Positions 1 through 64,000 of a stretch of 64,000 bases of DNA are shown piece by piece (position 1 is the stretch's first letter; every line of letters begins with the position of its first letter). Position numbers and translations under genes: made by a program. The stretch is from Microcoleus sp. FACHB-DQ6 (GTDB lineage: Bacteria > Cyanobacteriota > Cyanobacteriia > Cyanobacteriales > Microcoleaceae): positions 1-64,000 of the forward strand of contig JACJNV010000108.1 of NCBI GenBank assembly GCA_014695175.1, given 5' to 3'. Under the pieces are notes generated by a model. The model had not been told where the DNA came from. It searched no databases and saw only the letters and a list, made by a program, of their open reading frames with translations.

Positions 1-51
1 CAGAGTGCGATCTTCTTCTGCGCTTAGCTTGACTCGTAAGGGAGCTGGCAT
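1..51 (-). CDS. N-terminal fragment of an IS630-type transposase / helix-turn-helix protein (cut by window edge)
   Basis: The ATG is at 49-51 on the minus strand, and the 17 visible codons read MPAPLRVKLSAEEDRTL before the window ends. From memory of the family, this opening matches the N-terminus of cyanobacterial IS630-type transposases and their helix-turn-helix half proteins, in which a short leader is followed by a DNA-binding domain. Only the start is visible, so completeness, inverted ends and target site cannot be judged. It could also be a stand-alone helix-turn-helix protein. Confidence 0.5.
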   Translation of the reverse strand, partial: MPAPLRVKLSAEEDRTL

Positions 52-160
52 CTATTAATCTCTATCTACTAGCTTCTCTCTATCTTACGTTTTTTTAGGT
101 GGAGCTACTTAATCCAGAAACTCTAAGCACGACGCACCCTACAACAACCTATCCCGAGAC

Positions 161-201
161 AAATTAAAACCCGGTTTACCTGTAAAACCGGGTTTTAATT
201 T
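161..201. terminator. Perfect 17-bp hairpin, likely bidirectional terminator
   Basis: The arms at 161-177 and 185-201 are perfectly complementary around a 7-base loop. The GC-rich core CCCGGTTT/AAACCGGG is flanked by A/T tracts on both sides. It lies 17 bases past the stop of the minus-strand hydrolase gene. Similar AAACCCGGTTTC hairpins recur at 4922-4985, so this is also a dispersed repeat. Confidence 0.7.
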
Positions 202-218
202 GCAATGTTTAAAACCTT

Positions 219-1115
219 CTATGCCAAAGCCAAAGAACCAGAAGGATTTCTCAGGAAGCTCAGCAATTCTCGATTCACCGTTTGCGGCGCTTCCTGCTGA
301 ATCCAGTGACCACAGTGAGGAACTAATTTCAACTTAAACGGAGCCGTAATTAATCTGTCTAAACCTTCTACAAGTTTGTGGCTCAAAAACGCATCTTCTT
401 CTCCCCAAAGCACCAAAGTAGGCACTGTCACAGGTTCTAATTTCTGGCCCAAATTCCAAAGCCTCTGCGGGTGAAACATCTGCCGGTAATAATTGATAGC
501 GGCGGCTAATACCCCCGGCTTTTCTAAAGCAGTCTGATAAATCTTAGTTTCCTCAGCGCTAAAAGATCCTTTGCGAACAGCTTGTCCTTGGAAAACATTG
601 TGAACAAAATCTTTCAAGTTTTGCCGGATCAACAATTCCGGAATGCCGGGAACTTGAAATGCCAAAACGTACCAACTGCGGCGGATTTGATCTAAATTGC
701 TCGCCATTTCCTGCATGAATCGCTGCGGGTGCGGAGCGTTTAAAATTGCCAAGCGGTTGAGTTGTTCGGGGAATTTTTGAGCTAAGTGCCACGCAATCGC
801 TCCTCCCCAATCATGACCTACAACGTGAGCTTTTGTATAACCGAGGCTCGAAATCAAACCGCGAATATCCGCGCTCAGCGTATCTAAATCATAGCCGCTT
901 TCCGGCTTGTCGGAATCGTTGTAGCCCCGCAAATCCGGCACTACCACCTTGAAATGACGCGCTAAAGCAGGGATTTGATGACGCCAAGAGTACCAAAACT
1001 CTGGAAACCCATGCAGGAGCAGAACGAGCTCGCCTTCTCCTTGAGAAACGCAGTGCAGGCGGATGTTGTTGGTTTCGACAAAAATGTGTTGCTGTTCGGA
1101 ATCGAAAGAATTCAT
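219..1115 (-). CDS. Alpha/beta hydrolase, epoxide hydrolase-like
   Basis: This 298-residue protein has a complete alpha/beta-hydrolase fold. HGFP (35-38) forms the oxyanion region and GHDWGG (100-105) carries Asp102 as nucleophile. The remaining candidate triad members are Asp241 in GEEDAF and His270 in CGHW. An Asp nucleophile, rather than Ser, fits epoxide hydrolases and haloalkane dehalogenases. The lid segment AINYYRQMF (207-215) supplies the tyrosine expected for epoxide opening, so epoxide hydrolase is preferred. There is no signal peptide, so it should be cytoplasmic. It is probably monocistronic and ends at the hairpin at 161-201. The natural substrate cannot be told. Confidence 0.85.
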   Translation of the reverse strand: MNSFDSEQQHIFVETNNIRLHCVSQGEGELVLLLHGFPEFWYSWRHQIPALARHFKVVVPDLRGYNDSDKPESGYDLDTLSADIRGLISSLGYTKAHVVGHDWGGAIAWHLAQKFPEQLNRLAILNAPHPQRFMQEMASNLDQIRRSWYVLAFQVPGIPELLIRQNLKDFVHNVFQGQAVRKGSFSAEETKIYQTALEKPGVLAAAINYYRQMFHPQRLWNLGQKLEPVTVPTLVLWGEEDAFLSHKLVEGLDRLITAPFKLKLVPHCGHWIQQEAPQTVNRELLSFLRNPSGSLALA

Positions 1116-1332
1116 AGTTGGAAAGTTAGACTTATTTTCGGGAAGTACAGAACCCGCCGACTGGTAGCAGGCTAAAACGTCCCAATGGTGTTAATTTTTC
1201 TACTTTTATTGTAGCTTCTTTTCGATCCCCGTCGCTGCAATCTAATGAAACTTAAAACTTGTAGGGTTTTTGGGTGTCCGGTTTTTTATGCGTAACTACT
1301 GAACTCACGTTTTTTACCTTAAATCTGTTGTT

Positions 1333-2781
1333 TTAACAGCGGCGCAGGCGATTCAATAATAGCACAATTTCGTCCGTTGCCGATCGCATTTTTGCAGCCG
1401 ATAGGTCAGATTGATTGACGATAATGCTAAACACCAGCGGCTCGTAATTCGGAACTTCAATATATCCCGACAGCGCCGAAACTCCACTCAACGTTCCTGT
1501 TTTAGCTTGCACAATTACGCGGTTTGGTGTATTATTGAAGCGATTTTTCAAAGTGCCGTTCTCGCCAGCGATCGGCAGTGACTGGCGGTAAATAGATGCA
1601 GCAGGTGAATTGGCCATAAATCTCAAAGTTTGCACCAAGGCTTCAGGGCTAATTAAATTGTGGCGGGAAAGTCCCGAACCGTCGGCTAATATGTAGCTGT
1701 TTGGATTTACTCCTAATTGAGTTAAAGCGGTTTTTAACTCTTTCAAACCCATTACACCTGTATCCTCTTGCTGCAGGGGCATCTTGTCTGTAACTTTTCC
1801 CAGCAATCTCAATAAAACTTCTGCATAAAGATTGTTGCTTTCGCGATTAGTTTCTCTCACCAATTCCGCCAGAGGCGGCGATTCTACGGTCGCTAATTCT
1901 TGATTTAAATTGCCAGAAGCCGATGCAACTAAAGCCTGTTTAACAGGAATTCCCTCAGCCGCCAGAACTTGCTGAAACTGCTGCAAAAAATTATTAGCGG
2001 GGTTGACAACTGCGACATAAGCTGATTCAGGTTCGCCACCAACTTTTAACTGTCCGCTAACTCGAATTACAGGTCGATCGAACTCCCTGCCAACTTCAAT
2101 AAACTCGGATTCGTTTTGGGCGACTGTTACTGAATTATTCTGAATTTGCCACTGATTTGCCAGCTTTGGTTCGGCAAAAGTAACTTTCAGAGGTTGCCCG
2201 AGATCCTGCGGGGACAAGAGAAGGTCGATCGCGTTTTGATTGAAAATTAAACTGTTAATCGGCGCTCCGTAGCCAGCTTGCGCGTCTTCCCATTCCCAAT
2301 TCGGATTGACTGCACTGCCTTGAAAATAGCTGTCATCGCCAATCAACTCGTTTACTTGACTGATTCCTCGCTGCTTCAACTGCTGCGCCAAAGATTTCAA
2401 CTGAGGCTCAGCAATGCTCGGATCTCCCCTGCCGGCAACGTACAAACTTCCATTTTCGCCGCTGTAAACCGATGTCTTAATCCGAAAATCTGCACCGAGT
2501 TTCTGCAAAGCAGCGGCTGTAGTTAGCAGCTTGGCATTTGATGCTGGAATAAAATATTTGGTGGCGTCGCGGCTGTAGAGAGTAGTAGAAGAAGATAGAG
2601 GTTGAATCAAAATGCCCCAGCGCGATCGACCAAATTCGGGACGATTGGCGATCGCATCTACTTGCGCCCCCAATTCCCCAGGACAAATATCCCCAGCAAC
2701 CGCCGACGTTTGAGCAGCAACCGCCGACGGACGCCCCAACACCAGCACTAACAAACTAAGCGCAATTCCTTGGATTTTCAA
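1333..2781 (-). CDS. dacB: D-alanyl-D-alanine carboxypeptidase/endopeptidase, PBP4 type (peptidase S13)
   Basis: The protein has 482 residues with an N-terminal signal peptide of about 23 residues (hydrophobic LSLLVLVLG, then AVAAQ), so it is exported. The three penicillin-binding motifs are present: SxxK at 81-84 (SNAK), SxN at 316-318 (SNN) and KTG at 428-430. A large domain lies between SxxK and SxN, as in class C PBP4/DacB enzymes. These trim or cleave peptidoglycan cross-links in the periplasm. The length is normal. It is preceded divergently by nothing obvious and appears to be a single gene. Confidence 0.93.
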   Translation of the reverse strand: MKIQGIALSLLVLVLGRPSAVAAQTSAVAGDICPGELGAQVDAIANRPEFGRSRWGILIQPLSSSTTLYSRDATKYFIPASNAKLLTTAAALQKLGADFRIKTSVYSGENGSLYVAGRGDPSIAEPQLKSLAQQLKQRGISQVNELIGDDSYFQGSAVNPNWEWEDAQAGYGAPINSLIFNQNAIDLLLSPQDLGQPLKVTFAEPKLANQWQIQNNSVTVAQNESEFIEVGREFDRPVIRVSGQLKVGGEPESAYVAVVNPANNFLQQFQQVLAAEGIPVKQALVASASGNLNQELATVESPPLAELVRETNRESNNLYAEVLLRLLGKVTDKMPLQQEDTGVMGLKELKTALTQLGVNPNSYILADGSGLSRHNLISPEALVQTLRFMANSPAASIYRQSLPIAGENGTLKNRFNNTPNRVIVQAKTGTLSGVSALSGYIEVPNYEPLVFSIIVNQSDLSAAKMRSATDEIVLLLNRLRRC

Positions 2782-2856
2782 AGTGGCAGTTCCTTAACAA
2801 TAACTATTAAAATTAGATGCGCCAGAGCTTGGAAGTTTCACCGAATCAAGTCAATA

Positions 2857-3183
2857 TTAATAATAATAACGCGCATGAATTCTCGGATTGAACAGCGCTT
2901 CTACAGGTTTTCCCTCTTTGAGGTGCTCTTCTACAATTAACGGTACATCACTCGGTTTAACTCGACAATACCAAATTTCGTCCGGGGTAACTCGTACAGT
3001 CGGGCCAGTGGTGCACTGTCCCTGACAGCTAGTAGCCTCAACTTTCACCCCTGCAAGTTGTTGAGCTTCCAAAGCAGCTAGCACTGCTGCTGAACCATTT
3101 TTCAGGCAAGATAGATACTGGCAAACCAATACACAGCGCGCTTCTGGTTGGGAGTCTGGTTCTGAGGTTGGAGATTCGGGCAT
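2857..3183 (-). CDS. (2Fe-2S) thioredoxin-like ferredoxin domain protein
   Basis: This is a 108-residue protein. Cysteines at 21, 26, 53 and 57 have the CxxxxC...CxxxC spacing of thioredoxin-fold [2Fe-2S] ferredoxins, the family related to the NuoE/HoxE C-terminal domain. Cys17 is an additional cysteine. The N-terminus is Pro/Ser/Glu rich and likely flexible. It may be a small electron carrier, but the partner is unknown. The tyrosine-ending tail RYYY is unusual. It is transcribed in the same direction as dacB with about 75 bases between them. Confidence 0.82.
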   Translation of the reverse strand: MPESPTSEPDSQPEARCVLVCQYLSCLKNGSAAVLAALEAQQLAGVKVEATSCQGQCTTGPTVRVTPDEIWYCRVKPSDVPLIVEEHLKEGKPVEALFNPRIHARYYY

Positions 3184-3388
3184 TGGTAAGGATTTATCCG
3201 CTATTTAAGATATCTTAACAATCTTGTCAGGTCGATCGCTCGCCGGAGGGAGGCAAACGGCAGAATTTTATAGTGCGATCGACAAAAACAGCAAAATTCT
3301 GGCATTCAAACTTTTTCCTTCCTTCTACCTTCTAACTAATCCCTTCAGCAGAGCTGCCTTTCTTCAGTCTGTGTCACGATTTCCCTAT

Positions 3389-3889
3389 ATGATCGATTTA
3401 GAGCAACAACTCAATCAACCGCTAATCATGCCAAAAACAGTAGCCGATGTAATGAGCCGCGAGCCGATTTTGGCGCGACCCGAAATGCCCTTGAACGAAG
3501 CGATTAAAATTTTAGCCGATCGACGCATTAGCGGTCTTCCCGTCGTAGATGAGAATGACGTGTTGGTAGGAGTCATCTCCGAAACCGACTTGATGTGGCG
3601 GGAAACCGGCGTAACTCCCCCCGCTTACATCATGGTGCTTGACAGCGTGATTTACTTAGAAAACCCATCTCGTTACGAGCGAGATCTGCACAAGGCTTTA
3701 GGACAAACAGTAGGAGAAGCGATGAGTACAGAACCCGTTACCATCGGGCCCGACAAATCTGTCCAAGAAGCTGCCAAACTGATGCACGATCGCAGTATCC
3801 ACCGATTGCCGGTGGTTAATACTGCAGGCAAAGTAATCGGCATCCTCACTAGGGGAGATATTATCCGATCGATGGCTGCCGAATCTTAA
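3389..3889 (+). CDS. Tandem CBS-domain protein
   Basis: Two CBS domains make up nearly the whole protein. The first begins at the second methionine with VADVMSREP, and the second follows around EAMSTEPVTIG and ends RGDIIRS. Paired CBS domains bind adenine nucleotides and usually act as energy sensors. Upstream codons stay open to 3224, but only with a TTG start and low-complexity residues, so ATG at 3389 or ATG at 3428 is preferred. No fused enzymatic domain is present, so the partner cannot be named. Confidence 0.88.
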   Translation: MIDLEQQLNQPLIMPKTVADVMSREPILARPEMPLNEAIKILADRRISGLPVVDENDVLVGVISETDLMWRETGVTPPAYIMVLDSVIYLENPSRYERDLHKALGQTVGEAMSTEPVTIGPDKSVQEAAKLMHDRSIHRLPVVNTAGKVIGILTRGDIIRSMAAES

Positions 3890-4039
3890 ATTAACTGTTG
3901 CAGTTCCAGGACTGTATCAGAAAATGAGTCGTGAAGCGAAGCTATCCCGTAGGGAATCGCTCTTTCAATCTCGCTAACTTTTTGCAATTACCAATTATCT
4001 AGATTCACGACACGGAAGTCAGGAATAGACGCAGAGCTA

Positions 4040-4106
4040 TTTTTTCTTTCTTGCTTCTTCTTCCCTCTTCCTTCTTCCTTCTTCCCTCTTCCTTCTTCCT
4101 TCTCCC
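4040..4106. repeat. Polypyrimidine CTTCTTCC-type low-complexity repeat
   Basis: This is a tract of CTTCTTCC/CCTCTTCC units immediately before the NblB-like gene. The same repeat occurs at 8381-8401, 18176-18209 and 31241-31258, and in reverse orientation at 34172-34250. It is typically found just upstream or downstream of genes and does not code for anything believable. Confidence 0.8.
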
Positions 4107-4135
4107 CAATTACCAATTATCAAATTTAAAATCGA

Positions 4136-4810
4136 ATGAGCATTACCCCTGAGTCTGTCGAACAATTGCTGAATTCCGAGGATTTTGGCGAAAGACTGCG
4201 AGCAGTCAACCAACTGCGGCAACTAGAACCAGCGATCGCCTATAAACTGATTCAAATTGCGATCGGCGATCAAAACGTCCGGGTTCGCTACGCAGCAGTC
4301 AGCCAGATATCAACCCTCGGTACGCAGAATCTGCCGAACGCTTTAGAGGTACTGCGAAACAGCCTGAACAACGACCCCGAACCCGACGTGCAAGCAGCAG
4401 CAGCCGATGCTTTGGGCGCATTGAAATTAACCGATGCTTTAGAAGATTTGCAGCAAGTTTATAGCAGTACCTCTGAATGGCTGGTGCAACTGAGCATCAT
4501 CGCGGCTTTGGGAGAAATGGGAGATCCGAAAGCTTTTCCGATGTTAGAAAATGCCCTCACTTCTGAAAACGAATTGATCCAAACAATTGCCATCAGTGCA
4601 TTAGGTGAATTGGGAGATAAACGCGCGCTGCCGCTGCTGCTTCCCTACGCTTCCAATGCAGATTGGCAGATCCGTTACAGAGTAGCTCAAGCTCTGGGGC
4701 GGTTGGGCGGTGCAGAAGCACAGACAGCTTTGGAAATTCTCGCCAAAGATGAGGTTGAACAAGTTGCTCACGAGGCTAAAGCCGGACAAGAAAATAGTTT
4801 GAAATCTTGA
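4136..4810 (+). CDS. nblB: HEAT-repeat protein, NblB/phycobilin lyase-like
   Basis: The 224-residue all-helical protein is built of HEAT/PBS-lyase repeats, for example VRVRYAAVSQISTLG, EPDVQAAAADALGAL, LIQTIAISALGELGD and WQIRYRVAQALGRLGG. Such proteins are related to CpcE/F-type phycobilin lyases. The length and the opening SITPESVEQLLNSEDFGERLRAV strongly recall NblB, which acts in chromophore detachment or phycobilisome breakdown under nutrient stress. The NblB assignment is from memory of the family and was not checked by alignment. No phycobilisome genes flank it. Confidence 0.75.
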   Translation: MSITPESVEQLLNSEDFGERLRAVNQLRQLEPAIAYKLIQIAIGDQNVRVRYAAVSQISTLGTQNLPNALEVLRNSLNNDPEPDVQAAAADALGALKLTDALEDLQQVYSSTSEWLVQLSIIAALGEMGDPKAFPMLENALTSENELIQTIAISALGELGDKRALPLLLPYASNADWQIRYRVAQALGRLGGAEAQTALEILAKDEVEQVAHEAKAGQENSLKS

Positions 4811-4921
4811 GATTGCTTTGGCGATCGCGAACAACCCTGCGCGGTTGTGAATTTTGAATTAATTTAGAATTTTTTGTGCGGGTTCTAGTAACAACTCTGT
4901 TCGCGATCGCACACAGAATTC

Positions 4922-4985
4922 AGAAACCCGGTTTCTTGCTATATTTCTTGTTCCTGTCTGCAAAACTTGTAGAAACCGGGTTTCT
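4922..4985. repeat. 15-bp inverted repeat AGAAACCCGGTTTCT
   Basis: The arms at 4922-4936 and 4971-4985 are exact reverse complements with a 34-base spacer. It is the same CCCGG hairpin family as at 161-201. The half-site AAACCCGGTTTC recurs near 47540. Confidence 0.7.
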
Positions 4986-5069
4986 AGCCAGCCAGCGGGC
5001 TGGTTGGGTAGCGCCAACCTTACTAATCAGGAAAAAGCTCCAATCTTAAATCTCAAATTTAAAATTGTA

Positions 5070-5146
5070 TTGATGCGACGGGCGATCGCAAATTCCATTG
5101 AAACTCTCCTTAAATTCGAGCGTACTCTTCCCTTTCCCAACCAGAG
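5070..5146 (-). pseudogene. Relic of the 3' end of a murQ gene
   Basis: Read on the minus strand, one frame gives EEYARI-stop-GEFQWNLRSPVASI. The intact MurQ C-terminus at 7329-7430 gives EECDRILGEFQGNLRSAVASI. The nucleotide match includes ATTTGCGATCG and GAGTTTCAA. The relic has an internal stop and a short deletion, and its 5' part is gone. It lies 2.2 kb from the intact gene in the same orientation. Confidence 0.7.
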
Positions 5147-5321
5147 CCGGGAGCTTGACATCCACACTTTGACAACAGCTATAATTAGAATAAATAGAGC
5201 AGCGGCAGGGATTAACACAATTATTGAATTGTGCCCAGCCAGCTAGCGATCGGGGAAACTATCGTTAAGACGGTAAGCAATCTACCAGCAAAACCAAGTC
5301 TTAAAACTGTCGATCATCCCC

Positions 5322-6608
5322 ATGCTTGAACAACTAGAAAATGCCGGTTCTCAGTCCTTGGACACTTTAACAGGAGAGCGATCTGCCTCTCAAGTAGCAC
5401 CAAGCCCAACCAATCAAAACTTTATTAATAGAGTTTTAGAACTTACCAATATCGAACGCAGTAAACTAGGTTTGTCCCCGCTAACCTTAAATACTCAGTT
5501 ACTAAATGCCGCGGAAAATCACACCCAAAACATGGCACTGCAAGACTTCTTTTCCCATACTGGAAAAGATGGTTCGTCATTAGGAAGTCGGATTAGTGCA
5601 ACGGGCTATCAATTCTCAGCGGCAGCCGAAAACATCGCTGCGGGATCTTCTACACCCGAACAAGTTGTATCATCATGGATGAACAGCAGCGGCCACCGCG
5701 CTAACATTCTTAACCCCAATCTCAAAGAAATTGGCATCGGTTACTATTTCTTAGCCGACGATACGGGTACAGAAAATTTCAATCACTATTGGACGCAAGT
5801 TTTTGCGACTTCTCTTGACGGTAGTGTCAATCCCGCACCGACACCGACACCGACACCAACTCCCACACCAACTCCCAACACATCGGTATCGATTACTTCG
5901 CCCATACCCAATGCTACAGGGGACGGCAGCCCGACGACAGCACCCAAAAATACAGCCAGCGGCGGCAATTATTTCCTATCAGATAGTGCCGATAGTCAAA
6001 TACCGACAAATGCTGCGGGATTGCCAATTTTTGCCCTTTCCGGCAAAGACAATATCACCGGGGGAGAAGGTATTGATAGCATTAATGGAATGCAAGGTGC
6101 GGATACAATTAATGGCGCAGGCGGCAATGACAGCTTATCGGGCGGCAAAGAGTCGGATTCAATTGAGGGGGGTGTTGGCAATGATTTTATCAGCGGCAAT
6201 AACGATAACGATCGACTAATCGGATCTGACGGTAACAATACTATTCGCGGCGGAAAAGAAGATGATGTCTTGGTTGGCGGTAACAGCGACGATTTGTTGG
6301 CGGGCGATCGCGGGCAAGATATGCTGACCGGCGGTGCTGGAAATGATACGTTTATCCTAGCAGGAGGTTTGTCTGCGGCGGCTACTTTAATAAGTGCAGA
6401 CGTAATCGTCGATTTTGGGGCTGGGGATAAAATTGGTTTGACTGACAGTATCGGATTTGCCAACTTGACTTTTGAATCTGTGAGTTTGCAGTTGGATGGA
6501 CGTGCAAGTGTCGCTTCTACGGCGATTAAGTCGGGGAACAATTATTTGGGAATCGTCCAGGGTGTAAATCAAAGTGAACTTACATCGAGCGTTTTTGTGA
6601 ATGGCTAA
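5322..6608 (+). CDS. Secreted CAP (SCP/PR1-like) domain protein with RTX calcium-binding repeats
   Basis: The protein has 428 residues. Residues about 35-165 form a CAP domain with the signature NHTQNMALQDFFSHTG, the AAENIAAG block and SGHRANILNP. A PTPTPT linker at about 172-186 follows. Residues about 240-345 are glycine/aspartate nonapeptide RTX repeats (GGEGIDSINGM, GGAGNDTFILAGG), which bind calcium outside the cell. There is no classical signal peptide, so export by a type I system through a C-terminal signal is likely. Bacterial CAP-domain function is poorly known. Confidence 0.9.
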   Translation: MLEQLENAGSQSLDTLTGERSASQVAPSPTNQNFINRVLELTNIERSKLGLSPLTLNTQLLNAAENHTQNMALQDFFSHTGKDGSSLGSRISATGYQFSAAAENIAAGSSTPEQVVSSWMNSSGHRANILNPNLKEIGIGYYFLADDTGTENFNHYWTQVFATSLDGSVNPAPTPTPTPTPTPTPNTSVSITSPIPNATGDGSPTTAPKNTASGGNYFLSDSADSQIPTNAAGLPIFALSGKDNITGGEGIDSINGMQGADTINGAGGNDSLSGGKESDSIEGGVGNDFISGNNDNDRLIGSDGNNTIRGGKEDDVLVGGNSDDLLAGDRGQDMLTGGAGNDTFILAGGLSAAATLISADVIVDFGAGDKIGLTDSIGFANLTFESVSLQLDGRASVASTAIKSGNNYLGIVQGVNQSELTSSVFVNG

Positions 6609-6779
6609 CGGGGAATGGGTAGTGTAAAATTTCACTTATGCAGCGTGTAAGGTGCGTCAGTTCGTAGGGATTGGATGGGTAGCCCAGATTGTCGAAGCGG
6701 ACGCACCCTACTACTTCAGTTGTTATAGCAATTATCCCAAATCTTGCTACAAACTTCATCATTACTAAGAGGGGTAACT

Positions 6780-7310
6780 ATGAAAAAAGTAGCCGTGTTT
6801 GGCAACACTGGAGGCGGTAAATCAACTCTAAGCAAGAGATTATCAGAAATCACTGGTTTGCCACTTTACCCCTTGGATAAGATTCAATATCAATCTGGGG
6901 GCGCTGAGGTTCCAAATGAAGAATATAAGCATACGCATGAGAAAATTTTGGCTACTGACCGATGGATTATAGACGGTTTTGGTTGCCTGGAAACCCTATG
7001 GCTTCGACTCAACGAGGCAGATACTCTGGTTTTTGTCGATCTGCCCCTATACGTGCATTTCTGGTGGGTGACTAAACGGCTGATTACAGGTAAGTTTATA
7101 CCGCCAGAAGGCTGGCCCCAAAAGAGTCCGATCTTGAAGAGTTCAATTAATAGTTACCGTGTTCTTTGGTTGTGTCACAAGTATTTGACTCCCAGATATC
7201 GCGAGTATGTCGATCGCGCTCAAAATACCAAAAGTGTTTATCACATCAGGTCCACTGAAGAGATTTCACAATTTTTTGAATCGATGGTGCAAATGACTAA
7301 TGACTGTTGA
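6780..7310 (+). CDS. P-loop nucleoside kinase-like protein (adenylate kinase / topology-modulation family)
   Basis: The 176-residue protein begins MKKVAVFGNTGGGKSTLSKR, an early Walker A motif GNTGGGKST at residues 8-16. The ATG at 6780 is chosen because GAGGGG lies 7 bases upstream, and an upstream ATG at 6744 would add 12 unlikely residues. DRWIIDGF and DTLVFVDLP resemble the substrate and Walker B segments of the AAA-17/FlaR-like small kinases. The substrate is unknown. It is followed convergently by murQ. Confidence 0.8.
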   Translation: MKKVAVFGNTGGGKSTLSKRLSEITGLPLYPLDKIQYQSGGAEVPNEEYKHTHEKILATDRWIIDGFGCLETLWLRLNEADTLVFVDLPLYVHFWWVTKRLITGKFIPPEGWPQKSPILKSSINSYRVLWLCHKYLTPRYREYVDRAQNTKSVYHIRSTEEISQFFESMVQMTNDC

Positions 7311-7328
7311 CTGTTGACTGTTGACTGA

Positions 7329-8243
7329 CTACTGACTAATTGATGCCACAGCCGATCGCAAATTCCCTTGAAACTCGCCCAGAATTCGATCGCACTCTTC
7401 CTTCTCCAAATTAGTCCAGTGCATCATCAAAGCTAATTTAACCGACTTGCCGCTTTTTTCGAGCAAAAAACCCGCTTCATCCCGGTTCAAATCAGTCAAA
7501 TCCTGCAACATCCGCACAGCCCGATCGCGCAATTTCTTATTAGTTACAGCCACGTCAACCATCCGATTGCCGTAAACCTTCCCCAGCTTCACCATTACCC
7601 CAGTAGAAATGATATTCAAAGCCATTTTTGTTACTGTACCGGCTTTCAAGCGCGTCGAACCCGCCACTACCTCGGGGCCAACCAACAACCGAATATCAAC
7701 ATCAGCCTCAAAATTCACTTGTTCGACGGGTACGCAGGCCATAAACACAGTTTTCGCCCCCCGCTGGCGTGCCGCCTGCAAAGCGCCCGCGACAAACGGC
7801 GTCGTACCCCCAGCCGTAATCCCGACAACCACATCTAAGTTGGTAATGTGACGGTGGGCGATCGCTTCAGCCCCATCCTCAGCCCGATCCTCCAAATCCT
7901 CCGAACTCCGCACCAAAGCCCCCGCACCCCCGGCAATTATGCCCTGTACGAGTTCTGGCGGCGTGCAGAAGGTGGGGGGACACTCGGCCGCATCCAGCAC
8001 CCCCAAACGCCCGGAAGTACCCGCACCGACGTAAAACAGGCGGCCTCCTTGACGCAGAGACTCGGCTGCAATGTCGATCGCTTGGGCTAACTGTTCGCGG
8101 GCACGGGCGATCGCGCTTAAGGTTTGGGCGTCTTCCCGGTTGAACAAGTCCACTAATTCGATCGAACTGAGTTGGTCTAAATTCTCGCTGTTGGTATTCA
8201 CCTGTTCAGTCAGCAGATGGCCCCGTTCTTCCAAATTCTTCAT
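7329..8243 (-). CDS. murQ: N-acetylmuramic acid 6-phosphate etherase
   Basis: The 304-residue protein has a SIS (sugar isomerase) domain. Family motifs are GAGTSGRLGVLDAAECPPTF and the block TAGGTTPFVAGAL, with VVAGSTRLKAGT near the centre. MurQ cleaves the lactyl ether of MurNAc-6-phosphate, giving GlcNAc-6-phosphate for cell-wall recycling in the cytoplasm. The length is normal. The adjacent 5.1 kb region keeps a relic of a second copy of its 3' end. Confidence 0.96.
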   Translation of the reverse strand: MKNLEERGHLLTEQVNTNSENLDQLSSIELVDLFNREDAQTLSAIARAREQLAQAIDIAAESLRQGGRLFYVGAGTSGRLGVLDAAECPPTFCTPPELVQGIIAGGAGALVRSSEDLEDRAEDGAEAIAHRHITNLDVVVGITAGGTTPFVAGALQAARQRGAKTVFMACVPVEQVNFEADVDIRLLVGPEVVAGSTRLKAGTVTKMALNIISTGVMVKLGKVYGNRMVDVAVTNKKLRDRAVRMLQDLTDLNRDEAGFLLEKSGKSVKLALMMHWTNLEKEECDRILGEFQGNLRSAVASISQ

Positions 8244-8469
8244 TTTTTCTCAGTTGTTAATTGTCGGTTGTCGGCCTTCAAGCGAAGTTAGGAGACATAG
8301 AGAGTCCCAGCTTCAGCCTGCAAGCCTGTATCTACAAATGAAGCCCTTGATTGAGTACGCTGGAAGAGATTAAATTTATCCTTCTTCCCTCTTCCTTCTT
8401 CACATCGAGCCTCGAATCTCAATATCCATCCCTTACATCCGCTACAGAATCCGTTCCCGAACCTTCCTT

Positions 8470-8844
8470 TTACAAAAGTCCTTCGAGTCGGCGGCGAATA
8501 GAATCCAGTTCGTTTTGGGAAACCTCAGAATCCAGATCGAGATCCGGCTCGGGCTCCGGCTGCCACTGAGTTTGTGTTACATTGTTTTCTGGCGGAATCT
8601 CCAGCGCCCCCGCCGGTATGAGTTCCCAATCATAATCAACACTGTTGCAGAAATCCTTAATTTCCTCCTCGTCGATCGCCTCGACAGTGGGTTCGGGGAA
8701 ATCCTGAGCTTCCAACATCACGCCAAAGCGGGTGGCGTCGTCTTCTGACTCAAACATCAGAACTTTATTGCGATCGCCGAGTTGAATGGTATGAATTCCC
8801 TCATTCTCGGTGCGGGCATTGAAGAGTAAGACGAACACTCGCAT
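8470..8844 (-). CDS. DUF3110 domain protein
   Basis: This is a 124-residue acidic protein. The N-terminal 85 residues (MRVFVLLFNARTENEGIHTI, then FESEDDATRFGVMLEAQDFP) match the DUF3110 family of cyanobacteria and plastids as I remember it. The C-terminal 40 residues are rich in Pro and acidic residues and probably disordered. The function is unknown. The gene is single, with repeat-rich DNA on both sides. Confidence 0.8.
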   Translation of the reverse strand: MRVFVLLFNARTENEGIHTIQLGDRNKVLMFESEDDATRFGVMLEAQDFPEPTVEAIDEEEIKDFCNSVDYDWELIPAGALEIPPENNVTQTQWQPEPEPDLDLDSEVSQNELDSIRRRLEGLL

Positions 8845-9298
8845 AAGTTTTAAAGACCTTCTTAACCACCATTTTTTTATCTTAGAAGCGATCGGGCAAC
8901 CGATTTTAAATTTTATATTTTAGATTTTAGATTGACCAGCGATCCTGCACTGGCGGGATCGAAAGGAATGGGGGCATTTGGACGACTTGGTTTGATATTT
9001 GAGATTTTAGATTGACCGCCGATCCTGCACAGCGGGGGAAACCTAGAGGATTTGGGGGAGTTGGAGGACTTGGTTTTAGGTGATGTTGCGTGTTTTGATT
9101 AAGTTCGGTAAAGGTTTCTGGAGTCTACCCTGGAGTGGGGGCGTGCCTTCGACCTTCGTTGCGCCCGATCGGCACTTCCGACCTCACTTCTGAGTCTACC
9201 AAAGGCAGAAGCCACGCTGGCGAATCACAGAAATTATACCTGTCTAAAATTGGCTGATTCCCTTAATTCCTGAATTCTCTGATTTCTGAGAAACACCC
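8845..9298. other. 454-base repeat-rich intergenic region upstream of tamB
   Basis: It holds two copies of a module in which a TTTTAGATT heptamer tract is followed by GATTGACC and GATCCTGCAC (about 8915-8956 and 9000-9030), GGA-rich direct repeats, and no convincing gene. The tamB promoter is presumably near the right end, but I cannot place it. Confidence 0.6.
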
Positions 9299-12200
9299 AT
9301 GACTAACTCCGACGATAACAAAAATCAACTCCCACCCCGTCCCCACCGCCGCTGGTGGCGTCTGCTGCTGCTTAGCGGTACGGGATTGGGTATTCTCGCC
9401 TTGGTTGGGGCGGCGGTAGGATACCAGTGGGTGCGGGAAAAGTTAGCTCCTTTGGTGGAAACTGAAGTCAGTCAGTTGCTGAAGCGGCCCGTGCAACTCG
9501 GACGTTTGGAGGGATTTTCTCTGACAAGTTTGCAGTTTGGCCGATCGACTTTACCTGCAACTCCTACCGATCCGGATTACGCTTCTACAGAAGCAGTTAA
9601 AGTAAAGTTTTCGGTTTTGCAACTGCTGTTCACGCGCAATCTCAAATTAGATATTACCTTAGTTAAAGCCAGCGCTTATATCGAACAGGATGCTAAAGGC
9701 CGCTGGGTTAATATTCCAACTGCGGAGCAGAAATCTCCGGGTTTATTTAAAACTGAAGTTGAAGCATTTCGAGCTGAAAATTCCGTCGCAGTTTTGGTGC
9801 CGCGTCCCGCAGTCGGACAGACAACTTCGGCTCCGATTTCTGTAAATTTTAAAAATGGCAGTGCTCTATTTCGCGACCAAAACCAGCGCGTTCTATACGA
9901 AGTAAACGGTCAGTTTACTAATAGCGATAATTTTATACTTAAAGCTGATTCTATGTTACCTGCAGCTCAAACTAACCTGCAGTTGCAAGGTCAAAATTTG
10001 CCTTTGCCCGACCTCGCTCGCTTGCTAAGACTTTCCGGCATTTCTTTACAAAAAGGTCTGGCTAATGGCAATTTAACCGTGCAAGTGCGAGAGAATAAAG
10101 TATCGGGAATTACTGGAACGGCTAGTTTTGGAGGAGTGCAAGCGAGTATTGCTCCACTGAAACAAATCATACAAAATAGCAGCGGTCAGTTGCGGTTTCA
10201 GGGAACTAATATTATTGTTGATAGTCTGGCGGCTAATTACGGTCTAATTCCGCTGAGAATAGCAGGCACAGTTGCAACGGGAACTAATTTTAATTTGGAG
10301 AACGCTAGCTTCAATCTGACAACTAACGTGCAACCAGTCGCTTTTGCAAGTGTTGTCAGTGCGGTGGAGACAGAGTTAGGGCAGAAAGTAGTATTGCCGG
10401 TTGCTGTTGCGGGGGAGGTGAAGGCGGATGTCAAGCTAACTGGAACCGTCGATCTACCGGTGGTGACAGGTGCGATCGCCTCGACAAAACCCGCTACGGT
10501 CGATCGACTGCAATTAAATAATATTAGCACTAATTTCAAATTGGAACGCGGGAGAATGGCTCAAACCCCAACTCCCAATTCTAAATCTTCTATTCGCCCT
10601 TTTTCCTCTTTAGCTTTGACTTTGAGCGATATTTTGGTAGTGCCGGCGGCGGGGGGTAAAATTGGCGGTAAAGGTGAAGTTGATATTGCTTTAAAAAGTA
10701 AGAATTCGCCATCTGGTTTGGTGTTTGACTTCCAAGTTGAAAATGTACCCGGAGACGCGATCGCCCAAATTTACGCTCTCCCGATTCCTGCTAGTGTTAA
10801 CATTGGCAGTGTTTCCGCCAAAGCTCAAGTTTTCGGCCCGTTAGACAACATTCAAGCTAGAGTTCAATGGCAAGCACCGCAAGGGACTTTCCCCGCTGCG
10901 GGCGAAATTCGAGCCGCAAGGAACTCGGCGGATTTGCAAAATACGGTTGTGAAGATTGGCGACGCTTCTGTTAACGTGGATGCTGCGCTAAAAGACCGTC
11001 AGTGGCAAGCTTTGATCGAGGGCAATGGCGTCGCCCTCAACCGTTTGCAGCAAGTCCTGCCAGACCTTAATTTGCCTCCAGAACTAGCCGGTTTGTTCAG
11101 CGGAACTGCCGAAGCTGCGGGAACTCTGGACGATTTGAGTTTAAATGCGATCGCTGCGACGGGCAAAGGAACGCTGAATCTGGCTGACAGTATTGTTGAT
11201 GTAAATGGGGAACTAGAATCTGGTCGCTGGCAAGTTTTTGGAAACACTGAAAAAGTTGCTGTCAATCAATTAATTGATATTGGGTTGCCGTTATTAACAC
11301 GGGAAACCACCGCGAATCGGGAGAATATAGAAGCTAAAATCCAAAATTTTAAAGCGTTAAACGGACAGCTAGCAGGTAAATTTCAAGCTGCGGGAAATGT
11401 TGACGATTTGACTGCTGGCGCAATCAATGTTAGTGGCAACGGTAGGCTCAATTTTGCCTACAGCAATGTCAATTTACAAGGAGAATTGGTAGCGGGAAAC
11501 TGGCAAGCAACAGCAGAAACAGATCGCACTTCCATCAGCCGCTTGGTAGATTTAGGATTGCCGATTTTAGATGTGGCTTCAGCATTCAATCCCGAAAATC
11601 AGCAATCAGCCAATCTCAACAATCTAAAATCCAAAATCCAAAATCTAAAATCGATTGACGGACTGCTATCGAGTCAATTTACAGCATCGGGAAGTCTTGA
11701 CAATTTGACAGCTAGCAGCATCAATGCCAGCGGCAGCGGCCTACTCAATCTTGCCGACAGCAATGTCAATTTAAAAGGAGAATTGGTAGCCGGAAACTGG
11801 CAGGGAACAGCAGAAACAGATCGCACTTCCATCAGCCGCTTGGTAGATTTGACACTGCCGATTTTAGATGTGGCTTCAGCATTCAATCCCGAAAATCAGC
11901 AATCAGCCAATCTCAACAATCTAAAATCCAAAATCCAAAATCTAAAATCGATTGACGGACTGCTATCGAGTCAATTTACAGCATCGGGAAGTCTTGACAA
12001 TTTGACAGCTAGCAGCATCAATGGCAGCGGCAGCGGCAGACTCAATCTTGCCGGCAGCAATGTCAATTTAAAAGGAGAATTGGTAGCCGGAAACTGGCAG
12101 GGAACAGCAGAAACCGATCGCACTTCCATCAGGCGCTTAGGAGATTTAGGAATGCCGCTGTTAGATGTTGGCTTAGCTTTCGCTGCTGACAATCCCCAAA

Positions 12201-15200
12201 CAGTCGCCAATATCAACAATCTCAAATCCAAAATCAAAAATCTCCAATCGCTTGACGGACAAATATCCAATGAAATTCAAGCCACCGGCAGTCTTGATAA
12301 TTCAACCGCCGCTGAGATAGGCGTCAGCAGCAGCGGCCTACTCAATATAGGGGACGGTACTCTTGCTTTTAGAAGTAAATTAGAAGGCAGACGCTGGCAA
12401 GCTTTCGCCGATGCCGATCGAGTTATTCTCAGTCGCTTAGAACAAACAATCCGCAATAGCCAACTGTTGACCGTGACGGCGACTTTGCCTAAAGGATTTG
12501 ACGGTAGAGTTAACGGCGAATTCCAAGCAGCGGGCAGTTTGGATAACTTGACAGCCAAGGGAATTAGTGGTAGCGGAGAAGGACGGATTGTGGTCGATCG
12601 ACTCGGGGCGATCGATACTACGGCCAAATTAGAAAACGGCAACTTGCAAGCATTGCTGGAAACCAACGGAATTGCCGTCAGTAATTTAGAACAAACCCTC
12701 AAACAAACAGGTTTGCTGACAGCGGATTTACCGCCAGAAATTAACGGAACCCTCGACGGCCAAGTCCGCATTTTGGGAACAGTAGATAATCTAACCGCCA
12801 ACGGCATCACCGCCAACGGCGACGGACAAATTCGACTCGCCAACGGCGGAGGAATTGTCAATGCTAAAGGCCGCGCAGAATCGGGGAATTGGCGCGCGTC
12901 AATCGAGGGCGAGCAAATTGCTCTAAGTCGCTTCCAGCAAGCCTTTGACTCGCAGCGACAAAGCTTGCAAGCCCGAGGTGTAGTATCTGGTGCCCAAAAT
13001 CTCCCCCAGCTTGGAGGACTGTTTAACGGCAATATCAATTTATCCGGCCCGATTGTGGCGGGCACGGGGGCACCGCCCCTACAAAATGTTCGCGCTGGCG
13101 GCAGTTTCCGCATCTCGGAATTGCCGTTTTTGAACCAACCTTTTGAGGCAGTATTTAATTGGGACGGCAAACGGGTGGAAATTGAGAACGCCACAACTCC
13201 CGGTTTGACAGCAAACGGCTTTGTTAACGTCGAACTCGAAGGTCAAGGAGGGCCCTCAATTTCCAACTTAGATTTGGATGTCAAACTCGCCAACTTTAAC
13301 CTGGAAGCCTTACCAGCAGAAAAGTTAGGATTTTTGTCTGCAATTGCGGACAAAAATTCCTCACAGCAAAACCCACCCCTGCGCGGCAATGTAGATTTTA
13401 CCGGCAGCCTCACCGGAACCCTCGCCGAACTCAGCTTAGTTGGCGACGTGGAAGTGCGGGATTTAGCAGTAAATCAAATCGCTTTTGACCCGGTACTGGC
13501 GGGGAGTGTGAATGCGGATGCTGGGAAAAGTGTAGATTTGCGTTTGGCCGGTCGCCAAGACAAAATCGAAGTAGCTTTAAATCCATCTTTTCTGCCGACA
13601 TCTTTCTTAGTTCAACGCGGGGAATCCGTGGCTAGCGGCCAAACCGAGGGAGAAACTTTGCGAGTTAATTTAAGCGATTTTCCCCTGGCTGCTTTGAATC
13701 TATCGCCGGGGAAAGAGGCAGGTTTGGGGCCGATAACCGGTACGGTTTCGGGACAAGTGAATGTGCCCGGTTGGAAGATGCCGTTAAATCCGGCGACTTT
13801 ACAAGCAAGCGGACAAATTGCGATCGCCCAACCGGCGATCGGCTACATTAAAGGTGACAGTTTCCAAGCCGAATTCAGCTACGCTAACGGCAGCGCCACT
13901 CTCACAAACGGACTTTTCCGCCAAGGCAGCGGTCAATACTTAATTTCCGGCAATGTTAAAACAGGCGCCAACCCGCAATTTGCCGGGAAAGTTAACGTCC
14001 AGCAAGGCAATTTGCAACAGGTTTTAGCCGCTTTGCAATATTTCAATTTAGGCGACTTGGCTAGAGGCTTAAAACCTCCGGTTTACGCTAGCGCGGCCGA
14101 CGTGCAAACTGTAGCAGTGGGACAACCAGAAGCCCCGCTAATCGAACAGTTGCGCCGTTTGGCAGAAATTGAAATACTTTTGCAGCAGCAGCAAGCAGTG
14201 AAATCATCAGAAAAATTGCCTCCCTTATCCCAATTGCAAGGCACTTTTGGCGCGGAAATTGCTGTCGCCGGTTCTTTGCAAACTGGTGTGCAAGCTCAAT
14301 TTAACGTGAAAGGCGATAACTGGCAGTGGGGAGAATATGTCGCTGAAAAGTTCAGCATTGAAGGCAGTTTTCAGGAGGGGATTTTAACTGTTTTGCCTCT
14401 GGAAATTCGATCGGGAGAAAGTGCGATCGGCTTTTCGGGACAACTCGGGCAAAAAGCTCAATCCGGGCAGTTGCGGGTAGAAAATGTGCCGCTGCAAGAG
14501 TTGGCAAAAGTCGTGGAATTACCTTTTGTGGATGTCACGGGAAATTTGAATTTGCGCGCGAATTTGGCCGGCAGTTTGGAAAACCCGCAAGCTACCGGGG
14601 AATTGAGTTTGCTTGAGGGCACGCTAAACGGAGAACCGATTAAACAAGCCGACGGCAGTTTCAGTTACAGCAACGCCCGCCTGAATTTTGGCGGCAGCGC
14701 TTTGGTAACTCAAACCGAACCGATTGAGGTGCAGGGAAGTTTGCCTTTTGAGTTGCCGTTTGCAGCCGTGAAAGCCGACAGCGATCAAATCGATTTGAGG
14801 GCGAATTTGCAAAATGAAGGTTTAGCAATTATTAATGTATTGACTCCGCAAGTTGCGTGGGTCAGCGGTCAGGGACAGGTGCAAATTCGCGTGGGAGGAA
14901 CGCTGCAAGATCCTGTAGCGCAAGGAATTGCGAATTTTGAAAATGCAACTGTCCGCGCGAATGCCTTCCCAGAACCGCTGACAGGGCTGACTGGGACGGT
15001 GCGCTTTGAGGGCGATCGTATTCGGGTAGAAGGAATTCGGGGACAGTTGAGTCAGGGACAAGTTGTCGCCGCTGGCGTGATTCCGCTGTCTGTACCTTTT
15101 GCTGAGGGCGATGTCGATGCAGCTAATCCTTTGGCTGTGAATCTCGACAAGTTAGCACTGAACCTCAGAGGATTGTACCGCGGCGGCGTAGTCGGTCAAG

Positions 15201-16276
15201 TGCAGGCAAGAGGCACGGCTAGGCGCCCGCAGTTGAGCGGTAATATTGAACTGTACAACGGCGAAGTATTTCTCCGGAGTCCCGGCGGCGGCACAACTGA
15301 GTTAGCTTCTTCCTCTTCTGCTTCTGATTCTCCTTCGACATCTTCCCCTTCCCCTGCGACTGAGGTTTCTGCTTCCCCTACGGCTGAGGTTTCTCCTTCT
15401 CGTGCGACTCCGACTTCCCCTCCGTTTGAAGTTGGAGTGAACGATTTGCGGCTGAATTTGGGCCGGGGAATTCGGGTAACGAGTGCGCCGATATTGAGTT
15501 TTCAGGCCACTGGGGGCTTGACGGTGAATGGAACTTTAGATGACCTTCGCCCTGTCGGTACGATTCGGTTGACTTCCGGGTCGGTGAATTTGTTTACTAC
15601 AGAGTTTAGACTCGATCGAGGATACGCGCAGACTGCTACCTTTGTACCAGGACAAGGACTCGATCCGACGCTGGATGTGAGATTAGCAACTTCGGTGCAG
15701 GAAGTAACGCGGTTCCGCACTCCCGGCACATCTGTAGCCTCTGAAATCGCAGACGAACCGACAAGTTTCGGCAATGTGCGGAGTGTCCGAATTCAAGCGT
15801 TGGTGCAGGGAAGAGCTTCTCAGTTGGCGGAAAGTCTGGAGTTGAGGAGTTCTCCGAGTCGATCGGAAACAGAGATTGTAGCGCTCTTGGGTGGCAGTTT
15901 CGTGCAGACTTTAGGACAGGGAGACAGTACGCTGGCGATCGCAAATTTAGCCGGTGCGGGTTTATTGAACAACCTTCAATCTGCGGTTACCAACGCCACA
16001 GGATTGAGCGAATTTCGCTTATTTCCCACTCGGATTAGAGGGAACGAAGCACAAACTGCTAGTTCCAGTTCTGGTGCGGGTTCTCTCGGTTTAGGTTTAG
16101 AAGTTGGCTTTGACATCACGCGCAATATTTCAGCATCAATTATTCGAGTTTTGTCAGCCAATCAACCGACTGAATTTACTGTGCGCTATCGATTGAGCGA
16201 TAAAATTTTACTCAGGGGTTCGAGTAATTTTCAAGGAGACAATCGCGTCACTGCTGAATATGAATTGAGGTTTTAG
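9299..16276 (+). CDS. tamB: TamB-like translocation/assembly module protein (DUF490)
   Basis: The 2325-residue protein has a basic N-terminus with one membrane helix (about 20-42) and then a long beta-rich body of AsmA/TamB type. The C-terminal DUF490 domain ends in NRVTAEYELRF, a beta-barrel-like terminus with final Phe. TamB proteins bridge inner and outer membrane and help place outer-membrane proteins or phospholipids. The length is large even for cyanobacterial homologues, partly from repeat units: residues about 720-945 hold near-identical 99-residue repeats. A Ser/Pro/Thr-rich insert lies at about 2000-2045. No BamA/Omp85 gene is adjacent. The clostripain-like gene follows after 56 bases. 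Confidence 0.9.
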   Translation: MTNSDDNKNQLPPRPHRRWWRLLLLSGTGLGILALVGAAVGYQWVREKLAPLVETEVSQLLKRPVQLGRLEGFSLTSLQFGRSTLPATPTDPDYASTEAVKVKFSVLQLLFTRNLKLDITLVKASAYIEQDAKGRWVNIPTAEQKSPGLFKTEVEAFRAENSVAVLVPRPAVGQTTSAPISVNFKNGSALFRDQNQRVLYEVNGQFTNSDNFILKADSMLPAAQTNLQLQGQNLPLPDLARLLRLSGISLQKGLANGNLTVQVRENKVSGITGTASFGGVQASIAPLKQIIQNSSGQLRFQGTNIIVDSLAANYGLIPLRIAGTVATGTNFNLENASFNLTTNVQPVAFASVVSAVETELGQKVVLPVAVAGEVKADVKLTGTVDLPVVTGAIASTKPATVDRLQLNNISTNFKLERGRMAQTPTPNSKSSIRPFSSLALTLSDILVVPAAGGKIGGKGEVDIALKSKNSPSGLVFDFQVENVPGDAIAQIYALPIPASVNIGSVSAKAQVFGPLDNIQARVQWQAPQGTFPAAGEIRAARNSADLQNTVVKIGDASVNVDAALKDRQWQALIEGNGVALNRLQQVLPDLNLPPELAGLFSGTAEAAGTLDDLSLNAIAATGKGTLNLADSIVDVNGELESGRWQVFGNTEKVAVNQLIDIGLPLLTRETTANRENIEAKIQNFKALNGQLAGKFQAAGNVDDLTAGAINVSGNGRLNFAYSNVNLQGELVAGNWQATAETDRTSISRLVDLGLPILDVASAFNPENQQSANLNNLKSKIQNLKSIDGLLSSQFTASGSLDNLTASSINASGSGLLNLADSNVNLKGELVAGNWQGTAETDRTSISRLVDLTLPILDVASAFNPENQQSANLNNLKSKIQNLKSIDGLLSSQFTASGSLDNLTASSINGSGSGRLNLAGSNVNLKGELVAGNWQGTAETDRTSIRRLGDLGMPLLDVGLAFAADNPQTVANINNLKSKIKNLQSLDGQISNEIQATGSLDNSTAAEIGVSSSGLLNIGDGTLAFRSKLEGRRWQAFADADRVILSRLEQTIRNSQLLTVTATLPKGFDGRVNGEFQAAGSLDNLTAKGISGSGEGRIVVDRLGAIDTTAKLENGNLQALLETNGIAVSNLEQTLKQTGLLTADLPPEINGTLDGQVRILGTVDNLTANGITANGDGQIRLANGGGIVNAKGRAESGNWRASIEGEQIALSRFQQAFDSQRQSLQARGVVSGAQNLPQLGGLFNGNINLSGPIVAGTGAPPLQNVRAGGSFRISELPFLNQPFEAVFNWDGKRVEIENATTPGLTANGFVNVELEGQGGPSISNLDLDVKLANFNLEALPAEKLGFLSAIADKNSSQQNPPLRGNVDFTGSLTGTLAELSLVGDVEVRDLAVNQIAFDPVLAGSVNADAGKSVDLRLAGRQDKIEVALNPSFLPTSFLVQRGESVASGQTEGETLRVNLSDFPLAALNLSPGKEAGLGPITGTVSGQVNVPGWKMPLNPATLQASGQIAIAQPAIGYIKGDSFQAEFSYANGSATLTNGLFRQGSGQYLISGNVKTGANPQFAGKVNVQQGNLQQVLAALQYFNLGDLARGLKPPVYASAADVQTVAVGQPEAPLIEQLRRLAEIEILLQQQQAVKSSEKLPPLSQLQGTFGAEIAVAGSLQTGVQAQFNVKGDNWQWGEYVAEKFSIEGSFQEGILTVLPLEIRSGESAIGFSGQLGQKAQSGQLRVENVPLQELAKVVELPFVDVTGNLNLRANLAGSLENPQATGELSLLEGTLNGEPIKQADGSFSYSNARLNFGGSALVTQTEPIEVQGSLPFELPFAAVKADSDQIDLRANLQNEGLAIINVLTPQVAWVSGQGQVQIRVGGTLQDPVAQGIANFENATVRANAFPEPLTGLTGTVRFEGDRIRVEGIRGQLSQGQVVAAGVIPLSVPFAEGDVDAANPLAVNLDKLALNLRGLYRGGVVGQVQARGTARRPQLSGNIELYNGEVFLRSPGGGTTELASSSSASDSPSTSSPSPATEVSASPTAEVSPSRATPTSPPFEVGVNDLRLNLGRGIRVTSAPILSFQATGGLTVNGTLDDLRPVGTIRLTSGSVNLFTTEFRLDRGYAQTATFVPGQGLDPTLDVRLATSVQEVTRFRTPGTSVASEIADEPTSFGNVRSVRIQALVQGRASQLAESLELRSSPSRSETEIVALLGGSFVQTLGQGDSTLAIANLAGAGLLNNLQSAVTNATGLSEFRLFPTRIRGNEAQTASSSSGAGSLGLGLEVGFDITRNISASIIRVLSANQPTEFTVRYRLSDKILLRGSSNFQGDNRVTAEYELRF
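11461..12120 (+). repeat. 297-bp near-identical tandem repeat inside tamB
   Basis: Matching landmarks recur at 11621, 11918 and 12218, a period of 297-300 bases or 99-100 residues. The first two units are almost identical at the DNA level; the third diverges after about 12120. Each unit carries the same segment, with GELVAGNWQ and ETDRTSI, and a heptamer tract. This implies recent unequal amplification. Confidence 0.85.
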
Positions 16277-16332
16277 TTAACCCCAAACACAGTCTACAAA
16301 AAGCTGACGATCCTCAACCAGGAGCTGAGAAT

Positions 16333-17562
16333 GTGAAAAGAAGAAAAGCCATCAAACTGATAACAGTAAGTATTAGTTCTTTAATAGAGACAATATATTA
16401 CTCGCGAGACCAATATATGCTGGGAAGTCCGGTCAAAAATCATTATGACTGGATATTACTATACTGGATGCCCTATGACAATAATCTCTCAAGATTCGGG
16501 CAACCAATTATTCAAATGCTAAGTAAAGGTGTAAAAAATGACAAAGTTTTAGTAGTAGTACAATCAGACTTTAGTGGCTCAGCACAAGTTTCTAGAAGCA
16601 TCATCAGCCAAGGTAAAGTGGATACCCAATACTTAGAAACAGCAGATAGTAGTAGGGCAGAAGTCTTGAGTGAGTATCTGACTTGGGCACAATCTCAATT
16701 TCAAGCCCGACGCTGGGCTATTGTGTTTTTAGGTCATGGTGGAACGCTTATGGAAATTAGCCCCGACGAACATCCCACGTCCCCTTCAACTTCAGAAATT
16801 AGATGGATGAATCTTCAAAAAATAAATCAAGTTATATTTAATTTTAACCAATCTGTAAAAGGAAATCTAGAATTATTATTTTTCCAAAATTGTAATAAAG
16901 GAAATATTGAAGTACACCATACCTTCCAAAATACTGCTAAGTATACGCTTTCATCTCAAATCCAACTGGGAGTGCCAAATTACTATTATGAGCAATTGTT
17001 AAGCGATTTGAGCGATGGTCCAGACATGGATGGTTCTCAGCTAGCTAAAAAGATTATGGATTATGAACCGCCTAATATGTACCATAGTTTGACATTAACT
17101 AACAATCATTATTTTCGCTATTTGTCCGAAAAAGTTAAGGCTGTAATTGATTCTATTTTGCAAGCCGATATTGCACCGGTGAAAGTTTTTATATCCTCAA
17201 TTTTAGGGCCGGAAGTCAATTTTCCCAGTAACAATACTGTAGTAGTTTATCGTAACTTGGGAGAAACCTTTGTGGATTTCGCAAATTTTTTACAAAAACT
17301 TACCCAATTATCAGGTGCAAGTCCGTCAGCTTGTAACGATTTACTGTTATTTTTAAATAATTTTCTAATTCAGAGAGTGCAACAGCATGGTGAATTACTT
17401 GACTCCCGAATTAGACATAAATATAAAGACTTATCAGGCTTAGGTTTATTTTTACCTAGAAATCGGCAGAAACTGGAAAAGTATTTGTATTTATCGGTTT
17501 ATTCAGACTTAAAGCTTGTAGAGCTTTTTGAGGCAGTTGTATTCGAGACAAAAAAGAACTAA
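16333..17562 (+). CDS. Clostripain-family (C11) caspase-like cysteine protease
   Basis: The 409-residue protein starts at GTG 16333 with AGGAGC upstream; an ATG at 16331 runs straight into a stop. WILLYWMPYDNNL (about 40-52) matches the clostripain opening. His135 in LGHGG and Cys187 in FFQNCNKG form the catalytic dyad. There is no clear signal peptide, although residues 8-22 are mildly hydrophobic. The gene lies 56 bases downstream of tamB and may be cotranscribed. Codon use looks more A/T-rich than in tamB, so it may have been acquired. The substrate is unknown. Confidence 0.85.
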   Translation: MKRRKAIKLITVSISSLIETIYYSRDQYMLGSPVKNHYDWILLYWMPYDNNLSRFGQPIIQMLSKGVKNDKVLVVVQSDFSGSAQVSRSIISQGKVDTQYLETADSSRAEVLSEYLTWAQSQFQARRWAIVFLGHGGTLMEISPDEHPTSPSTSEIRWMNLQKINQVIFNFNQSVKGNLELLFFQNCNKGNIEVHHTFQNTAKYTLSSQIQLGVPNYYYEQLLSDLSDGPDMDGSQLAKKIMDYEPPNMYHSLTLTNNHYFRYLSEKVKAVIDSILQADIAPVKVFISSILGPEVNFPSNNTVVVYRNLGETFVDFANFLQKLTQLSGASPSACNDLLLFLNNFLIQRVQQHGELLDSRIRHKYKDLSGLGLFLPRNRQKLEKYLYLSVYSDLKLVELFEAVVFETKKN

Positions 17563-17661
17563 AGATATTGGGGAGATTTTACTTCTTTGCCGACTTCAGA
17601 GAAGCAGTCAGGGAAGTAAAACAACAGCCAGCATTGGCTCCCAATTCCCACTTCCCAATGC

Positions 17662-17667
17662 TATAAT
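17662..17667 (+). promoter_or_regulatory. Candidate -10 box TATAAT before the 17731 gene
   Basis: A perfect TATAAT lies 63 bases before the ATG at 17731. AGAGGAG about 11 bases before that ATG serves as the ribosome binding site. A -35 box is not clear. Confidence 0.35.
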
Positions 17668-17730
17668 ATAAATAGCAGAATTAAAGCCCTGCTGTTAACC
17701 CCGCGCACAAGGTTAGAGGAGTTAGGTCAA

Positions 17731-18096
17731 ATGGCAAACAAACTCCAAGTCAATACACAGTCGATCGGCTACAGCGACTTTTACTGGAACCGCTTTAGTC
17801 CGAGAGTTGCGACTATCAGCAGCGTCCGCAACGCCAATCACTGGGACGGCGGATTTATCACTTATATTGCATTTCCCACAAAAGTAGAAGCTACAGCAGC
17901 AATGAAATATTTGCTCTTGCATCAAAAAGCTGCTGATGTCGATATGCGGAAAGCCAAGCGAATGAAAGCAAAAGGCATTCGGTGGGAACTCAAAATTCGG
18001 GGTTTAGCTTTTAATGAAGTGCTGAAGCTGGCGACGATGGATATAGCTGGAAAACTCGTGATGTCACCTGCAACTACTACTGAAGCCACAGGCTGA
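17731..18096 (+). CDS. Conserved-looking hypothetical protein, 121 residues
   Basis: I do not recognise a family. The protein is small and basic, with aromatic residues near the start (YSDFYWNRF), a central helix-rich part and the positively charged stretch MRKAKRMKAKGIRW. It has no membrane segment or signal peptide. A good ribosome binding site (AGAGGAG) and codon use like its neighbours support a real gene. Confidence 0.65.
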   Translation: MANKLQVNTQSIGYSDFYWNRFSPRVATISSVRNANHWDGGFITYIAFPTKVEATAAMKYLLLHQKAADVDMRKAKRMKAKGIRWELKIRGLAFNEVLKLATMDIAGKLVMSPATTTEATG

Positions 18097-18214
18097 TAAT
18101 TGAAAAACTTCGTAGTTGCGCTAAGGGTGGTAAAGCGCAACTACCAACCTAAAAATCCCTAAAATATTGCATTTTCCTTCTTCCTTCTTCCTTCTTCCCT
18201 CTTCCTTCTATAAT

Positions 18215-19138
18215 ATGCGTTTCATCAGTCCCAAAACAGACTTTGCATTCAAAAAAATATTCGCTTCTTCCGAACATCCAGAAATTCTCATCAGCTTCCT
18301 AAATGCAATGCTGTATAACGGAGAACCAACAATCCAAGAATTAGAAATAATTGACCCTTATTCAGCAGGAAGCGTTACAGGATTGAAAGACACTTACCTG
18401 GATGTCAAAGCCAAGATTACCGGCAACAAAACCGTGATTGTTGAAATGCAGGTACTCAACGTCGCCGCCTTTGAAAAACGGGTAGTATACAATGCAGCGA
18501 AAACCTATTCTACTCAACTCAAAGCTGGAGAAGGTTATTTAAAGTTAAACCCGGTCATTGCTTTAACCATTACCGACTTTATCTTATTTGAAAACACCGA
18601 AAAACTAATTTCTAACTTTGAATTTACAGAAACCGAAGAGAAATTCGTCTATCCCAACTGCGAGTTAAAGTTAGTGTTTGTCGAGTTGCCGAAATTCAAA
18701 AAAGAATTGAATGAACTCGAAAATCTGCCGGAAAAATGGATCTACTTTATGAAAAACGCGCCCTCTTTGGAAGCAGTACCAGATACATTGGGGTCTGTTG
18801 AAGAGATTAATACCGCGCTGGAAATTGCCAACAGAGCAAATTTGACACTAGACGAATTGAATGATGTAGACAAACGAGAAATGTTTATTCAAGACCAAAT
18901 TGGGTCTGTGATGAAAGGGATAGAAATTGGTCTACAACAGGGAATTGAAAGGGGTAAAATTGAGGGGGAAATAGGATTAATTATGCGTCAGATAGTGCGG
19001 CGGGTGGGTGAGGTTACACAGGAAGTTCAAACTCGCATCCAGGGGTTATCTGCGGAACAGTTAGATGATTTGGGAGAAGCTTTGTTGGATTTTAGGAGTA
19101 AAGAGGATTTGATCGCGTGGTTGGAGTCGGCGGGATGA
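18215..19138 (+). CDS. Rpn-family recombination-promoting nuclease / PD-(D/E)XK transposase-like protein
   Basis: The protein has 307 residues from ATG 18215; open codons upstream only translate a polypyrimidine repeat. The opening MRFISPKTDFAFKKIF and the segment LKDTYLDVKAKITGNKTVIVEMQ are typical of the Rpn/PDDEXK family, with Asp and Glu-x-Gln as likely catalytic residues. The C-terminal part is charged, with a GIEIGLQQGIERGKIEGE repeat common in this family. These proteins spread horizontally and can promote DNA exchange. No inverted ends were seen. Confidence 0.88.
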   Translation: MRFISPKTDFAFKKIFASSEHPEILISFLNAMLYNGEPTIQELEIIDPYSAGSVTGLKDTYLDVKAKITGNKTVIVEMQVLNVAAFEKRVVYNAAKTYSTQLKAGEGYLKLNPVIALTITDFILFENTEKLISNFEFTETEEKFVYPNCELKLVFVELPKFKKELNELENLPEKWIYFMKNAPSLEAVPDTLGSVEEINTALEIANRANLTLDELNDVDKREMFIQDQIGSVMKGIEIGLQQGIERGKIEGEIGLIMRQIVRRVGEVTQEVQTRIQGLSAEQLDDLGEALLDFRSKEDLIAWLESAG

Positions 19139-19159
19139 ACTGATGAGTTAAAAAGAGAG

Positions 19160-19198
19160 TCAATCGATTTTAGATTTTAGATTTTAGATTTTAGATTG
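19160..19198. repeat. Heptamer tract (GATTTTA)n
   Basis: Tandem GATTTTA units preceded by GTCAATC. Similar tracts occur at about 8915-8932, 50797-50812, 50850-50872 and 60141-60175, and in coding DNA in tamB. This is the short tandem heptamer repeat type common in filamentous cyanobacteria. Confidence 0.8.
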
Positions 19199-19297
19199 AA
19201 GCATTGACCCCACGGATAAATTCGGGGGCTTGTTTATCGGATACAAGTCAGGGATTTTTAACGTGGATTTGGTAAAATTCCCAATCTCTGGATTCAT

Positions 19298-19801
19298 TTA
19301 AACTTTAGTATCTGCGGGAACTTCCCTCTGTACCAGCATCCAACCTAACAGCGCTAAACTAACTCCGAGAGCGAGAAATCCTAAATCCCAAGCTAACTCG
19401 TTGATACCGGGTTTGACGTGGTGGATTCCCAAAATTTGATGGTCAACAATGCCTTCAACAAAGTCAAACAATCCAGCACCAATTAATATTGAACCGAAAA
19501 AAGTTTGAGTTGACAAAGGAACATCTTTGCGCTTCACAGCACTCCACAAACAGAAGATTCCCGCCACTGTTACCAACCAATCCGCAGCGTGAAACAATCC
19601 ATCTCCGAGGGTATTTAATTCTAAACCGGCAACAGTAGCATCGGTTTTAACGCTGCTAAACATATGGTGCCACTGGAGGAGTTGGTGCAGCACAATGCCG
19701 TCAAAAAAGCCTGATTGACCGATACCGAGGAGAATTCCTGCGATAATTAGAGGTCGGCGGTTGTTAACAGCGGTGGTCGGTGAGTTTGTGCGATCGTCCA
19801 A
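19298..19801 (-). CDS. DUF2243 integral membrane protein
   Basis: The 167-residue protein has four predicted membrane segments. DUF2243 signatures are GIGQSGFFDGIVLHQLLQWHH, DGLFHAADW and DFVEGIVDHQILGIHH; the conserved His and Asp residues could bind metal. It appears to start at TTG 19801, since CTGAGG lies about 8 bases upstream and no in-frame ATG is near. The function is unknown. Confidence 0.85.
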   Translation of the reverse strand: MDDRTNSPTTAVNNRRPLIIAGILLGIGQSGFFDGIVLHQLLQWHHMFSSVKTDATVAGLELNTLGDGLFHAADWLVTVAGIFCLWSAVKRKDVPLSTQTFFGSILIGAGLFDFVEGIVDHQILGIHHVKPGINELAWDLGFLALGVSLALLGWMLVQREVPADTKV

Positions 19802-20033
19802 TGGAAAACCTCAGATTATTTAACTGCTGAGCCTGGGTCTGTGAAGGGATTTGCCAGTACATTTTTTAGTTTTGCTGGGGAGGAGGGGCGATCGCATCAT
19901 CCGCGAGATAGATTTATCGAGTGAAGTGCGATCGCACCTTGATTTTTGATGGATGATGGGAAAGCGCGATCGAATCTTGCCTGCAATAACTTCTACAACA
20001 CCCTCCACATACTAATTGATAGTTTTAATTACA

Positions 20034-20516
20034 TTAAACCTCAACATATTTGCATAAAGTCCTCGCTTCAGGAATAGACGAACCAGATTGACGCAACTCT
20101 TCTAAATGAAAAACTATGGCTGCTTTAATTTGCTGTTCGACTTCCTCGATAGTTGTACCTGTTGCTACGCATCCGGGTAAATCTGGAACATAAGCAGAAT
20201 AATTGCTTTCTGATTTCTGGATGGCAATTGCATAACGTATAATTCTGCTTTGACTATCTGCTTTTGCGTTTGCCAACACAATAGACCCTTCTGGAGTCAA
20301 TTCCCATCTGTCGCGAGGCGAATTAGTTTCTACATATCGTTTAACCAAGCCATCAGCAGCCAGTTTTTTTAAGACAACCATCATGTCAGGTTCTCGCGGT
20401 ACATCTCGACGGGAAAGTGCATTCGCGAGTTCGTACCAACTCCACTTTCCTTGACCTTTAGCTACTAATTCCAGCAGCACTAATTCAAGCTGGGTTAATT
20501 GAGTTAGGTTTTTCAT
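20034..20516 (-). CDS. Winged-helix plus HicB-like fusion, candidate antitoxin
   Basis: The protein has 160 residues from ATG 20516. Residues 1-80 form a winged-helix-like DNA-binding region (YELANALSRRDV, then LKKLAADGLVKRY and LTPEGSIVL). Residues about 92-160 match the HicB antitoxin fold: IRYAIAIQKSESNYSAYVPD, PGCVATGTTIEEV and an acidic helix. Its start overlaps the stop of the upstream gene in TGATG, so translation is coupled. It is likely the antitoxin and repressor of that pair. The wHTH part precedes the HicB part, unlike the usual order in which HicB carries its DNA-binding domain at the C-terminus. Confidence 0.75.
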   Translation of the reverse strand: MKNLTQLTQLELVLLELVAKGQGKWSWYELANALSRRDVPREPDMMVVLKKLAADGLVKRYVETNSPRDRWELTPEGSIVLANAKADSQSRIIRYAIAIQKSESNYSAYVPDLPGCVATGTTIEEVEQQIKAAIVFHLEELRQSGSSIPEARTLCKYVEV

Positions 20517-20926
20517 CAAAATTCCTCTACGCTCAGATGAAATAAAACGCCGAATCCTTCTTTTAATTTATAATCTTCAAGAGTAGCTGTGTGAGCATTG
20601 TTCCAAAGTTCATAAGCCTCATCCGGATCAGCGGGTTGTCCAGTTGGATAGCCAAGCTTTTTATACCTGAGATACTCGCGTAACTCGTGAGTATAAAACC
20701 GTAAATCAACAGGCTCAGCTACAAGGGTTTGGGTGGTGATACCTCTTAACCTTTCAACCATTCTTAGCTCAGCTTCACCAACTGGATTAAATCTGCGAAC
20801 ATGAGCTTCAACCAAGGCAACGCCTTTATCAGTAATTTTAACATTTTGATAAGATAAGTTGAGAATCTTTCCGCCAGCTTTCGAGGGATTGAAAGGTCTG
20901 CCACTTTTTGCACCTTTTTCTATCAT
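20516..20926 (-). CDS. Small protein resembling a polymorphic-toxin C-terminal domain; candidate toxin
   Basis: The protein has 136 residues. The segment DLRFYTHELREYLRYKKLG, followed by DEAYELWNNAHTATLEDY, recalls C-terminal toxin domains I have seen in large secreted polymorphic toxins, but I cannot name the family with certainty. Conserved His, Glu and Asp residues (YTHE, NNAH, LED) could form an active site. The gene overlaps the wHTH-HicB gene by one base, in the toxin-first order of HicAB modules. It lies 64 bases after the caspase-GUN4 gene on the same strand. It is not a HicA: no dsRBD-like fold motif is seen. Confidence 0.5.
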   Translation of the reverse strand: MIEKGAKSGRPFNPSKAGGKILNLSYQNVKITDKGVALVEAHVRRFNPVGEAELRMVERLRGITTQTLVAEPVDLRFYTHELREYLRYKKLGYPTGQPADPDEAYELWNNAHTATLEDYKLKEGFGVLFHLSVEEF

Positions 20927-20990
20927 TTTATTCGAGTGGCTTTAATCTATCCGTAGTTAACAAAGTTGGGAAACGCTTAGATGTTACAGT

Positions 20991-22484
20991 CTACAAGTCT
21001 CTACGCGAGAGAAGAGATACGACCCACTTCCCCACCCAAGCGCCCGCAGGAGGTGAGCTTGTGGTGCTTTCTCTGATGAAAAAGTGATGTACAAGACAAG
21101 GGAGGTGAGCTTCTGGTGCTTTCTCTGAAAAAGTGATGTCTTTGTACGTAAGCCATTCATTTTTTTGTCTCCAACCCACGCGATCGCCTAACCTCTCGCA
21201 AACTTCCACATTATATTCACTTGTTCCCCCCAAACTTTGATAAATGTGCTTCCGCACGCTAAAGCCGAAGTGACCGTTAGAATATTTTACCCAAAGTTGG
21301 TCAATGGTACGCAAGTCTTCGCAGGGGAATTTTTCAATACTTTCTGTACTCAGGCATCCTTGTTTCTCCCTCCCCGCCGCCTTGAACATCACTCTCGCCG
21401 TTTCCTGATCAGCTTCTTTCCATTTTTTGGCGGCCAATAAATCGCGCAGATTTGTATAGTCTACTCCTCGCTCAGATTTGAGAGGAACATCAGGCTCAAT
21501 AGGAGTAGAATTAGGAGGTGCAGGTTGAGGGGATTTTTCGGTTGTAGCACTATTTTTAGAACTCGGTTGATATGGTATAGCTGCTGGCTGTATCTTGGCA
21601 ACGGCAATTCTTTTTACTGCTTTAATCGCATCCATATCACCAGGAAATGCAACTAATACCCGAATCCATAACTGTTCTGCCAAATCTAGATTCTTGTTGA
21701 GTTCAGCCTGGGAAGCATCATACTTGAGCGTCCGCTCATCATCTAATGTGGCGTATTGCGGCAAAAGAATTAGGTGAGATTTTTCAATAGGTTCAGCAAT
21801 AGTCAGAGGTGTTTGCTTGGGTTTCCCAAATTGGCGATTGAGTTCGGTTACTCGCTGGATTAAATATTGATTCAATCGTTCAACAGTTGCACATTGACCT
21901 TGAGAACCCAATCCTTCTAGTAACGCACAAGTAAAAACACCTTGCTGTAAATCTTCAATTTCATAAGATATCTGATTTGGACTACAGGAAGCAATGCTGA
22001 TGACTCCCATTTGCCGCGCTTGTTCAGCGGTTTGACGGCCAATCCCCTCAACAGACTTTCCCTCATCGCGGCAAGCATCCAAAATTAAAATAATATTATC
22101 AGCCCCGCAGCCTCGCAAGCGTTGGATAATATAATTAACTGAAATATTACTATTTGCAATATCATCGGGAAAACCGTCAGTCGGCATCAAATAATCGCAC
22201 CCATTTTGACGAACTCCATGACCGCTGAAGAAAAACCAAAAGTTATCTCCCGCACTCATAAAAGGCTGTTCAAACCTAACGTGTAACAAGCGCATCACGT
22301 TCGATCTAGTAGGCAGCAACTGTTTTTCCGATGAGTCTTCCGAGAAATGGTAAACTTTCTCGAATCCCGCCTCATAGCAGAGAAAATCCCGCATTAATTC
22401 TGCATCCCGCTTAGCATATTTCAGCGGACGTTGCAGGTGTTCGTATTCATTAATTCCGATGACAACAGCCCAATTTTTCGCCAT
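20991..22484 (-). CDS. Caspase-like protease (C14/metacaspase-type) fused to a GUN4 domain
   Basis: The protein has 497 residues. Residues 1-240 are a caspase fold with His89 in FSGHG and Cys138 in ILDACRD. Residues about 250-297 form a helical TPR-like pair, 300-338 a Pro-rich linker, and about 341-495 a GUN4 domain (VDYTNLRDLLAAKKWKEADQ, then DLRTIDQLWVKYSNGHFGFS). GUN4 binds tetrapyrroles in chlorophyll synthesis, so the protease may sense porphyrin or bilin. The C-terminal ~30 residues are not GUN4-like, because a 53-bp tandem duplication shifted the frame. The start lies one base after the partner gene. The activation mechanism is inferred, not shown. Confidence 0.88.
   Translation of the reverse strand: MAKNWAVVIGINEYEHLQRPLKYAKRDAELMRDFLCYEAGFEKVYHFSEDSSEKQLLPTRSNVMRLLHVRFEQPFMSAGDNFWFFFSGHGVRQNGCDYLMPTDGFPDDIANSNISVNYIIQRLRGCGADNIILILDACRDEGKSVEGIGRQTAEQARQMGVISIASCSPNQISYEIEDLQQGVFTCALLEGLGSQGQCATVERLNQYLIQRVTELNRQFGKPKQTPLTIAEPIEKSHLILLPQYATLDDERTLKYDASQAELNKNLDLAEQLWIRVLVAFPGDMDAIKAVKRIAVAKIQPAAIPYQPSSKNSATTEKSPQPAPPNSTPIEPDVPLKSERGVDYTNLRDLLAAKKWKEADQETARVMFKAAGREKQGCLSTESIEKFPCEDLRTIDQLWVKYSNGHFGFSVRKHIYQSLGGTSEYNVEVCERLGDRVGWRQKNEWLTYKDITFSEKAPEAHLPCLVHHFFIRESTTSSPPAGAWVGKWVVSLLSRRDL
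21048..21139 (-). repeat. 53-bp tandem duplication in the GUN4-coding end
   Basis: The copies at 21048-21089 and 21101-21139 share GGAGGTGAGCTT, GGTGCTTTCTCTGA and AAAAAGTGATGT. They begin 53 bases apart (not a multiple of three) and differ by a 3-base indel. The second translated copy is therefore read out of frame. Confidence 0.9.
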
Positions 22485-22485
22485 T

Positions 22486-22902
22486 TCACTTTGATTGTTC
22501 CCGTTTAAACTTGAGCTTTATCGATCCTTTTCCTCCCGCTGCGGCTCCATTACCGATGATGCTAATTTGTCCCTGACCGTTAATTTCCACCGATAGCTCA
22601 ATTTCCTCTAACTCCATCTTAGACTTGCGATCGCGCTTCTCTTCACTGCGGATTAGGAGTCGATCGACAACTGCCAGCAAATGAGCCATTTCTTGCTCTA
22701 ATGTCTCTACACTGACATTATGAATTCTAAATTCACCCGTGGCATCGGGAACTTTTGGCCGTTGAGAAGAATTTGACGGTGGTTCCATATCCAAGAAAGG
22801 TGCTCCCCCCATTCCCAGACTTTTGCCACCATCAGCAGTAACGACTTGAGGCGACTCGCCCGGAATATCGCTGGTCACAATCCTAATCGTTTCATCTGGC
22901 AT
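22486..22902 (-). CDS. Small protein with a Pepco-like C-terminal domain, partner of the caspase-GUN4 protease
   Basis: The protein has 138 residues. The first 60 are Gly/Pro-rich and likely disordered. A helix at about 65-92 (VETLEQEMAHLLAVVDRLL) is followed by a small beta region at 98-135 with ELSVEINGQGQISIIG and GGKGSIKLKFKR. This layout resembles the Pepco (peptidase-co-occurring) and related trypco domains described beside caspases and trypsins in bacterial conflict systems. The assignment is from memory. The stop lies one base before the caspase ATG, so the two are surely cotranscribed and probably act together. Confidence 0.6.
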   Translation of the reverse strand: MPDETIRIVTSDIPGESPQVVTADGGKSLGMGGAPFLDMEPPSNSSQRPKVPDATGEFRIHNVSVETLEQEMAHLLAVVDRLLIRSEEKRDRKSKMELEEIELSVEINGQGQISIIGNGAAAGGKGSIKLKFKREQSK

Positions 22903-23239
22903 AAGTGTTTAAGACTCCAAACTATCGAGATATTTTTGCTAAATGCGATCGCCCACAATAATTTTCTATTCTACCTGAAATTTATCAACTGTTAGAGAAG
23001 CCCCCGGATTCATCTGTGGAATGGGTATCTTGCCCGCCCTAAATGTTAAATTTTAATACTAAAAAATCGGTCGCGCGATCGCCCAAAACTACATAATGTG
23101 AGTTACAAGTTCGATCGTACTTCTATCAAAAATCCTAAATCCCAAAACCTCATTGCCCAAACTGACCGTTTCTGTGCAAACCTAAAAAACAGCAGACACA
23201 ATTTTATAAACTCTAATTACAGAACACTAGCAACCAGTT
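22903..23239. other. Divergent intergenic region between the caspase operon and ispG
   Basis: 337 bases with HIP1 sites and no ORF or strong hairpin. It must hold the promoters of both the Pepco-like/caspase operon (leftward) and ispG (rightward), but no clear -10/-35 pair stands out. Confidence 0.5.
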
Positions 23240-24460
23240 ATGCAAACTCTGCCGAACCCCACTAAAACCCCCACCACCGAACCAACCTTCGACACCACCA
23301 TCAAACGCCGCAAAACCCGTCCCGTCAAAGTCGGTAGCGTCACCATCGGCGGCGGCAACCCCGTCGTAGTTCAGTCGATGATTAACGAAGACACCCTCGA
23401 CATCGACGGTTCAGTCGCCGGAATTCGGCGCTTGCACGAGATTGGCTGCGAAATCGTCCGCGTCACCGTGCCCAGCATGGCCCACGCCAAAGCTTTAGCC
23501 GAAATCAAGCAAAAACTGCACGCCACCTACCAACCCGTGCCCCTCGTCGCCGATGTCCACCACAACGGCATGAAAATTGCCCTGGAAGTCGCCAAACACG
23601 TAGACAAAGTGAGAATCAATCCCGGACTTTACGTGTTCGAGAAGCCGAAAGCCGACAGAAGCGAATACACCGACAGCGAATTCGTCGAAATTGGCGAAAA
23701 AATCCGCGAAACACTGGAACCTCTGGTGATTTCCCTGCGCGACCAAGGCAAAGCTTTGCGAATCGGCGTTAATCACGGTTCTCTCGCCGAACGGATGCTG
23801 TTTACCTACGGCGACACGCCCGAAGGCATGGTAGAATCCGCCCTGGAATTCATCAAAATTTGCGAATCCCTCGACTTCCGAAATATCGTAATTTCCCTGA
23901 AAGCCTCCCGCGCGCCGGTGATGGTTGCTGCTTACCGCTTAATGGTGCACCGGATGGACGAACTCGGCATGGATTACCCGCTGCATCTCGGCGTCACCGA
24001 AGCAGGAGACGGCGAATACGGCCGCATCAAATCCACCGCAGGCCTGGCGCCTTTGTTAGCTGACGGTATCGGCGACACCATCCGCGTCTCGCTGACAGAG
24101 GCCCCAGAAAAGGAGATTCCGGTTTGCTACAGCATTCTGCAAGCCTTGGGACTGCGGAAAACGATGGTTGAGTATGTCGCTTGTCCTTCCTGCGGTCGCA
24201 CTTTGTTTAATTTAGAGGAAGTGTTACACCAAGTGAGAGAGGCGACCAAGCATCTCACCGGTTTGGATATAGCAGTAATGGGCTGTATTGTCAATGGACC
24301 CGGAGAAATGGCTGATGCTGATTACGGCTACGTCGGGAAGCAACCGGGTTATATCTCGCTGTACCGGGGTCGGGAAGAAATTAAGAAAGTGCCGGAAGAC
24401 CGAGGAGTGGCAGAATTGATTGACTTGATTAAATCGGACGATCGCTGGGTTGATCCTTAG
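23240..24460 (+). CDS. ispG: 4-hydroxy-3-methylbut-2-enyl diphosphate synthase (IspG/GcpE)
   Basis: The protein has 406 residues. The TIM-barrel part carries [11 protein letters not shown] and [10 protein letters not shown], and the [4Fe-4S] part has Cys315 and Cys318 in VACPSCGR, Cys349 in [11 protein letters not shown] and the catalytic-type Glu356. It converts methylerythritol cyclodiphosphate to HMBPP in the MEP pathway, which feeds carotenoid and chlorophyll side chains. The length is normal for the short bacterial/cyanobacterial form. The gene is single. Confidence 0.97.
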
Positions 24461-24463
24461 CCC

Positions 24464-24610
24464 CTGAAGAACAGGCAAGATGCCTGTTCCACAAAACATC
24501 AAGTTTCTTGTGGGCCGTCGCTCCTAGCCCGTCAGGAACAGGCAAGATGCCTGTTTCACAAAAAAACATCAAGTTTCTTGTAGGGTGGGCTTCTAGCCCG
24601 CCCTGAATAG
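24464..24610. repeat. Two copies of the AACAGGCAAGATGCCTGTTC hairpin repeat
   Basis: Each copy has the palindrome ACAGGCAAGATGCCTGT followed by a CACAA tract and a GGGCTTCTAGCCCGCC-type stem. They lie just after ispG and may act as its terminator. The same modules occur in MITE-like elements and in two genes of this window. Confidence 0.8.
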
Positions 24611-24717
24611 AACTCGGCAAAGTGGAATAATATCTGTACGCCAAACGCGAGCGGGCCTTACCTGTGTTAGATTGAGCGTAAATATTCTGAACTCTTTTCC
24701 TCCCGCGCGTCAGACAA

Positions 24718-26073
24718 ATGGTTATAACAAAACGAGGGCTTGTTCTAAGTGCAGCAGCGGTGGTACTCACTGCTGTAACTCTTGCGAACACTGGTTGCAG
24801 TTCTAAATCTCTGGCTTCTTTTCGGGGAAGCCCTAAAGAGTTGGTTGATGAAGTTTGGCAAATTATTGACAAAAGTTATGTAGATGGCACTTTTAACCAG
24901 GTTGACTGGAAAGCGGTGCGGAATGATTATTTGAATCGGACTTATACCAGCGACGAGGAAGCTTACAAAGCAATTCGGGAAATGCTGAAGAAGCTGGACG
25001 ATCCTTATACGCGGTTTATGGACCCTCAAGAGTTCAGAAATATGCAGGTTGACACTTCTGGGGAACTGACAGGAGTTGGGATTCAGTTGACTCAAGATGA
25101 GGAAACCAAAAAGTTGGTGGTGATTTCGCCGATCGAAGATACCCCTGCTTTTACTGCTGGTATTCTGGCAAAAGATATCATTACTAAGATTGACGGCAAA
25201 AGCACAGAAGGCATGGATACGAATCAGGCGGTAAATTTGATTCGCGGCCAGGTGGATACTGAGGTGACGCTGACTATTTTGCGGGGAAGCAAGGAATTAG
25301 AATTTAAGCTGAAACGCGCTAAAATTGAAATTCATCCCGTGCGGAAGTCGGTGCAGAAAACTCCGATCGGCGAAGTCGGCTATATTCGCTTAAATCAGTT
25401 CAGTGCGAATGCTGCATCGGAAATGCGATCGGCAATTAAGGATTTGGAACAGAAAAAGGTAACGGGCTATATTTTAGACTTGCGTTCCAATCCCGGCGGG
25501 TTGCTGTACGGAAGTATTGAAATTGCTCGGATGTGGCTCAAAGAAGGTACGATCGTCTCGACGGTTGATCGAGTCGGTGAGGCCGATAAACAAACTGCAA
25601 ATAAGGCAGAGCTCACAGACAAACCATTAGTTGTACTGGTAGACGGCGGTTCAGCAAGTGCTAGCGAGATTCTATCCGGTGCTTTGCAAGACAACAAGCG
25701 CGCGGTTTTGGTGGGAACAAAGACGTTTGGTAAAGGTTTAGTTCAGTCAGTACGCGGCGTGGGAAATGGTGCCGGTTTGGCGGTGACAATTGCCAAGTAT
25801 TTTACTCCCAAGGGCACTGATATCAACAAGGCCGGGATTGAACCGGATTTTAAGGTAGAACTCACCGAGGCTCAAAAACAGGAATTGAGGCGCGATCGCG
25901 ATAAAATCGCTACAACGGCAGATCCGCAGTACGCGAAAGCTATGGAAGTTTTGACACAGCAAGTTACTGGTAAAACAGGGAACAATAAGGCGGAGTCGAA
26001 ACCGAATGCAGCGCCACCTAAACCGAATGCGGCGCAAGCAAAACCGAGTGCAGCACCTTCTAAATCTAAATAG
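24718..26073 (+). CDS. Carboxyl-terminal processing protease (S41, CtpA/B/C type)
   Basis: The protein has 451 residues. An N-terminal hydrophobic segment (LVLSAAAVVLTAVTLA) precedes Cys27, so it is a secreted or possibly lipid-anchored protein. It has a PDZ domain at about 115-195 (GVGIQLTQDE to REL-type end) and an S41 domain with Ser in GGSASASEI and Lys in GTKTFGKGLVQ as the Ser/Lys dyad. The Pro/Ala/Lys-rich tail SKPNAAPPKPNAAQAKPSAA is of low complexity. The family includes the D1-processing protease, but paralogues cannot be separated here. It likely acts in the periplasm or thylakoid lumen. Confidence 0.92.
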   Translation: MVITKRGLVLSAAAVVLTAVTLANTGCSSKSLASFRGSPKELVDEVWQIIDKSYVDGTFNQVDWKAVRNDYLNRTYTSDEEAYKAIREMLKKLDDPYTRFMDPQEFRNMQVDTSGELTGVGIQLTQDEETKKLVVISPIEDTPAFTAGILAKDIITKIDGKSTEGMDTNQAVNLIRGQVDTEVTLTILRGSKELEFKLKRAKIEIHPVRKSVQKTPIGEVGYIRLNQFSANAASEMRSAIKDLEQKKVTGYILDLRSNPGGLLYGSIEIARMWLKEGTIVSTVDRVGEADKQTANKAELTDKPLVVLVDGGSASASEILSGALQDNKRAVLVGTKTFGKGLVQSVRGVGNGAGLAVTIAKYFTPKGTDINKAGIEPDFKVELTEAQKQELRRDRDKIATTADPQYAKAMEVLTQQVTGKTGNNKAESKPNAAPPKPNAAQAKPSAAPSKSK

Positions 26074-26102
26074 AAAACCTGTGTAAGGTTCCAGTTAAAA
26101 AA

Positions 26103-26170
26103 AAGCATTCGGGGGAAGATTTACGGCTAAAAGCCAAGATTTAAAACTCGAATGCTTCGCTATTTTTTGC
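26103..26170 (+). terminator. Candidate terminator after the Ctp gene
   Basis: AAGCATTCG (26103-26111) pairs with CGAATGCTT (26149-26157), enclosing a smaller GGCTAAAAGCC hairpin. TATTTTTT follows. It lies 30 bases after the stop codon. Confidence 0.55.
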
Positions 26171-26391
26171 AATGCGTCCCGTGCAACCGAAATTTATATA
26201 ATTCATCGGCGTTAATCTGTGTTAATCTGCCCTCATCTGCGGTAAAAAAAAGAGAAGGTATTAACCGCAGATGACAATGGATTGACCCTGATTCACGCAG
26301 AGGTCGAGAAGAGAGATATGAATAATTCCGCTGCTAACAGATTTGATATCACGTTAGCTTTCGCGATGCGGAGGAAAGTAATAGTAATTCG

Positions 26392-26598
26392 TCATTGCGG
26401 CTGGCATTTGCCGGCGCGAATTAATCCGATGCGGCGGGCAATGGCATCTTCGGCAGAATCGTAAGGACCCCACTTTTCAATAATACTGGGGTTTTGTTCT
26501 TCAAGTTGCGCGATCCTCTGCGAGGGCTCCGCCAACGGCAAAATTTCGCAATTACCTGCAGGACGTTTGACAATATAAAATTTTGGTGTTTCTGTCAT
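26392..26598 (-). CDS. Small conserved cyanobacterial protein, 68 residues
   Basis: The ATG at 26598 is preferred to an upstream GTG because the protein family begins just before KFYIVKRPAGNCEILP. Other recognisable parts are IIEKWGPYDSAEDAIARR and LIRAGKCQP. I recall similar proteins as common, uncharacterised cyanobacterial genes. It has no known function, no membrane segment and two cysteines. Confidence 0.65.
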   Translation of the reverse strand: MTETPKFYIVKRPAGNCEILPLAEPSQRIAQLEEQNPSIIEKWGPYDSAEDAIARRIGLIRAGKCQPQ

Positions 26599-26899
26599 AG
26601 CTAAATTCGTCACAAAAAAGCTGGATACTAACTAGGCAATTGGCTCATTATATCAAATAGGGAAACGGCAATGCCGTGTCTCAAGTGTGTCTTAGCATTA
26701 AAGTCGCAGTCCGACAGTAGTTGAAACCCCTCCCGGGCTGCGGATTTAACCGCCTGCAACTAATAAGAATTAAAAAAAACTAACACTTTTGGAAGATGCC
26801 ACAATATTTATCTATGATCAAAATATAGACATTTGTCTAAACAGTGCATTCAACCATTTCAGAAGTGGCGAAATATTCTAATCAATACCAAAAAAAACC

Positions 26900-29545
26900 A
26901 TGCAATTTCTACCCAAAACAATCCCCGAAATTCAACCAGAAATCATATCAGTTAAAGAATCACCGCCAGAACTTGTTACTTTCGATGTCGGCGGGATGAA
27001 ATGTGCCGGCTGCGCGAAAGCTGTCGAACGCCAACTCATGCAATATTCAGGCGTAATTTCAGCTTGCGTTAACTTAGCCGTAGAAGTCGCAACGGTTGAG
27101 TGTGAACCGGGGACTGTCGATGCAGAAGCTTTAGCGAAAAAGTTGACTGATAATGGATTTCCCTCTCAGTCTCGTTCAGGTGAAAATCAGTGGGAAGCAG
27201 AAGCGACAACAATTGAACGGCGGCGACAAGAAATTCGACAGCAAATCAAGCAATTGACGATTGCCCTTATCCTAATTATTCTATCCGGTTTAGGTCACGT
27301 ACTCGGCACAAAAGCTCCAATTCTCAGCAATATTTGGTTTCACTGGGGACTCGCCACCCTAGCTTTGCTGCTACCGGGCCGCCCGATTATCGTTGACGGG
27401 TGCCGCAGTTTGTGGCGAAATGCACCCAACATGAATACTTTGGTAGCTTTAGGCGCTGTCACAGCTTACACCGCTAGCAACGCGGCGCTGCTGTTTCCAC
27501 GGATGGGATGGGAGTGCTTTTTTGACGAACCTGTGATGCTGCTGGGCTTTATTTTGTTGGGCAAAACTCTCGAACAGCAAGCCAGACGCCGCGCTGCATC
27601 AGCTTTACAAGCTTTAATCGCATTGCAGCCGGCGAAAGCCCGCTTAGTTGATTTTAAACTCCCGAGTTTAGATTTGCGATCGGAAGAATTGCCTTTAAAC
27701 TCGACATCAGAGGTCTACGATCCACAATACATTGAAATTCCAGCCGATCGCGTCCGAGTGGGAGAATGGCTGCAAGTTTTGCCCGGGGAAAAAATACCGG
27801 TAGACGGCGAAATTTGCGAAGGCAAAACAACCATAGATGAGTCGATGCTGACTGGCGAATCAATGCCGGTTTTGAAGCAACCAGGCGATACAGTTGCGGC
27901 GGGAACTATCAATAAATCCGGGGCAGTTGTGATGCGGGCAACTCGCACCGGTAAGGAAACCACTGTAGCTCAAATGGTTGCTTTGGTGCAGGCAGCCCAA
28001 ACTCGCAAAGCGCCGATTCAAAATTTAGCTGATACTGTGGCGGGATATTTTGTATATGGGGTGATGGCGATATCGGTTTTAACTTTCCTATTTTGGTATT
28101 TTGCCGGGACTCATATTTGGCCTTCTGTGCTTTTAGGACACGATATGGGGCATGGGGCATCGGCCATGGGGCATGGGGCATTGGGCATGGGAAATCAATT
28201 ATCAATTACCGATTACCAATTACCAATTACTCATTACCAATCCCCTTTGCTGTTAAGTTTGAAATTGGCGATCGCAGTTTTAGTCATTGCTTGTCCTTGC
28301 GCTTTAGGACTGGCTACCCCAACTGCAATTTTAGTCGGTTCTGGCATCGGGGCGGAGCGTGGACTTTTAATTCGCGGTGGTGATGTTTTAGAACGGGTGC
28401 ATCAATTAGATACGGTAGTTTTTGACAAGACTGGCACTCTGACAACCGGAAATCTCACACTCACAGATTATTTGCCGGTTTTCCAGAATTCCGAGTGGGA
28501 TTTGAATTCAGATATTAATGTTGGCAACAAACAAGATGTTGGTTCCACAATTGATGGAGTTTCTGGCAACAGGCAAGATGCCTGTTCCACAAGTGATGGA
28601 GTTTCTGGCAACAGGCAAGATGCCTGTTCCACAATTGATGGGGCTTCTGACAACAGGCAAGATGCCTGTTCCACAATTGACTCAAAACTGCTGCAAATTG
28701 CGGCGGCGGTGGAAAGGGGCGCTTGTCATCCCATCGCGGCAGCGATTTTGCTGGAAGCTCAACAGCAAGGTTTGCCGCTGCTAGCTGCTGAAGATTTCTG
28801 CACGGAACCGGGCTTCGGGGTTTCTGCTTTGGTGGAGGGCCGACGGGTGTTCGCGGGGAATGCTGAGTGGATGAAGGAGCAGGGGGTCGCTGTGGCGACG
28901 GAATTGTCGGGGTCTTTGCAAGGCAAAACGGCGGTTTACGTGGCTTCTGGGGGCGTTTTGCTGGGGGTAATCGGGCTAAAAGATACTCTGAGGCCGGATG
29001 CTAAGGCGACGGTGGAACGTTTGCGGGGCATGGGATTGCGGGTGATGATGCTAACGGGGGATACGGCGTCTGCGGCGGCGGCGACGGCGCAGCAGCTAGA
29101 TTTGACGCCGGCTGATGTTTTGGCCGAAGTGCGGCCGGATGGGAAGGCTCGGGCGATCGCGAGTTTGCAAGCCCAAGGCTGTAAAGTGGCTGTGGTGGGG
29201 GATGGTATCAATGACGCCCCGGCATTGGCTCAAGCTGATGTCGGTATCGGTTTGCACTGCGGCACTGATGTCGCAGTTGAGACAGCTCAAATTGTGCTGA
29301 TGCGAAATGCTTTGATGGATGTTGTTGAGTCGATCGAGCTGGGGCGCGCTACTTTCAACAAGATTCGCCAAAATTTATTTTGGGCTTTTGGTTACAATAC
29401 TCTGGGAATTCCCGTGGCAGCGGGTATCTTGCTGCCTGCAACCGGAATTCTACTCAGTCCTGCGGCGGCCGGAGCATTTATGGCGTTTAGTTCTGTTAGC
29501 GTGGTTACAAATTCTTTGTTTTTGCGCCGGGGATTTCGAGCTTAA
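26900..29545 (+). CDS. P1B-type heavy metal (copper-type) ATPase with two in-frame repeat insertions
   Basis: The protein has 881 residues. The N-terminal HMA domain has GMKCAGC (Cys35, Cys38). The actuator loop TGES is at 318-321, the CPC metal site at 465-467 (IACPCALG), and the phosphorylated Asp509 in DKTGTLT. His610-Pro611 and GDGINDAPALAQADVGIG follow in the N and P domains. CPC predicts Cu+ (or Ag+) export, as in PacS/CtaA. Two low-complexity inserts break the usual length of about 750-800: residues about 413-449 before the CPC helix, and about 527-593 after DKTGTLT. Both derive from intergenic-type repeats. Catalytic motifs are intact, so the gene is probably active. Confidence 0.93.
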   Translation: MQFLPKTIPEIQPEIISVKESPPELVTFDVGGMKCAGCAKAVERQLMQYSGVISACVNLAVEVATVECEPGTVDAEALAKKLTDNGFPSQSRSGENQWEAEATTIERRRQEIRQQIKQLTIALILIILSGLGHVLGTKAPILSNIWFHWGLATLALLLPGRPIIVDGCRSLWRNAPNMNTLVALGAVTAYTASNAALLFPRMGWECFFDEPVMLLGFILLGKTLEQQARRRAASALQALIALQPAKARLVDFKLPSLDLRSEELPLNSTSEVYDPQYIEIPADRVRVGEWLQVLPGEKIPVDGEICEGKTTIDESMLTGESMPVLKQPGDTVAAGTINKSGAVVMRATRTGKETTVAQMVALVQAAQTRKAPIQNLADTVAGYFVYGVMAISVLTFLFWYFAGTHIWPSVLLGHDMGHGASAMGHGALGMGNQLSITDYQLPITHYQSPLLLSLKLAIAVLVIACPCALGLATPTAILVGSGIGAERGLLIRGGDVLERVHQLDTVVFDKTGTLTTGNLTLTDYLPVFQNSEWDLNSDINVGNKQDVGSTIDGVSGNRQDACSTSDGVSGNRQDACSTIDGASDNRQDACSTIDSKLLQIAAAVERGACHPIAAAILLEAQQQGLPLLAAEDFCTEPGFGVSALVEGRRVFAGNAEWMKEQGVAVATELSGSLQGKTAVYVASGGVLLGVIGLKDTLRPDAKATVERLRGMGLRVMMLTGDTASAAAATAQQLDLTPADVLAEVRPDGKARAIASLQAQGCKVAVVGDGINDAPALAQADVGIGLHCGTDVAVETAQIVLMRNALMDVVESIELGRATFNKIRQNLFWAFGYNTLGIPVAAGILLPATGILLSPAAAGAFMAFSSVSVVTNSLFLRRGFRA
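28138..28247 (+). repeat. ATGGGGC-type repeat inside the P1B ATPase gene
   Basis: ATGGGGCATGGGGCAT-type units are followed by TTACCAATTAC-type units. Both are familiar intergenic low-complexity motifs in these cyanobacteria. Here they encode GHGASAMGHGALGMGN and SITDYQLPITHYQ. Confidence 0.8.
28523..28690 (+). repeat. Four 42-bp tandem units inside the P1B ATPase gene
   Basis: The units begin at 28523, 28565, 28607 and 28649, each 42 bases (14 residues, GNRQDACSTIDGVS). Each contains AACAGGCAAGATGCCTGTTC or a variant. The first copy has diverged (ACAAGATGTTGGTTCC). Confidence 0.9.
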
Positions 29546-29882
29546 ATTGAGGGCTTGTAGATCAAAGTCGGAGGTCATATCGTTTCCGGTTGCACTCGTG
29601 CTCATATAAAGGACACGGCAGTGCCGTTTCCCTACCTGGATTAATTGTAGGGAAACGGCACTGCCGTGTCACAAGCTGTGGGTAATATTAATTTCGATGC
29701 TACCGGATTTGATCTCATCGGTCATTAGCTGGAAACTAATGACTAATGACCTCATCTCAAGACGGATATAAGCCCCTGACACTAAAAGTGGAGAGCAAAG
29801 AAGTTTGGAGATTAGTTCGAGGCCCCAGATTCATCTGTGGAGTCAATCTAAAATCTAAAATGTAAAATCGACTGACTGATGG
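29546..29882. other. 337-base intergenic region with a long palindrome
   Basis: It contains the 23-bp inverted repeat at 29612-29670 and ATTAGTCATTAG-type short repeats. No gene is seen; it separates convergent genes. Confidence 0.6.
29612..29670. repeat. 23-bp perfect inverted repeat
   Basis: The arms at 29612-29634 and 29648-29670 are perfectly complementary, with a 13-base loop. Each arm contains ACGGCAGTGCCGT, itself palindromic. It lies 66 bases after the ATPase stop between convergent genes and could serve as a bidirectional terminator. A related half-site is at about 26660-26680. Confidence 0.75.
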
Positions 29883-30230
29883 CTACAGTGCCATACTTTC
29901 CAAAAGTCGCCAGTTGTTGTTGTTCATAATTGAACGACTCACTAGCTCGAACATTTGACGGCAGTGGTTGTTGGTTTGCAGGGGCAGTTCTTCGTTTTTA
30001 ATCACGAAGTTCATGCGAACCTCTGAGTCGCTGGCCGTGTTTTTCTCAATTAGGACTTCTGCGGTGACAAGTTTGGCAATCGAAACTTGACCTGGGAGCT
30101 CGCGAGCCATGACCGAATCTCCTGTATTGTAGATAATATCAAGATTGCATGACTCTAAAATTTCAATCAGGGACTGACGGAGACGGTCGATCGGAACGGC
30201 AACGATAAAAAAACCAGTATAGCGAGCCAT
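29883..30230 (-). CDS. Conserved-looking cyanobacterial hypothetical protein, 115 residues
   Basis: Start at ATG 30230 (MARYTGFFIVAVPIDRLRQS), preceded by GGAGTTGTCT. I do not recognise a domain. It is a mixed alpha/beta small protein, with YNTGDSVMAREL and VTAEVLIEKN blocks, no signal and no membrane segment. The gene is divergent from tmk with 105 bases between them. Confidence 0.65.
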   Translation of the reverse strand: MARYTGFFIVAVPIDRLRQSLIEILESCNLDIIYNTGDSVMARELPGQVSIAKLVTAEVLIEKNTASDSEVRMNFVIKNEELPLQTNNHCRQMFELVSRSIMNNNNWRLLESMAL

Positions 30231-30335
30231 AGACAACTCCAGCCGTGAGGCATTTAGACTTTATTATCATACCGAACCTAGAACAGATGCACAGAACAAT
30301 ATGGATTTATTTTATTCAGGTGGAAAGTTAGGGCA

Positions 30336-31004
30336 ATGAAAGGCAAACTGATCGTGTTTGAGGGGGTTGAAGGTGCCGGTAAAACTACGCAAATGCAGCG
30401 CTTGATACAGTTCCTGCAAGCAAGTTGCTTTCTGGCAGTCCGCTTGGTGGCTACTCGCGAACCGGGGGGTACTGAGTTGGGAAGGGGACTGCGACATTTG
30501 CTGCTGAAACAAGATGGGGGCGAATCTGTATCCGATCGAGCAGAATTACTCATGTACGCTGCCGATCGCGCTCAACACGTCGAAACTTTTCTCAAACCCG
30601 AGTTATCGAAGGGAACGATTGTTTTATGCGATCGCTTTACTGACTCTACGATTGCTTATCAGGGCTACGGCCGCGGTCTTAAGCTTAATTTAATTAAGCA
30701 GTTGAATGACATTGCCACCGGAGGCTTGGAAAGCGATCTGACTTTGTGGCTGGATATTAATGTGGAGGCGGGTTTGGCGAGGGTAAGGGCCCGGGGAGGG
30801 TGCGATCGGATCGAGCAAGCAGATTTGAAGTTTCACCGCCTTGTACAGCAAGGTTTTGCCGAGTTAGCCGAGGAAAATAAATCTCGAATTGTCCGGATAA
30901 ATGCCGATCGCCCTGAATATGAAGTCGCTCAGGAAATTCAAACTATTGTAACTAGCAGGTTAGAAGCTTGGGGATATTTAAATAATACCTCTTCTGAAAA
31001 ATAG
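30336..31004 (+). CDS. tmk: Thymidylate kinase
   Basis: The 222-residue protein has Walker A FEGVEGAGKTTQ (residues 8-19), the DRX/TREPGGTELG motif and the LID region VRARGGCDRIEQ. It phosphorylates dTMP to dTDP in the cytoplasm. The start has AGGTGG upstream. holB follows 260 bases downstream on the same strand; tmk and holB are often neighbours in bacteria. Confidence 0.96.
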   Translation: MKGKLIVFEGVEGAGKTTQMQRLIQFLQASCFLAVRLVATREPGGTELGRGLRHLLLKQDGGESVSDRAELLMYAADRAQHVETFLKPELSKGTIVLCDRFTDSTIAYQGYGRGLKLNLIKQLNDIATGGLESDLTLWLDINVEAGLARVRARGGCDRIEQADLKFHRLVQQGFAELAEENKSRIVRINADRPEYEVAQEIQTIVTSRLEAWGYLNNTSSEK

Positions 31005-31264
31005 CGCTAGATCATGTGTAGATACAGGGCAATGCCCTGTCCGGCTCCAAGAACTTACAATTTAACATTCTTAACTCAAAACAATTATTTAGCAGTCCCT
31101 TAAACCACAATAACCTTTTAGTATTATACCAACCACCCCCGACGCTTAAGATGTTCTTAATTGCTGACACCCTAGATTTTCATCCTTCATCCTTCATCCT
31201 GATATCCGTTACATCCGTTACATCCGTTACATAATCCGTTGCCGAACTTCCTTCTTCCGCAAAC

Positions 31265-32227
31265 ATGAATTATTTCACATCATTAATCGGACAAGAGCAA
31301 GCAGTAGAATTGCTAACACAAGCAGTCGAGCGCAACCGAATTGCTCCTGGTTATTTATTTGTCGGATCTAACGGCATCGGCAAAAGTTTAGCTGCTCAGT
31401 CTTTCATCGAGCTTTTATTCTCAGCAAATATTCCCGAAACCAGACTAATAGCCTCCGTGCAAAATCGCGTGAGGCAGCGAAATCATCCAGACTTACTGTG
31501 GGTTGAACCAACTTATATGAACCAAGGTAAACGGCTTACGCCAAAGGAAGCAGAGGAAGCCGGTTTAAAGCGGAAAGCACCGCCACAAATTCGCTTAGAA
31601 CAAGTTCGAGAAATCGGTGAATTCCTCAGCCGACCGCCACTAGAAGCTGCGCGTTCAGTCGTAGTTTTGGAACAAGCAGAAACAATGGGTGAGGGAGCAG
31701 CTAACGGCTTGTTGAAAACATTGGAAGAACCTGGAAAAGCAGCGCTCGTTTTAATTGCTCCGACTGTGGAAGCTTTGCTGCCGACTTTAATTTCCCGCTG
31801 TCAAAAAATCCAGTTTTCTCGGCTGAATCCCCAAGCAATGGCACAAGTTTTGCATCAAGCGGGATTCGCGGAGATTTTAGATCATCCCGAGGTAATGGGG
31901 ATGGCTCAGGGAAGTCCTGGGGAGGCAATTTCTATTTGGCAGCAACTGCAATCAATACCCGAGGATTTGCTGCAAAAGGTGAAGCAGTTGCCTCAAAACC
32001 TGCGGTCTGCTTTGGAATTGGCCAAGGAAATTGATAAAACTTTAGATACTGAATCTCAGTTGTGGTTAATCGATTATTTACAGCACTGTTACTGGCAGCA
32101 ATTTTTGGCAGGACGAATTAGTCGATCGCCCTTAGAGCCCTTGGAAAAAGCACGACAATATTTGCTAAACTACGTACAGCCGCGATTAGTTTGGGAATGC
32201 ACACTAATGGGAATATGTCAAGCATAA
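31265..32227 (+). CDS. holB: DNA polymerase III subunit delta-prime
   Basis: The 320-residue protein has an AAA+ clamp-loader domain: FTSLIGQEQAVELL at the start, Walker A GSNGIGKS, Walker B-like VVVLEQAE, and a TLEEPGKAALVLIAPTVEALLPT block (sensor 1 region). The SRC motif of the family is kept (ISRCQKIQF). The zinc-finger cysteines of typical delta-prime are absent from the N-terminal half. It loads the beta clamp with the delta and tau subunits. Confidence 0.9.
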   Translation: MNYFTSLIGQEQAVELLTQAVERNRIAPGYLFVGSNGIGKSLAAQSFIELLFSANIPETRLIASVQNRVRQRNHPDLLWVEPTYMNQGKRLTPKEAEEAGLKRKAPPQIRLEQVREIGEFLSRPPLEAARSVVVLEQAETMGEGAANGLLKTLEEPGKAALVLIAPTVEALLPTLISRCQKIQFSRLNPQAMAQVLHQAGFAEILDHPEVMGMAQGSPGEAISIWQQLQSIPEDLLQKVKQLPQNLRSALELAKEIDKTLDTESQLWLIDYLQHCYWQQFLAGRISRSPLEPLEKARQYLLNYVQPRLVWECTLMGICQA

Positions 32228-32254
32228 TCTAGTGCCAAGTTTGAGCGCAATACG

Positions 32255-32740
32255 ATGAGTAACACGATGGAAAAAGCCACATTTGCAGCAGGTTGTTTTT
32301 GGGGAGTTGAACACAAGTTTCGCGCCGTTGCGGGTGTCGTCTCGACTGCTGCAGGCTACACCGGAGGTCACTGGCCGAATCCCTGCTACCTGGATGTTTG
32401 CGCCAGAGTCACCGGTCACGCTGAATCAGTGCTCGTAGAGTACGATCGATCGCAGGTGAGTTACGAAGCACTGCTAGATGTATTCTGGAACTGTCACGAT
32501 CCTACCCAAATCAATCGCCAAGGCCCCGACAGAGGCGAACAGTACAGGTCTGTGATTTTTTATCATAATTCCGAACAAGAAAAAGCCGCTCGCCTCTCCA
32601 AACAAAAATTGCAAATTTCCGGTAAATACGACAAAGATATTGCCACCGAAATCAAACCTGCTGGTGAATTTTATATGGCAGAGGATTACCACCAGCAATA
32701 TATTGAGAAGAAGCGGATTTCGTCAAAAGTCATTAGTTAA
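32255..32740 (+). CDS. msrA: Peptide methionine sulfoxide reductase A
   Basis: The 161-residue protein has the catalytic Cys14 in GCFWGVE, GYTGGHWPNPCYLDVC, and HDPTQINRQGPDRGEQYRS, all typical of MsrA. It repairs S-form methionine sulfoxide in proteins. The length is at the short end and the C-terminus has YHQQYIEKK without a resolving Cys tail. It starts 28 bases after holB and may be cotranscribed. Confidence 0.95.
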   Translation: MSNTMEKATFAAGCFWGVEHKFRAVAGVVSTAAGYTGGHWPNPCYLDVCARVTGHAESVLVEYDRSQVSYEALLDVFWNCHDPTQINRQGPDRGEQYRSVIFYHNSEQEKAARLSKQKLQISGKYDKDIATEIKPAGEFYMAEDYHQQYIEKKRISSKVIS

Positions 32741-33292
32741 AAATTAGGCAGACCCCACAAAGAATAAAATATCGTAGGGGCGGTCAGGCAATGATATATA
32801 CTAGCGACCAGTTTATTATTAATGCAAAACTCTGCCTCCCCCACGCCATGTTTATTTTCACCTACTTAGTAATAAATCATTAGTCATGAGATAGTGTTTG
32901 GTAGGGGCAATCCCCCTGTGGTATGCCGATGCGATGGGGATGCGCCACAAATCTCAGCTTTGACAATTGCTAAAAACATATAGATGCGGGGCGGGTAATG
33001 CCAGTCTGAAGAGGATTGATAGCATTTTAAACAGCTTGTTACGCAAGTCATAATTTTATAAAAATGCTGTAGTAGTTGGGTGCGTAAAACCTTAACAATT
33101 TTGCAATAAAGCCTAACTAAAGATTGGGCATTTCTGTTTTAATTCTTTTGAAAAAATCCCCCTTTTTGCGTCCCCGACTGTAGTCATTAGTCAGAGGATA
33201 TAAGGAAAAAGGAAGAATATCTAGTTTTGCAGTCTTGCCTGTTTATTTGCTAAGCTAGAGGTGGCGCTCTGTCATCAATAAACCTTAGATTT
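32741..33292. other. 552-base intergenic region without a gene
   Basis: It holds GTAGGGGC/GGGGCAATCC-type dispersed repeats, short ATTAGTCAT motifs and A/T-rich DNA before the metallophosphoesterase gene. I see no ORF, tRNA or strong hairpin. Confidence 0.55.
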
Positions 33293-34129
33293 ATGCACAG
33301 GTTATTAACTGGGAAACTGCGAATAGAGTATTTAACAATACCGATCGCCAATCTTCCAGCAAATCTATCCGGTACTAAAATTGTACAGCTTACTGACTTT
33401 CACTATGATGGGGTGCGGCTGTCGGAAGGGTTGCTAGAAGAGGCGATTGCAGCAGCCAATGAAGCCGAACCCGACCTGATTTTTTTAACCGGTGACTTTA
33501 TTACCTACGATCCCGCGCCTATTTACACCTTAGTGCAGCGATTGAAAAACTTGCAAAGTCGGCTGGGAATTTACGCGGTTTTGGGCAATCACGACCACTA
33601 TTGGCCGAGGGCAAAAACAGAGGTTACTAATGCTTTAAATAGCGTCGGGATTCGGGTTTTGTACAACGAAGCAGCCTATCCTTTGGGGTCAGAATTGGCT
33701 TTAGTTGGGTTGGCAGATTTTTGGTCGGGCGATTTTGCGCCTAAACCTGTAATGGCATCAATAAATCCGGCGATTCCTCGGATTGTCTTGTCTCACAATC
33801 CTGATACTGCTGAAAAGCTGCAAAATTGGCGGATTGATTTGCAGTTGTCTGGGCACACTCACGGCGGTCAAATCGTTATTCCCGGTATCGGCCCTTTGTA
33901 CGCTTGGGTCAGAAAAATTGGCTATATGATTCCTAAACGAATCCGAAAGTTCATTCCTTTGCTGTCGGCTTGCGATCGAGTAGTTACTCACTGGGAATGG
34001 GCTAGCGGTTTGCATCAGGTGGGGAGTAATTTGCTGTACGTGAATCGGGGTTTGGGAACTTATTCGCCGGGAAGGCTATTTTGTCCCCCGGAGGTGACAG
34101 TAATTACTTTGGTTTGTCAACATCGGTAA
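33293..34129 (+). CDS. Calcineurin-type metallophosphoesterase (YkuE/YaeI-like)
   Basis: The protein has 278 residues. Metal-binding motifs in order are LTDFHYDG, LTGDFITYD, LGNHDHYW, LSHNPD and LSGHTHGGQ. It resembles the YkuE/YaeI group, which hydrolyses lipid-A-type or phosphate monoesters at the membrane. No signal peptide is obvious; residues 17-30 are mildly hydrophobic. The downstream GGAAGAA polypurine repeat separates it from the convergent rppA-like gene. Confidence 0.88.
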   Translation: MHRLLTGKLRIEYLTIPIANLPANLSGTKIVQLTDFHYDGVRLSEGLLEEAIAAANEAEPDLIFLTGDFITYDPAPIYTLVQRLKNLQSRLGIYAVLGNHDHYWPRAKTEVTNALNSVGIRVLYNEAAYPLGSELALVGLADFWSGDFAPKPVMASINPAIPRIVLSHNPDTAEKLQNWRIDLQLSGHTHGGQIVIPGIGPLYAWVRKIGYMIPKRIRKFIPLLSACDRVVTHWEWASGLHQVGSNLLYVNRGLGTYSPGRLFCPPEVTVITLVCQHR

Positions 34130-34171
34130 GGGCGGGTTTAGGGTGCACACTTTCCCGATAATAGACAATAT

Positions 34172-34250
34172 AGCAGAAGGAAGAAGGAAGAAGGAAGAAG
34201 GAAGAAGGAAGAGGGAAGAGGGAAGAGGTAAGAGGTAAGAGGTAAGAGGG
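34172..34250. repeat. Polypurine GGAAGAA low-complexity repeat
   Basis: Tandem GAAGGAAGAAG/GGGAAGAG units between two convergent genes. It is the reverse orientation of the tracts at 4040, 8381, 18176 and 31241. Confidence 0.8.
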
Positions 34251-34274
34251 ATTTTTGTACAATTGCTATTATTT

Positions 34275-34961
34275 TTAATTGGCTTCTCCAAAGCGATAGC
34301 CTCTGCCGTAGACAGTGTGAATTAGCACAGATTCGCCCGGTGCTTCTATTTTGCGGCGCAGCAGGCGGATTTGAGCGGCTAATACATTGCTGCTGGGTTT
34401 TTCTGCTTCACTCCACAAATACTGGTGGATTTGTTCGTGTGTTAGCAATTGACCGGTATGGCGCATTAAGTATTCTAATAACTGGCATTCTTTTTCTGAT
34501 AAGTCAATTGTGCGATCGCGCCGATAAGCTAATTGATTGTCGTAGTCTAGCTGTAAATCTGCAACTTGTAGCCGCCCGACAGCAACCTCGGCATCAATAG
34601 TAGGAGGCCGCCGCAGTAATGCGCGGACTCTGGCTAGCAGTTCTCGCAATTCAAAAGGTTTGACTAAATAGTCGTCTGCACCGGCGTCGAGTCCTTGTAC
34701 GCGATCGTCTACGGTATCTTTGGCGGTGAGAAATAGCACGGGCGTACTCCTTCCTTGCGATCGCAACTTCTGGCAAATTGCCAGCCCGGTTTGTCTCGGC
34801 AGCATCCAATCCAAAATTAGTAAATCGTAATTGCCCTGCATTGCTAAATTGCTGCCACTTGCTCCGTCAAATGCCACATCAACTGTATAACCTTCGCGCG
34901 TTAAGACTCGACTCAAAGGGTCAGTTAACTCAACTTCATCATCAACTAAAAGAATCCGCAT
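34275..34961 (-). CDS. rppA: OmpR/PhoB-family response regulator, RppA-like
   Basis: The protein has 228 residues. The receiver domain has Asp51 (LLILDWMLP), Asp7/Asp8 and the conserved Lys in LVKPFELRELLARV. The C-terminal winged helix has RRDRTIDLSEKECQLLEYL and the recognition-helix region NVLAAQIRLLRRKIE. The opening strongly resembles cyanobacterial RppA (redox/nickel control) as I remember it. RppA normally has its kinase RppB next to it; none is present here. The family assignment is firm; the RppA name is probable. Confidence 0.85.
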   Translation of the reverse strand: MRILLVDDEVELTDPLSRVLTREGYTVDVAFDGASGSNLAMQGNYDLLILDWMLPRQTGLAICQKLRSQGRSTPVLFLTAKDTVDDRVQGLDAGADDYLVKPFELRELLARVRALLRRPPTIDAEVAVGRLQVADLQLDYDNQLAYRRDRTIDLSEKECQLLEYLMRHTGQLLTHEQIHQYLWSEAEKPSSNVLAAQIRLLRRKIEAPGESVLIHTVYGRGYRFGEAN

Positions 34962-35013
34962 CCTGATTTCAAATTGGAGATTTGAGATTTTAGGTTAAGT
35001 AAACTAATTTTCC

Positions 35014-35664
35014 CTAGATTTTAATGTGTGGAATACTTTCCGTTTCGCTGCAAGCTGCTGCTACCCATTCCTGGATGGCAGGCAAGGCTAAAATAGCCTC
35101 CGCATAAGCTTTGGCTGATGAATCTAATTTGACTCCGTAGGTGATAAAACGCATAACAACGGGGGCAAACATAGCGTCAACAACTGTGAATTTTCCGAAC
35201 AGCATATTGCCGCCTGTTCCGAATTTTTGGCGGCATTCGCGCCAAATGGCAAAGATGCGATCGATCTCTGCTTCTACACCGGCAGTCATCCCTTCTCCCG
35301 GATAGCGGTTGCGGCAGTCCATCGGCATATTGTCGCGCAAATTTTGGAACCCCGCGTGCATTTCGGCGGCAATGGAACGGGCGATCGCCCGTTCCGCTAT
35401 ATCCGTCGGCCACAAATCATTTGCAAAGCGATCGGCAACGTATTCGCAAATTGCTAATGATTCCCACACTTTCAGATCGCCGTCGATTAAAACTGGCACT
35501 TTTCCCGAGGGAGAATAGCGCCGAATTTCTTCATGCGTTGTAGGCCAGTCTAAGGGGATTCTCACCTCGGCAAATTCCAGTCCAGCTTGTTTCATCGCCA
35601 GCCAAGCACGCAGCGACCAAGACGAATAATTTTTATTACCAATAACAAGTGTCAATTCGGTCAT
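35014..35664 (-). CDS. Glutathione S-transferase family protein
   Basis: The 216-residue protein has an N-terminal thioredoxin fold (VIGNKNYSSWSLRAWLAMKQ, with a Ser/Tyr catalytic region) and the PVLIDGDLKVWESLAICEYVA glutathione-binding block. The helical C-terminal half is complete. It likely acts in detoxification in the cytoplasm; the substrate is unknown. It is single; the OmpR-type regulator lies 52 bases downstream. Confidence 0.88.
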   Translation of the reverse strand: MTELTLVIGNKNYSSWSLRAWLAMKQAGLEFAEVRIPLDWPTTHEEIRRYSPSGKVPVLIDGDLKVWESLAICEYVADRFANDLWPTDIAERAIARSIAAEMHAGFQNLRDNMPMDCRNRYPGEGMTAGVEAEIDRIFAIWRECRQKFGTGGNMLFGKFTVVDAMFAPVVMRFITYGVKLDSSAKAYAEAILALPAIQEWVAAACSETESIPHIKI

Positions 35665-35838
35665 AGTTTAGCTTTCAGCTATTTGCAATCGCCTGTTAAA
35701 TTGTAAGTTTTAGAGTTGAATACACAAAGGGGTGAGACTGAATGACGATCCTCTTCGAGGGCTTTCCTTCGGATCGCTTCGCTAACGCTAACGCGCGATC
35801 GGCCCGTTTTCTGCACTAGCCTCTGCAAACATTTTAGA

Positions 35839-36105
35839 TTAACAGCCTCCCAGCGTTCCGCGTTTTTCTGCAAACTTCGATCGGGGGGCTGTATCGAACA
35901 CACTTGATTTGGCATCGAATGATCTGTCTATGTGGATTTTGGCATCGTTAGCCGTAGGTACGGTCACTGTATAGTGCATTTCCTCGGCCTCTACACCACC
36001 GCCTGAGAGGATTTCATCTACTGTAATTTTTTTTAGGGAAGCTGGGTCTACATTGTGAAATTTTCTGTCAAATTGTTGACTCTCAAACTCTTGATTGTTT
36101 TCCAT
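35839..36105 (-). CDS. Small hypothetical protein with a GGG motif and GGC terminus
   Basis: It has 88 residues from ATG 36105, chosen because GGGCGG lies about 8 bases upstream; an earlier start would add 10 poor residues. I do not recognise the family. Residues 1-37 are charged and end in EILSGGG; the rest has TVTVPTAND and ends TLGGC. A leader/core layout is conceivable but no modifying enzyme is nearby. It is single and small, and expression is uncertain. Confidence 0.5.
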   Translation of the reverse strand: MENNQEFESQQFDRKFHNVDPASLKKITVDEILSGGGVEAEEMHYTVTVPTANDAKIHIDRSFDAKSSVFDTAPRSKFAEKRGTLGGC

Positions 36106-36303
36106 ACTGACCGCCCTTGAAAAACGTGACGACATAAAAACTTACTAAATATAATATATACCCAAACAAAGGATCGAGCAATAGCCAAAATTTATTTTTC
36201 GCTATGAACTCTATGTGTTATTCTGAGTTGGGTAAAAGCTGTTTCTGCTTAGGCCACGATCGCCCCCTTCCAAAATTGAGCAATTTACACTCTAAAAATT
36301 GAC

Positions 36304-36948
36304 ATGATTACTGTTGCACTTCCCAAAGGCGGATTGTTAGGAGATAGCATTCGCCTGTTTAAATCGGTTGGATTAGACTTCAGTGCTTTTCTCGATTCCT
36401 CTAACCGACAACTTCAAATATATGACCCTACCTGTACTGCCAAAGCTTTGCTAGTAAGGACGCACGACGTGCCGGTTTATGTGGAATACGGTCAAGCGGA
36501 TTTGGGGATTGCTGGCTATGATGTTTTGCGGGAAAAAAAGCCGAAAGTTGCCAATTTAATTGATTTAAAATTTGGCAAGTGTCGGCTGTCGGTGGCGGTG
36601 AAGGAATCTAGTTCTTACCGACGAACTGTGGATTTGCCTCCTCACGGTAGAGTTGCTTCTAAGTTCGTACACTGTGCAAGGGAATATTTTCACAATTTGA
36701 ATTTGCCGGTGGAAATTGTGCCGCTTTACGGTTCTGTGGAGTTGGGGCCGATTACGGGTATGTCGGAGGCAATTGTGGATTTGGTTTCGACTGGCAAAAC
36801 TTTGCGGGAAAATGGTTTGGTGGAAATTGATGTTTTGTTTGAAAGTTCGGCTTATTTAATCGGTCATCCTTTGAGTTACCGTTTGAATACCGGAGGTGTG
36901 AATGACTTAATCGGGAAGTTGAGAGAGCAAGTTTTGACGACTGTTTGA
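36304..36948 (+). CDS. hisG: ATP phosphoribosyltransferase, short form
   Basis: The 214-residue protein has the HisG motifs [24 protein letters not shown] and [28 protein letters not shown]. It catalyses the first step of histidine synthesis. The C-terminal regulatory domain of long forms is absent, so it should work with HisZ, which is not in this window. This is the usual form in cyanobacteria. Confidence 0.96.
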
Positions 36949-37093
36949 TGCTAACTCCAATTAGAGTAGACTTATTGGATAAATCTTTCCTTGATAGGGA
37001 AACCACAGACGCAACGCAGGATAGTGGAAGACTTTTGCAATAAGTCTAAACTATTGTAGGGTGGGCTTGTAGCTCGCCCTAAAAGTTAAATCT

Positions 37094-38551
37094 TTATGAA
37101 GTGCTATTTCCCGGTAGAAAACCTAGTTTTTCCTGGCAGCGATTTATATAAAAACGGACAACGGTATCCGCAGGGTTTTGTTCGATTAGTTGCTGAAAAT
37201 ATCTCAAGGCGGCGACAAACCTTTCGGATTGCCATCCTTGAATTCCTTTGTCAAATAAACCCTGGGTAAGCTGCTTTGCCTCAGAGTCGGGACAGGAGGC
37301 TGCCCAGATTTCGTAGATTTCAATAGCTTGCTGCTTGCCGCGCGGGGTTACTCGATCTATCCAGCGATAGTAATAATTGTTCCTTGGCAAATCGCTGTCT
37401 GTAGCAGCCGCCTCAGAAGTAGAAGTAATAGTCTCCTGTGTTTCCACTTCCAAGTCGCACTTTAATAATAGACTTTCTTTTGATTTTGAGTGGGAACTTA
37501 TGCCATGTAGAAATTCTCTTGCATGAACGATCGCATTTTCGCTAACAATAATTTGGCAACCGTATATTTTAGTTAAATTTTCTAACCTAGAAGCTGTATT
37601 TACCACATCGCCGATGACTGTCGAGTCCATGCGGCGATCGGAACCTAAAGTGCCGATCATGCCGATACCTGTGTTAATTCCCGTACCAATATTGACGGGA
37701 GATTCTAAATTGTATTGGTGGCGACTGGCATTAAATTCTTGCAAAGTTTCTTGCATTGCTACTGCGGCTTCGATCGCATCCATAGCGTGAGAATTCGGCT
37801 TGTCAAATACTGCCATGATTGCATCGCCTAGGTATTTGTCAATAAACCCGCCGTGAGACGTTATGCACTCGTTCATTTTAGTAAAAAAAGCGTTCAACCA
37901 TTCAAAAGTCTCGCGAGCTTGTTGAGATTCGGCGATCGCAGTAAACCCGCGAATGTCGCAAAATAAAACAGTCAGCTCTTCTTCTGTGACATTGCCCAAC
38001 TGAATAGATTCTATTCCTTGCGGCGCAATTCGTCCGAGAAGTTGCTCTGGCACAAATAGCTGAAATTTTTCTGAAAGATATTCGTTGGCTTCCCAAGCTG
38101 CGGCGATTTGGCGTTTGCTTTGCTCTTTGACTTGCTGGTTGAGTTGGGAAGATACAGCTTGCGCTCGCATTTGACTCAACTGCAAAATATTTTCTACTTT
38201 CGCCAGCAACAAACGACTGTTAAAAGGCTTTGTCAAATAATCATCGGCCATCATTTCTAACCCTTTGATGCGAGACATATCGTCATCGAGGGCAGTTAGA
38301 AAAATTACCGGTACAGTTTGCAATGCGGTATCCTTCCGCAGGAGCTCGCAAACATCAAAACCGTTCATCTCCGGCATCATAATATCTAGTAAAATTAAAT
38401 CGGGTCGAGAGGCGCGGGCAAGCGAGAGCGCTTCATGGCCAGATAAAGCTGATACTGTAGCGTATCCTTTCAGGTGCAATAACTCTTCGAGTAAAGTCAG
38501 ATTAGCTGGCTCGTCATCAACCAACATGATGCAGGGCGACTTGTTTGACAT
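37094..38551 (-). CDS. Response-regulator adenylate cyclase (REC-CYCc)
   Basis: The protein has 485 residues. The receiver domain has Asp56 (LILLDIMMP), VDDE (11-14) and the KPF motif at about 108-110. A coiled stretch (about 125-160) leads to a class III cyclase at about 190-370: metal Asp199 in FCDIRGF and Asp243 in KYLGDAIMAVF. Lys239 and the later GDVVNTASRLE fit adenine recognition, so cAMP is the likely product. A helical C-terminal part with AIEIYEI follows. It is 226 bases downstream of the hybrid kinase on the same strand, so the kinase may phosphorylate it. Confidence 0.9.
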   Translation of the reverse strand: MSNKSPCIMLVDDEPANLTLLEELLHLKGYATVSALSGHEALSLARASRPDLILLDIMMPEMNGFDVCELLRKDTALQTVPVIFLTALDDDMSRIKGLEMMADDYLTKPFNSRLLLAKVENILQLSQMRAQAVSSQLNQQVKEQSKRQIAAAWEANEYLSEKFQLFVPEQLLGRIAPQGIESIQLGNVTEEELTVLFCDIRGFTAIAESQQARETFEWLNAFFTKMNECITSHGGFIDKYLGDAIMAVFDKPNSHAMDAIEAAVAMQETLQEFNASRHQYNLESPVNIGTGINTGIGMIGTLGSDRRMDSTVIGDVVNTASRLENLTKIYGCQIIVSENAIVHAREFLHGISSHSKSKESLLLKCDLEVETQETITSTSEAAATDSDLPRNNYYYRWIDRVTPRGKQQAIEIYEIWAASCPDSEAKQLTQGLFDKGIQGWQSERFVAALRYFQQLIEQNPADTVVRFYINRCQEKLGFLPGNSTS

Positions 38552-38777
38552 GGAATATGATATAATATATTGAATTTAGCTCGGGAGTTGCGCGTGGGGA
38601 AGCTCGAAAACTGGTTGATTCCTATATTTCTCGTTACTAAACTCGATATTTTTCGTAGGAACCAGCTTTCGCAGGCAAGTGCGGGCAAGTCATATACATA
38701 TTTATCTACTCTTGAGTTTAACCTTTGTTGTTATCAATTATCATAAATGGCAGTGCTGGAACTGCAAATAATTATCG

Positions 38778-40991
38778 TTAGCCCAGAAAAGAACGGACAG
38801 TAGCGATCATCAAATTCAAATCCAGTGGCTTGCTCAAATAAGCAGAAGCGCCAGCTTCCAAACATCGATCGCTGTCACCGGGCATCGCCATCGCCGTCAC
38901 CGCAATCATCGGTACCGAGTCCCAGACAGGATCTGCTTTAACTCGGCGCATCAACTCAAAGCCGTCAACATCCGGCAACTGAATGTCCATCAAAATCAAA
39001 TCCGGCAGCAAGTGCGGGGCAGCAGAGGCGGCGAGAATACGATCGGCCATCACCTTCCCATCCGCGAGTATCTCTACCCCGTACCCCTCTAATTCCATCA
39101 CCTCAGAAATTAACATTTGGTTAAAAGGCTGGTCTTCGACAACCAAAATCCGCTTCCTGCCAATGGGTAAAGCAATCGCACAACCTGGCACTAACTTGCT
39201 ATCCAAAGCACAAGAAGCAAAGCTTCCCAACTGTTGACGCATCTCCGTCAAAGGCAGCCAAACGCGGAAAAGACTTCCCCGATCGCAAACAGATTGAAAA
39301 GAAACAGTTCCCCCGTGTAATTCTGCCAGACGCTTAGTCAAAGCCAAACCCAAACCTGTACCTTCGTGCCGCCGAGTCAGGGAAGAATCCACCTGTTGAA
39401 AAGGTCGAAATAGCAAGTGCCAGCGGTCTTGAGGAATACCGATGCCGGAGTCTTGCACCTCAAAACAAAAATAAGGAGTGCTGGCATTTACAGGAGAACA
39501 ATCCGGCCGGTAGTCGCCGTCTATTTCACTGCCGTAGACCAGACGCCCGCTGAGTTTAACTTGTCCCTGTTCGGGGGTAAATTTGATGGCATTGGAAAGT
39601 AAATTAATCACAATTTGCCGCACTCGCCGTTCGTCGAGCCAAACTTTAGTAATACGGTAGTCGAGTTCTAAAGACAAACCGATTCGCTTTTTGTCTGCCC
39701 GTGGCTGCATCATTTTCAGACAGTCTGTCGCGAGTTCTTGCACGCGAACAGGCTGTAAGTTTAGTTCTACTTTCCCGGCTTCTATTTTAGAAAGATCGAG
39801 AATATCGTTGATTAGCTGCAACAAGTGCTGGCCGCTTTTTTCGATCAGTTCTACATAGCTGATTTGTCGATCGCTCAACTGTCCTGCCGTTTGCCGCAGC
39901 AGCAAGTCAGAAAAGCCGAGAATGCTGTTGAGAGGCGTCCGCAATTCGTGGGACATTGAGGCTAAAAACTCGGATTTCAACTGAGAAGAATACTCTAATT
40001 CTTCGTTAACTTGGCGCAGGTTCTCTTGTGTCTGAGCCCGCTCGATCGCCGCCCCCAGAGTCCGGCAAGCAGCCTCCAGCACTTCTTGGTGGACGGCGGC
40101 TTGCAGTTTTTTAATGTTGCGGGACTCCAGCGTCAGCACTCCGATGATCGTGCCGTTGGTAGCTGCGATCGGAAAAATACCCAGTTGTCCGATTCCCGGA
40201 TGCCGAAATTCCGGCACGGCATTGGGATGTTGGGCATAATCCTCGACAAACACAGGTTTACCAGTTTTCACCACTTCCCACAGCAAACCGATGCCGTAGG
40301 GAATGCCTTGGTCGAGCAATTCTTGCATTCCTGCGACTACGGGTTCCCCGTAAGTAGCCAAAAATTGACTAGAAACTTGGTTGCAAATCCCCGACGCTTG
40401 CCGGTCGTTTCCCTTGCCGTTAATCACCTTGACATCTCCGAAAGCTGCATTCATTGCCTCTACTAAATAGGTGAGGGCAAACTGACCTATTTCTTGCAAA
40501 CTGTCAGACTTTTGCAGGCGTTCGGTTAAACCTAAAAGAAAGCTCAGCCGCCTGACTTCTGCGTTCAAGCTAGCTTGGGAGTTTTGGTATACCGTAACGT
40601 CTCGAAAGGTAAACAGCCGTCCGCCGCTGTTGGTAATCGTGGCGCACACCTCCAAACAAACCGCATTGGATTGCTCGAAATAAAATGATAAACTTTCATG
40701 CTGAGATGTTTCGAGTGCTTGCTGAAACTCTTGCCACTGTTGAACAGACAAGTAACCCCGATCGACAATTTCCGCAAACAGCAAGTGGCACTTCGGCTTT
40801 GTTTCCAGCCATTCTGGGGACAGTCCCCAGATTCCGGCCAATTTTTTGTTAAACAAAACTAAGCAGTCAGACGAGTCGAACAGAGCGATCGCATTGTCTA
40901 CTTGGTTGAGAATCAGTTCTTGGTCTGCCCTCAACTGGTGCAAGTCTCTCTCCATTTTCTCTGTGGGTGTAGCTCTTAGTTTCGTTGTCAT
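38778..40991 (-). CDS. Hybrid sensor histidine kinase (PAS-GAF-HisKA-HATPase-REC)
   Basis: The protein has 737 residues: PAS at about 20-135, GAF at about 150-320 (GIGQLGIFPIA, IIGVLTLES), HisKA with His348 in SMSHELRTPLNS, HATPase with NLLSNAIKF, DSGIGIP and GTGLGLAL, and a C-terminal receiver with Asp669 in LILMDIQLP. There are no membrane segments, so it is a soluble sensor. The GAF domain has no obvious bilin-binding Cys-His pair. It likely passes phosphate to the REC-cyclase encoded next to it. Confidence 0.93.
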   Translation of the reverse strand: MTTKLRATPTEKMERDLHQLRADQELILNQVDNAIALFDSSDCLVLFNKKLAGIWGLSPEWLETKPKCHLLFAEIVDRGYLSVQQWQEFQQALETSQHESLSFYFEQSNAVCLEVCATITNSGGRLFTFRDVTVYQNSQASLNAEVRRLSFLLGLTERLQKSDSLQEIGQFALTYLVEAMNAAFGDVKVINGKGNDRQASGICNQVSSQFLATYGEPVVAGMQELLDQGIPYGIGLLWEVVKTGKPVFVEDYAQHPNAVPEFRHPGIGQLGIFPIAATNGTIIGVLTLESRNIKKLQAAVHQEVLEAACRTLGAAIERAQTQENLRQVNEELEYSSQLKSEFLASMSHELRTPLNSILGFSDLLLRQTAGQLSDRQISYVELIEKSGQHLLQLINDILDLSKIEAGKVELNLQPVRVQELATDCLKMMQPRADKKRIGLSLELDYRITKVWLDERRVRQIVINLLSNAIKFTPEQGQVKLSGRLVYGSEIDGDYRPDCSPVNASTPYFCFEVQDSGIGIPQDRWHLLFRPFQQVDSSLTRRHEGTGLGLALTKRLAELHGGTVSFQSVCDRGSLFRVWLPLTEMRQQLGSFASCALDSKLVPGCAIALPIGRKRILVVEDQPFNQMLISEVMELEGYGVEILADGKVMADRILAASAAPHLLPDLILMDIQLPDVDGFELMRRVKADPVWDSVPMIAVTAMAMPGDSDRCLEAGASAYLSKPLDLNLMIATVRSFLG

Positions 40992-41186
40992 AACTTTCTA
41001 GGGATATGGCAAGAATTATTTTATAATCCCTTACTTAATGTGACATAATTTTAGGTTTTTGGGCAGTGAGGGGGATCGATCGGCCTTGTGATCTGAGACA
41101 CTTGCTGGTTTCCGAGGGCGATCGGAGCCACCTTTGAACTGCGCCGGCTATTGTTTAATCATCAGGCAATAAGGAGGGAAATCCTT

Positions 41187-41240
41187 ATGACAGAAACCGC
41201 TTTTTTTAATAACAATGTTGCCGAAGTTGATGGCATCTGA
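41187..41240 (+). CDS. Possible 17-residue peptide or gene relic
   Basis: AAGGAGG stands 10 bases before ATG 41187, and the frame reads MTETAFFNNNVAEVDGI before TGA. Codons after the stop continue LETIVSNPVLN before another stop. It may be a leader peptide, a small protein or the stump of a broken gene. No family is recognised. Confidence 0.25.
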   Translation: MTETAFFNNNVAEVDGI

Positions 41241-41315
41241 CTTGAAACTATTGTGTCCAACCCTGTGCTAAATTGACCCATAATAAAAACTAATTCCGGC
41301 GATAAGGAATCACCA

Positions 41316-41420
41316 TATAGCAATCCTCGCATCATTTGTGAATGTCTTACTCCCTCTAAGCAGGTTCGGGGAGGGTTGGGGTGGGATAAAAAAATTACGA
41401 CTTTTGCAAGGATTGCTATA
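41316..41420. mobile_element. MITE-like repeat with TATAGCAATCCT ends
   Basis: The 12-base terminal inverted repeats are at 41316-41327 and 41409-41420 and match perfectly. The inside has no ORF. The same ends bound the element at 60244-60371. Confidence 0.65.
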
Positions 41421-41858
41421 GGTCAAATGCAATCATGACCTTACCCTTAAATTTTATTAGCAATAACTTAGTTATTTGGATTAACTGATCGAGCAAGTGT
41501 TGGATTCAAAAACATAGGCATAAGGCGCGCCCTAACCACCCTGAGACAGTGATATCAGTTTCAAAAAAGCAACTGTAGGCTCGTGAACCCAACCCATACA
41601 CAATCAGTTATTCCCAATAATTTAATCTAAAATTGTGCGACTGATCGCTCGCGCCGAACTCTAAAATCTACAATGGTACGAGTTATTACGATCGCACTTA
41701 TGAGTAAGGTGTGCACAGTGCACACCCTACAAATGTGAGTTAAGCTAATCCGCGTTTAAATTGCAGAGTAAAATAAATTTTTACTCTTGTGGGGCGGGCA
41801 GGAGATCCCGCACTTAACATACAATTTAAATGCGGTACAGGTTAGAGCGTAAGTATTG

Positions 41859-42572
41859 TTAATGTTTCTTAGGATTTTTCGGAAAAGGAATGCCCAAACT
41901 TTCGTGAAAAACAACCTGAGTTTTATAAGTCAAGCGCCGGTTAACTTGTTTGATGATTTTTTCCAAAAGCGCATCGCCGGTTTTTTCTATTAAAGGCTGA
42001 GACATCGATCGAATAAACTTGGGAAAGCAAACCCCCACAGCCAAATCCAGCTTCCAGCTAGTAATGGTAATCGCAGGCGGCAACTTAGCACGTTCCGAGC
42101 TCGGCCAATCGGCGGCAAACTCCTGAGACGGTATCTCCACTAGCTTCATTGCCGATCGAAAATCCACTTCATACCCAGGCGAGGTATAATCCGGAACCGG
42201 AATAGTCTTAATCAAATAGCAGCCTTCAGCGTCAGGCGGCAGCAACTCTAAACCAATTCTCGCTTCAACACGGTAGCCGAAAGCCCCAAAACGGCCGATT
42301 AATAAATCATAGCCGTTTTCTCCGAGCGGCTCGGCCTTCATCGGCGAAGCGCAGTGGCAAAACCAAGTCTTGTGGTTGTTCAAATGGTTCCCCACCGTCT
42401 CCGCATCGGCATACATCTCCATGCTGTCTTCAAAATGCGTGTGAAACCAAATCGGCTCAACTTCCTCTCCTGCATCCGCGCTTCCACTTTCGGGCTGTCG
42501 GAAACTCGCATCTGGGTAGTAATTTTCGTCAGAAGCTTCAACAGTTTCATATTCAGCGGAATCGTGCTTCAT
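41859..42572 (-). CDS. DUF1997 family protein
   Basis: It has 237 residues from ATG 42572, with AGGAGAG 8 bases upstream (better than the longer frame starting at 42599). Parts such as IWFHTHFEDSMEMYADAE, IGRFGAFGYRVEARIGLELLP and the tail VNRRLTYKTQVVFHESLGIPFP match the DUF1997 family of cyanobacteria and plants. The START-like fold may bind lipid. The function is unknown. It is single. Confidence 0.82.
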   Translation of the reverse strand: MKHDSAEYETVEASDENYYPDASFRQPESGSADAGEEVEPIWFHTHFEDSMEMYADAETVGNHLNNHKTWFCHCASPMKAEPLGENGYDLLIGRFGAFGYRVEARIGLELLPPDAEGCYLIKTIPVPDYTSPGYEVDFRSAMKLVEIPSQEFAADWPSSERAKLPPAITITSWKLDLAVGVCFPKFIRSMSQPLIEKTGDALLEKIIKQVNRRLTYKTQVVFHESLGIPFPKNPKKH

Positions 42573-42689
42573 ATTATGCTCTCCTGTTATACACGCCAAT
42601 CGATCTGGTTGGGGATGTGTTAAGGGAGTTTCCTCCCTACAATTGAGAAATTGATAGTAACAAAACTTACCCTAGTTCAGCATAACTCG

Positions 42690-44010
42690 ACTTTTGACAT
42701 ACTCACCGCCCTTTTAGGGCGGTGATTCTTGACGCTTCATTGGGAGATGCTATCTTCATAGTCTTACTCTCTCTCTGCGTCCGTTTAGAGTCGTGGCAAT
42801 GCCCTATCCCGACTTTTTTTATATTTTTGGCGGCGTTCTCATCCCTATCGTGTTGGGTTGAGCAATTTAAGCAAACCACCGACCTAATAGATAGGTCTAA
42901 TTTTCCCCATTTATAGCCGCATTCAGAACAGACTTGACTGGTGGGTTCCCACCGACTAATTATTCTAAACTCACGGCTAAATTTGTCGGATTTAGCTGAG
43001 CAAAATACCCGAAACTGATACCATCCCTGCCTGCTAATAGCCCTGGCTAATCGTCGATTCTTGACCATTCCCGACACATTTAAGTCTTCTAAAACAATCA
43101 CTTGGTTTTCGTTGACTACTTTGGTTGACAATTTGTGCAGGAAGTCGGAACGAGTGTCGGCAATTTTGTTTTGCAGCTTGGCGATTTTCAGGCGGGTTTT
43201 ATTTCGGCGTTTGGAGTCTTTCTGTTGGCGTGCTAGCTGGCGTTGCAGTTGACTAATTTTACGCTCGGCTGTCGAATAATCGGGGCTTTTTACCTGGGCC
43301 CCCTCGCTGAATACCGCAAAGGTTTTTAACCCTAAATCTATGCCGATAGATAAGTTTATTGGCGTGAGATTAACAGGTTTGGTATCTACTACAAAGCTGA
43401 AAAAGTAGCGGTTGGCACAATCTTTTATTACCGTCACCGAAGATGGTTCGGATGGTAACTTCCTAGACCATATAGGACTGACATTCCCTACTTTTGCCAA
43501 GTAAACTTGATGGTTTTTAATCGAGAAAGCCGACTTTGTAAACTCGGCTGATTGCTTGTTGGTCTTTTTTTTGAACTTAGGCACACCTACTTTCACCCCC
43601 TTTCTTTTCTTTTGAAGAGAGTTGAAAAAGTTTTTATAGGCTGTTGCCAAATGTCTCAAAACCTGCTGTAAGGGAACGCAAGATACATCGTTCAACCAAG
43701 CTCTTTCTTCAGTTTTTTTAGCGCCAGTTAGCAGTGCAGACAACTGATTGTAGTTTGGCAACTTATCGGAGGATTTGCACAAAGCCAAGGCATCGTTCCA
43801 GACTACCCTCACGCAACCAAACAACTGAGCGAGGCTCTGTCGTTGTTGGTTGGTGGGATAGAATCTGTATTGATACCTTGCTTTCATAGTTTTCGTTTTC
43901 TGTTTCTACATTATACTACAGGATTGAGAGGGCAAGCGACAACAATTCACAGAAAGTAAAGCCCACGATTTCCCAAGTAAAGCCGTCCTAAAACGACGGG
44001 GTTTCAAACC
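42690..44010 (-). mobile_element. IS605/IS200-type element with TnpB only
   Basis: It encodes an intact TnpB and no TnpA. Subterminal hairpins lie at both ends: CACCGCCCT/AGGGCGGTG at 42704-42724, overlapping the tnpB stop (right end), and CCGTC/GACGG at 43983-43999 followed by GGGTTTCAAACCC near the left end. The exact boundaries are uncertain by 10-20 bases. The element sits just before the NmrA-like gene. Confidence 0.75.
42703..43887 (-). CDS. tnpB: TnpB, RNA-guided nuclease of the IS605 family
   Basis: The protein has 394 residues, full length. It has an N-terminal HTH-like region (RYQYRFYPTNQQRQSLAQLF) and a RuvC-like nuclease with Asp184 in GIDLG, Glu267 in VLEDL and Asp349 in DRDENAAKNI. 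A zinc ribbon is formed by Cys320, Cys323, Cys339 and Cys342. All catalytic residues are present, so it may still cut DNA at guide-matched sites. Its last codons run into the right-end hairpin, as expected if a guide RNA arises from the 3' end. No tnpA is adjacent. Confidence 0.93.
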   Translation of the reverse strand: MKARYQYRFYPTNQQRQSLAQLFGCVRVVWNDALALCKSSDKLPNYNQLSALLTGAKKTEERAWLNDVSCVPLQQVLRHLATAYKNFFNSLQKKRKGVKVGVPKFKKKTNKQSAEFTKSAFSIKNHQVYLAKVGNVSPIWSRKLPSEPSSVTVIKDCANRYFFSFVVDTKPVNLTPINLSIGIDLGLKTFAVFSEGAQVKSPDYSTAERKISQLQRQLARQQKDSKRRNKTRLKIAKLQNKIADTRSDFLHKLSTKVVNENQVIVLEDLNVSGMVKNRRLARAISRQGWYQFRVFCSAKSDKFSREFRIISRWEPTSQVCSECGYKWGKLDLSIRSVVCLNCSTQHDRDENAAKNIKKVGIGHCHDSKRTQRESKTMKIASPNEASRITALKGR

Positions 44011-44017
44011 CATTTTT

Positions 44018-44680
44018 ATGATGAAAGCATTTGTAGCAGGAGCCACTGGTCAGACTGGCCGCCGAATTGTCGCAGAATTAGTCAAGCGAGGCATTCCGGT
44101 GCGGGCGTTAGTCCGAAATCTAGACACAGCGAGGCAAATTTTACCGCCGGAGGTAGAGTTAGTGACTGGGGATGTATTAAATGCTACTTCCCTGGGCGAT
44201 GCGATCGGCGACAGTACGGTATTGCTGTGCGCGACAGGAGCCGCCCCTGGTTTTGACCCGACAGCGCCTTACAAGGTGGATTTTGAAGGTACTAAAAATT
44301 TGGTGGATGCAGCTAAGGCTAAGGGCATTGAGCATTTTGTGCTTGTGACTTCTCTGTGCGTCTCTCAGTTTTTTCACCCGCTGAATTTGTTCTGGCTGAT
44401 TTTGGTTTGGAAGAAGCAAGCCGAGGAATATTTGCAAAAAAGTGGCTTGATTTATACCATTGTCCGTCCGGGCGGTCTCAAAAATGAGGATAATTCAGAT
44501 GCGATCGTCATGACTGGTGCGGACAAAATGTTTGAGAGCAGCATTCCCCGCACTAAGGTAGCCCAAGTGTGCGTGGAGGCGCTGTTTCAGCCGAATTCTC
44601 GCAACAAGGTTGTGGAAATTGTGGCGAAGTCGGAGGCTCCGCAAAAGAGTTTTGAGGAGTTGTTTGCCAGTGTGATTTGA
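44018..44680 (+). CDS. NAD(P)-binding NmrA/SDR-type protein
   Basis: The protein has 220 residues. The Rossmann motif GATGQTGRRI is near the N-terminus, VTGDV follows, and the VRPGGL block is at about 150. It is an atypical short-chain reductase related to Ycf39/NmrA proteins. The catalytic Tyr-Lys pair is replaced, so the role may be binding or reduction of an unknown substrate. Two starts, ATG 44018 and ATG 44021, are possible. It begins just after the TnpB element, which has probably replaced its promoter region. Confidence 0.85.
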   Translation: MMKAFVAGATGQTGRRIVAELVKRGIPVRALVRNLDTARQILPPEVELVTGDVLNATSLGDAIGDSTVLLCATGAAPGFDPTAPYKVDFEGTKNLVDAAKAKGIEHFVLVTSLCVSQFFHPLNLFWLILVWKKQAEEYLQKSGLIYTIVRPGGLKNEDNSDAIVMTGADKMFESSIPRTKVAQVCVEALFQPNSRNKVVEIVAKSEAPQKSFEELFASVI

Positions 44681-44744
44681 TTGAATTAGCCTCGCTTGGG
44701 TTCGGTGCGTCAGACTAAAAACACTTTGATTTGGATCTGAGATG

Positions 44745-44854
44745 TTGCACCATTGTCAAGAACAGGCAAGATGCCTGTTCCACAACAAAAAGTGCATTTT
44801 CTTGTGGGGTGGGCATCCTGCCCGCCCAAAAAAGGCTTATCGAGAATGGTGCAA
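44745..44854. mobile_element. MITE-like element with TTGCACCATT ends
   Basis: It starts TTGCACCATTGTCAA and ends CGAGAATGGTGCAA, imperfect inverted ends. The inside has the ACAGGCAAGATGCCTGT palindrome and the GGTGGGCATCCTGCCCGCC stem. GATG stands on both flanks and could be a target duplication. Relatives are at 52747-52853 and 55027-55190. Confidence 0.7.
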
Positions 44855-44970
44855 GATGTGATTTGGGTCAAAGATTTGGGCTGACGCACCCTACAACAAT
44901 TTTCCGAGCGCCAAATCTGGCAAAATCTTAATAGTTTTACGATTCGCCGTTAAAATTTCGTTCTCCCAGC

Positions 44971-46257
44971 ATGAAAACTCTCAAGTGGCCAGCTTGGTTC
45001 CCCTATCCGATTTCGTGGTTAAGGGCATTTGCTCTCGCTCAGAGTTTTAGTTTTGTCCTTCGCAGGGGCATTCCTTTTGTCAGCGACGATATCGGCTTTC
45101 TGACTCTACTGCTGGCGGCTTGGCTGATTCAGTTGCCTGTGTTTTTTGTTTTTCATTTGTTCTCCGTCAAAATCTTAAATCCCTTACTAATTATGCTGCC
45201 GGGGCGCTTTCGCGTTGCGCGCAAGTTCCAGCGCAGGCACACAGGTATTCGATCGCACTTGCGAGAAGGCTTGAATGCTGTTGTAGTGATTTTTTTTGCA
45301 TTTAATCTGTCGCTGTTGGTGCAACTTGCGATTTTTTATTGGCCAGCGCGATCGATCGATCCGGCTCAGTTACTAACAGGAATATCTACCCTAACAAATG
45401 TTGCGGTAGCAGGTGAATTAGATTTCTGGCAGATCAAATTGGCGGGGGTTTTATCGAGTTTAACGCTGTTAGCGGCCCCGCTATATCAATACGATTTTCG
45501 GGTACGCCGGATGCGGGTGGCTCGAAAATGGGTTGAAATTTCAGAAATGGAAATGACTTTGCTGGAAGCTGAGAAATTTGGCCGTCGAAAAAGAGGTTTG
45601 CTGAGGCGATCGGAGATTCAAATCCTCGGATTTATACTTTTAATCGGCGCTGTGATTAGCGGCGGTGTTTTTTTGGTTGCTAATTTGCGGGGAAATCAGC
45701 AGTTATCACAGTCGGCGAGTGAGGGGAGAAAATTCCCGCCGCTGGCTATGAAAACCGGCGATCCTTACATTCGGGCGCTGATGCGAACTATTTCTGCTAG
45801 CGAGTCGAATGTTTCTCGGCCTTATCACGTTGTTTACGGTGGCAAATATATATTAGATTTGAGCCGCCATCCTGACTGGTGCGTGAAGATTGTTAAGGGC
45901 CCGAATCGAGGCAAGTGTACTACGGCAGCGGGCAGGTATCAATTTCTGACTTCGACTTGGAAGGAGAAGGCGAAGCGCTATCAGGCGCGTCGTGCTAATT
46001 TTTTATTCTGGGAAGATTACAGTTTTGAACCAGAAGATCAGGATGCTGTAGTTTATGCTTGGTTGAGCGATCGCAAGTTTTGGAAAGCCGATATTCCTGA
46101 GATGTTGCGCCAGGAAAGATTAACTGAGGTATTGCGGATGCTTTCAGGAACTTGGACGAGTTTGGGATATGGAATTGAGAACAATTCTATGAGTTCTCGT
46201 TTGCCGAAAGTCTACCGGGAAATGCTGCAGGAAGAATTGGAAAATGCTGGTTCTTAG
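44971..46257 (+). CDS. Membrane-anchored lysozyme-like muramidase (GH24/GH104 type)
   Basis: The protein has 428 residues. Membrane segments lie at about 42-64, 102-124, 155-172 and 216-238. The soluble C-terminal domain (about 260-428) has TISASESN with Glu278 as the likely catalytic acid, GPNRGKCTTAAGRYQFLTSTW and FEPEDQDAVVYAWLS, as in phage lambda-type lysozymes and glycoside hydrolase 104. It likely cuts peptidoglycan from the membrane side. No holin is nearby, so a phage origin is unproven. Confidence 0.82.
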   Translation: MKTLKWPAWFPYPISWLRAFALAQSFSFVLRRGIPFVSDDIGFLTLLLAAWLIQLPVFFVFHLFSVKILNPLLIMLPGRFRVARKFQRRHTGIRSHLREGLNAVVVIFFAFNLSLLVQLAIFYWPARSIDPAQLLTGISTLTNVAVAGELDFWQIKLAGVLSSLTLLAAPLYQYDFRVRRMRVARKWVEISEMEMTLLEAEKFGRRKRGLLRRSEIQILGFILLIGAVISGGVFLVANLRGNQQLSQSASEGRKFPPLAMKTGDPYIRALMRTISASESNVSRPYHVVYGGKYILDLSRHPDWCVKIVKGPNRGKCTTAAGRYQFLTSTWKEKAKRYQARRANFLFWEDYSFEPEDQDAVVYAWLSDRKFWKADIPEMLRQERLTEVLRMLSGTWTSLGYGIENNSMSSRLPKVYREMLQEELENAGS

Positions 46258-46473
46258 GGAGTTAAATGTTGGCTGTTGACGGTTGACGGTTAACTGTTAA
46301 CTGTTAAGCTGAGGTGCATCTAAATTTTTCAGTCAACTTCGATCAAATTATTGTGGGGTGGGCGTCTCGCCCGCCCGAAAAATACAACTTAAAGGCACAA
46401 CAGCTTAACGAATCTTATTAGTTATTAACACGCCAAAACGATTAAGAAATAACAACTAAGAAGTAAGGAATAA

Positions 46474-46863
46474 CTAATCCTTCAATTTTGGCAAAAATGC
46501 TGTCAAACATTTGTACAATTCTAATCCCGGTCCAGCTTGCAGCGGATAAAAGTTGTCGAAATTAATGGGGTTTCCGGGTGCTAATTTCCACTCGGTTTTC
46601 TGTGCTGTTTTTGGGGAAATTTCGATCGCTAGCGTGATGTTAATAATGTTGTTGTGCTGGGGGATGCCCCGGAAGCAGTAACTTTTGCCAGTGCGTTTGT
46701 CTGAATCGCTGCCGGTGATGTATCTGTCTTGTTTGCGAAATTGGATTTCTCTGAAAGGTCGATCGAGCGCAAAGGAGTCTCGGTAGCGGTAGTCTCCGTC
46801 GCGCAAGATTTCGACAGTCGGCTTGATTTGACTTATAACTGTTGCTGGACTAAGAGTTAGCAT
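46474..46863 (-). CDS. Hypothetical protein, 129 residues
   Basis: I do not recognise a domain. It has an RDGDYRYRDSFALDRPF segment, a beta-rich middle with NIINITLAIEIS, and no signal or membrane segment. Codon use is normal. It is divergent from the gene at 47131. Confidence 0.55.
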   Translation of the reverse strand: MLTLSPATVISQIKPTVEILRDGDYRYRDSFALDRPFREIQFRKQDRYITGSDSDKRTGKSYCFRGIPQHNNIINITLAIEISPKTAQKTEWKLAPGNPINFDNFYPLQAGPGLELYKCLTAFLPKLKD

Positions 46864-47130
46864 CTTTGATCCGCGTTCCTCTTGTGAAACTGGTGATTTC
46901 GCTGCTTGGTGGCTGAGTCGCTGTGGGCGATCGGCTTAAACAAACCCGCCGTGTAACAAATTAATAAAAGTTGTGATGAAGTTTAAGTTTATCCCTGCCT
47001 ATCGTGAATAATTATTTCATGGTTTCAGCTCTGTTACCTATCTGACTAATAATAGAAATATACAGCAAGCCCTGAGAAACTTTACGGGCGAATATTTAGG
47101 ATTAATTGACTATACTGCGAGGATACAGCT

Positions 47131-47331
47131 ATGTTGGGCGTGACGCGAGAAACAAAAAATTTAGGGCGGGTTGAAACCGAAAATTCCCAACGGCGAGGCT
47201 CTTTCACCTCTGCGTCTAAAACTACCAATATTCTCCGATCGCGAGTTTACAAAGATGAGGCTTTGGTGTCTGCTACCTTGACCGGACTGCCAGCTCTTTT
47301 GGCATCCCTCGAAAGCTTTCGCGATCAGTAG
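47131..47331 (+). CDS. Small hypothetical protein, 66 residues
   Basis: ATG 47131 starts MLGVTRETKNLGRVETENSQ; the protein is basic and Ser/Thr-rich, ending ASLESFRDQ. There is a weak ribosome binding site. It may be real, as the frame covers most of a region free of other genes, but I recognise no family. Confidence 0.4.
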   Translation: MLGVTRETKNLGRVETENSQRRGSFTSASKTTNILRSRVYKDEALVSATLTGLPALLASLESFRDQ

Positions 47332-47585
47332 AAGTTGGCATTTTCTATTGCTATATATGGCGCGTGGAGATTTGTGATAGCGCCTGCAAACCGAGCAGGG
47401 GCTGTTTTGATTGCACCTAAAATTATCCTCGATTTGATTTGAGTTTTGCTGTACTGAAATCTTCCGGGACGCAGAAACCAGGTTGTTTACACAAAAACAT
47501 TTTTACAGCCGTTTATTATGGTATGAAAAATGGTATAAAAACCCGGTTTCTTGATGGGTGTGCGTAAGTATTGTGTTAACAAAAT

Positions 47586-47834
47586 TTATTTGTGAGTGTC
47601 ATCGGGTGCGATCGATGCCTCTACCTCTTGGGAGGAACGGCTTAACATAGAGTCGTGCAGGTGTTCGCTGTGCTGCCTTTCTTGAGCCATTAATTCTCTA
47701 GCTTTTTCTTCAGCAATTCCCTCCCCAGGTGTTTCTAGCTCGTGGGAGGAACGGTTGAGCATAGAGTCTTGCAAGTGTTCGCTATGCTGTCTTTCTCGTG
47801 CAATTAGTTGTCTAGCTTTTTCTTCGGTGTTCAT
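47586..47834 (-). CDS. Small two-repeat protein (ERQHSEHL repeats)
   Basis: The protein has 82 residues from ATG 47834. Two repeat units share EKARxLxAxERQHSEHLxDSML and RSS; they are separated by about 38 residues (114 bases). The repeats are charged and helical, perhaps forming a coiled coil. The family is not recognised. The DNA copies are also similar, so the duplication is fairly recent. Confidence 0.55.
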   Translation of the reverse strand: MNTEEKARQLIARERQHSEHLQDSMLNRSSHELETPGEGIAEEKARELMAQERQHSEHLHDSMLSRSSQEVEASIAPDDTHK

Positions 47835-47991
47835 GAGTAGTTTTTCCAATTGTTTGTGAGAACTGATTCTTATATTAAGATGCCACACTTCGAGGGTAAA
47901 GGTAGCAAAATTAACAGAAAATTTTACAAAAAATTGATAAATAGTTGAGTATGCTGGCGGTGGGTATAGAGAGCGGTGGTTGCCAAGCTAA

Positions 47992-48336
47992 TTATTGCCA
48001 GACGCCGGAAAAGATATTCTTGACTGCGATCGCAATTCGATTTAAGTCTTCCTTCAGCAGCGGTGGCCAAGAAACTCCTCTGCCGAGTCCAGCTTCAAAT
48101 TGCTGGAGACCTTCTACTGACAGTAAATGCAGTGCCGAAATCAATTGTCGATCGAGCATTGGAGATTCTTGCAGCCCTTCAAACAATATTTTTAAAGCTA
48201 ATAAAATCGATGTCACCTGTCCGGGTACGGGGGGCTGACCTTGTTTGAGACGCATCAGGAAGGCGTCGGGATTTTTCTTGGTTTCCAGGGCGGTTCCTTG
48301 GTCGATCAGAAAACTGCGGGCTGTTTTGTAATCCAT
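47992..48336 (-). CDS. Conserved cyanobacterial protein, 114 residues
   Basis: The N-terminus MDYKTARSFLIDQGTALETK and the motif LKQGQPPVPGQVTSILLALK are familiar from uncharacterised cyanobacterial proteins that I recall being loosely annotated as dethiobiotin-synthetase-like. No P-loop is present, so that name is not adopted. It is helical, soluble and of unknown function. Confidence 0.6.
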   Translation of the reverse strand: MDYKTARSFLIDQGTALETKKNPDAFLMRLKQGQPPVPGQVTSILLALKILFEGLQESPMLDRQLISALHLLSVEGLQQFEAGLGRGVSWPPLLKEDLNRIAIAVKNIFSGVWQ

Positions 48337-48543
48337 TTGACGTGCGATCGATCTCCTGCAATTAATTAGCTGGCATTATATCACTTTTTGTCGCGCTCAA
48401 TTTGGTAATATATTTCCATACAGCCTACACTACAGCTACTCGTGAGGTACGCCCACAAGCACGCTACAGCTACTGATTAGAGGCGTAGCATTCATCCCAC
48501 AGTCGCCTTGAGCGAAGTGAAACGGACAGGGAAAAATAAAACA

Positions 48544-50052
48544 ATGGCAAAACACCAAAGAAATAGCAGAAAATCCAAGATTTATCGCTACTTGTGGCTG
48601 CTTTTTTTGTGTCTGAGCTTTCTGTTAGTTCCGCTCATCAAAAAAATAGCGGCCGATACGCCATTCCCCCCACCCGCTCCTATTGAAAATAATGCTACTT
48701 TTGGAGCGAGGATTCAAAGGACGATGGGGCTACTTGCAGCTAGCACTCCAACAGACCGCCGCCAAGTGCGTATCCTATTCTACGGTCAATCCATCACAGC
48801 ACAAGATTGGTGGCAAGATGTAGCGAAGGATTTGAAACAGCGATTTCCCAATGCAGATTTAATTGTGGAAAATCGGGCGATCGGAGGATTGGGCGCCCCG
48901 ATTTTAATCCGTCCCAGCGAACACGATTTGTATCCTTTTTATCCAGACTTGCTAATTTTTCACGTCTACGGAGGCGGTGAAGATTACGAAGCCATAATTG
49001 CCAATGTCCGCAGCCGCACTGCTAGCGAAATACTCTTGCATTCAGACCACACCGACTGGATGCCAACAGGCAACAACGACGATCCAAATTCAGTCAGCAG
49101 ATACGAATGGCACAACACTCATTCTACTAAATGGCTGCCTGAGTTGGCTGATAAATACGGCTGCGAAATCGCGGAAATTCGCGAACCTTGGATGCGGTAT
49201 TTGAAAGATAATCGCTTGCAGCCAAAACAGCTATTGAGCGATGAAATTCACCTCAATGATTGGGGAAATTTTCTCCTAGCTGCTCTCATAAAACCGCACC
49301 TGCGATACAAGCCAAATTCTTTTCAACCGCCGCAGGATTTAGTGAAAACCTATACGGTTGGCAGCGATGTTAAGTGGCAAGATGGCAAGTTGGTTTTAGA
49401 ATTTGAAGGAAATAGAATAGATGCGATCGCCGATAAAACCTTCAACGGCAAGGCAATTTCTGCTAAAATTGCGATCGACGGCAAAAAACCCTCAGAATTT
49501 CCTGAACTTTACAGCATCACCAGACCTAGCGCTAGCCTTGGCGTTCCTTGGCCCGCTATTCTCCAAGTATCCAGCCAAAAACCGCTAATCGTGGAAGATT
49601 GGAAAGCCGTAATTACTGAGATTAACAGCGACGCCAGCAAGTTTAAATTTGACGTTGTAGGTTCTAAAACAGGTTACGACGGCAGCGGTATAAACGACGC
49701 AATGTTTGTCTCAAACTCGGGCCGCGTCGTGATTGAACCGAGAAACTGGTGGCTGAAAAATTCTTATGAATATTCTAAAAAACCGACGCCTAAAGGCTTT
49801 GAGATTTCCTGGCAGGTGCGACCAATGTTTGTGGATTCATACGTTCCTCCACAAATTGCAGATTCAAGCCGCGAGTATTCTACAACATTGGCTCAGAATT
49901 TGAGCAACTCCAAACACACCCTCGAAATCGTCCCCGAAACAGATGGGAAAGTTCCTATTGAGGCAATTCGAGTGTATCGCCCTCCCTTCTCCAATCTACC
50001 ATCTAAAGTTGAGAGTCTTAAACCGCAGAGTTCAGCGGATGAAGGCAAATAA
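48544..50052 (+). CDS. SGNH/GDSL-type hydrolase, membrane-anchored
   Basis: The protein has 502 residues from ATG 48544; a longer start is less likely. A membrane helix at about 15-32 anchors it. The SGNH motifs are Ser83 in FYGQSIT, NRAIGG (block II) and DEIHLND (Asp233, His236). Block III reads VYGGGED without the usual Asn. A C-terminal beta-rich region (about 265-502) may bind carbohydrate. The likely role is de-acylation of a cell-surface glycan. The 19-bp hairpin over the stop is its terminator. Confidence 0.85.
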   Translation: MAKHQRNSRKSKIYRYLWLLFLCLSFLLVPLIKKIAADTPFPPPAPIENNATFGARIQRTMGLLAASTPTDRRQVRILFYGQSITAQDWWQDVAKDLKQRFPNADLIVENRAIGGLGAPILIRPSEHDLYPFYPDLLIFHVYGGGEDYEAIIANVRSRTASEILLHSDHTDWMPTGNNDDPNSVSRYEWHNTHSTKWLPELADKYGCEIAEIREPWMRYLKDNRLQPKQLLSDEIHLNDWGNFLLAALIKPHLRYKPNSFQPPQDLVKTYTVGSDVKWQDGKLVLEFEGNRIDAIADKTFNGKAISAKIAIDGKKPSEFPELYSITRPSASLGVPWPAILQVSSQKPLIVEDWKAVITEINSDASKFKFDVVGSKTGYDGSGINDAMFVSNSGRVVIEPRNWWLKNSYEYSKKPTPKGFEISWQVRPMFVDSYVPPQIADSSREYSTTLAQNLSNSKHTLEIVPETDGKVPIEAIRVYRPPFSNLPSKVESLKPQSSADEGK

Positions 50053-50091
50053 ACGCCGCTCAAATTGCATCAGCGTTTATTTGCCTTCATC
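50038..50091 (+). terminator. 19-bp hairpin covering the stop of the SGNH hydrolase gene
   Basis: The arms at 50038-50056 and 50073-50091 are perfectly complementary, with a 16-base loop; the stop codon at 50050-50052 lies within the left arm. AAAAAATCTT and TTTATTTTATAG follow. It works as a terminator or RNA end structure. Confidence 0.7.
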
Positions 50092-50219
50092 TGCGGCTCA
50101 AAAAATCTTCATGTTTATTTTATAGCAATCGCCTTGGCGGCGTAGGGCGTTGATGATTGTTCAAACCCTTAGTATTTAAGCATCTTGACTCCTGACTCCT
50201 GCTATAATCGCCAAGATTA

Positions 50220-50685
50220 TCAACTTCTAGGAATTCCCAACTCGTGAAACATCAACAGCGATAAACATAAACCCGCGACAAAAATCAACACCCAAGAAGT
50301 TACCACCGCTGCCGTGGCAGCTTTGCCTACTCCTTTGCCTCCGCCCAGCGTCGTCGCAAAATGCCACAGCAAAAGCATCTCCCATCGCCCCAACCGCCCC
50401 AAAGCGCACCAATTCTCTGGCTGATTGAAATGTAAAAATCATGTCGCCAAAAAAGGCTATTAGCAGCAGGGATCGGAAAGAATCCAGGCCTACTGTTACT
50501 AAATGTTCCATGATTTTGCGACAGTCAATTTTGCCTTGGAGTATGCGTAGCAGCACTTTACCGCCCAGGAACAACGCCACAAAAAACCGCTGAAACCACC
50601 TGTTATTGAAGGTTTCATCTAAATGGCGATCGTGCTTTTCTTGGTATTTCTTAACCACTGACGGAGGCTTCGCGATTAATTGCAA
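50220..50685 (-). pseudogene. Broken mlaE-type (YrbE) lipid ABC transporter permease
   Basis: The 5' part encodes an N-terminal segment (KIMEHLVTVGLDSFRSLLLI, then FQSARELVRFGAVGA) typical of MlaE. The coding then jumps frame at about 50380. In another frame the C-terminal end GKGVGKAATAAVVTSWVLIF, then LCLSLLMF, follows directly. About 100 central residues, including most membrane helices, are missing. The two ends are in different frames, so a deletion has killed the gene. Confidence 0.8.
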
Positions 50686-50883
50686 ACAGGGCGAAGCACT
50701 GCCACATAAAGATTTTAGGCAATCCTACAGCAATTATTGCACGATTTGTCAACATATATTTTCAGTCTGCCTGCTCTGCGGTTGGTGCGGTATACCTTTT
50801 TAGATTTTAGATTGGCACTGATTGATTCTGTGGTCATCATCACTCATTTCTAAATCTAAAATCTAAAATCTCAAACCCTAGGA

Positions 50884-51918
50884 CTACTCCGCAAGTAATA
50901 AGTCGATAAAGTTATCCAACTGTTCATTATTCTTTTCGGCTTGATCCTTGCCAATTCTCAGCAGGTCGGATATTTTCTCTTCCGAGGCATCATCAATCGG
51001 CAGCGGTTGTTCGTGGCTCAAATCGGGAGTAATTCTCAAATATTGATTGGGTCTTTCAACCGCATCATAAATTTGGATTAGTTGATAATTTACAGTTTCA
51101 GCAACTCCCGTCATCATGATATTAATCAAAGGCTGAACCCACTCAACTTGACCCCAATTTTTCACTTCTTCGTAGGGGAATTTATTCTGAGCTTCTCCTG
51201 TCCCCAGCGATAAAATTACCATATCTTTTGCTGTCGGGCCTTTATCGGGGCGCTCGTCGGGAATTCTGAATTTATTTCGGACTTCTGCATAGGCACAAAG
51301 TGCGGGATTGTTTGCGAAAACTCCCCCGTCAATTAAAGCGTAGGATTCATTGGTCAAAGATCGGATTTTGGGAAGTTCAAAGTAAGAGGGAGCTGCAGAT
51401 GTGGCTCTGGCGATATCTCTAATAAAATAGTCTTCTGCTGGATATTGTTTAGCATCTATTTGATCGAAAAAGTGAGCTTTTCTCCTTTCGATGTCGTAAC
51501 TGGAAATTAAACAAGGTTTCAGCAGTTCGCTGAGTTTGCAATCTCTAAAGTTTTCCAAAAAGAATTGTTCTAAGCGATCGCCGGGATATTTTTCATCTAT
51601 CAAACCGTCTATAGATCTGAGTTTTTTCCAAAATGAACTCTTAAAAACGTCGCGGCCGCTCTGAATCGAAAAATTAACAGCGTCTTGGGCTGACCACCGA
51701 GGCCGGCTGGGATTTTGGGCATCTGGAGACAAATAGATGCAAGTTAAAATGCCTCCCGCACTTGTACCCGCGATTAAATCAAAATAGTCAGCTATTCTCG
51801 CATCTGGGTTGCCACTTTTCTGTTGCAGCTTGGACTCAACGCTAACTAAAACTTGCGCGGGAATAATTCCTCTAATTCCCCCTCCATCTATGGATAAAAT
51901 TCTGGTATATTTAGCCAT
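50884..51918 (-). CDS. Patatin-like phospholipase
   Basis: The protein has 344 residues. DGGGIRG (11-17) is the oxyanion loop, Ser53 lies in GTSAG (51-55), and Asp197 in IDGGVFANNP completes the Ser-Asp dyad. It is soluble. It is close to the CapV/plant patatin type that hydrolyses membrane lipids. No cGAS-like cyclase is adjacent, so a CBASS role is not supported. It is 156 bases downstream of mtnB. Confidence 0.92.
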   Translation of the reverse strand: MAKYTRILSIDGGGIRGIIPAQVLVSVESKLQQKSGNPDARIADYFDLIAGTSAGGILTCIYLSPDAQNPSRPRWSAQDAVNFSIQSGRDVFKSSFWKKLRSIDGLIDEKYPGDRLEQFFLENFRDCKLSELLKPCLISSYDIERRKAHFFDQIDAKQYPAEDYFIRDIARATSAAPSYFELPKIRSLTNESYALIDGGVFANNPALCAYAEVRNKFRIPDERPDKGPTAKDMVILSLGTGEAQNKFPYEEVKNWGQVEWVQPLINIMMTGVAETVNYQLIQIYDAVERPNQYLRITPDLSHEQPLPIDDASEEKISDLLRIGKDQAEKNNEQLDNFIDLLLAE

Positions 51919-52074
51919 AACTGTTGCCTCTTCTGAATGTTTGCTCGTTTCCTACAGTCCGGGATACAAAAAGTGGTTTGAGAGGCTAATCATAGCGGTA
52001 ATAGCCGTAAGCTGCTTAGGGCGCACCTACATAATTCCGAATTCATGCACCGCTCAATCTCAAATCCCAAATCT

Positions 52075-52695
52075 TCAATCTAAATTTAATTGGCGGGCGG
52101 CGATCGTATAGCGAAAAATGTATTCTACAATTTCTACGTAATTGTAAGCGGCGGCTGGCGAGTCTGCCCAGACTGTGATGCCGTGATCGCGAATTAACAA
52201 AGCGGGTACAGAGGGCGCACAAATGGCAAAGAATTCGCCAATTTCCTTGGCTATCTTAGGGACTTCTAAATAATTTGTAAAGAGGGGTATCGACACTTGC
52301 GGGTTTTCCTCCCAGACCCCCAAACCTTTCAGCATTTCGATCGCGGGTAAAGGCACGGCATCTCCTGCTGTTAGCCGAGAAACTAAATTTGCCTCGATAG
52401 AGTGAACGTGATAGCAAGCTTTAGCGTCTGGAAAACAATTGTAAACGGCTAAATGAATGCTGGTTTCGGCCGAAGGGCGGCTGTCGGCAACAGGTTGCTC
52501 GACAATTGCGCCGTCTGAGTTCATTCTGATAAAATCTTGTTCAGTTAACTGCCCTTTCGCGCGGCCGCTAGCAGTAATCCAAAAACTGCCATCTGGCAAG
52601 CGGGCTGAAAGATTGCCAGCAGTCCCAACCATCCAACCGCGATCGTAAAAATGTTTGGCTGCTGCAATTAAATCCGATCTCAAATCGCCACTCAT
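52075..52695 (-). CDS. mtnB: Methylthioribulose-1-phosphate dehydratase
   Basis: The 206-residue class II aldolase-like protein has metal-binding His residues in CYHVHS and IRDHGITVW, the opening WMVGTAGNLSARLPDG, and PSAETSIHLAVYN. It dehydrates methylthioribulose-1-phosphate in methionine salvage. The MtnX-type gene lies 240 bases upstream on the same strand with a MITE-like element between them. Confidence 0.93.
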   Translation of the reverse strand: MSGDLRSDLIAAAKHFYDRGWMVGTAGNLSARLPDGSFWITASGRAKGQLTEQDFIRMNSDGAIVEQPVADSRPSAETSIHLAVYNCFPDAKACYHVHSIEANLVSRLTAGDAVPLPAIEMLKGLGVWEENPQVSIPLFTNYLEVPKIAKEIGEFFAICAPSVPALLIRDHGITVWADSPAAAYNYVEIVEYIFRYTIAARQLNLD

Positions 52696-52746
52696 TGTTT
52701 ACAAATCCTCAGTTTTTTATCTACTTTTTAGGTTAATAGTGAAATT

Positions 52747-52853
52747 TTGTACTATTTTCAAGAACAGGCAAGATGCCTGTTCCACAAAGAGTAATTTTTT
52801 TGTGGGTTGAACACTTCTTCGCCCGCCCGTGAAAGGCTTATTGACAATAGTAG
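52747..52853. mobile_element. MITE-like element between mtnX and mtnB
   Basis: It begins TTGTACTATTTTCAAGAAC and ends CTTATTGACAATAGTAG, imperfect inverted ends of the family at 44745 and 55027. It contains the ACAGGCAAGATGCCTGT palindrome. It lies inside the intergenic gap of a methionine-salvage gene pair and could affect mtnB expression. Confidence 0.6.
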
Positions 52854-52934
52854 TCGGGGGTTTATGTAAACCTAGGCTTGGTACTGCCCACTTTACCAAT
52901 ACACATATAGCCTTTGTTGAGAAAGGCTAGAGTT

Positions 52935-53603
52935 TCAATTCCATTTCTGGGACAAACTTTCCAAGATATCAAAAAAATTATCCCATTTAGTATAAGGCTT
53001 TTGCTGTTCGTCTAGATACTCGGCAAGCCGATCGCGCGCAAACACCGAGGAAGCCTGCAAAGCCATATTAAAATCCGTCAGCGAATCTCCGATCGCCACC
53101 TGTTCTTCGGCCGGGTGCTGCGCCATCACCCGCACCTTAGCCACCAATTCCTCATCTCCTTCCAACTCAGAATTGACTTGCAACCGAGGGCCGCTAGCGT
53201 CCACATCCACAGCGTAAATAACGCTCGCCCGGTGTACCAAATCGCCCATTACCGTCTCTACCATAATCCGAAGACCGCCGGACACGATCGCAAAATCTAC
53301 CTTTTTCTCGTCCAAAAAATCCAGCAATTCCAACAATCCGGGCCGCATTAGCCTTCCCCTCGAAAATTCCACAATTTCCCCGTAACATTCCGAGGGAATA
53401 GACTCTAATAACTGCCGCACTCCCGATCGCAAACTCAGCCTTCTAGCGTATATTTCAGGCATCAGTTGAGACGACAGTTCCGGTGCGAAATGCTTGAGCA
53501 TTGCCACAAAAGTTTCTTCAACAGTTATCGTGCCGTCAAAGTCGCAGAATACCACCCGTTGCTGACGGTTCGGGATAGTAGATTTTTGCTTGTTATCGGT
53601 CAT
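52935..53603 (-). CDS. mtnX: HAD-family phosphatase, MtnX type
   Basis: The protein has 222 residues from ATG 53603, with AAGGTGCG upstream; open codons before it have no support. The HAD motif VVFCDFDGTIT gives Asp21 and Asp23; VAIGDSLTDFNMA is the metal-binding motif IV. It resembles 2-hydroxy-3-keto-5-methylthiopentenyl-1-phosphate phosphatase, next in the pathway after MtnB. mtnB follows 240 bases downstream. Confidence 0.85.
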   Translation of the reverse strand: MTDNKQKSTIPNRQQRVVFCDFDGTITVEETFVAMLKHFAPELSSQLMPEIYARRLSLRSGVRQLLESIPSECYGEIVEFSRGRLMRPGLLELLDFLDEKKVDFAIVSGGLRIMVETVMGDLVHRASVIYAVDVDASGPRLQVNSELEGDEELVAKVRVMAQHPAEEQVAIGDSLTDFNMALQASSVFARDRLAEYLDEQQKPYTKWDNFFDILESLSQKWN

Positions 53604-53727
53604 TGTCAGTCGCACCTTTCGAGAACGGGAAAAGTTTACACAATTCATCGTACATTGTCGAGCGATCGAGCGCGACTGCCCAAAACTAATAGTGACGCGC
53701 TGTTTGTTGGCAATTTCCCGCAGGATT

Positions 53728-54549
53728 TTATGCATATTCTTCTAGAGAATCTTCATCTTCCAGGGAATCTTCATCTTCCAGGGAATCTTCCAGGGAATCT
53801 TCCAAGGAATCTTCTACGTCCTGCTGTTGGTTTTTTGTCTTTTGGGGGTTAGACTTAGCCGGCAAACAAATTAAATTATCATCCTCAGTATTAATCAAAC
53901 CTTTCGATCGCAACTTACCCATCAGCCTCGTCACCGTCACCCGCGTTGAGCCGATGGCGCTGCCAATTTGAGCGTGAGTCAAGGCCCAAGGCAGCCGATA
54001 GCCCCGAACCACATCCGGTTCGCCCTCACCTACGTAAGGTTCGCCGAACTCCTCGATCAACAAAGTGAGAAATCCCAACAGTCGGTCGATCGTCCGGCGC
54101 TGTCCCAAAGTGCTCAGCCAGAGAAGTTTCCGCTGGTGCTGGTAGCGAAACGCATCCAAAATTTCCCTGCGGAAGTGAGGCCAATTATCTAAGTCGTGCC
54201 AGTACATCCACACTACGTGAGTTTGATCGGCATGAGCGTAAGCTTGGAGAGTAAACGGAGACTGAGCAACCAGTTCAAAGGGCTGACCGGCGCCGACGAA
54301 GCCCAAAAAAGCTTCTTCTGTAGTTTTGTCAGCGGATTTTGACTTCGCCGCTGCTGCGCTAACTTGAGCGCTGCCTACGAGCCGCACAGAACCTTTCTGG
54401 ACTAAATACAGCAGTCCGGGTCTTGCGGGAATCCGCTCGTCTTTGCTAAAAGTCCGGCAGCGGTAGTGTTCCTGGGCCCAGTCGATAATTCGCTGCCAAG
54501 TGATAAAAGGTCGATCGATAGTCTCTAGAGGTGTGGAAGTTGATTGCAT
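53728..54549 (-). CDS. Crp/Fnr-family regulator with an acidic repeat tail
   Basis: The protein has 273 residues. The N-terminal cyclic-nucleotide-binding-like beta-roll (about 25-130) is interrupted by an Ala/Lys/Ser insert (SAAAAKSKSADKTTEE). The HTH at about 190-225 has LTHAQIGSAIGSTRVTVTRL. The C-terminus is a run of ED(S)LED repeats ending EYA. The effector cannot be told. It lies 125 bases upstream of mtnX on the same strand, so it may be cotranscribed with the mtn genes. Confidence 0.88.
   Translation of the reverse strand: MQSTSTPLETIDRPFITWQRIIDWAQEHYRCRTFSKDERIPARPGLLYLVQKGSVRLVGSAQVSAAAAKSKSADKTTEEAFLGFVGAGQPFELVAQSPFTLQAYAHADQTHVVWMYWHDLDNWPHFRREILDAFRYQHQRKLLWLSTLGQRRTIDRLLGFLTLLIEEFGEPYVGEGEPDVVRGYRLPWALTHAQIGSAIGSTRVTVTRLMGKLRSKGLINTEDDNLICLPAKSNPQKTKNQQQDVEDSLEDSLEDSLEDEDSLEDEDSLEEYA
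53737..53820 (-). repeat. Tandem CTTCCAGGGAAT units in the Crp gene tail
   Basis: Units of TCTTCATCTTCCAGGGAA and TCTTCCAGGGAA, in total about 84 bases, encode the acidic SLED(ED) tail. The units are almost identical, a sign of recent slippage. Confidence 0.8.
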
Positions 54550-54904
54550 AAGTGAGGCTCTGGGATATATTTAATAGTGAGAAAAACAGCTTCTGCCAGC
54601 AGTGCGATACAAAGTGAGACAACCAACCCCCGATCAAGCTTGCACGCTTCTTAACTATGCTGACTTTTCTGTCTTTTACCTAAAAATTTAATGTAGCAAA
54701 AAATACATCAAAAGGGTAGAGGTCAGCAAAAAATTTGTCGTAAATTATTGTATAGTTAGCAAACAAATCGCTAGAAAGCACATTAATTCGATGTAGCCCC
54801 GCCCGGGGGAGCCGATCGACTATCTCTGACATCAGCAGTTTAACGTACAAGAACAGTGCAAGCGGTAACAGTCGATCGTCGCTGTTACCGTAGGAGCAGC
54901 CGAT

Positions 54905-55942
54905 ATGGATACAGCAAATATCTCGCAGTGCCCGGAAGTTACAGTGAAGTGTTTCTTGCTTTCCAAGTTCCAAAGCGCGATCGCCCAGCAAGAGACACTA
55001 GGGGAAATTCCATTAAATCTCATAGGTTGCACCATTCTCAACAATAGGCAAAATGCCTGTTCCACAAAAAGTGAATTTGATTGTGGGGTGGGCATCCTGC
55101 CCGCCCAAGATGCCTGTTCCAAAAACAGTGAATTTGATTGTGGGGTGGGCATCCTGCCCGCCCATAACCAGCTTATTGAGAATAGTGCAATAATTCCGTT
55201 AAATCGGAGTAAAGATAGCGCGCGGGTACTGTACGTGTCTGCGATCGCCCTGAAATTGGCTAAAACTTGGCAGCAGAAACCGCAGACAATCGCGGCCGAG
55301 TTGGCCGAAACACTCGAACCGCTGTGCTACCCGGATTTCGCCGTTAAAGTAGCGCCGGCGGGAATTATTGAGTTGGAGTTGACTGATGCAGGTTTAGCCG
55401 TCTGGTTGCAGCGTTTAGCCCAAACGAACCTTCCAGTTTCAGAATCTAAAATATTATCTTCTGCTGTATGTGCCGATCGACTGTTTCCCATTCAGTACAG
55501 CCACGCGCGCTGCTGTTCCCTGCTGCGAATGGCCCACCGCGATCGGATAATTTCGATCGCCCAGCCCGATGTGACTACAGCGCCGCAAATTTGGTCCCTA
55601 GCGAGTCCAAATCCTATCCCTTGGATTGACGAGGGCGATCGACTGCGGCTAGTGCATCCAGCAGAACGCAGTTTAATATCGCAACTGTTAACAGTGCTAG
55701 ACAATTTATATCCTACTTTTGATGTAAAGAACCGCGAAAAACCTATCAATTATTTCAAATTAGCCAATAGTTTGAGCGAAGCATTTCAGATTTTTTACAG
55801 CCAGTGCCGAATTTGGGGTAAAGTTAAAATAGAACAGCCCCAACTCGCCCAATCCCGCTTGGGCTTAATATTAGCAACTCAATCTTTGCTGCGATTTATC
55901 CTAGAAGAGTTATTGAACGCTCTTGCTCCTTTAGAACTTTGA
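54905..55942 (+). CDS. DALR anticodon-binding domain protein (ArgRS C-terminal-like) with a MITE-like insertion
   Basis: The protein has 345 residues. The C-terminal half (about 195-345) matches the DALR helical domain of arginyl-tRNA synthetase (FPIQYSHARCCSLLRMAHRD, NYFKLANSLSEAFQIFYSQC, QSRLGLILATQSLL). The N-terminal part is also ArgRS-like (LYVSAIALKLAK). There is no catalytic domain with HIGH/KMSKS. Residues about 41-95 come from an inserted repeat: GCTILNNRQNACSTKSEF, then GVGILPAQ twice. The insertion keeps the frame. The function is unknown. Confidence 0.8.
   Translation: MDTANISQCPEVTVKCFLLSKFQSAIAQQETLGEIPLNLIGCTILNNRQNACSTKSEFDCGVGILPAQDACSKNSEFDCGVGILPAHNQLIENSAIIPLNRSKDSARVLYVSAIALKLAKTWQQKPQTIAAELAETLEPLCYPDFAVKVAPAGIIELELTDAGLAVWLQRLAQTNLPVSESKILSSAVCADRLFPIQYSHARCCSLLRMAHRDRIISIAQPDVTTAPQIWSLASPNPIPWIDEGDRLRLVHPAERSLISQLLTVLDNLYPTFDVKNREKPINYFKLANSLSEAFQIFYSQCRIWGKVKIEQPQLAQSRLGLILATQSLLRFILEELLNALAPLEL
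55027..55190. mobile_element. MITE-like element inserted in frame in the DALR-domain gene
   Basis: It begins TTGCACCATTCTCAACAAT and ends ATTGAGAATAGTGCAA, inverted ends of 15-16 bases. ATTCC[A/G]TTAAATC stands at 55007-55019 and 55193-55205, a near-perfect direct repeat 186 bases apart (62 codons). Inside are two copies of a GGTGGGCATCCTGCCCGCC stem. Confidence 0.8.
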
Positions 55943-56304
55943 TTTTGTTCCCATTTTTAGCAACCTTTATTCATACCAAGAGGTGGGTTTCCGAAAGTTT
56001 CCTTGACTTCTTCCATCTGAAAAGCTCTCTATTTTATCGGGTTCACCCTGAAAAAACCAGTAAGCTACTGTCGCATATAAAATTTATAAAAACTTAGCTA
56101 TTTATTGATTAACTATTAATAATGCAATTAATAATTATTCTCTAGTTTGGGCATTATTATTTTCCCTAATTTATTTAAGTAATCCTTCTTTTGGCTTTTT
56201 AGAGAGGTGATTTTTAGCTTGCATCTCTGGCTGTGTTACTTAAAATATTTAATCTTATACTATACAATTAAGCTGCGTAGCAGCTCATCTATTGGCTATC
56301 CAGT
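55943..56304. other. 362-base A/T-rich intergenic region
   Basis: No gene, hairpin or known repeat is clear. It is A/T rich (AATTAATAATTATT) and presumably carries the MFS gene promoter. Confidence 0.5.
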
Positions 56305-57828
56305 ATGCTCGAAACACAAGAAGAAGATTACAGAACGAGTCCTCTCCCTCTTCAGGAAATCGAAGAGGATATAGCCTTACCAGAGACGGTACTTCTGACC
56401 ACTCCGCCTCTAAAACTTTCCAAACCGGAAACTCGGTCAAGCCTCAGAGCACTAACTTTGGAGAGTGTCTTCGCTACGCTTTTTTACAGCATCATCGGCG
56501 GCGCGTTGCTCAGTAATTTCTTGCTGGATTTAGGGGCTGGCCCAGTCGAAATTGGTATGCTCGCCTCCATTCCTCAACTGGTAAATCTGCTCCAACCGTT
56601 CGGAGCTTATATAGGAGACCGACTGCAGAGCCGCCACTGGTATTCCCTCTGGATTTTCGGACTGTCGCGACTGCTGTGGCTGATTCTCGTGCCAGCAATG
56701 TGGTTGGGAGGCTCATTTCAGCTCGCTGGACATCAGGTAGTGCAGTTGACATTGGCAATCATCTGGGTAACTCAAGTCTTAGAATCTTTAGGTCGTGCTT
56801 CCTTCTTGAGCTGGTTGGCGGTTTTAGTACCTCAGCGGTTGCGCGGGCGGTATTTTGGCTTTCGCAATAGTGCTGTCAGCTTGACGAATCTCATTGGTGT
56901 GCCGTTGCTGGCTCTAGTGGTATCGAACTGGCCTGGTGGAAGGCTCCAAGGTTACAGTGCCATCTTGGTTTTAGGAATTGTGCTTGGCATCATCAGTCTA
57001 GGTTGTCAGTTCTTTATGACCGATGTGAACCCAAAGCTTGTACACGTCACGCATTCAGATATAGGCGAAAAATCATCCATAGGGGCAATTTTTAGCTTTC
57101 TCAAGGAAGCCAATTTTTTAAAGTTTTTGCTTTACTCTGGCCTATGGAGCTTTGCTGTTAACGTCAGCGCTCCCTTCTTTAACCTTTACTTGCTCGATGA
57201 CATAAATATAGATGTCAGCGTGGTAACGCTCTACAACAGCTTAGGAGCGGGTGCTAACTTACTGATGCTGGTTTTTTGGGGCAAACTGGCTGACCGGGTT
57301 GGGAACCGCCCGATCATGATAGTAGTGGGAATCTTGGTGGCTCTGACCCCTCTGCTCTGGCTAGAAGCTGGAACGGCTCCAATTTTTATATGGGTCTGGT
57401 TCCCGCTGTTGCACATCATCGGCGGTGCAACGTGGGCGGCGATCGACCTGTGCAGTGGTAATCTGATGATGTCGGTGACACCACTACGCAATCAGTCCCT
57501 TTACTTTGCGATCGCCGCGGCGGTTCCTGGTGTCACTGGGGCAATGGGAATCACCCTTGGTGGCTTTATCGCCACTTTGACCAATCTCGGTGGCTTGCCA
57601 GGGGTGTTTGCCCTCTCAGCCGTCTTACGACTGGCGGCTCTCCTGCCCTTGGTTTTTGTTCGCGAGCAGCGTTCTGTCTCTTTGGGTAAGTTTTGGCTGC
57701 TTTTGTTGCCCGCTTGGTGGAGAAGAGTGGCGATTGAACCTGGAGACATCAGGTTTCAACCATTAATAGTTGAACAGTTGGGCTCTGCGCCTGAAAGCTC
57801 AGGCGATCGGTCTTCAACAGTTGATTGA
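56305..57828 (+). CDS. Major facilitator superfamily transporter
   Basis: The protein has 507 residues with about 12 membrane helices after a 55-residue soluble N-terminus. The helix 2-3 loop YIGDRLQSRHW and the cytoplasmic GKLADRVGNRP are MFS motif-A-like. VVGILVALTPLLWLEAG and the C-terminal ILRR-type loop are consistent. The substrate cannot be predicted. It is single, with a decayed region downstream. Confidence 0.85.
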   Translation: MLETQEEDYRTSPLPLQEIEEDIALPETVLLTTPPLKLSKPETRSSLRALTLESVFATLFYSIIGGALLSNFLLDLGAGPVEIGMLASIPQLVNLLQPFGAYIGDRLQSRHWYSLWIFGLSRLLWLILVPAMWLGGSFQLAGHQVVQLTLAIIWVTQVLESLGRASFLSWLAVLVPQRLRGRYFGFRNSAVSLTNLIGVPLLALVVSNWPGGRLQGYSAILVLGIVLGIISLGCQFFMTDVNPKLVHVTHSDIGEKSSIGAIFSFLKEANFLKFLLYSGLWSFAVNVSAPFFNLYLLDDINIDVSVVTLYNSLGAGANLLMLVFWGKLADRVGNRPIMIVVGILVALTPLLWLEAGTAPIFIWVWFPLLHIIGGATWAAIDLCSGNLMMSVTPLRNQSLYFAIAAAVPGVTGAMGITLGGFIATLTNLGGLPGVFALSAVLRLAALLPLVFVREQRSVSLGKFWLLLLPAWWRRVAIEPGDIRFQPLIVEQLGSAPESSGDRSSTVD

Positions 57829-57851
57829 TTGTACGGCACAAAAGGCGCGCC

Positions 57852-57985
57852 TTAGCTCTGAACTGCATACTCTGTAAATTTTCGCATAAAAGGCGAGTGA
57901 AACCCCAGTACGATGTCGTTTTTGGCTACGCATAACTGCACCAATTCTTCTGCAAAATCAATTTCCGTCCCGCTGTACTGAAGTT
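57852..57985 (-). pseudogene. 3' end of a decayed gene
   Basis: On the minus strand the frame reads LQYSGTEIDFAEELVQLCVA and continues to FTEYAVQS before TAA at 57852-57854. It is preceded by an in-frame stop. Its composition is protein-like, but no family is recognised. Confidence 0.4.
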
Positions 57986-58071
57986 AAATTTTGCCCTCTT
58001 TTATATCAAAGTTAGGAATTACGTCGGCACACTACATATAGTGTGCCGAAAAAGGCATCTCGCGTTTGCTC

Positions 58072-58167
58072 TCATGAGCCATTTTTTGTCACTTCGGGGA
58101 GAGTATAAGACGCCGGCACCACATCTGTAACTACTAGACCATTAAAAATAATCCCCAAGTAATTCAT
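58072..58167 (-). pseudogene. 31-codon ORF, likely gene relic
   Basis: Minus-strand ATG at 58165-58167 reads MNYLGIIFNGLVVTDVVPAS and stops at 58072. It is too short to judge; it could be a small protein or part of the same decayed gene as its neighbours. Confidence 0.3.
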
Positions 58168-58325
58168 AAAATAGTCTATCAACCATTTTTAAACTGTTAA
58201 AATACTCATCAGATCCTCTAAGAGGTGACGGTTGTTGGCTCGCTTTTTTTCATAAATATAAAGTCTGGCCAATCGGGATAAGTTTTGTATGGTATCTAAT
58301 TATTTTTGGGTGCGTTCAACATTTT

Positions 58326-58560
58326 TTACGATGCCGATCGAGCTTTGAGGAAAGATCGCCAATTCTTCCGCTCGTCGCTCGCTCCTGGAACGGCGATGCT
58401 CAATTTCAGCAGTTGACGATCGCCTGTTAAGGGTTCTTCACATTCGGGCGTTGTAAAATAGCGAGAGTTTTCGTCAGTTTTTTGAGGATAAATCTCATGG
58501 TCACACTACCACGTACAGCCTCACCCAGGCGTCAAATTCATCGATGAATATCCCAAGATA
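58326..58560 (-). pseudogene. Frameshifted gene relic
   Basis: One frame reads IDEFDAWVRLYVVV and stops; a shift at about 58500 gives HEIYPQKTDENSRYFTTPEC and continues to SFLKARSAS before a stop at 58326-58328. The two segments join as one protein-like sequence. No family is recognised. Confidence 0.45.
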
Positions 58561-58575
58561 ATGCCTGCATCTAGT

Positions 58576-59739
58576 TTAAGGCGTTGCAGGCGAGATTTGC
58601 TTTTTTGCAGGTTTTGCGAGCGGCAGCGTTACGGTAAATGTACTGCCGACGCCTTCTTCACTGATCAAAGTAATTTCACCACCGTGCAAGTCCACGCATT
58701 TTTTAACAATGCTCAGCCCCAGTCCTGTACCGGGAATTCGACCGACATTTTTAGCCCGGTAAAATGAATCAAACAGCCGTCCTTGGTCTGCTACAGGTAT
58801 GCCAATTCCTGCATCCTGTACAGAAAAAATTGCGTCGGTTTCAGTAAGCTTTAATTCAAAGATTACTTCGGTATTTGGGGGAGAATACTTAATAGCATTG
58901 GACAGCAAATTGCCCAGAATTCGCCGGAGCAAGCTTACCTCCAAAGACGCCATCGCCGATTGACTGTTGTGATTCACAAAAATCAGCGCCACCCGATCTG
59001 TTTGAGGTTTCAACTTCAGGCTGCTCTGAAATTCCCCTACCAACTCATTACAAAACTTTGCTAAGTCTAGCGGTAGCAAGCAAAACCCGGCTTGTCCTGA
59101 CTCAACACGGCCCAGCAGCAGAACATCGTCTAATAACTGATCGATACCTTTGGCGGCTGCTTGAGTTTTGTCTAACAGTTCTTGTGTTTTCTCCTCTGTT
59201 AATGTCAACTTGTACTTGGTAAGAAGTTGTGTAGTGCCGATGATGAAATTCAAAGGATTGCGAACGTCATGGGCAATCATGTACAGCAAAGATGTTTTCA
59301 TCTCGTTGAGTTCTTGGGCTGTTTGCAGAGTGCGATCGAGTTGGTCGTGAGACAATTTAAGAGTTAAAGACAACTGGCGCGATCGCAGCAAAATCTCCAC
59401 CCGCGCTTGCAATTCAATCTTCTCGATCGGAGCGATAATCAAATCGTCAATACTTTGCCAAATAAATTGCGTTGCCATCCCTACATCCGAGCGGGATGTA
59501 ATCAAAAGAAAAGGCAAGCATACCGGGTGTTCTGCCTGTTTTTGGGCGGCCACCCATTGCCAGTGGCGTTTCAGGGAAATACCGTCAATTATCGCCAGGT
59601 CAAAAGATTGATTAAATGGTAAAAACTCCTCACTATTTTCTGTTGAGTGTGGCAGCAATACCTCATAGTAAACAGCTAGCCATTCTAATAACAGCCGGCG
59701 ATTTTCTTTCTGTTCGACAAGCAATAAAATTTGACTCAC
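58576..59739 (-). CDS. Histidine kinase with a degenerate receiver domain
   Basis: The 387-residue protein starts at GTG 59739, overlapping the upstream regulator's stop in GTGA. Residues 1-120 form a receiver-like domain with Asp52 but with the usual Lys-Pro replaced by Ala103-Pro104. HisKA has His157 in MIAHDVRNPLN. HATPase has LLSNAIKYSP, DAGIGIP and GTGLGLSI. There are no membrane segments. Its translation is coupled to the RR at 59736. A KaiC paralogue lies 530 bases upstream of that RR. Confidence 0.9.
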   Translation of the reverse strand: MSQILLLVEQKENRRLLLEWLAVYYEVLLPHSTENSEEFLPFNQSFDLAIIDGISLKRHWQWVAAQKQAEHPVCLPFLLITSRSDVGMATQFIWQSIDDLIIAPIEKIELQARVEILLRSRQLSLTLKLSHDQLDRTLQTAQELNEMKTSLLYMIAHDVRNPLNFIIGTTQLLTKYKLTLTEEKTQELLDKTQAAAKGIDQLLDDVLLLGRVESGQAGFCLLPLDLAKFCNELVGEFQSSLKLKPQTDRVALIFVNHNSQSAMASLEVSLLRRILGNLLSNAIKYSPPNTEVIFELKLTETDAIFSVQDAGIGIPVADQGRLFDSFYRAKNVGRIPGTGLGLSIVKKCVDLHGGEITLISEEGVGSTFTVTLPLAKPAKKQISPATP

Positions 59740-60107
59740 GCAGATTCTCCTAGCAAGCTGTGAACAATTCCCAGCAAATCTCTAACGATTAAAGGTTTTA
59801 CCAACATATTCCGAGCACCGTGGCAGAGGCTTTCGTGCTGAATGGCAGCGCTTTGTTTGGGCGAGAGTATCAGAAAAGGGATGTGGTGATTTCGCAGTTG
59901 TTCGCAGCACTCCCAAATCCGGCGGTCGAAACCAGAAATATCTACTAAAGCCATCCCGATCCTAGCAGGCTGACTGATAGCTTGTGCAACATCTTCAAAG
60001 TTATAAGCCGCAATCATCTGGTATCCTTCTTTGTTGAGAAATTGTGCTAATAGTTCCAAGTTTCGCTGATTGCGATCTACGGCTAAAATTATTGATTTGC
60101 CAGTCAT
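59736..60107 (-). CDS. Single-domain response regulator
   Basis: The protein has 123 residues from ATG 60107 with GAGGAAGC upstream. The receiver domain has Asp11, phospho-acceptor Asp56 (ALVDISG), Ser82 and Lys104 in LVKP. It has no output domain, so it acts as a phosphate relay or protein-protein switch. It is coupled to the kinase at 58576-59739. Confidence 0.85.
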   Translation of the reverse strand: MTGKSIILAVDRNQRNLELLAQFLNKEGYQMIAAYNFEDVAQAISQPARIGMALVDISGFDRRIWECCEQLRNHHIPFLILSPKQSAAIQHESLCHGARNMLVKPLIVRDLLGIVHSLLGESA

Positions 60108-60637
60108 TTATCAGCTTCCTCTGAATACGGGTTATACCATTTTAGATTTTAGATTTTAGATTTTAGATTTTAGAATGGGGAGTGACTGATTATATATGGG
60201 TTGGGAGGTGGCCTAAAGTGGGATTCTTTTTTTTATTTGGTATTATAGCAATCCTAAATGAATCGTAAAAAGATGTAGGGGTAGTGCCAAGAGTGCCTAC
60301 CCCGGCTTCATGGGGCAACCACGGGGGGTTTGCCCCTACAAGAATTACACAAATGATTTAGGATTGCTATAGCTTACGTTTCGGCGAGCTATTACATCGG
60401 TTTTCAGTTGAGTGAAGTACAGATGCTCTGGCACAGGACACGGCCCCGTGCCTCTACTGTATTTCATAGAATTGAAAACTGCTATAAAAGTCGAAAAATA
60501 CACAATTTTACCAATATATTTAAGTTTTGCAGGAATTAGGCTGGTGGTGAGGTGCGCGGTGCACACCCTACTGATTAGTAGATTCACGACTGCAAAATTA
60601 GCTGCAATTGCCCAAAAACAACACGACAAACCCCGAT
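60108..60637. other. 530-base intergenic region with a MITE-like element
   Basis: Contents in order are a heptamer tract (60141-60175), the MITE-like element at 60244-60371, a CACGGCCCCGTG palindrome near 60437-60452, and a GGTGCGCGGTGCACACC segment. No gene is seen. Confidence 0.6.
60244..60371. mobile_element. MITE-like repeat with TATAGCAATCCTAAAT ends
   Basis: The arms at 60244-60259 and 60356-60371 are 16 bases, exact inverted copies. The inside has CTACCCC/GGGG-type stems and no ORF. It shares its TATAGCAATCCT ends with 41316-41420. Confidence 0.7.
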
Positions 60638-62113
60638 TCAATCTTCATCCGCTCCCCCCTCACTCCACACCGGCGCCGAACCCAAAATGCCGCGCAGCCC
60701 CGCTATCGGTTTGCTGACTTTGATGCCGTAGCGAGTAATCTCGAGTTCTCGCAGAGTTCTCTCGAAATTGCTGACTCGTTTTTTAATTACTCCGATCGCC
60801 TTGCGGATTTCTGTCCTATTATGCAGTTGGCGTTCCAGATAGCGTATAAACAGAAGATTATCCGCCAAATAGCTAATTCCGATCTCGGTCAGCCGAAAAT
60901 CTCCGCTAATGGCTTCTACCTCATTAATCAAGATAACGGTGACTCCCATATTCTTCAGATACTTACACAAAGCGTGCAAATTGTTCACCAAATCTTGCCC
61001 CTGCATCGAAAGCTGATAGCCAGAAATACTGTCAATCATCACAATCTGCGTCTTTTCCTGCTCCACCTCCTGGCGTACCATACAGGCAAACTGATCCGGC
61101 GAGTAAAGCAAAGGTTCCACGGGTATCACGGAAAGACTTCCTTGCCCCATCATCGCCCCAACCGGGATGTTAACTGATTCGCAGCGGCGCAGCAGAGTAG
61201 AACTTGACTCCTCAAAAATGTAAACTACCGATCGCTCCCCCCTTCCTGCGGCTTCCTTCATAAACTGAATCCCCACCGTAGTTTTACCCACGCCGCTAGG
61301 CCCGCTAATCACCGTCACAGTCCCCCGTTCCAGTCCCCCGTGCAGTAGTTCGTCGATTTCTGGAACCCCAGCAGAAATCGCTTCAGCAACAAAATCCTGT
61401 TGATAGTTGTCTGGAAGCAGTCGCGGAAATACCTCCATACCAGCCTGAGTCAGGCGGAGCGAATGGCGGCCGCTGCGGAAGTTGGAGCCTCGCAGCTTGG
61501 TGACAGACATGGTGCGTCCTTCAGGGCGCAGTTCTAAATAAATTACTCCGTCGCTGATGAATTGCAAATCGTCGTCGGGAGCACTTGAAGTGCCCTCGGA
61601 GGTGAACACCACCGTCGCCCCCCCTTCCACCAAAAACCGCAGAAAAGACAGAACTTGCTTGCGAAACTGAAACTCATCCGCAGCTAAGTAGCGAAATTGA
61701 GTGATCGCGTCCAAAAACACCCGTTGTGGCTTGACAGCTTGGACTCGCTCGATAATCTTTTGTGTAGTCGGTTCTCGCTCAACCTCGGAGGGGGAGAAAA
61801 TGTCATAAGTCTGAACTTCTGTAAAGAATTCTGACGATGGACTCAAATCCAGGAACGCCATCGCTTCAATATCAAAACCGAGACTTGCGGCATTGGCCCG
61901 CAATTGCGCTTCCGGTTCTCCTAAAGTAATAAACAGGGGCGTTTCTCCCACAGCCACACCTGCTGCCAAAAAGTGAAAGCCCAGTGTAGTCTTGCCAGTA
62001 CCCGGGCCGCCACGCACCAGATAAGAGCGTTGAGAAATTAGGCCGCCGCCAATCACTTCGTTGAGACCGGTAATTCCCAGAGAAATTCGGTTTTGAGACA
62101 TTTGTTTTTTCAT
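60638..62113 (-). CDS. KaiC-family two-domain ATPase (RecA-like), circadian clock KaiC paralogue
   Basis: The protein has 491 residues, two RecA-like domains. CI has Walker A GGPGTGKTT (35-43) and Walker B RVFLDA (131-136). The CI Glu pair of KaiC is replaced by Glu66-Pro-Glu68. CII has Walker A GPSGVGKTT (271-279), Glu301-Glu302 and IVMIDS (357-362). At the phosphosite region, Ser414 is kept but the following Thr is Tyr415. It is thus related to, but not, the canonical clock KaiC. No kaiA or kaiB is adjacent. It is near the RR/HK pair on the same strand. Confidence 0.9.
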   Translation of the reverse strand: MKKQMSQNRISLGITGLNEVIGGGLISQRSYLVRGGPGTGKTTLGFHFLAAGVAVGETPLFITLGEPEAQLRANAASLGFDIEAMAFLDLSPSSEFFTEVQTYDIFSPSEVEREPTTQKIIERVQAVKPQRVFLDAITQFRYLAADEFQFRKQVLSFLRFLVEGGATVVFTSEGTSSAPDDDLQFISDGVIYLELRPEGRTMSVTKLRGSNFRSGRHSLRLTQAGMEVFPRLLPDNYQQDFVAEAISAGVPEIDELLHGGLERGTVTVISGPSGVGKTTVGIQFMKEAAGRGERSVVYIFEESSSTLLRRCESVNIPVGAMMGQGSLSVIPVEPLLYSPDQFACMVRQEVEQEKTQIVMIDSISGYQLSMQGQDLVNNLHALCKYLKNMGVTVILINEVEAISGDFRLTEIGISYLADNLLFIRYLERQLHNRTEIRKAIGVIKKRVSNFERTLRELEITRYGIKVSKPIAGLRGILGSAPVWSEGGADED

Positions 62114-62198
62114 GTTTTGAATATCGGGCCCGTATTAATATTTAATGGTTTTAGGCAGTGTTTTGATAATTTTTTTTACCGGGCGTCTGATAACCTTC

Positions 62199-63515
62199 AT
62201 GAAATCTTTTTCTACCGAAAATTACGTTAGCACACAAGAATTAGAAAGTATTGTCGGCAAGGCTGGGATCAGTCTGCGGCAGTACACAGAGGTATTTTGG
62301 CAAGAACGGGTAGAAAAAGCAGTGGCCCCCGACACGAAAATAGATTGTACCGTTTACCCGAATACTCAGGAAGAACTGGCGGCTGTCATTGCTTGGGCTG
62401 GGCAAAATCGCTGTGCAGTCTTGCCTTGTGGCAGTGGCAGCAAACTTGATTGGGGCGGTTTAGTCAAGGGAGTCAAAATTGCCGTGAGCACCGCGCGTCT
62501 GAACCGACTTGTAGAACACGCTGTGGGCGATTTAACCGTGACTGCGGAAGCGGGAATGAAGTTTGCGGATTTGCAGGAAAATTTAGCGGCATCAGGTCAA
62601 TTTTTGCCGATCGATCCGGCGTATCCGCAACAGGCAACTTTGGGCGGCATTGTCGCTACTGCTGATGCGGGTTCCTTGCGGCATCGCTATCGCGGGGTTC
62701 GCGATTTGCTGTTGGGAATTACCTTTGTGCGATCGGACGGTAAAATTGCGGTAGCCGGAGGTCGAGTTGTTAAAAATGTCGCCGGTTACGACTTGATGAA
62801 ACTGTTTACTGGTGCTTACGGCACATTGGGCGTCATAAGTCAAGTAACTTTCCGAGTTTATCCGCTGCCAGAATCATCGGGAACCGTAGTGCTGACAGGG
62901 GAAATTAATGCTTTGTCCCAAACGGCTCAAATCTTATTATCCTCTGCTTTGACTCCGACAGCCGTTGATTTGCTGTCACCTGAATTAGTCGCAAAATTAG
63001 GCTTAGGAAAGGACACGGGATTAATCGTCAGATTTCAAAGTATCGCAGAAAGTGTTAAACAACAATCAGCCCGCTTGCTGGAAGTTGGCGAAAAGTTGGG
63101 TTTGCAAGGCACTAGCTGCTGCGAAAATGATGAGCATCAGTTATGGCAAAGATTGCCAGAAACAATGTGGGATTCTGCCACAAAGTCGGCAATTATTTGC
63201 AAAATAGGAATCCGACCGTCGGAAGCTGTAACGGCCATTAACGAATTGCCGGTACAGGACGCTTTGATTCATGCAGGCAGCGGTTTGGGGGTTTTGCGGT
63301 TTGAGAATGCGACTGCGGACACGGTGTTGCAGGTACGCAGAGGGTGCGAAGCCAAAGGCGGTTTTCTGACTGTTTTAGCAGCGCCGGCCGACATCAAGCA
63401 ACAGTTAGATGTTTGGGGCTATAATGGAAGTGCGATCGATTTAATGCGCCGGATTAAACAGCAGTTTGACCCGGAAAATATTTTGAGTCCACATCGTTTT
63501 ATAAGCGGTATTTAG
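62199..63515 (+). CDS. glcE: Glycolate dehydrogenase FAD-binding subunit GlcE
   Basis: The protein has 438 residues from ATG 62199; the earlier open codons are poor. It has an FAD-binding-4 domain (VLPCGSGSKLDWGG, QATLGGIVATADAGSLRHRY) and a C-terminal FAD-linked oxidase cap (LIHAGSGLGVLRFENA). It works with GlcD and the iron-sulphur GlcF to oxidise glycolate to glyoxylate in photorespiration. glcF begins 293 bases downstream. Confidence 0.92.
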   Translation: MKSFSTENYVSTQELESIVGKAGISLRQYTEVFWQERVEKAVAPDTKIDCTVYPNTQEELAAVIAWAGQNRCAVLPCGSGSKLDWGGLVKGVKIAVSTARLNRLVEHAVGDLTVTAEAGMKFADLQENLAASGQFLPIDPAYPQQATLGGIVATADAGSLRHRYRGVRDLLLGITFVRSDGKIAVAGGRVVKNVAGYDLMKLFTGAYGTLGVISQVTFRVYPLPESSGTVVLTGEINALSQTAQILLSSALTPTAVDLLSPELVAKLGLGKDTGLIVRFQSIAESVKQQSARLLEVGEKLGLQGTSCCENDEHQLWQRLPETMWDSATKSAIICKIGIRPSEAVTAINELPVQDALIHAGSGLGVLRFENATADTVLQVRRGCEAKGGFLTVLAAPADIKQQLDVWGYNGSAIDLMRRIKQQFDPENILSPHRFISGI

Positions 63516-63589
63516 TTTAAAGTTTGTAGTAAGGAGTTCAGTTTTTATTGAATCCCGGCCTAAATCATTAGACCTCTGGAATAATTATT

Positions 63590-63625
63590 GTGGAACAGGC
63601 ATCCTGCCTGTTCAATACTGGCTTT
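63590..63625. repeat. GGAACAGGCATCCTGCCTGTTC hairpin repeat
   Basis: It is the palindromic AACAGGCAT/ATGCCTGTT-type module between glcE and glcF. Related copies occur at 24464, 28565, 44760, 52760 and 55040. Confidence 0.7.
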
Positions 63626-63808
63626 TCGGGAGATGTCTATTTGTGAATTAGATTTGTTTTTAACGAACCGCGAAGGCGCGAAGAGCGCGAAGGAAGAGAA
63701 AAGAAGAGAAAAGAAGAGAAGTTTTTGTTTGCTTGATGGATTGAGGCTGGCAATTTGAAAGGACTAAAGTCCTTACTACGAACCAAAACAATTAGGTAAT
63801 ATATTATT

Positions 63809-64000
63809 ATGCAAACTTCAGAAAAATCTCAAGTTCCCAGCGACGATTTAAGACCTGCCAAAGAAAGCAATTTTCTAGCACAAAATCCCCACTTAGAAAC
63901 CCTCGAACTTCCCGGTTTCGATGCCAAGAACCCGCCAGACCCGAAATTAATCGATACTTGCGTACATTGCGGCTTTTGTTTGTCAACTTGTCCGAGTTAC
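63809..64000 (+). CDS. glcF: Glycolate dehydrogenase iron-sulphur subunit GlcF, N-terminal part (cut by window edge)
   Basis: ATG 63809 opens a frame that runs off the window after 64 codons. It has GFDAKNPPDPKLIDTCVHCG and then FCLSTCPSY, a CxxCxxCxxxCP [4Fe-4S] motif with Cys52, Cys55, Cys58 and Cys62. This is the expected GlcF N-terminus. The rest is outside the window. It works with GlcE. Confidence 0.85.
   Translation, partial: MQTSEKSQVPSDDLRPAKESNFLAQNPHLETLELPGFDAKNPPDPKLIDTCVHCGFCLSTCPSY

Follow-up and report, generated by a model that had tools for sequence, protein, structure and literature searches.

A Pepco-caspase gene pair of cyanobacteria with an interchangeable C-terminal slot and a hypervariable GUN4 tail that ends in a three-frame stop element

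The window analysed here is a stretch of 64,000 nucleotides from the genome of the cyanobacterium Microcoleus sp. FACHB-DQ6 (contig JACJNV010000108.1). Two open reading frames on its minus strand, coding for proteins of 138 and 497 amino acids, form a tightly spaced pair (Table 1), in which the TGA codon of the upstream gene (22486-22488) is separated by a single base from the ATG codon of the downstream gene (22482-22484). The upstream protein matches the Pfam family Pepco (PF24393) over the complete profile (positions 1-112 of 112; 104 bits at a cut-off of 27). The downstream protein combines a Peptidase_C14 domain (residues 4-228, 89 bits) with a GUN4 domain (residues 337-464, 146.5 bits at a cut-off of 29.2), the latter covering only positions 2-125 of the 141-position profile. 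All of the 29 diverse related caspase domains compared possess His89 and Cys138, and by this His-Cys dyad the protein is predicted to belong to the catalytic (true) orthocaspases. In the AlphaFold model of the caspase-GUN4 protein, the core of caspase and GUN4 is predicted confidently (mean pLDDT 83). Foldseek matched the modelled caspase with MALT1 and metacaspases; for the C-terminal part it returned GUN4 structures, including that of Thermosynechococcus. The predicted structure of Pepco consists of a strand, a long helix and three strands, with residues 14-53 disordered in the model, and a search against solved structures returned no PDB match for it. A sequence-only reading of this locus had described a caspase with intact His89 and Cys138 fused to GUN4 and preceded at one base by a Pepco-like gene, for which it proposed a profile comparison. 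Reading frames, Pfam matches and the invariant dyad bear out this arrangement, and the profile comparison identifies 22486-22902 as full-length Pepco (E 8e-30). That reading overlooked that the GUN4 domain ends at the motif GHLP and that the remainder of the protein is non-GUN4 sequence.

Table 1. Features of the Pepco-caspase-GUN4 locus (window coordinates).
Feature	Position	Strand	Basis or remark
Pepco gene	22486..22902	-	138 aa; Pfam PF24393, E 8e-30
Caspase-GUN4 gene	20991..22484	-	497 aa; ORF, Pfam, AlphaFold model
Peptidase_C14 (caspase) domain, aa 4-228	21801..22475	-	Pfam; Foldseek to MALT1 / metacaspases
Catalytic His89 codon	22218..22220	-	Invariant in 29/29
Catalytic Cys138 codon	22071..22073	-	Invariant in 29/29
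GUN4 domain, aa 337-464, ending in HLP, without the NQLRG of true GUN4	21093..21476	-	Pfam and alignments
Imperfect tandem copy in tail (28-nt copies 52 apart; 14-nt copies 49 apart)	21049..21139	-	Sequence comparison
Hypervariable tail between HLP codons and 3' element	21018..21098	-	Shuffled-level identity to G566/G576, flanks 95% identical
Conserved 26-nt DNA element TCTCTTCTCTCGCGTMGAGACTTGTA at 3' end of fusion-type GUN4 genes	20992..21017	-	Pattern searches
Three-frame stops: TAG 20991-20993 (used), TAA 20984-20986, TAA 20977-20979	20977..20993	-	Sequence; same 1/8/15-nt spacing in family
Upstream conserved flank, including first 18 Pepco codons	22849..24460	.	95% DNA identity to G566 and G576
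Downstream conserved flank from 3' element	19248..21020	.	95% DNA identity to G566

The pair is followed directly by a HicB-like gene (20034-20519), and a clostripain-family (C11) peptidase is encoded 3.4 kb downstream (16333-17562). The PADLOC model PD-T4-6 (PDLC04062) matches the GUN4 part alone of 20991-22484 (profile positions 302-426 of 450); GUN4 proteins may be miscalled as this defence system.

Conservation of the two genes as neighbours in other cyanobacteria, on which the sequence-only reading had staked its proposal, was borne out. Pepco genes lie within 1 kb of 115 of 145 subfamily caspases in cyanobacterial genomes, with the order Pepco-caspase in 110 cases; here, the subfamily comprises caspases scored by a profile of Pepco-linked caspases, with a score gap beneath it, and this profile, being made from Pepco neighbours, is biased towards linked caspases. 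The intergenic gap in the 107 pairs of same orientation has a median of 2 nt and does not exceed 50 nt in 96 of them. The fixed order and short spacing suggest that the genes are spaced for translational coupling. Pepco is present in 46 of 386 genomes of a sample across the cyanobacterial phylum, and a sample of 389 genomes at the level of the order contained Pepco in 112, a subfamily caspase in 97 and both in 91 genomes. Pepco and caspase sequence distances are correlated (n = 112, r = 0.75; 0.64 and 0.74 as partial r once the tail domain is accounted for). Each of the two follows the C-terminal domain less closely than it follows the other. No Pepco relatives were found in viral contigs or plasmids.

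One way to read this association is a toxin-antitoxin-like pair, in which Pepco inhibits the caspase, killing sets in once Pepco is lost or degraded, and the C-terminal domain matters little. Such a pair is consistent with the order sample, where about 21 genomes carry Pepco without a subfamily caspase as compared to 6 with the reverse constellation, and with intact Pepco genes beside broken caspases at three loci (L061, L065 and L074). However, some of the Pepco-only cases reflect other partners (HD-CE or CHAT proteins) or caspases below the score threshold, and a clade of intact caspase-GUN4 proteins lacks Pepco (L136, L137, L242, L253, L254 and L255), so that Pepco is not indispensable. We regard a toxin-antitoxin-like pair as unlikely. 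Above 260 bits, the phylum sample conformed to a strict rule by which the caspase is always accompanied by Pepco; the order sample broke this rule. In the Pepco-less clade a conserved, hydrophobic C-terminus takes the place of the variable tail, and two of its genes (L136 and L137) adjoin a carbamoyltransferase-like gene.

Pepco also occurs in other settings. Short Pepco genes reside beside iHD-CE, caspase-HD-CE-wHTH (Hsp90-associated) and CHAT proteins (L052, L053 and L054). At L250 (12895-14520), Pepco is fused in frame to the apparent N-terminus of the tRNA-modification GTPase MnmE, and the same Pepco recurs nearby, which points to a segmental duplication. Three genomes of one genus carry a split GUN4 and no caspase (L055, 6371-8162; L057, 5097-6993; L058, 8057-9965): Pepco is fused to GUN4 positions 1-84, corresponding to the first two thirds of the domain, and the next gene encodes an Hpt-domain protein ending in GUN4 positions 79-129. 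These loci appear to be a further link between Pepco and GUN4 that does not involve a caspase.

The caspase domain is present in 45 of 52 proteins encoded downstream of Pepco; an FGE-sulfatase domain of the C-type-lectin kind occurs in 28 and GUN4 in 12 of them, the latter comprising nine caspase fusions and the three split-GUN4/Hpt genes. A tree of 134 caspase domains, many branches of which are weak, implies at least 14 exchanges between GUN4 and FGE; CHAT and other domains also occur in this position, which is mostly occupied by FGE or GUN4. The C-terminal slot of the caspase is interchangeable, mainly between FGE and GUN4, which is new. In at least 12 FGE loci, the end of the gene is repeated nearby, downstream of the gene, as a copy of 120-130 nt with mismatches mostly at A residues of the copy, and reverse transcriptase (RVT_1) genes adjoin the two tested FGE loci with such repeat pairs. 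These A-biased repeat pairs are the mark of a diversity-generating retroelement (DGR), and none was present at a GUN4 locus. Caspases are known among the DGR targets of cyanobacteria (PMC7517822), and the diversified C-terminal domain of DGR targets has been proposed to act as antigen sensor in conflict systems (PMC10907252). Being swappable and DGR-diversified, the C-terminal slot of the Pepco-linked caspases thus behaves like a sensor slot, as proposed for those targets.

What could the GUN4 domain sense? Fusions of GUN4 to kinases, caspases, trypsin and TIR domains were proposed earlier to sense tetrapyrroles (Kaur et al. 2020, PMC7159879), GUN4 was reported in 29 of 473 orthocaspases (PMC8283722), and caspase-GUN4 fusions also appear in a further survey (PMC2853523). 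Along these lines, the sequence-only reading suggested that chlorophyll or bilin status, or loss of this signal during phage attack or photodamage, may control the protease; in such a switch, GUN4 would bind porphyrin or bilin and gate the caspase directly. In Arabidopsis GUN4, residues F191 and R211 matter for porphyrin binding (PMC8967248). Alignments with PDB chains identify F191 as the Phe of the motif E-F-[IK]-W and R211 as the Arg of N-x-L-R-G, at a distance of 20 residues in the plant protein and of 18 in Synechocystis GUN4 (F196 and R214). The equivalent of F191 is Phe in only 5 of 53 caspase-GUN4 domains and none of the 53 has the LRG motif after GHLP; the window's domain carries Ile at the former position and likewise lacks LRG. 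Judged by these two residues, it would fall outside the tetrapyrrole-binding class: it shares the core fold of the Mg-chelatase cofactor GUN4 (PF05419; PDB 1Y6I, 4XKC), but lacks the residues of the porphyrin loop and the NQLRG segment at the C-terminus. On the other hand, the fold is kept, W189 is retained in 42 and an aromatic residue at position 192 in 50 of the 53 domains, and hence some tetrapyrrole binding may persist. A separate, normal GUN4 with all of these residues, F191 and the LRG motif included, is encoded elsewhere in the Microcoleus genome. Given that nearly every caspase-GUN4 protein, this one included, has lost F191 and R211 and that the loop region around R211 has been exchanged for unrelated hypervariable sequence, control by tetrapyrrole status finds no support, and we consider a switch of this kind very unlikely.

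In comparison to two genomes of the same genus (G566 and G576), both flanks of the locus retain 94-98% DNA identity, while the DNA between them, which starts at codon 19 of Pepco and reaches to the 3' element, is 72-84% identical or unalignable, and the encoded proteins share 40% (Pepco), 64% (caspase) and 68-72% (GUN4) identity; divergence of this strength concerns one orthologous locus only, other species pairs showing a mild excess. A further genome (G533) possesses the allele of the window (Pepco 89%, caspase 94%). Judging from these identities, the Pepco-caspase-GUN4 block of this locus has been exchanged as a unit between related species, with the element as one of its boundaries.

Within this block, the sequence past GHLP stands apart. 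Caspase-GUN4 proteins continue here with unrelated Trp/Gly/Val-rich tails, which begin exactly where the porphyrin-binding residues are lost. The tails measure 31-148 nt, represent all reading frames and are rich in G (38%) and T (31%). Identity of the window's tail to those of G566 and G576 is 0.42 and 0.45, as compared to 0.44 and 0.45 for shuffled sequences, although the intergenic DNA 25-225 nt beyond the element is 95% identical. Similarly, three other loci (L305, L306 and L307) have a far flank of 92-95% identity and tails at 0.42-0.52 (shuffled 0.42-0.50), and in the pair L321/L322 the gene body is 98% and the downstream DNA 94-98% identical, with a tail identity of 0.71 (shuffled 0.62). 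Neutral drift fails to explain tails at the level of shuffled sequence next to intergenic DNA that is 95% identical, and we infer an active mechanism that changes the GUN4 tail. An ordinary DGR is improbable as its source: no template copy of the tail was found in the flanks of the GUN4 loci, to which the search extended, the lengths change and there is no A bias. The window's tail holds an imperfect copy of the DNA preceding it. Tails sharing a 9-mer with the preceding DNA number 5 of 58, where 1.0 is expected and 200 re-deals yielded at most 5; an origin of the tails as copies of preceding DNA is only suggested by these counts.

At its end, the tail meets DNA that is conserved among GUN4 genes, TCTCTTCTCTCGCGTMGAGACTTGTA followed by RARTGTAACATMTAA. 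Depending on the gene, this element is translated in differing frames, yielding SLLSRRDL, LFSRVETCKV or SSLASRLVKCNI. Its 23-nt core occurs four times (at most three mismatches) in the Microcoleus genome, always at ends of GUN4 genes, with no occurrence in the reversed control; a dispersed palindromic repeat as origin of the tail end was rejected on these grounds. The element was found in 146 of 349 genomes, and the control gave no matches among the genomes listed. Of 34 copies identified by pattern only, 31 terminate an in-frame GUN4 gene and one more follows GUN4 out of frame; in the in-frame copies the distance from core to stop is 1 nt in 10 cases, 8 nt in 14, 15 nt in 6 and 18 nt in one. 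In 40 of 51 copies, 23 nt free of stop codons in every frame precede stops in all frames within 20 nt, a property of 0.3% of random stretches. In the open literature, with journal coverage being partial, no prior description of a hypervariable GUN4 end with a universal stop element was found. A gene array at L337 (1807-11900, in a 6.4-Mb contig) contains six GUN4 ends within 10 kb, which share the 3' element and differ in their tails. A plasmid protein annotated as 'WD-40 repeat-containing' (L334, 1099-4032; AP018319.1) consists of AAA_35 and GUN4 and likewise ends in the element; the neighbourhood of its gene includes a TIR gene and a restriction enzyme.

These features could also belong to an ordinary orthocaspase of signalling or homeostasis, whose tail is dispensable and under relaxed selection and whose 3' element acts at the RNA level, e.g. 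as a terminator or processing site. Housekeeping roles have indeed been proposed (quoted in PMC7517822), and a small inverted repeat lies within the element. Yet, drift cannot randomise the tail while the DNA 25-225 nt downstream stays 95% identical, and the three-frame spacing of stops is retained in 39 of 51 copies, which makes an ordinary orthocaspase with a dispensable tail quite unlikely in our opinion. Instead, with somewhat less than even confidence, we propose that a diversification process distinct from known DGRs rewrites the ends of fusion-type GUN4 domains in proteins such as caspases and kinases, placing G/T-rich segments whose length and frame are random at the former porphyrin loop; the three-frame stop element would make every outcome translatable, and the product would be a variable recognition tip on caspase and kinase effectors.

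For the gene pair as a whole, a polymorphic two-gene conflict or cell-death module with GUN4 as a diversified, repurposed sensor is the explanation we favour, and we give it about an even chance of being correct; a role in conflict or cell death as such is plausible from the family context. According to this model, the two genes would be cotranscribed, and Pepco would bind the caspase and hold or present the protease. The C-terminal domain would serve as sensor, and GUN4 would be repurposed to this end, its porphyrin-loop residues being gone and the loop replaced by a hypervariable tail that a frame-independent stop element closes. Binding of a ligand derived from an intruder or from damage to the C-terminal domain may then release the protease, and the ensuing proteolysis may lead to cell death or arrest.

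Several known systems resemble this module. Pepco is an existing Pfam family associated with caspase-superfamily peptidases, where the small adaptor gene lies directly 5' of the caspase, as is the case here; no paper describing Pepco was found in the open literature. The two-gene EACC1-caspase arrangement (System 4 of Kaur et al. 2020, PMC7159879) likewise combines a small constant 5' gene with a 3' caspase that has highly variable C-termini. However, the 5' partner is Pepco rather than the EACC1 protein with its transmembrane helix, and the slot mainly holds FGE or GUN4. The 5' gene of the window does not code for EACC1 with one transmembrane helix: Pepco is its sole significant Pfam match, and its sequence has no long hydrophobic stretch. 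The Trypco1-trypsin pairs of the VMAP ternary systems (PMC7159879) also place a small domain with a similar strand-helix-three-strand order beside a peptidase, but of another class than the caspase of Pepco. Comparison of the Pepco and Trypco1 profiles gave a probability of 3.5% (single-comparison E 0.004), and Trypco2 was absent from 40 relatives. In the genome of the window, a Trypco1 gene (minus strand) adjoins not a trypsin but, at 150 nt and in divergent orientation, a caspase reading frame of 1626 amino acids on the plus strand (G000:C180:57959-59121). DGR-diversified sensors (PMC10907252; PMC7517822) share the diversified C-terminal domain on a peptidase, and the FGE siblings of our pair are such targets; in contrast, both length and frame differ among the GUN4 tails, which show neither a nearby template repeat nor an A-directed pattern.

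Taken together, Pepco beside peptidases, caspase-GUN4 fusions and the idea of a tetrapyrrole sensor are already known, whereas counting the Pepco-caspase pair, mapping its partner slot and demonstrating its allelic divergence are new, as are the DGR repeat pairs at its FGE loci, the lost porphyrin-binding residues and the hypervariable tail with its stop element. Should the tail act as a diversified sensor, DGRs would not be the only means by which cyanobacteria diversify the sensing part of their cell-death proteases, and this second route would have its answer to frameshifts built in. Activation of bacterial caspases would then become testable through tail swaps, and the tetrapyrrole signalling now deduced from many 'GUN4 domain' annotations would have to be reinterpreted. 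Finally, the polymorphic Pepco-caspase allele block raises the question of self/non-self incompatibility in filamentous cyanobacteria.
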